Source: Pseudolysobacter sp. (GTDB taxonomy: Bacteria; Pseudomonadota; Gammaproteobacteria; Xanthomonadales; Rhodanobacteraceae). Taken from it: 10,197 bases of DNA. Position 1 is the first letter of the stretch. Every line of letters starts with the position of its first letter. The position numbers and the translations under genes were made by a program. Below are positions 1 to 10,197 of the stretch, piece by piece. The DNA is taken from NCBI GenBank assembly GCA_025351985.1, contig JANXUW010000584.1, positions 1-10,197 on the forward strand. Direction: 5' to 3'. Below the pieces are notes generated by a model, which was given only the letters and a program-made list of their open reading frames with translations, had not been told where the DNA came from and searched no databases.

Positions 1-662
1 GCCGTATCCTGATTGCCGACGATCACCCACTTTATCGCCTTGCGCTGACGCAGGCGGTGCGCGAACTCGTGCCCGAGGCGAGCGTGTTCGAAGCCGCAAC
101 GCTCGACGCCACGCGCAGCTTGCTGAATGCCGAACCCGATACCGATCTGGTGCTGCTCGATCTGCACATGCCCGGCAATCATGGCCTGATGGGCTTGGCG
201 ATGCTGCGCAGCGAATTTCCGAGCGTGGCGGTCGTGATGATTTCCGCGCATGACGATACGCGCACGATCAGCCGCGCGCTGGCGTACGGCGCGGCAGGTT
301 TTATTCCGAAACGCGCGGACATGCGCGATTTGCAGGCCGCATTGCGCGCCGTGCTGAACTGCGAAAACTATGTGCCGCCGGGATTGCGTGATGCGGTGAA
401 TGCGGCGTCGATGTCAGCGACCGACGCGGCACTCGCCAAAAAAGTCGCGTCGCTCAGCGCGCAGCAATTACGCGTGCTGAATCTGGTCAGCGAAGGCCGC
501 CTCAACAAACAAATCGCCGACAGCCTCGGCATTCAGGAGCGCACGGTCAAGGCGCATATGACAGCGATTTTCGAGAAACTCGGAGTAAGAAATCGCACCC
601 AAGCCGGTGTGCTGCTGCGATCGCTGGAGCTCGCTGATCCGGCGAATGTCGTTGGTGACTAA
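1..662 (+). CDS. NarL/FixJ-family response regulator, 5' end cut by window edge
   Basis: Cytoplasmic two-component response regulator and DNA-binding transcription factor. The open frame continues to the window edge: the first visible residues are RILIADDHPLYRLAL, the beta-1 strand and acidic pair that open a receiver domain, so only a few N-terminal codons are missing. The GTG at 57 is internal and not the start. Visible receiver features are the phospho-acceptor Asp at 159-161 in LVLLDLHMPG, the switch Ser in VVMISAHDD, and the conserved Lys in GFIPKRA. A linker leads to a LuxR/GerE helix-turn-helix (about 450-630) with LSAQQLRVLNLVSEG, NKQIADSLGI and RTVKAHMTAIFEKLGV. The TAA is at 660-662, followed by a hairpin terminator. 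The cognate kinase and target genes are not visible. The family assignment is secure; the regulated process is unknown. Confidence 0.93.
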   Translation, partial: RILIADDHPLYRLALTQAVRELVPEASVFEAATLDATRSLLNAEPDTDLVLLDLHMPGNHGLMGLAMLRSEFPSVAVVMISAHDDTRTISRALAYGAAGFIPKRADMRDLQAALRAVLNCENYVPPGLRDAVNAASMSATDAALAKKVASLSAQQLRVLNLVSEGRLNKQIADSLGIQERTVKAHMTAIFEKLGVRNRTQAGVLLRSLELADPANVVGD

Positions 663-692
663 CGATATCGCTATTCGCAACCATGGAAATAG

Positions 693-719
693 AAAAGCCC
701 GGCACGAGGCCGGGTTTTT
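693..719. terminator. Bidirectional intrinsic terminator between convergent genes
   Basis: A hairpin with arms CCCGGC (698-703) and GCCGGG (709-714) around a 5-nt loop is flanked by AAAA on the left and TTTTT on the right. It therefore has a U-tract in either direction. It lies 36 bp after the response-regulator stop and about 95 bp beyond the stop of the convergent beta-helix gene, so it can serve both. Confidence 0.85.
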
Positions 720-813
720 GCTTTGTATACATTGCAACAAAATCTATCGACACTGATTCCATCGCTTCGATTCCGGGTCGATTCGCGACAAGGGAACGGG
801 CTGACATTTGCGT

Positions 814-2127
814 TCACTCAAAGCCGTTCGCAAACAGCTCATCGCTTTCCACCGCGCCCAGATCGCAAGCGGCGGTACCGTCGGCGTTGCCGTCCAACGG
901 ACGCAAGCCGCCGCGCACATCGGTGGTGAGCGTGGTGCCGAAGGCATCCTTGCAGTCGGCGGCAGCGTCGATCAGTGGGCTTCCCCAGAGCGGAAACGCG
1001 AAGGTATCGCCACCGCTGGTGACGATCTGCCATTTCGCATCGCCGTGCAGTGTGAAGTTCGGGCAGGAGCTGTCGGCGTCGAAGTTGGCGCCTTGCGCGG
1101 AGAGCGTCGCCACAGAGCAGGTCTTCGCACCGGACGTGCTGGTCAGCACGGTGTTGCGGCTGAGCACGGTAGCGGTCGAGTACACGTCGGCACCTGCGGC
1201 GGCACCCGCAGCGCCACCGCCGCCGCCCTGCCCAGCGCTACCCGCCAACACGCTGCCGCCGAGCGAACTGACAAACGACAACACGGAAAACCCCGAGAAC
1301 GCCAGCGTGCCTCCCAATGCCGAGCCGCCGTCGCCGCCGACGGCACCACCGATTGCCGAGCGGCCGGGACTGCCTTGCACAGAATTGCTCAGAAACTGGC
1401 TGTCGGTAATTTCGGTCAATCCGATGGCCTCGATGGCTCCGCCGGTCGCACTACCGCCGCTGCCGTTGCTTGAGCCGAACGGCGGGCCGCCCGCCGGGCC
1501 ACCATAGGCGAAGCTGCCGGTCACACTGCAGTCCTTCATCGATAGCGTGCCTGCGCTGTAGATTGCTCCGCCATGCGCGTTTCCGCCGTCGCCCTGCCTG
1601 CTACCGGAAGTTGTGCCGCCGAGCCCGCCCAATGCCTGATTGCCGTTGAGCCGGCATGCGATCAGTTGCAACGAGGAACCCGCATTGACCAACACGCCGC
1701 CGCCGTACGCATCGCCGCCGTCGGACGCGCTCGAGCCGAAGCCGCCATTTGCGCCAGCGACCGTACCGTTGTTCATTGCGACGCCGCTTACGGTGGCAGT
1801 GGCGTTTGCGGCAATCTCCAGGATGCGGCTTTGTTGATTGCCGTCGATCGCAAGCAAGCTCGCGCCCGGCCCGATTATCTGCAGATTCTTGTAGACCAGC
1901 AGCTCCTGACCCGCCAGCGTGATCGTCGCCGGGTAGGTCAGCGTCGCATCGAACACGATACTGTCGTTCGGCGCGGCGCTGACGATGGCATCGCGCAAGG
2001 TGCATGTCGCGCCGCACACGCCGTCGCCGGCGTCACCGAGATCAGTGACGATCAAGGTCGCTGCTGCGGCCTGCAAGGACACGGCAGCCAGGGCGATGCA
2101 GCAGCAACGTACCACTCGATGCAACAT
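814..2127 (-). CDS. Secreted CSLREA / choice-of-anchor Q-type Gly-rich beta-helix protein
   Basis: Predicted exported protein of 437 residues. The start at 2127 is chosen because it gives a clean Sec signal peptide (MLHRVVRCCCIALAAVSLQA, then AAAT) and has GGGAG 7 nt upstream; longer in-frame extensions upstream do not look like protein. After the signal comes a CSLREA-like N-terminal motif (CGATCTLRDAI, residues 38-48). A parallel beta-helix-like body follows, with repeated Gly-rich turns of the pattern GGxAxGGxI/V about every 30-45 residues (DGGDAYGGGV, DGGNAHGGAI, GGSATGGAI). The last residues carry the choice-of-anchor Q signature CDLGAVE and end in DELFANGFE. Such proteins are surface-associated or secreted and generally of unknown function; some relatives resemble adhesins or polysaccharide-binding helices. 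No catalytic residues are evident. The gene lies 191 bp downstream of the sulfatase-like gene on the same strand. Confident as a secreted beta-helix protein; the biological role is unknown. Confidence 0.85.
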   Translation of the reverse strand: MLHRVVRCCCIALAAVSLQAAAATLIVTDLGDAGDGVCGATCTLRDAIVSAAPNDSIVFDATLTYPATITLAGQELLVYKNLQIIGPGASLLAIDGNQQSRILEIAANATATVSGVAMNNGTVAGANGGFGSSASDGGDAYGGGVLVNAGSSLQLIACRLNGNQALGGLGGTTSGSRQGDGGNAHGGAIYSAGTLSMKDCSVTGSFAYGGPAGGPPFGSSNGSGGSATGGAIEAIGLTEITDSQFLSNSVQGSPGRSAIGGAVGGDGGSALGGTLAFSGFSVLSFVSSLGGSVLAGSAGQGGGGGAAGAAAGADVYSTATVLSRNTVLTSTSGAKTCSVATLSAQGANFDADSSCPNFTLHGDAKWQIVTSGGDTFAFPLWGSPLIDAAADCKDAFGTTLTTDVRGGLRPLDGNADGTAACDLGAVESDELFANGFE

Positions 2128-2318
2128 CGTGACACTCCCGTGTGTGTGAATTACCGCCCAGAAGTTTACATCAGCGCGCGCTTCGTCGAGGCGACCCCTA
2201 AAAGCGGCAATTGGGTCATCCGTCAAACCCACCGATGAATATATAGCAGGTCGGAAAAGCGCAGCGCCTTCCGGCAAACGTCTACGACTTAATCCACGAT
2301 ACAGTTCATGCGGACACA

Positions 2319-4550
2319 TCAATCTGCATCAGGAATATCGCCGTCAATATCGCCTTCTTTCGGGCTACCGGCAGCATCGATCTTCTGCACTTTTTTCTGC
2401 AAGGCGATAAAGCGCGGGTCCTTGCGCAGCGCATCCCAATCCGGATCGTCGACCAGCAGTTTGCCGTAGACCATGCCGTGCGTGATGGCATCGTCCAGCG
2501 CTTGCAGGGCGTTATCGGATTGGCCGCGTGATGCGAGCAGGCATGCCAGGTTGTAACGCGGTAGCCACGTCTTTTCGCGCATGGTGACGGCCTGATGCAG
2601 CAGTTCTTCTGCTTCATCGAGCTTGCCGGCGCGACGCGCGCTGGCACCGGCCTGCAACAGGCTGCGGAAATCCTTGGACTGGTGCGCAAAGGCTTCGCGA
2701 TATTCTTTCAATGCAGCCTCATAATCGCCTCGCTCGAAATACAAATCGGCGAGACGACGACGCAACGGCGGGAAACCCGGATCGATCAGCATCGCCTGGT
2801 CATACCAGCGTTGTGCGGCGACATCATCACCGCGCAAGGTCGCGATCAGGCCGAGCTGGCCCATCGCTTCGACAAATTGCGGCGCAATCTTGAGCGCTTC
2901 CAGATTGTAGCGTTCGGCCTCATCGAGTTTGCCTTGCATCAGGGCGATTTCGCCGAGCATGCCAAACAGCCGAAATTGCTTCGGATCCTGTGCCAGCAAC
3001 TCCAGATATTGCGCACGCGCCTCATCGTATTTGCCGCGTTTGAATTCGACCAACGCAAGCACGCTGCGCGCGGAGAAATGCCGCGGCATATCGACAAGGA
3101 TGGCCTTCAGCGCCTTCTCCGCCGCCGGCCACTTGCGCTGCTGCGCGAAATGCCGCGCGTCTTCCAGCTTGCTATAGATCGCGATGCCATCTTTCGGATC
3201 GATGCCGGCGGCTGAAGCGCGATCGGTTGCGCCCTGCAGATAACCAAGCGATTGCAACATCTCCATCGTCTCTTTCGACATCGGATCGGTGCGCGCTGCG
3301 ATCGCATGTTTGGCGCTGTCCTGCATGAGCTTTTCGAGCTCGACATCAAGCGCGTCGGCCTTGGTCTGGTACTTCGCATCGCCGTACAAATTGTGCAGCT
3401 CGCCGGGATCATTCTTCAGATCGTAAAGTTCGGGTCGCGGCGCGCGGATAAACGTATAGCCATCCTTGCGAACGGCATATAACGGCGCCATGCCGAAATC
3501 GAGTTCGGCAAGTTTGGACTCCGAATATTGCGGCAGATCAACGATCGGTGTATCGCCACGCACCATCGCGGTCAAATCGACACCCTGCGTTTCCTTTGCT
3601 CCCGGTACATGCGCGAGCTCAAGCAAAGTCGGTGCGATATCGACATTGCGCACCGGTCCGGCATAAACATTGCCTTCGGGGAAACGCGGCGGATAACGCA
3701 CGATCAACGGCACGCGCGTGGTGGCGCGATAGACAAAAATGGCGTGGGTTTTTTCGCCGTGCTCGCCGATGCTTTCGCCGTGATCGGCGGTGAATACAAA
3801 GATGGTGTGGTCGAGCTCGCCACTCGCACGCAGCCCATCGACCAGACGGCCGAGCTCGCGATCGGCGTAAGCGATCGACGCATCGTAGGAACTCGGCGCA
3901 AGCACCGTCGCCCACGCCGGCGGCTTGTGCGGTTCGTGCGGATCAAACAGATGCACCCACAGGAAAAACGGATTCTTCTTTGTCTGTTTTTCGCGCCCGT
4001 CGTACCACTCCATGACACGATCAATGGTCTCGGCCGCCGGTCGTTCGCGGATCATGAACAACTTGGGCTCGGTTTCTCCCCAAAGGTCATCATCGTAGAC
4101 ATCGAAGCCTTGGTCGAGCCGGTAACGACGATTCAGCACGATCGCCGAGACATAAGCCCGCGTGTCGTAACCGACCGCTTTGAAGCGCTCCGCCAACGTT
4201 ACCGCGTCATCGCCGAGCGCAAACGATCCGTTGTCGCGTACGCCGTGTGCCGGCGGTAACAGTCCAGTCATGATGCTCGAATGCGACACCGCCGTGATCG
4301 GCGCGGAGGCAATCGCATTTTCAAAACGTACGCCTTCTGCGGCAAGGCGATCCAGCGTCGGTGTATGCGCCAGCGCCATACCGTAACTGCCGATGTGATC
4401 GGCACGCGTGGTATCAAAGGTGATGATCACGATGTTGGGTTTGCCATCGTCGTGATGGCACCCGGCACTACCGAGCAAGGCCGCGATCAGCGCCATGAAG
4501 GCGAAGGAAGAACCACGACGCGATACAAGTTCAACGAGACGGAAAGGCAT
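2319..4550 (-). CDS. Sulfatase-fold (AlkP superfamily) lipoprotein with C-terminal TPR repeats
   Basis: Predicted lipoprotein of 743 residues. The start at 4550 gives a basic n-region (MPFRLVELVSRRG), the hydrophobic core FAFMALIAALL and a lipobox-like GSAGC with Cys31. The frame stays open to a TTG at 4604 with another ATG at 4583, and none of these has a good Shine-Dalgarno, so the start is uncertain. The catalytic half (about residues 35-390) shows the sulfatase metal ligands: DTTRAD (Asp46, Asp51), TADHGE (Asp256, His257) and EKTH (Lys267, His269). At the nucleophile position the sequence is ITAVSHSSIMTG, so Thr86 replaces the Cys/Ser that is converted to formylglycine in type I sulfatases, and the CxPxR motif is absent. 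Thr is the nucleophile in related phosphotransferases such as LTA synthase and PEtN transferases. Residues about 455-690 form TPR-type helical repeats (DEARAQYLELLAQDP, DEAERYNLEALKIAP). The tail is acidic. Substrate unknown; phosphoester chemistry is at least as likely as sulfate hydrolysis. Confidence 0.88.
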   Translation of the reverse strand: MPFRLVELVSRRGSSFAFMALIAALLGSAGCHHDDGKPNIVIITFDTTRADHIGSYGMALAHTPTLDRLAAEGVRFENAIASAPITAVSHSSIMTGLLPPAHGVRDNGSFALGDDAVTLAERFKAVGYDTRAYVSAIVLNRRYRLDQGFDVYDDDLWGETEPKLFMIRERPAAETIDRVMEWYDGREKQTKKNPFFLWVHLFDPHEPHKPPAWATVLAPSSYDASIAYADRELGRLVDGLRASGELDHTIFVFTADHGESIGEHGEKTHAIFVYRATTRVPLIVRYPPRFPEGNVYAGPVRNVDIAPTLLELAHVPGAKETQGVDLTAMVRGDTPIVDLPQYSESKLAELDFGMAPLYAVRKDGYTFIRAPRPELYDLKNDPGELHNLYGDAKYQTKADALDVELEKLMQDSAKHAIAARTDPMSKETMEMLQSLGYLQGATDRASAAGIDPKDGIAIYSKLEDARHFAQQRKWPAAEKALKAILVDMPRHFSARSVLALVEFKRGKYDEARAQYLELLAQDPKQFRLFGMLGEIALMQGKLDEAERYNLEALKIAPQFVEAMGQLGLIATLRGDDVAAQRWYDQAMLIDPGFPPLRRRLADLYFERGDYEAALKEYREAFAHQSKDFRSLLQAGASARRAGKLDEAEELLHQAVTMREKTWLPRYNLACLLASRGQSDNALQALDDAITHGMVYGKLLVDDPDWDALRKDPRFIALQKKVQKIDAAGSPKEGDIDGDIPDAD

Positions 4551-4588
4551 TTGAATATCTGATATCAAGGCTGGAAAATTCATCGTAA

Positions 4589-4602
4589 GGCAACATGTTG
4601 CC
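4589..4602. promoter_or_regulatory. Perfect 14-bp palindrome upstream of the sulfatase-like gene
   Basis: GGCAACATGTTGCC is identical to its reverse complement. It lies 39-52 bp before the chosen ATG at 4550 and after the terminator of the preceding gene. This is a plausible operator for a dimeric regulator acting on the sulfatase-like gene. It would fall inside the coding region if the TTG at 4604 were the start, which slightly favours the downstream start. The regulator is unknown. Confidence 0.35.
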
Positions 4603-4627
4603 AATGGTTTTCAAACTACCAAGTCAC

Positions 4628-4668
4628 AAAAAAAAACAGGGCGCCGCTTTATTCAAGCAGGCGCCCCG
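4628..4668 (-). terminator. Strong intrinsic terminator of the short paralog gene
   Basis: Read on the minus strand, arms GGGCGCC (4660-4666) and GGCGCCC (4639-4645) are extended inward by GCTT/AAGC around a short loop with one bulged base. Nine T residues (4628-4636) follow after a 2-nt gap. It begins 23 bp past the stop at 4691. It should insulate the downstream sulfatase-like gene, which therefore probably has its own promoter. Confidence 0.9.
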
Positions 4669-4690
4669 TCCTTTGCGTTGGCGGTTTGGA

Positions 4691-5894
4691 TCAGACGCGT
4701 CGGCGCAAGGTGTAGAAGCCACCAGCGACAAGCACAACGCCGAGCATCAGCCAGACCAATGCGAGCGGCGACAGTGACGGAACCTGTGCTGGCGGCGGGA
4801 TGGCCGCAGCAAAGTTCGTGACCTGCGCTCTTTCCGTCGGTGTCATGCACTCAAGGCTAGTCGCAGGCAACGCCATCAGTCTTGCTGCGTTCGTTTTTGC
4901 GGCAGCATTCGAGGCCAGTGCGGTAACGAAATTCATGATGATCTTGGTCTGACCCGGGTTCAAAGTTACTGTGTAACCCCACCACGGTTTATCGTTACCG
5001 TCGACGAAATAAAGAGCCGCGACCGGCGTCGCAGCGGTCGCTCCCTGCAGGACATGCCCCAGGCGCGGGTCAGAGCTGGTAGTGCCGGAATAATTCTGGA
5101 ACGAGGTGACCCACTTGTCGGCCGCGGTTGGCGTAAGCGAACCCGTGGATGATCCGGTGATCTTGGTGTTGCTGTCCGACCCCAGATTGTTGGACGTCAT
5201 CAGACTGAACGTTAGCGGTACGGTACCGGTATTTGTGAGCACGTTCATTGAACGCGAGAAGCTGTCATCGGTCGGCACGTAGATCTTGCGGCTGACACTC
5301 AGCACTCCAGCCGCAGCCACGGCGTTGACTCCCGTTGGCGGCGACGCTCCTATCGTCTGCGTCGGAAACACGATCTGGCGACCGTTGCATTCCGTAGTTG
5401 CCGGGCCGTTCTTGTTGTACATGGCAAAGCTTGCATTGCCCGTTTGGCACCGCGCAAGCACACCCGTGAGACTAACGCAAATCGAATCGTAGCCATCGAA
5501 CGAATCATTAAGCATTGAATTGGTAACGCCACCGTTCATCGTCGAGGCCGCGACCGCATGCGTGTAGCTGGCTTCGGACATGGCGCCCGATGCCGAGCTG
5601 GTGGTAGTGAACGTGATATTGGTATTGATGAAATACTTCAAACCCGACGCATCGATCAGCGCTTTCGAACCGGTCGCGTTCGGATGCACTCCGCCGAGCG
5701 GCAGTCCGTGGTGCTTTTCGCCCGGCTTGGCGGTATGTGCGTTGATTGGCGTACCGGCGACCTGTCGGCCTGGCACGGCCTGATTCTTGTGCTTTGCTGC
5801 AAGACCATCAGACTCAAGCACATACACATCGGCGTGCGCAGCTTGCGCCAGCACGAGTAAAGCGCAAAGCGCAAAGCGAAATTATTCGTTTCAT
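4691..5894 (-). CDS. Secreted protein with IPTL-CTERM-like tail, frameshifted in its signal peptide by a 7-bp repeat
   Basis: Short paralog of the gene at 6125-8515. The natural start is ATG 5894 (MKRIISLCAL), with GGGGG 5 nt upstream. This frame runs out of the conserved protein after the repeat at 5858-5878 and soon reaches a stop. The conserved protein continues in a neighbouring frame from about 5881, whose only start is a GTG at 5854; starting there would lose most of the signal peptide. Deleting one 7-bp unit gives a 398-residue protein with the signal MKRIISLCALLVLAQAAHA. Restored residues 20-350 form the shared domain: a His-rich motif (HTAKPGEKHHGLPLGGVHP) and cysteines at about 137, 147, 167 and 347, likely two disulfides. 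Compared with the paralog it has a 14-residue insertion after QTIGA. The C-terminus, VPSLSPLAL plus a hydrophobic stretch and LRRRV, resembles an IPTL-CTERM/PEP-CTERM-like sorting tail. As read, the gene is OFF or a pseudogene. Function unknown. Confidence 0.85.
5858..5878 (-). repeat. Heptanucleotide tandem repeat (three units) inside the signal-peptide coding region
   Basis: On the minus strand there are two copies of CGCTTTG followed by CGCTTTA, i.e. three consecutive 7-bp units. Because 7 is not a multiple of 3, each unit gained or lost changes the reading frame. With three units the downstream gene is out of frame; with two it is in frame with ATG 5894. This is a classic slipped-strand mispairing configuration, although short in copy number. 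Confidence 0.9.
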
Positions 5895-5899
5895 GACTA

Positions 5900-5904
5900 C
5901 CCCC
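5900..5904 (-). promoter_or_regulatory. Shine-Dalgarno-like GGGGG of the short paralog
   Basis: GGGGG on the minus strand ends 5 nt before ATG 5894. It supports 5894 as the true initiation codon rather than the internal GTG at 5854. The G-run sits at the same place as the much longer G10 run of the paralog. Confidence 0.6.
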
Positions 5905-5928
5905 AAAGTTATGGAAACTTTCGTACCT

Positions 5929-5950
5929 CTTAACTTTAATATAAGTTAAG
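5929..5950. promoter_or_regulatory. 8-bp-arm inverted repeat upstream of the short paralog
   Basis: CTTAACTT (5929-5936) and AAGTTAAG (5943-5950) are perfectly complementary arms separated by 6 bp. The repeat is centred about 45 bp before ATG 5894. It lies in an AT-rich island within GC-rich DNA, and the minus-strand sequence contains TATATT, which could be a -10 element. It is plausibly an operator overlapping the promoter. No matching -35 at ideal spacing was found, so the promoter itself is uncertain. The rest of 5951-6055 holds nothing I can support. Confidence 0.45.
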
Positions 5951-6055
5951 GAATTGCGCCATACCTCAATGCGCACTGAAGCAAATTCAATAGCGGCGAG
6001 AGCAACTGGACGAAGAATGCTACCGCTGCTCCTCACAAAATTCGGCTCCGTTTGC

Positions 6056-6090
6056 AAAAAAAGAACGTCCGTCTATGGCGACGGACGTCC
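6056..6090 (-). terminator. Strong intrinsic terminator of the long paralog gene
   Basis: On the minus strand, a perfect 9-bp stem (ACGTCCGTC, 6080-6088, with GACGGACGT, 6065-6073) surrounds a 6-nt loop and is followed within 2 nt by seven T residues (6056-6062). It starts about 35 bp after the stop at 6125 and separates the long paralog from the promoter region of the short one. Confidence 0.92.
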
Positions 6091-6124
6091 TGTTATCTTC
6101 GCGCAGAAGCAAGCGCAGTATTGG

Positions 6125-8515
6125 TCAGACTCGACGCCGCAATGCAAGGAATGCAATCGCCGCGAACGCCAGTGCCAGCCATGCCAGGCTCAGTGGCGAA
6201 AATAGCGGAATCGCGACCGCAGGCAATGCCGCGACAACAAACACCGTCGGACCCACACCGCCAGGAAAACTCGTCACGGCCGATGCATCATTGCTGCCGT
6301 TACCGTCGCTGTCGTAGCTGATTGTGCCCTGGTTCGATACGGTATGGCCAGCAGCGCTTGGCAGAATCGTCGCGGTGATGGTGATGGTCGCGCTTGCGGA
6401 CGATGCCAGTGCGCCGTTCCAGCTCACGGTATTGGTTCCGACATTGCCAACCGCCGTGCCAGAGGTCGCCGAGGCGCTGACCAACTGCAAGGTGGCTGGC
6501 AGTACGTCAGTAAACTCGTTGCCGGGATTGTCGGCCTGCGGGCCCGCGCCGCTATTTGTGAGCACGATGTTGTAAGTCACCGTATTACCAACGGTGAAGG
6601 CGCCGCTCACGCTTTTTGTACCCGCGACATTTGCCCCGCCCGTCACCGCGAAAACCGTCGGATCGGCAGTACCTGCCACGGCCGGATCATCGGTAACGGC
6701 GGACGCATCATTGGTTCCATTGCCGTCACTGTCATAGCTGATCGTGCCCTGGTTCGAGACGTTCTGACCGGCAGCGCTCGACAAGATTGTCCCGGAGATG
6801 GTGATGGTGAAACTGCCCGACGTCGCCAACGCACCATTCCATGTCACGGTATTGGTTCCGACGTTGCCGACCGCGGTGCCGGAAGTTGCTGTGGCACTGA
6901 CCAGTTGCAATGTCGCCGGCAGTACATCGGTGAACTCGTTGCCGGGATTGTCGGCCTGTGGGCCCGCGCCACTATTCGTCAGCACGACGGAGTAAGTCAC
7001 CGTATTGCCGACAACATACGTGCCACTCACGGTTTTGGTACCCGAGATGATCGAACCGCCGGTGATGACAAAGGTGGTTGGATCAGCGGCGCCCGCTAGC
7101 GCCGGATCGTCCGTCAATGCCGAAGATTCATTGGTGCCATTGCCATCCGCATCGAAGAACGCCGTACCTTGATTCGAGACCGTGCTGCCCACGGCGCCCG
7201 AGGCGATCGCGACATTGATCGTGATCGTGACCGAACCAGCGGCAGGCACGCTGCCGTTCCAATGCACCGTGCCACCCGAAGTTGTTGCCGTGCCACTCGT
7301 CGCCGTTGCCGAGACGAGCGTCAGATTTGCCGGCAACACGTCGGTGAACTCATCTCCGGGATTATCTGATTGCGCGCTTGCGCCAGTATTGCTCACGACG
7401 ACCGTATACGAACCGGTGCCACCGACGTAGGTGTTGCCGCTATAGGTTTTTGTTGCTTGCAACTTGGCTGGTCCGACGAAATTGCTCACCTCCGATCTTT
7501 CCGTAGGCGTCAGGCATTCCAGACTGGTCGGCGGAAGCGCCGTGAGGGCTGCCGCTTGCGTCGCGGCGGCAGCTTTTGTTCCCTGCCCGGTGACAAAGTT
7601 CATGAGGATCTTGGTCTCGCCAGGATTCAAAGTCACGGTGTGAGCCCAATACGGAAGATCGCTGCCATTTGCGAAATTGATACCTGTCAAAGGCGTTGCC
7701 GCACCCGGCCCCTGCAAGACATGGCCCAGACGTGGTTCGGTACTGGTGGTGCCTGAAAAATTCTGGAAAGTTGTAACCCAGGTATCGGCAGTCGTTGGCG
7801 GGATCGTGCCACTGGAAGATCCCGTGATTATCGTATTGGCGTTGGAACCCAGGTTGTTGGACGATATGACGTTGAAAGTAACCGGCGCGCCGCTGGTGTT
7901 GGTAAACACGTTGAGCCAGCGCGCAAATGCATCATCGGTCGGTATATAAATTTTGCGGTTGACGCTCAAGGCGCCTATCGTCTGTGCCGGGAATACGAAC
8001 TGACGGCCACTGCATTCATTGGTCGGCGCCGCGCCGTTCTTGTTGTAAATAGTGTAGTTCGCATTGCCGGTCCGGCACCCTCCCACCGCTCCAGTGAAAC
8101 TCACGCATATCGCGCCATAACCATCAAACGCGTTACTAAGCGTGCTGGCTATAGTGCCGCCAGCGACGGTACTGGCCACGACCGCGCGTGTATAGCTGGC
8201 GGACGACACGGCACCCGATGCCGAGCTGCTGGTACTGAAAGTGATGTTGGTATCAATGAAATATTTCAAGCCAGAAGCATCGATCAGCGAAATCGAGCCG
8301 GTCGACGATGGATGAACTCCTCCCAGCGGAATACCGTGGTGTTTCTCGCCCGGCTTGGCGGTATGGGCATTGATCGGTGTGCCGGCGACGTGCTTGCCTG
8401 GCACGGCGTGATTGTTGTGCTTGGCACCGAGCGCATCCGATTCGAGTACATAAACATCGGCATGCGCGAATTGCGCCAGCGCAAAAAATGCACACAACAG
8501 AGCTATACGTTTCAT
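6125..8515 (-). CDS. Secreted protein with three DUF11-type repeats and IPTL-CTERM-like tail
   Basis: Predicted exported surface protein of 796 residues. The Sec signal peptide is MKRIALLCAFFALAQFAHA. Residues 20-350 are the domain shared with the gene at 4691-5894, including HTAKPGEKHHGIPLGGVHP and cysteines 137, 147, 168 and 334. Residues about 352-487, 490-627 and 630-760 are three DUF11/conserved-repeat (Ig-like) modules. Each carries DNPGxEFTDVLPAxLxLVSA, a HWNG or TWNG/SWNG strand, and SNQGT followed by the possible Ca-binding loop DxDGNGxN. Modules 2 and 3 are nearly identical with a 140-residue offset; module 1 is more diverged. The tail, IPLFSPLSLAWL plus a hydrophobic segment and LRRRV, resembles IPTL-CTERM sorting signals. 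DUF11 repeats usually form stalks that project surface domains, so an adhesin-like role is plausible but unproven. The start is preceded by a G10 run. The gene lies 22 bp after a sulfotransferase gene and ends at its own terminator. Confidence 0.9.
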   Translation of the reverse strand: MKRIALLCAFFALAQFAHADVYVLESDALGAKHNNHAVPGKHVAGTPINAHTAKPGEKHHGIPLGGVHPSSTGSISLIDASGLKYFIDTNITFSTSSSASGAVSSASYTRAVVASTVAGGTIASTLSNAFDGYGAICVSFTGAVGGCRTGNANYTIYNKNGAAPTNECSGRQFVFPAQTIGALSVNRKIYIPTDDAFARWLNVFTNTSGAPVTFNVISSNNLGSNANTIITGSSSGTIPPTTADTWVTTFQNFSGTTSTEPRLGHVLQGPGAATPLTGINFANGSDLPYWAHTVTLNPGETKILMNFVTGQGTKAAAATQAAALTALPPTSLECLTPTERSEVSNFVGPAKLQATKTYSGNTYVGGTGSYTVVVSNTGASAQSDNPGDEFTDVLPANLTLVSATATSGTATTSGGTVHWNGSVPAAGSVTITINVAIASGAVGSTVSNQGTAFFDADGNGTNESSALTDDPALAGAADPTTFVITGGSIISGTKTVSGTYVVGNTVTYSVVLTNSGAGPQADNPGNEFTDVLPATLQLVSATATSGTAVGNVGTNTVTWNGALATSGSFTITISGTILSSAAGQNVSNQGTISYDSDGNGTNDASAVTDDPAVAGTADPTVFAVTGGANVAGTKSVSGAFTVGNTVTYNIVLTNSGAGPQADNPGNEFTDVLPATLQLVSASATSGTAVGNVGTNTVSWNGALASSASATITITATILPSAAGHTVSNQGTISYDSDGNGSNDASAVTSFPGGVGPTVFVVAALPAVAIPLFSPLSLAWLALAFAAIAFLALRRRV
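6236..7462 (-). repeat. Three tandem DUF11-coding repeats, about 414-420 bp each
   Basis: Units are at about 7055-7462, 6635-7048 and 6236-6628. Units 2 and 3 align at exactly 420 bp offset (for example ATTGGTTCCGAC at 6430 and 6850) with long stretches of near identity. Unit 1 is offset by 414 bp at its DNPGxEF motif and is clearly diverged. All offsets are multiples of 3, so unit number could change by homologous recombination without breaking the frame. Confidence 0.9.
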
Positions 8516-8516
8516 T

Positions 8517-8526
8517 CCCCCCCCCC
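8517..8526 (-). repeat. Homopolymeric G10 tract abutting the ATG of the long paralog
   Basis: Ten consecutive C on the plus strand are G10 on the sense strand, separated from ATG 8515 by a single A. It replaces a normal Shine-Dalgarno; a ribosome could pair with Gs at the 5' end of the run at usable spacing. Length changes would alter that spacing, or promoter geometry, but not the reading frame, because the tract lies outside the coding region and after the stop of the upstream gene. Confidence 0.9.
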
Positions 8527-8531
8527 GGTTT

Positions 8532-8557
8532 GAAGACTCAGTCTTGTCTGGAGACTG
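8532..8557 (-). promoter_or_regulatory. Overlapping, mutually exclusive hairpins between sulfotransferase stop and G10 tract
   Basis: On the minus strand CAGTCT (8552-8557) can pair with AGACTG (8539-8544). The same middle segment can instead form AAGACT-G-AGTCTT (8532-8544). The two structures compete. Neither is followed by a T-tract, so this is not an ordinary intrinsic terminator. It may protect the upstream mRNA end or influence access to the G-rich ribosome-binding region, but it could also be chance. Confidence 0.3.
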
Positions 8558-9674
8558 TAATGCACGCGCAAACCTGACGCCACACTGCTGCGGTCTCCCG
8601 CTCGATCAGATCGGATTCAATGCCGCTAAAGTCCGACCGGTAATAGTCGGGCAATGCCAGACGTGCTGCATGTTGTTGGCTGAGCGCGGCCGACAGCGAA
8701 ACCGCGACACCCGCGTGCGCGTAAATTTTCTCCAGCTCGGTCTGTGGCTCGGCACATAAACGCCCGTAGTCGACCAAGCGACATGCGCTGGCCAGCTCCG
8801 CATCATTGGCCAAGGCTCGCATCAACCAACCGTACGATGCGGCCCATTGCCGCGCATAACCCTGCGCCGGTTGATTGGTATCGAAGCAGACCTGAATCGC
8901 CCGCGCCTGTTCGGCATCGCCCACATTTACGGCGCCCTTGTGCGGGCCGAACTCGAAGTGACCGCAACGCGCGAGATGTCGCGCGATCGCCGGATCGTGC
9001 TTCGCCCAATCGCTGAAAAGTCGATCTTGCTTGACCAGCGAGGCTACATGCGCAAGCGGTTCGCGCACCGCGATGATAAAACGCGCGTCGGGAAACAATC
9101 GCCGCAGATACGCGATACGCGTGAGATTGTAATTGCCCTTGGCCAGATAACGCTGCGCACCGCGCACGGACAGCAACTTGCGGACATGCATTGTATAAAA
9201 AGCGGCAAATGCTGCATTTTCGCTTTGTGCAGAAAGTACCTGATCGACAAATGGATCATGCCTGCCGGCAAAAAAATGCATCCACAGCACTTCTTCGAAA
9301 GCCTCCGGGCTGTCGACCGTCACCGCAATGCGGTCATGATGCGCGCGCTGCTGCGGCTCAGCTGCAGGCAACGGCAAACGCGAGCGCAGCCAGTTCCACC
9401 AGTACGGCGTCCACAACAACGGATAGTCGCTGTAGCGATGTGTGGTGAACTCCGGCGCTGCGGCCAACAGCTCCAGCAATACCGTGCTGCCGGCGCGTGC
9501 GAGTCCGCACACATACACCGGACTGACGATCCGTTGCGCCGCAATTTCATCGTGCAGCGCGCGGGTCTCCCAGTCGCCAAGGCGCTGCATGAGGCGCGGC
9601 CAACGTGCGGCGAATGCACCGACAAGGCGATCGAACGGCGGCACACGCGGACGGCTAAGTTTGCTGGAATCCAT
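8538..9674 (-). CDS. Sulfotransferase-family protein
   Basis: Predicted cytoplasmic sulfotransferase of 378 residues, expected to transfer sulfate from PAPS to an acceptor that cannot be deduced here. The 5'-phosphosulfate-binding loop is seen at residues about 53-70 (YVCGLARAGSTVLLELLA). The 3'-phosphate-binding motif lies at about 197-214 (RFIIAVREPLAHVASLV, with Arg204 and Ser212). These are the two cofactor motifs of the family. The length fits the bacterial Sulfotransfer_3-like group. The start at 9674 (MDSSKLSRPR) is preferred over a TTG at 9722, which would add 16 poorly protein-like residues; neither has a strong Shine-Dalgarno. No signal peptide or membrane segment is seen. It is divergent from the gene at 9786 and lies 22 bp upstream of the long DUF11 protein gene, compatible with one transcript. 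Whether it modifies that protein, a surface glycan or something else is unknown. Confidence 0.87.
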   Translation of the reverse strand: MDSSKLSRPRVPPFDRLVGAFAARWPRLMQRLGDWETRALHDEIAAQRIVSPVYVCGLARAGSTVLLELLAAAPEFTTHRYSDYPLLWTPYWWNWLRSRLPLPAAEPQQRAHHDRIAVTVDSPEAFEEVLWMHFFAGRHDPFVDQVLSAQSENAAFAAFYTMHVRKLLSVRGAQRYLAKGNYNLTRIAYLRRLFPDARFIIAVREPLAHVASLVKQDRLFSDWAKHDPAIARHLARCGHFEFGPHKGAVNVGDAEQARAIQVCFDTNQPAQGYARQWAASYGWLMRALANDAELASACRLVDYGRLCAEPQTELEKIYAHAGVAVSLSAALSQQHAARLALPDYYRSDFSGIESDLIERETAAVWRQVCACITVSRQD

Positions 9675-9752
9675 CGGCAGAGTATGGCCGCGATCGATGC
9701 AGACTGTGAATCCCGCCAGCAAACTGTGCTCGCGATCAACGCACGGCTTGGC

Positions 9753-9758
9753 TACACT
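9753..9758 (+). promoter_or_regulatory. Candidate -10 element (TACACT) for the 79-residue membrane protein
   Basis: TACACT, in the context GGCTACACTCG, lies 27 bp before ATG 9786 in the divergent intergenic region. It resembles the -10 consensus at four of six positions. No convincing -35 at 16-18 bp spacing was seen, so this is weak. Confidence 0.25.
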
Positions 9759-9785
9759 CGTCGCTTCAATTATGGGATTCCTGCG

Positions 9786-10025
9786 ATGCGGATATTGGTT
9801 GTTCTCGCACTGCTGATCGTCAGCGCCAGCGCCGAGGCTTACATCGGCCCCGGTGCCGGTTTGAGTTTTCTCGGTTCGTTATGGGCGGTACTGGTCGGCA
9901 TCGTACTCGCGCTGGTCGCGATCCTGAGCTGGCCGATTCGGCTGCTGTGGCGCCGCTTGCGCGGTACGCGTGCAGCGCCAACCGCAGTTGCCAAAGAAGA
10001 TGTCTCCGAAAACGAATCGCAGTAA
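9786..10025 (+). CDS. Small membrane protein (79 aa) with N-terminal signal sequence
   Basis: The start ATG 9786 has GGGA 8 nt upstream and opens a clear signal sequence, MRILVVLALLIVSASAEA, followed by YIGPGAGLSFLG. The same frame is open far upstream over the opposite-strand sulfotransferase gene, but that part is not real coding sequence. Residues about 31-53 form one strong transmembrane helix (LWAVLVGIVLALVAILSW), followed by a basic WRRLRG stretch and a polar, acidic C-terminal tail, presumably cytoplasmic. I recognise the YIGPGAG-plus-single-helix architecture as a recurring hypothetical small protein but know no function. The TAA is only 4 bp before the start of the next gene, a phosphodiesterase-like lipoprotein, so the two are almost certainly one operon and may be functionally coupled. 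Confidence 0.85.
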   Translation: MRILVVLALLIVSASAEAYIGPGAGLSFLGSLWAVLVGIVLALVAILSWPIRLLWRRLRGTRAAPTAVAKEDVSENESQ

Positions 10026-10029
10026 TCGC

Positions 10030-10197
10030 ATGAATCGGCGTTATGTGTTCGCCTGCGTGATCGCCGGCTTTCTGATTCTTGTCGGATGTGCCAAGTCACC
10101 CGCACCGCTCGCACAATCGCGTCTGGTCGTGCTCGGATTCGACGGCATGGATCCCGTGCTGACCGAACGCGGCATGGCCGATGGTACTTTGCCGCAT
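10030..10197 (+). CDS. Alkaline-phosphatase-superfamily (type I phosphodiesterase-like) lipoprotein, 3' end cut by window edge
   Basis: Only the first 56 codons are present. MNRRYVFACVIAGFLILVGC is a typical lipoprotein signal with the lipobox LVGC, so the mature protein would be anchored via Cys20. The mature start, RLVVLGFDGMDPVLTERG, matches the first strand and metal-binding Asp of type I phosphodiesterase/nucleotide pyrophosphatase proteins (consensus-like VxGxDGxDP, then GxLPH). An in-frame ATG at 10000 would add ten residues and overlap the previous gene by 26 bp; 10030 gives the more usual signal length, but neither has a strong Shine-Dalgarno. The substrate cannot be inferred from this fragment. 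It forms an operon with the upstream 79-residue membrane protein. Confidence 0.8.
   Translation, partial: MNRRYVFACVIAGFLILVGCAKSPAPLAQSRLVVLGFDGMDPVLTERGMADGTLPH

Follow-up and report, generated by a model that had tools for sequence, protein, structure and literature searches.

The shorter of two tandem genes on the minus strand of the window (the whole 10,197-nucleotide stretch of DNA analysed, which is the entire contig C41 of a Pseudolysobacter sp. genome) is probably, with a probability of roughly 0.6, a recent and private loss-of-function allele produced by the addition of one 7-bp repeat unit. The two genes are paralogues, a long one that is intact and a shorter one that is frame-shifted. 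The features on which this reading is based are the following.

6125..8515, minus strand: intact tandem paralogue (the long gene, 796 aa), with an N-terminal domain common with the short gene and DUF11-type repeats
5815..5894, minus strand: start region of the short gene, with ATG 5894, a 26-codon dead-end frame (the end coordinate is computed from the 26 codons) and a GGGGG run just upstream
5859..5878, minus strand: perfect period-7 run of 20 bases (2.86 units) within the signal-peptide codons, which shifts the frame
4691..5854, minus strand: body of the short gene, an open frame of 387 codons with GTG 5854 as first permitted start, encoding a beta-rich domain and, C-terminally, a hydrophobic helix and then RRR

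The frame opened by ATG 5894 ends at a stop after 26 residues, and the remaining protein lies in another frame, which is open for 387 aa from GTG 5854 to 4691 and has a TAA as its upstream limit (by eye). The shift, with the remaining protein in another frame, had been reported in a first-pass annotation of this DNA and was confirmed, as was the existence of the heptamer repeat; its extent had been given as three units at 5858-5878 and has to be corrected, one imperfect base having been counted with the perfect run. The same annotation had stated that the leader obtained by removing one unit is identical to that of the intact paralogue at 15 of 21 positions, which agrees with our recount by eye.

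The 97 genomes of the family that were searched include a single one of the same genus, that of Pseudolysobacter antarcticus. The comparison with it shows what the change consists of. Its syntenic short gene (L040 4813-6066, minus strand) is like that of the window in gene order, leader and repeat motif, and codes for a protein 73% identical; it is intact, with a repeat run of 15 bases (about two units) and an open frame, whereas the window gene has 20 bases and is shifted. The alignment of the two leader DNAs contains a single gap of 7 nt, so that a change of one unit alters the frame of the short gene. The GGGGG run upstream of ATG 5894 is common to both genomes, and in each of them the 14-base motif of two units was found at the short-gene locus only. 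The leader of P. antarcticus, which is intact as it stands, is 21 residues long and aligns without gaps to that of the window's paralogue, with 14 of 21 residues identical (by eye).

A search of 5.8 billion proteins gave 609 matches, the best 120 of which were listed. Leaving aside the entry of the window itself, the five best matches listed (P0002-P0006, with identities of 73-83%) are intact and keep the leader, with an identical length of 21 residues from Met-Lys to ADV (by eye, these sequences being seen as proteins only); in P0002, P0005 and the P. antarcticus frame, a longer predicted N-terminus encloses the 21-residue leader. All six closest relatives listed (P. antarcticus and P0002-P0006) thus agree in leader length, and the window genome differs. 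Of three relatives further away (L037-L039, whose best segments are 55-58% identical), L037 shows no long run of a frame-changing period within the 75 nt that follow its first ATG, and it is the only one informative for this search, since the ATG picked by script in L038 and L039 is probably not the true start. The extra repeat unit is private to the window genome among the relatives examined. As for the same species, the searches scored the 7998 candidates that had the most words in common with the short protein and the 7993 for the long one; besides the window's own entries, the nearest proteins were 83% and 81% identical, respectively. No further genome of the species was found among the 97 family genomes or in these protein searches.

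The body of the short gene shows no decay. It contains no stop in 387 codons and, with respect to P. antarcticus, its dN/dS is 0.166 (385 codons); the equivalent stretch of the intact paralogue has 0.173 (349 codons). Both values are rough and averaged over a long time, as dS is about 1.1. The alignment has 64 columns with a uniformity of 98% or more across the other 57 proteins, and the window protein departs at none of them; the same holds for 30 of the 58 rows, and two rows depart at 7 and 8 of these columns. The lack of stops, taken alone, sets a loose age limit, because the probability of finding none under neutrality is 0.26 at 5% divergence and 0.07 at 10%. An old pseudogene was rejected on the basis of these three results (no stop, dN/dS of 0.166, none of the 64 columns departed), the only weakly opposite sign being the end branch of the window protein, which at 0.099 is the longest of a five-row group (0.054-0.070 for the four nearest rows) and may hint at some relaxation of selection. 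The description of the gene in the first-pass annotation as one unit out of frame and otherwise intact is borne out by the intact syntenic orthologue and by the undecayed body. The frame shift is either recent or affects a gene that is often in frame and reversibly shifted. The undamaged body fits a fresh mutation and a switch alike, because a gene often in frame would look equally undamaged.

The tract itself was compared with chance by means of 2000 Markov shuffles of the window, considering the frame-changing periods 4, 5, 7, 8 and 10. A period-7 run of 20 bases occurred in none of the shuffles, and a 20-base run at any of these periods occurred in 38. In a 400-kb sample of P. antarcticus, 27 period-7 runs of at least two units were counted; a single one of them reaches 20 bases or more, the other 26 being shorter. 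The 20-base run is therefore unusual for one 10-kb window and not exceptional genome-wide, and the chance gain of a unit somewhere is to be expected, since two-unit heptamer runs are common in P. antarcticus. Within the first 75 nt of the 336 frames of at least 200 aa in this sample (open frames, unverified as genes), a two-unit heptamer was found in three and a heptamer run of at least 20 bases in none.

According to the reading that we prefer, a two-unit repeat would already have been present in the signal-peptide codons of the ancestor, and one 7-bp unit would have been gained by slippage or by a very short tandem duplication. This gain would have shifted the frame recently, in the window lineage, and the exported protein would no longer be made; the extra unit could be lost again, as for any short tandem duplication. 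Among the alternatives offered by the first-pass annotation, the recent fixed duplication is the one that fits best. The gene would then be an ordinary loss-of-function allele. A word of caution applies to the way in which such loci are recognised, in that every short tandem duplication of recent origin gives the appearance of a gene that one repeat unit keeps out of frame.

The main claim of the first-pass annotation, that the gene is phase-variable and presently OFF, implies that the heptamer tract often and reversibly changes its number of units by strand slippage, switching export, and that the genome was caught in the off phase. We consider this unlikely, and give a recent mutation the higher weight as the cause of the frame shift. 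The tract is intragenic and near the 5' end, its unit length is not a multiple of three, and the protein is of an exported type with an undamaged coding part, all of which would suit a switch. In this respect the window gene is like the heptanucleotide loci described for Haemophilus influenzae (PMC2651432), which have a 7-bp unit and an exported or surface-type protein, in some cases with the tract inside the reading frame and a frameshift; these loci, which include hmw1A/hmw2A and TonB-dependent receptor homologues, vary between strains. The tracts described there, however, mostly have 6 to 38 units, and the hmw tracts act mainly in the promoter (PMC2651432); the one genome of the species available here has 2.86 units, and no variation is known for the species. 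Nonetheless, one H. influenzae heptamer tract is given with 1 to 7 units, so that a low count in a single strain is compatible with a switch (PMC2651432).

Short tracts of three units can also convert, as reported for mutL of Salmonella (PMC2955026). The mutL gene of Salmonella and E. coli is like the window gene in having about three short tandem units, the gain or loss of one of which inactivates or restores it; its unit is of 6 bp and keeps the frame, as opposed to 7 bp in the window, and its conversion was tested experimentally (PMC2955026), while the window locus is known from its sequence. Moreover, MutL is not a surface protein. Against the switch, the 20 perfect bases fall below the three uninterrupted units that two surveys set as the minimum for 7-bp repeats (PMC2651432; PMC5953494), and a single leader length is found across the six closest relatives listed, with 15 repeat bases in P. 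antarcticus. If the locus were a switch after all, the known range of repeat-based phase variation in surface proteins would widen to include a free-living relative of Lysobacter and a large, uncharacterised family of proteins whose tails resemble IPTL-CTERM.

It is still less probable that the shift is an error of assembly or consensus, or that the assembler settled on a minority allele, in an organism that mostly carries the in-frame gene. The sequence comes from a single fragmented genome (766 contigs, completeness 85.98%, contamination 4.14%), and the short gene, with its undecayed body, is the only one disrupted among the five genes common with P. antarcticus, which would suit such an error. 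On the other hand, the other four contain no stop wherever they could be aligned, which indicates that the contig is not error-ridden, and no contig with an alternative allele was found in the genome. A tract of 20 bases is also short for an assembly error in copy number. Finally, leaderless expression from GTG 5854 as a cell-internal protein is hardly credible: the frame is open from this codon, but no purine-rich site precedes it (by eye), the leader is kept in the six closest relatives listed, and a signal-like head (by a permissive pattern) is present in all 119 other proteins among the best 120 of the 609 matches.

As regards the nature of the protein, the intact relatives have a hydrophobic N-terminal leader, and the structure model contains a confident beta-rich domain (mean pLDDT 82.6), with residues 1-14 and 25-59 poorly modelled. 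The fold matches are galactose-mutarotase-like and YidC-like beta domains; the function is not nameable from the fold, because the TM-scores by query length, at most 0.43 among the 50 matches listed, are too weak. The IPTL-CTERM model (PF18203) gave no match to the short protein at an E value of 0.01 and matched 13 of the 58 aligned relatives. By eye, the tail has the layout of IPTL-CTERM, a hydrophobic stretch and then RRR. A predicted tail of this kind is described on an S-layer protein of Methylomirabilis lanthanidiphila (PMC8671808). The product of the short gene is probably exported and anchored to the membrane or the surface; it is in this sense that we infer the label of surface protein.

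A second repeat is found next to the start of the intact paralogue:

8517..8526, minus strand: run of ten G (G10 tract) that lies one base upstream of ATG 8515, the start codon of the long gene

The matching site of P. antarcticus has six G followed by TCAAG. Considering that the two surveys place the cut-off for poly-G tracts at nine (PMC2651432; PMC5953494), this G10 tract would be a better candidate for a switch than the heptamer. G runs of at least nine number four in the window genome and three in P. antarcticus; the 400-kb sample of the latter contains none, as compared to a Markov mean of 1.0. One of the other tracts of the window genome, also G10 (3865-3874), lies on contig C195 in a gene (L061 1783-2119, around 3647-3983) between the upstream part and an IPTL-CTERM signal that scores over Pfam's cut-off and is out of frame with the upstream part. 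Compared with its P. antarcticus counterpart, which is an open frame of 259 aa, this gene is short of about 140 internal codons (by eye), and given this loss it may simply be decaying. On contig C717 (L063 1921-2010), a G10 tract precedes a 166-aa frame, whose head is signal-like, by about 80 bases. For the fourth tract, no long frame of the same strand starts within the next 400 bases downstream. That two of the four tracts lie at genes of the exported, C-terminally anchored type was noticed post hoc and is a lead only. It is very doubtful that the Pseudolysobacter lineage switches a set of exported, C-terminally anchored proteins by simple repeats, namely the heptamer in the signal peptide, the G10 tract at the ribosome-binding site of the neighbour and, in a third gene, the G10 tract just ahead of the sorting signal; if it did, the surface of a free-living bacterium would vary by means of repeats.

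With respect to the organisation of the locus, the order of response regulator, sulfatase, short gene, long gene and sulfotransferase is identical in P. antarcticus. The two paralogues are separated by a further feature:

6062..6091, minus strand: terminator-like hairpin between the two paralogues (consensus match only)

Terminator-like sites in 5850-6200 were two, against a shuffle mean of 0.7, and the hairpin suggests that the paralogues are transcribed separately, as far as a predicted site can tell; no promoter-like site was found by scanning the same interval. When the genome was searched for a second copy with the short protein, the sole two matches were the gene itself and its paralogue, both on this contig, and the long protein gave four further matches, which cover the DUF11 part only. 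No relatives of the short gene were found in 72,556 plasmid records. The tandem pair may also occur in a third lineage, as the longest contig given for P0004 and that given for P0123 have the same length, 33,709 bases. The DUF11-type repeats of the intact paralogue are encoded at 6272-7144 by a 420-base tandem repeat of 2.1 copies. A minus-strand gene of 502 aa (814-2322), with a weak CSLREA match, sits between the response regulator and the sulfatase in the window, and these two genes directly adjoin in P. antarcticus, without the 502-aa gene.
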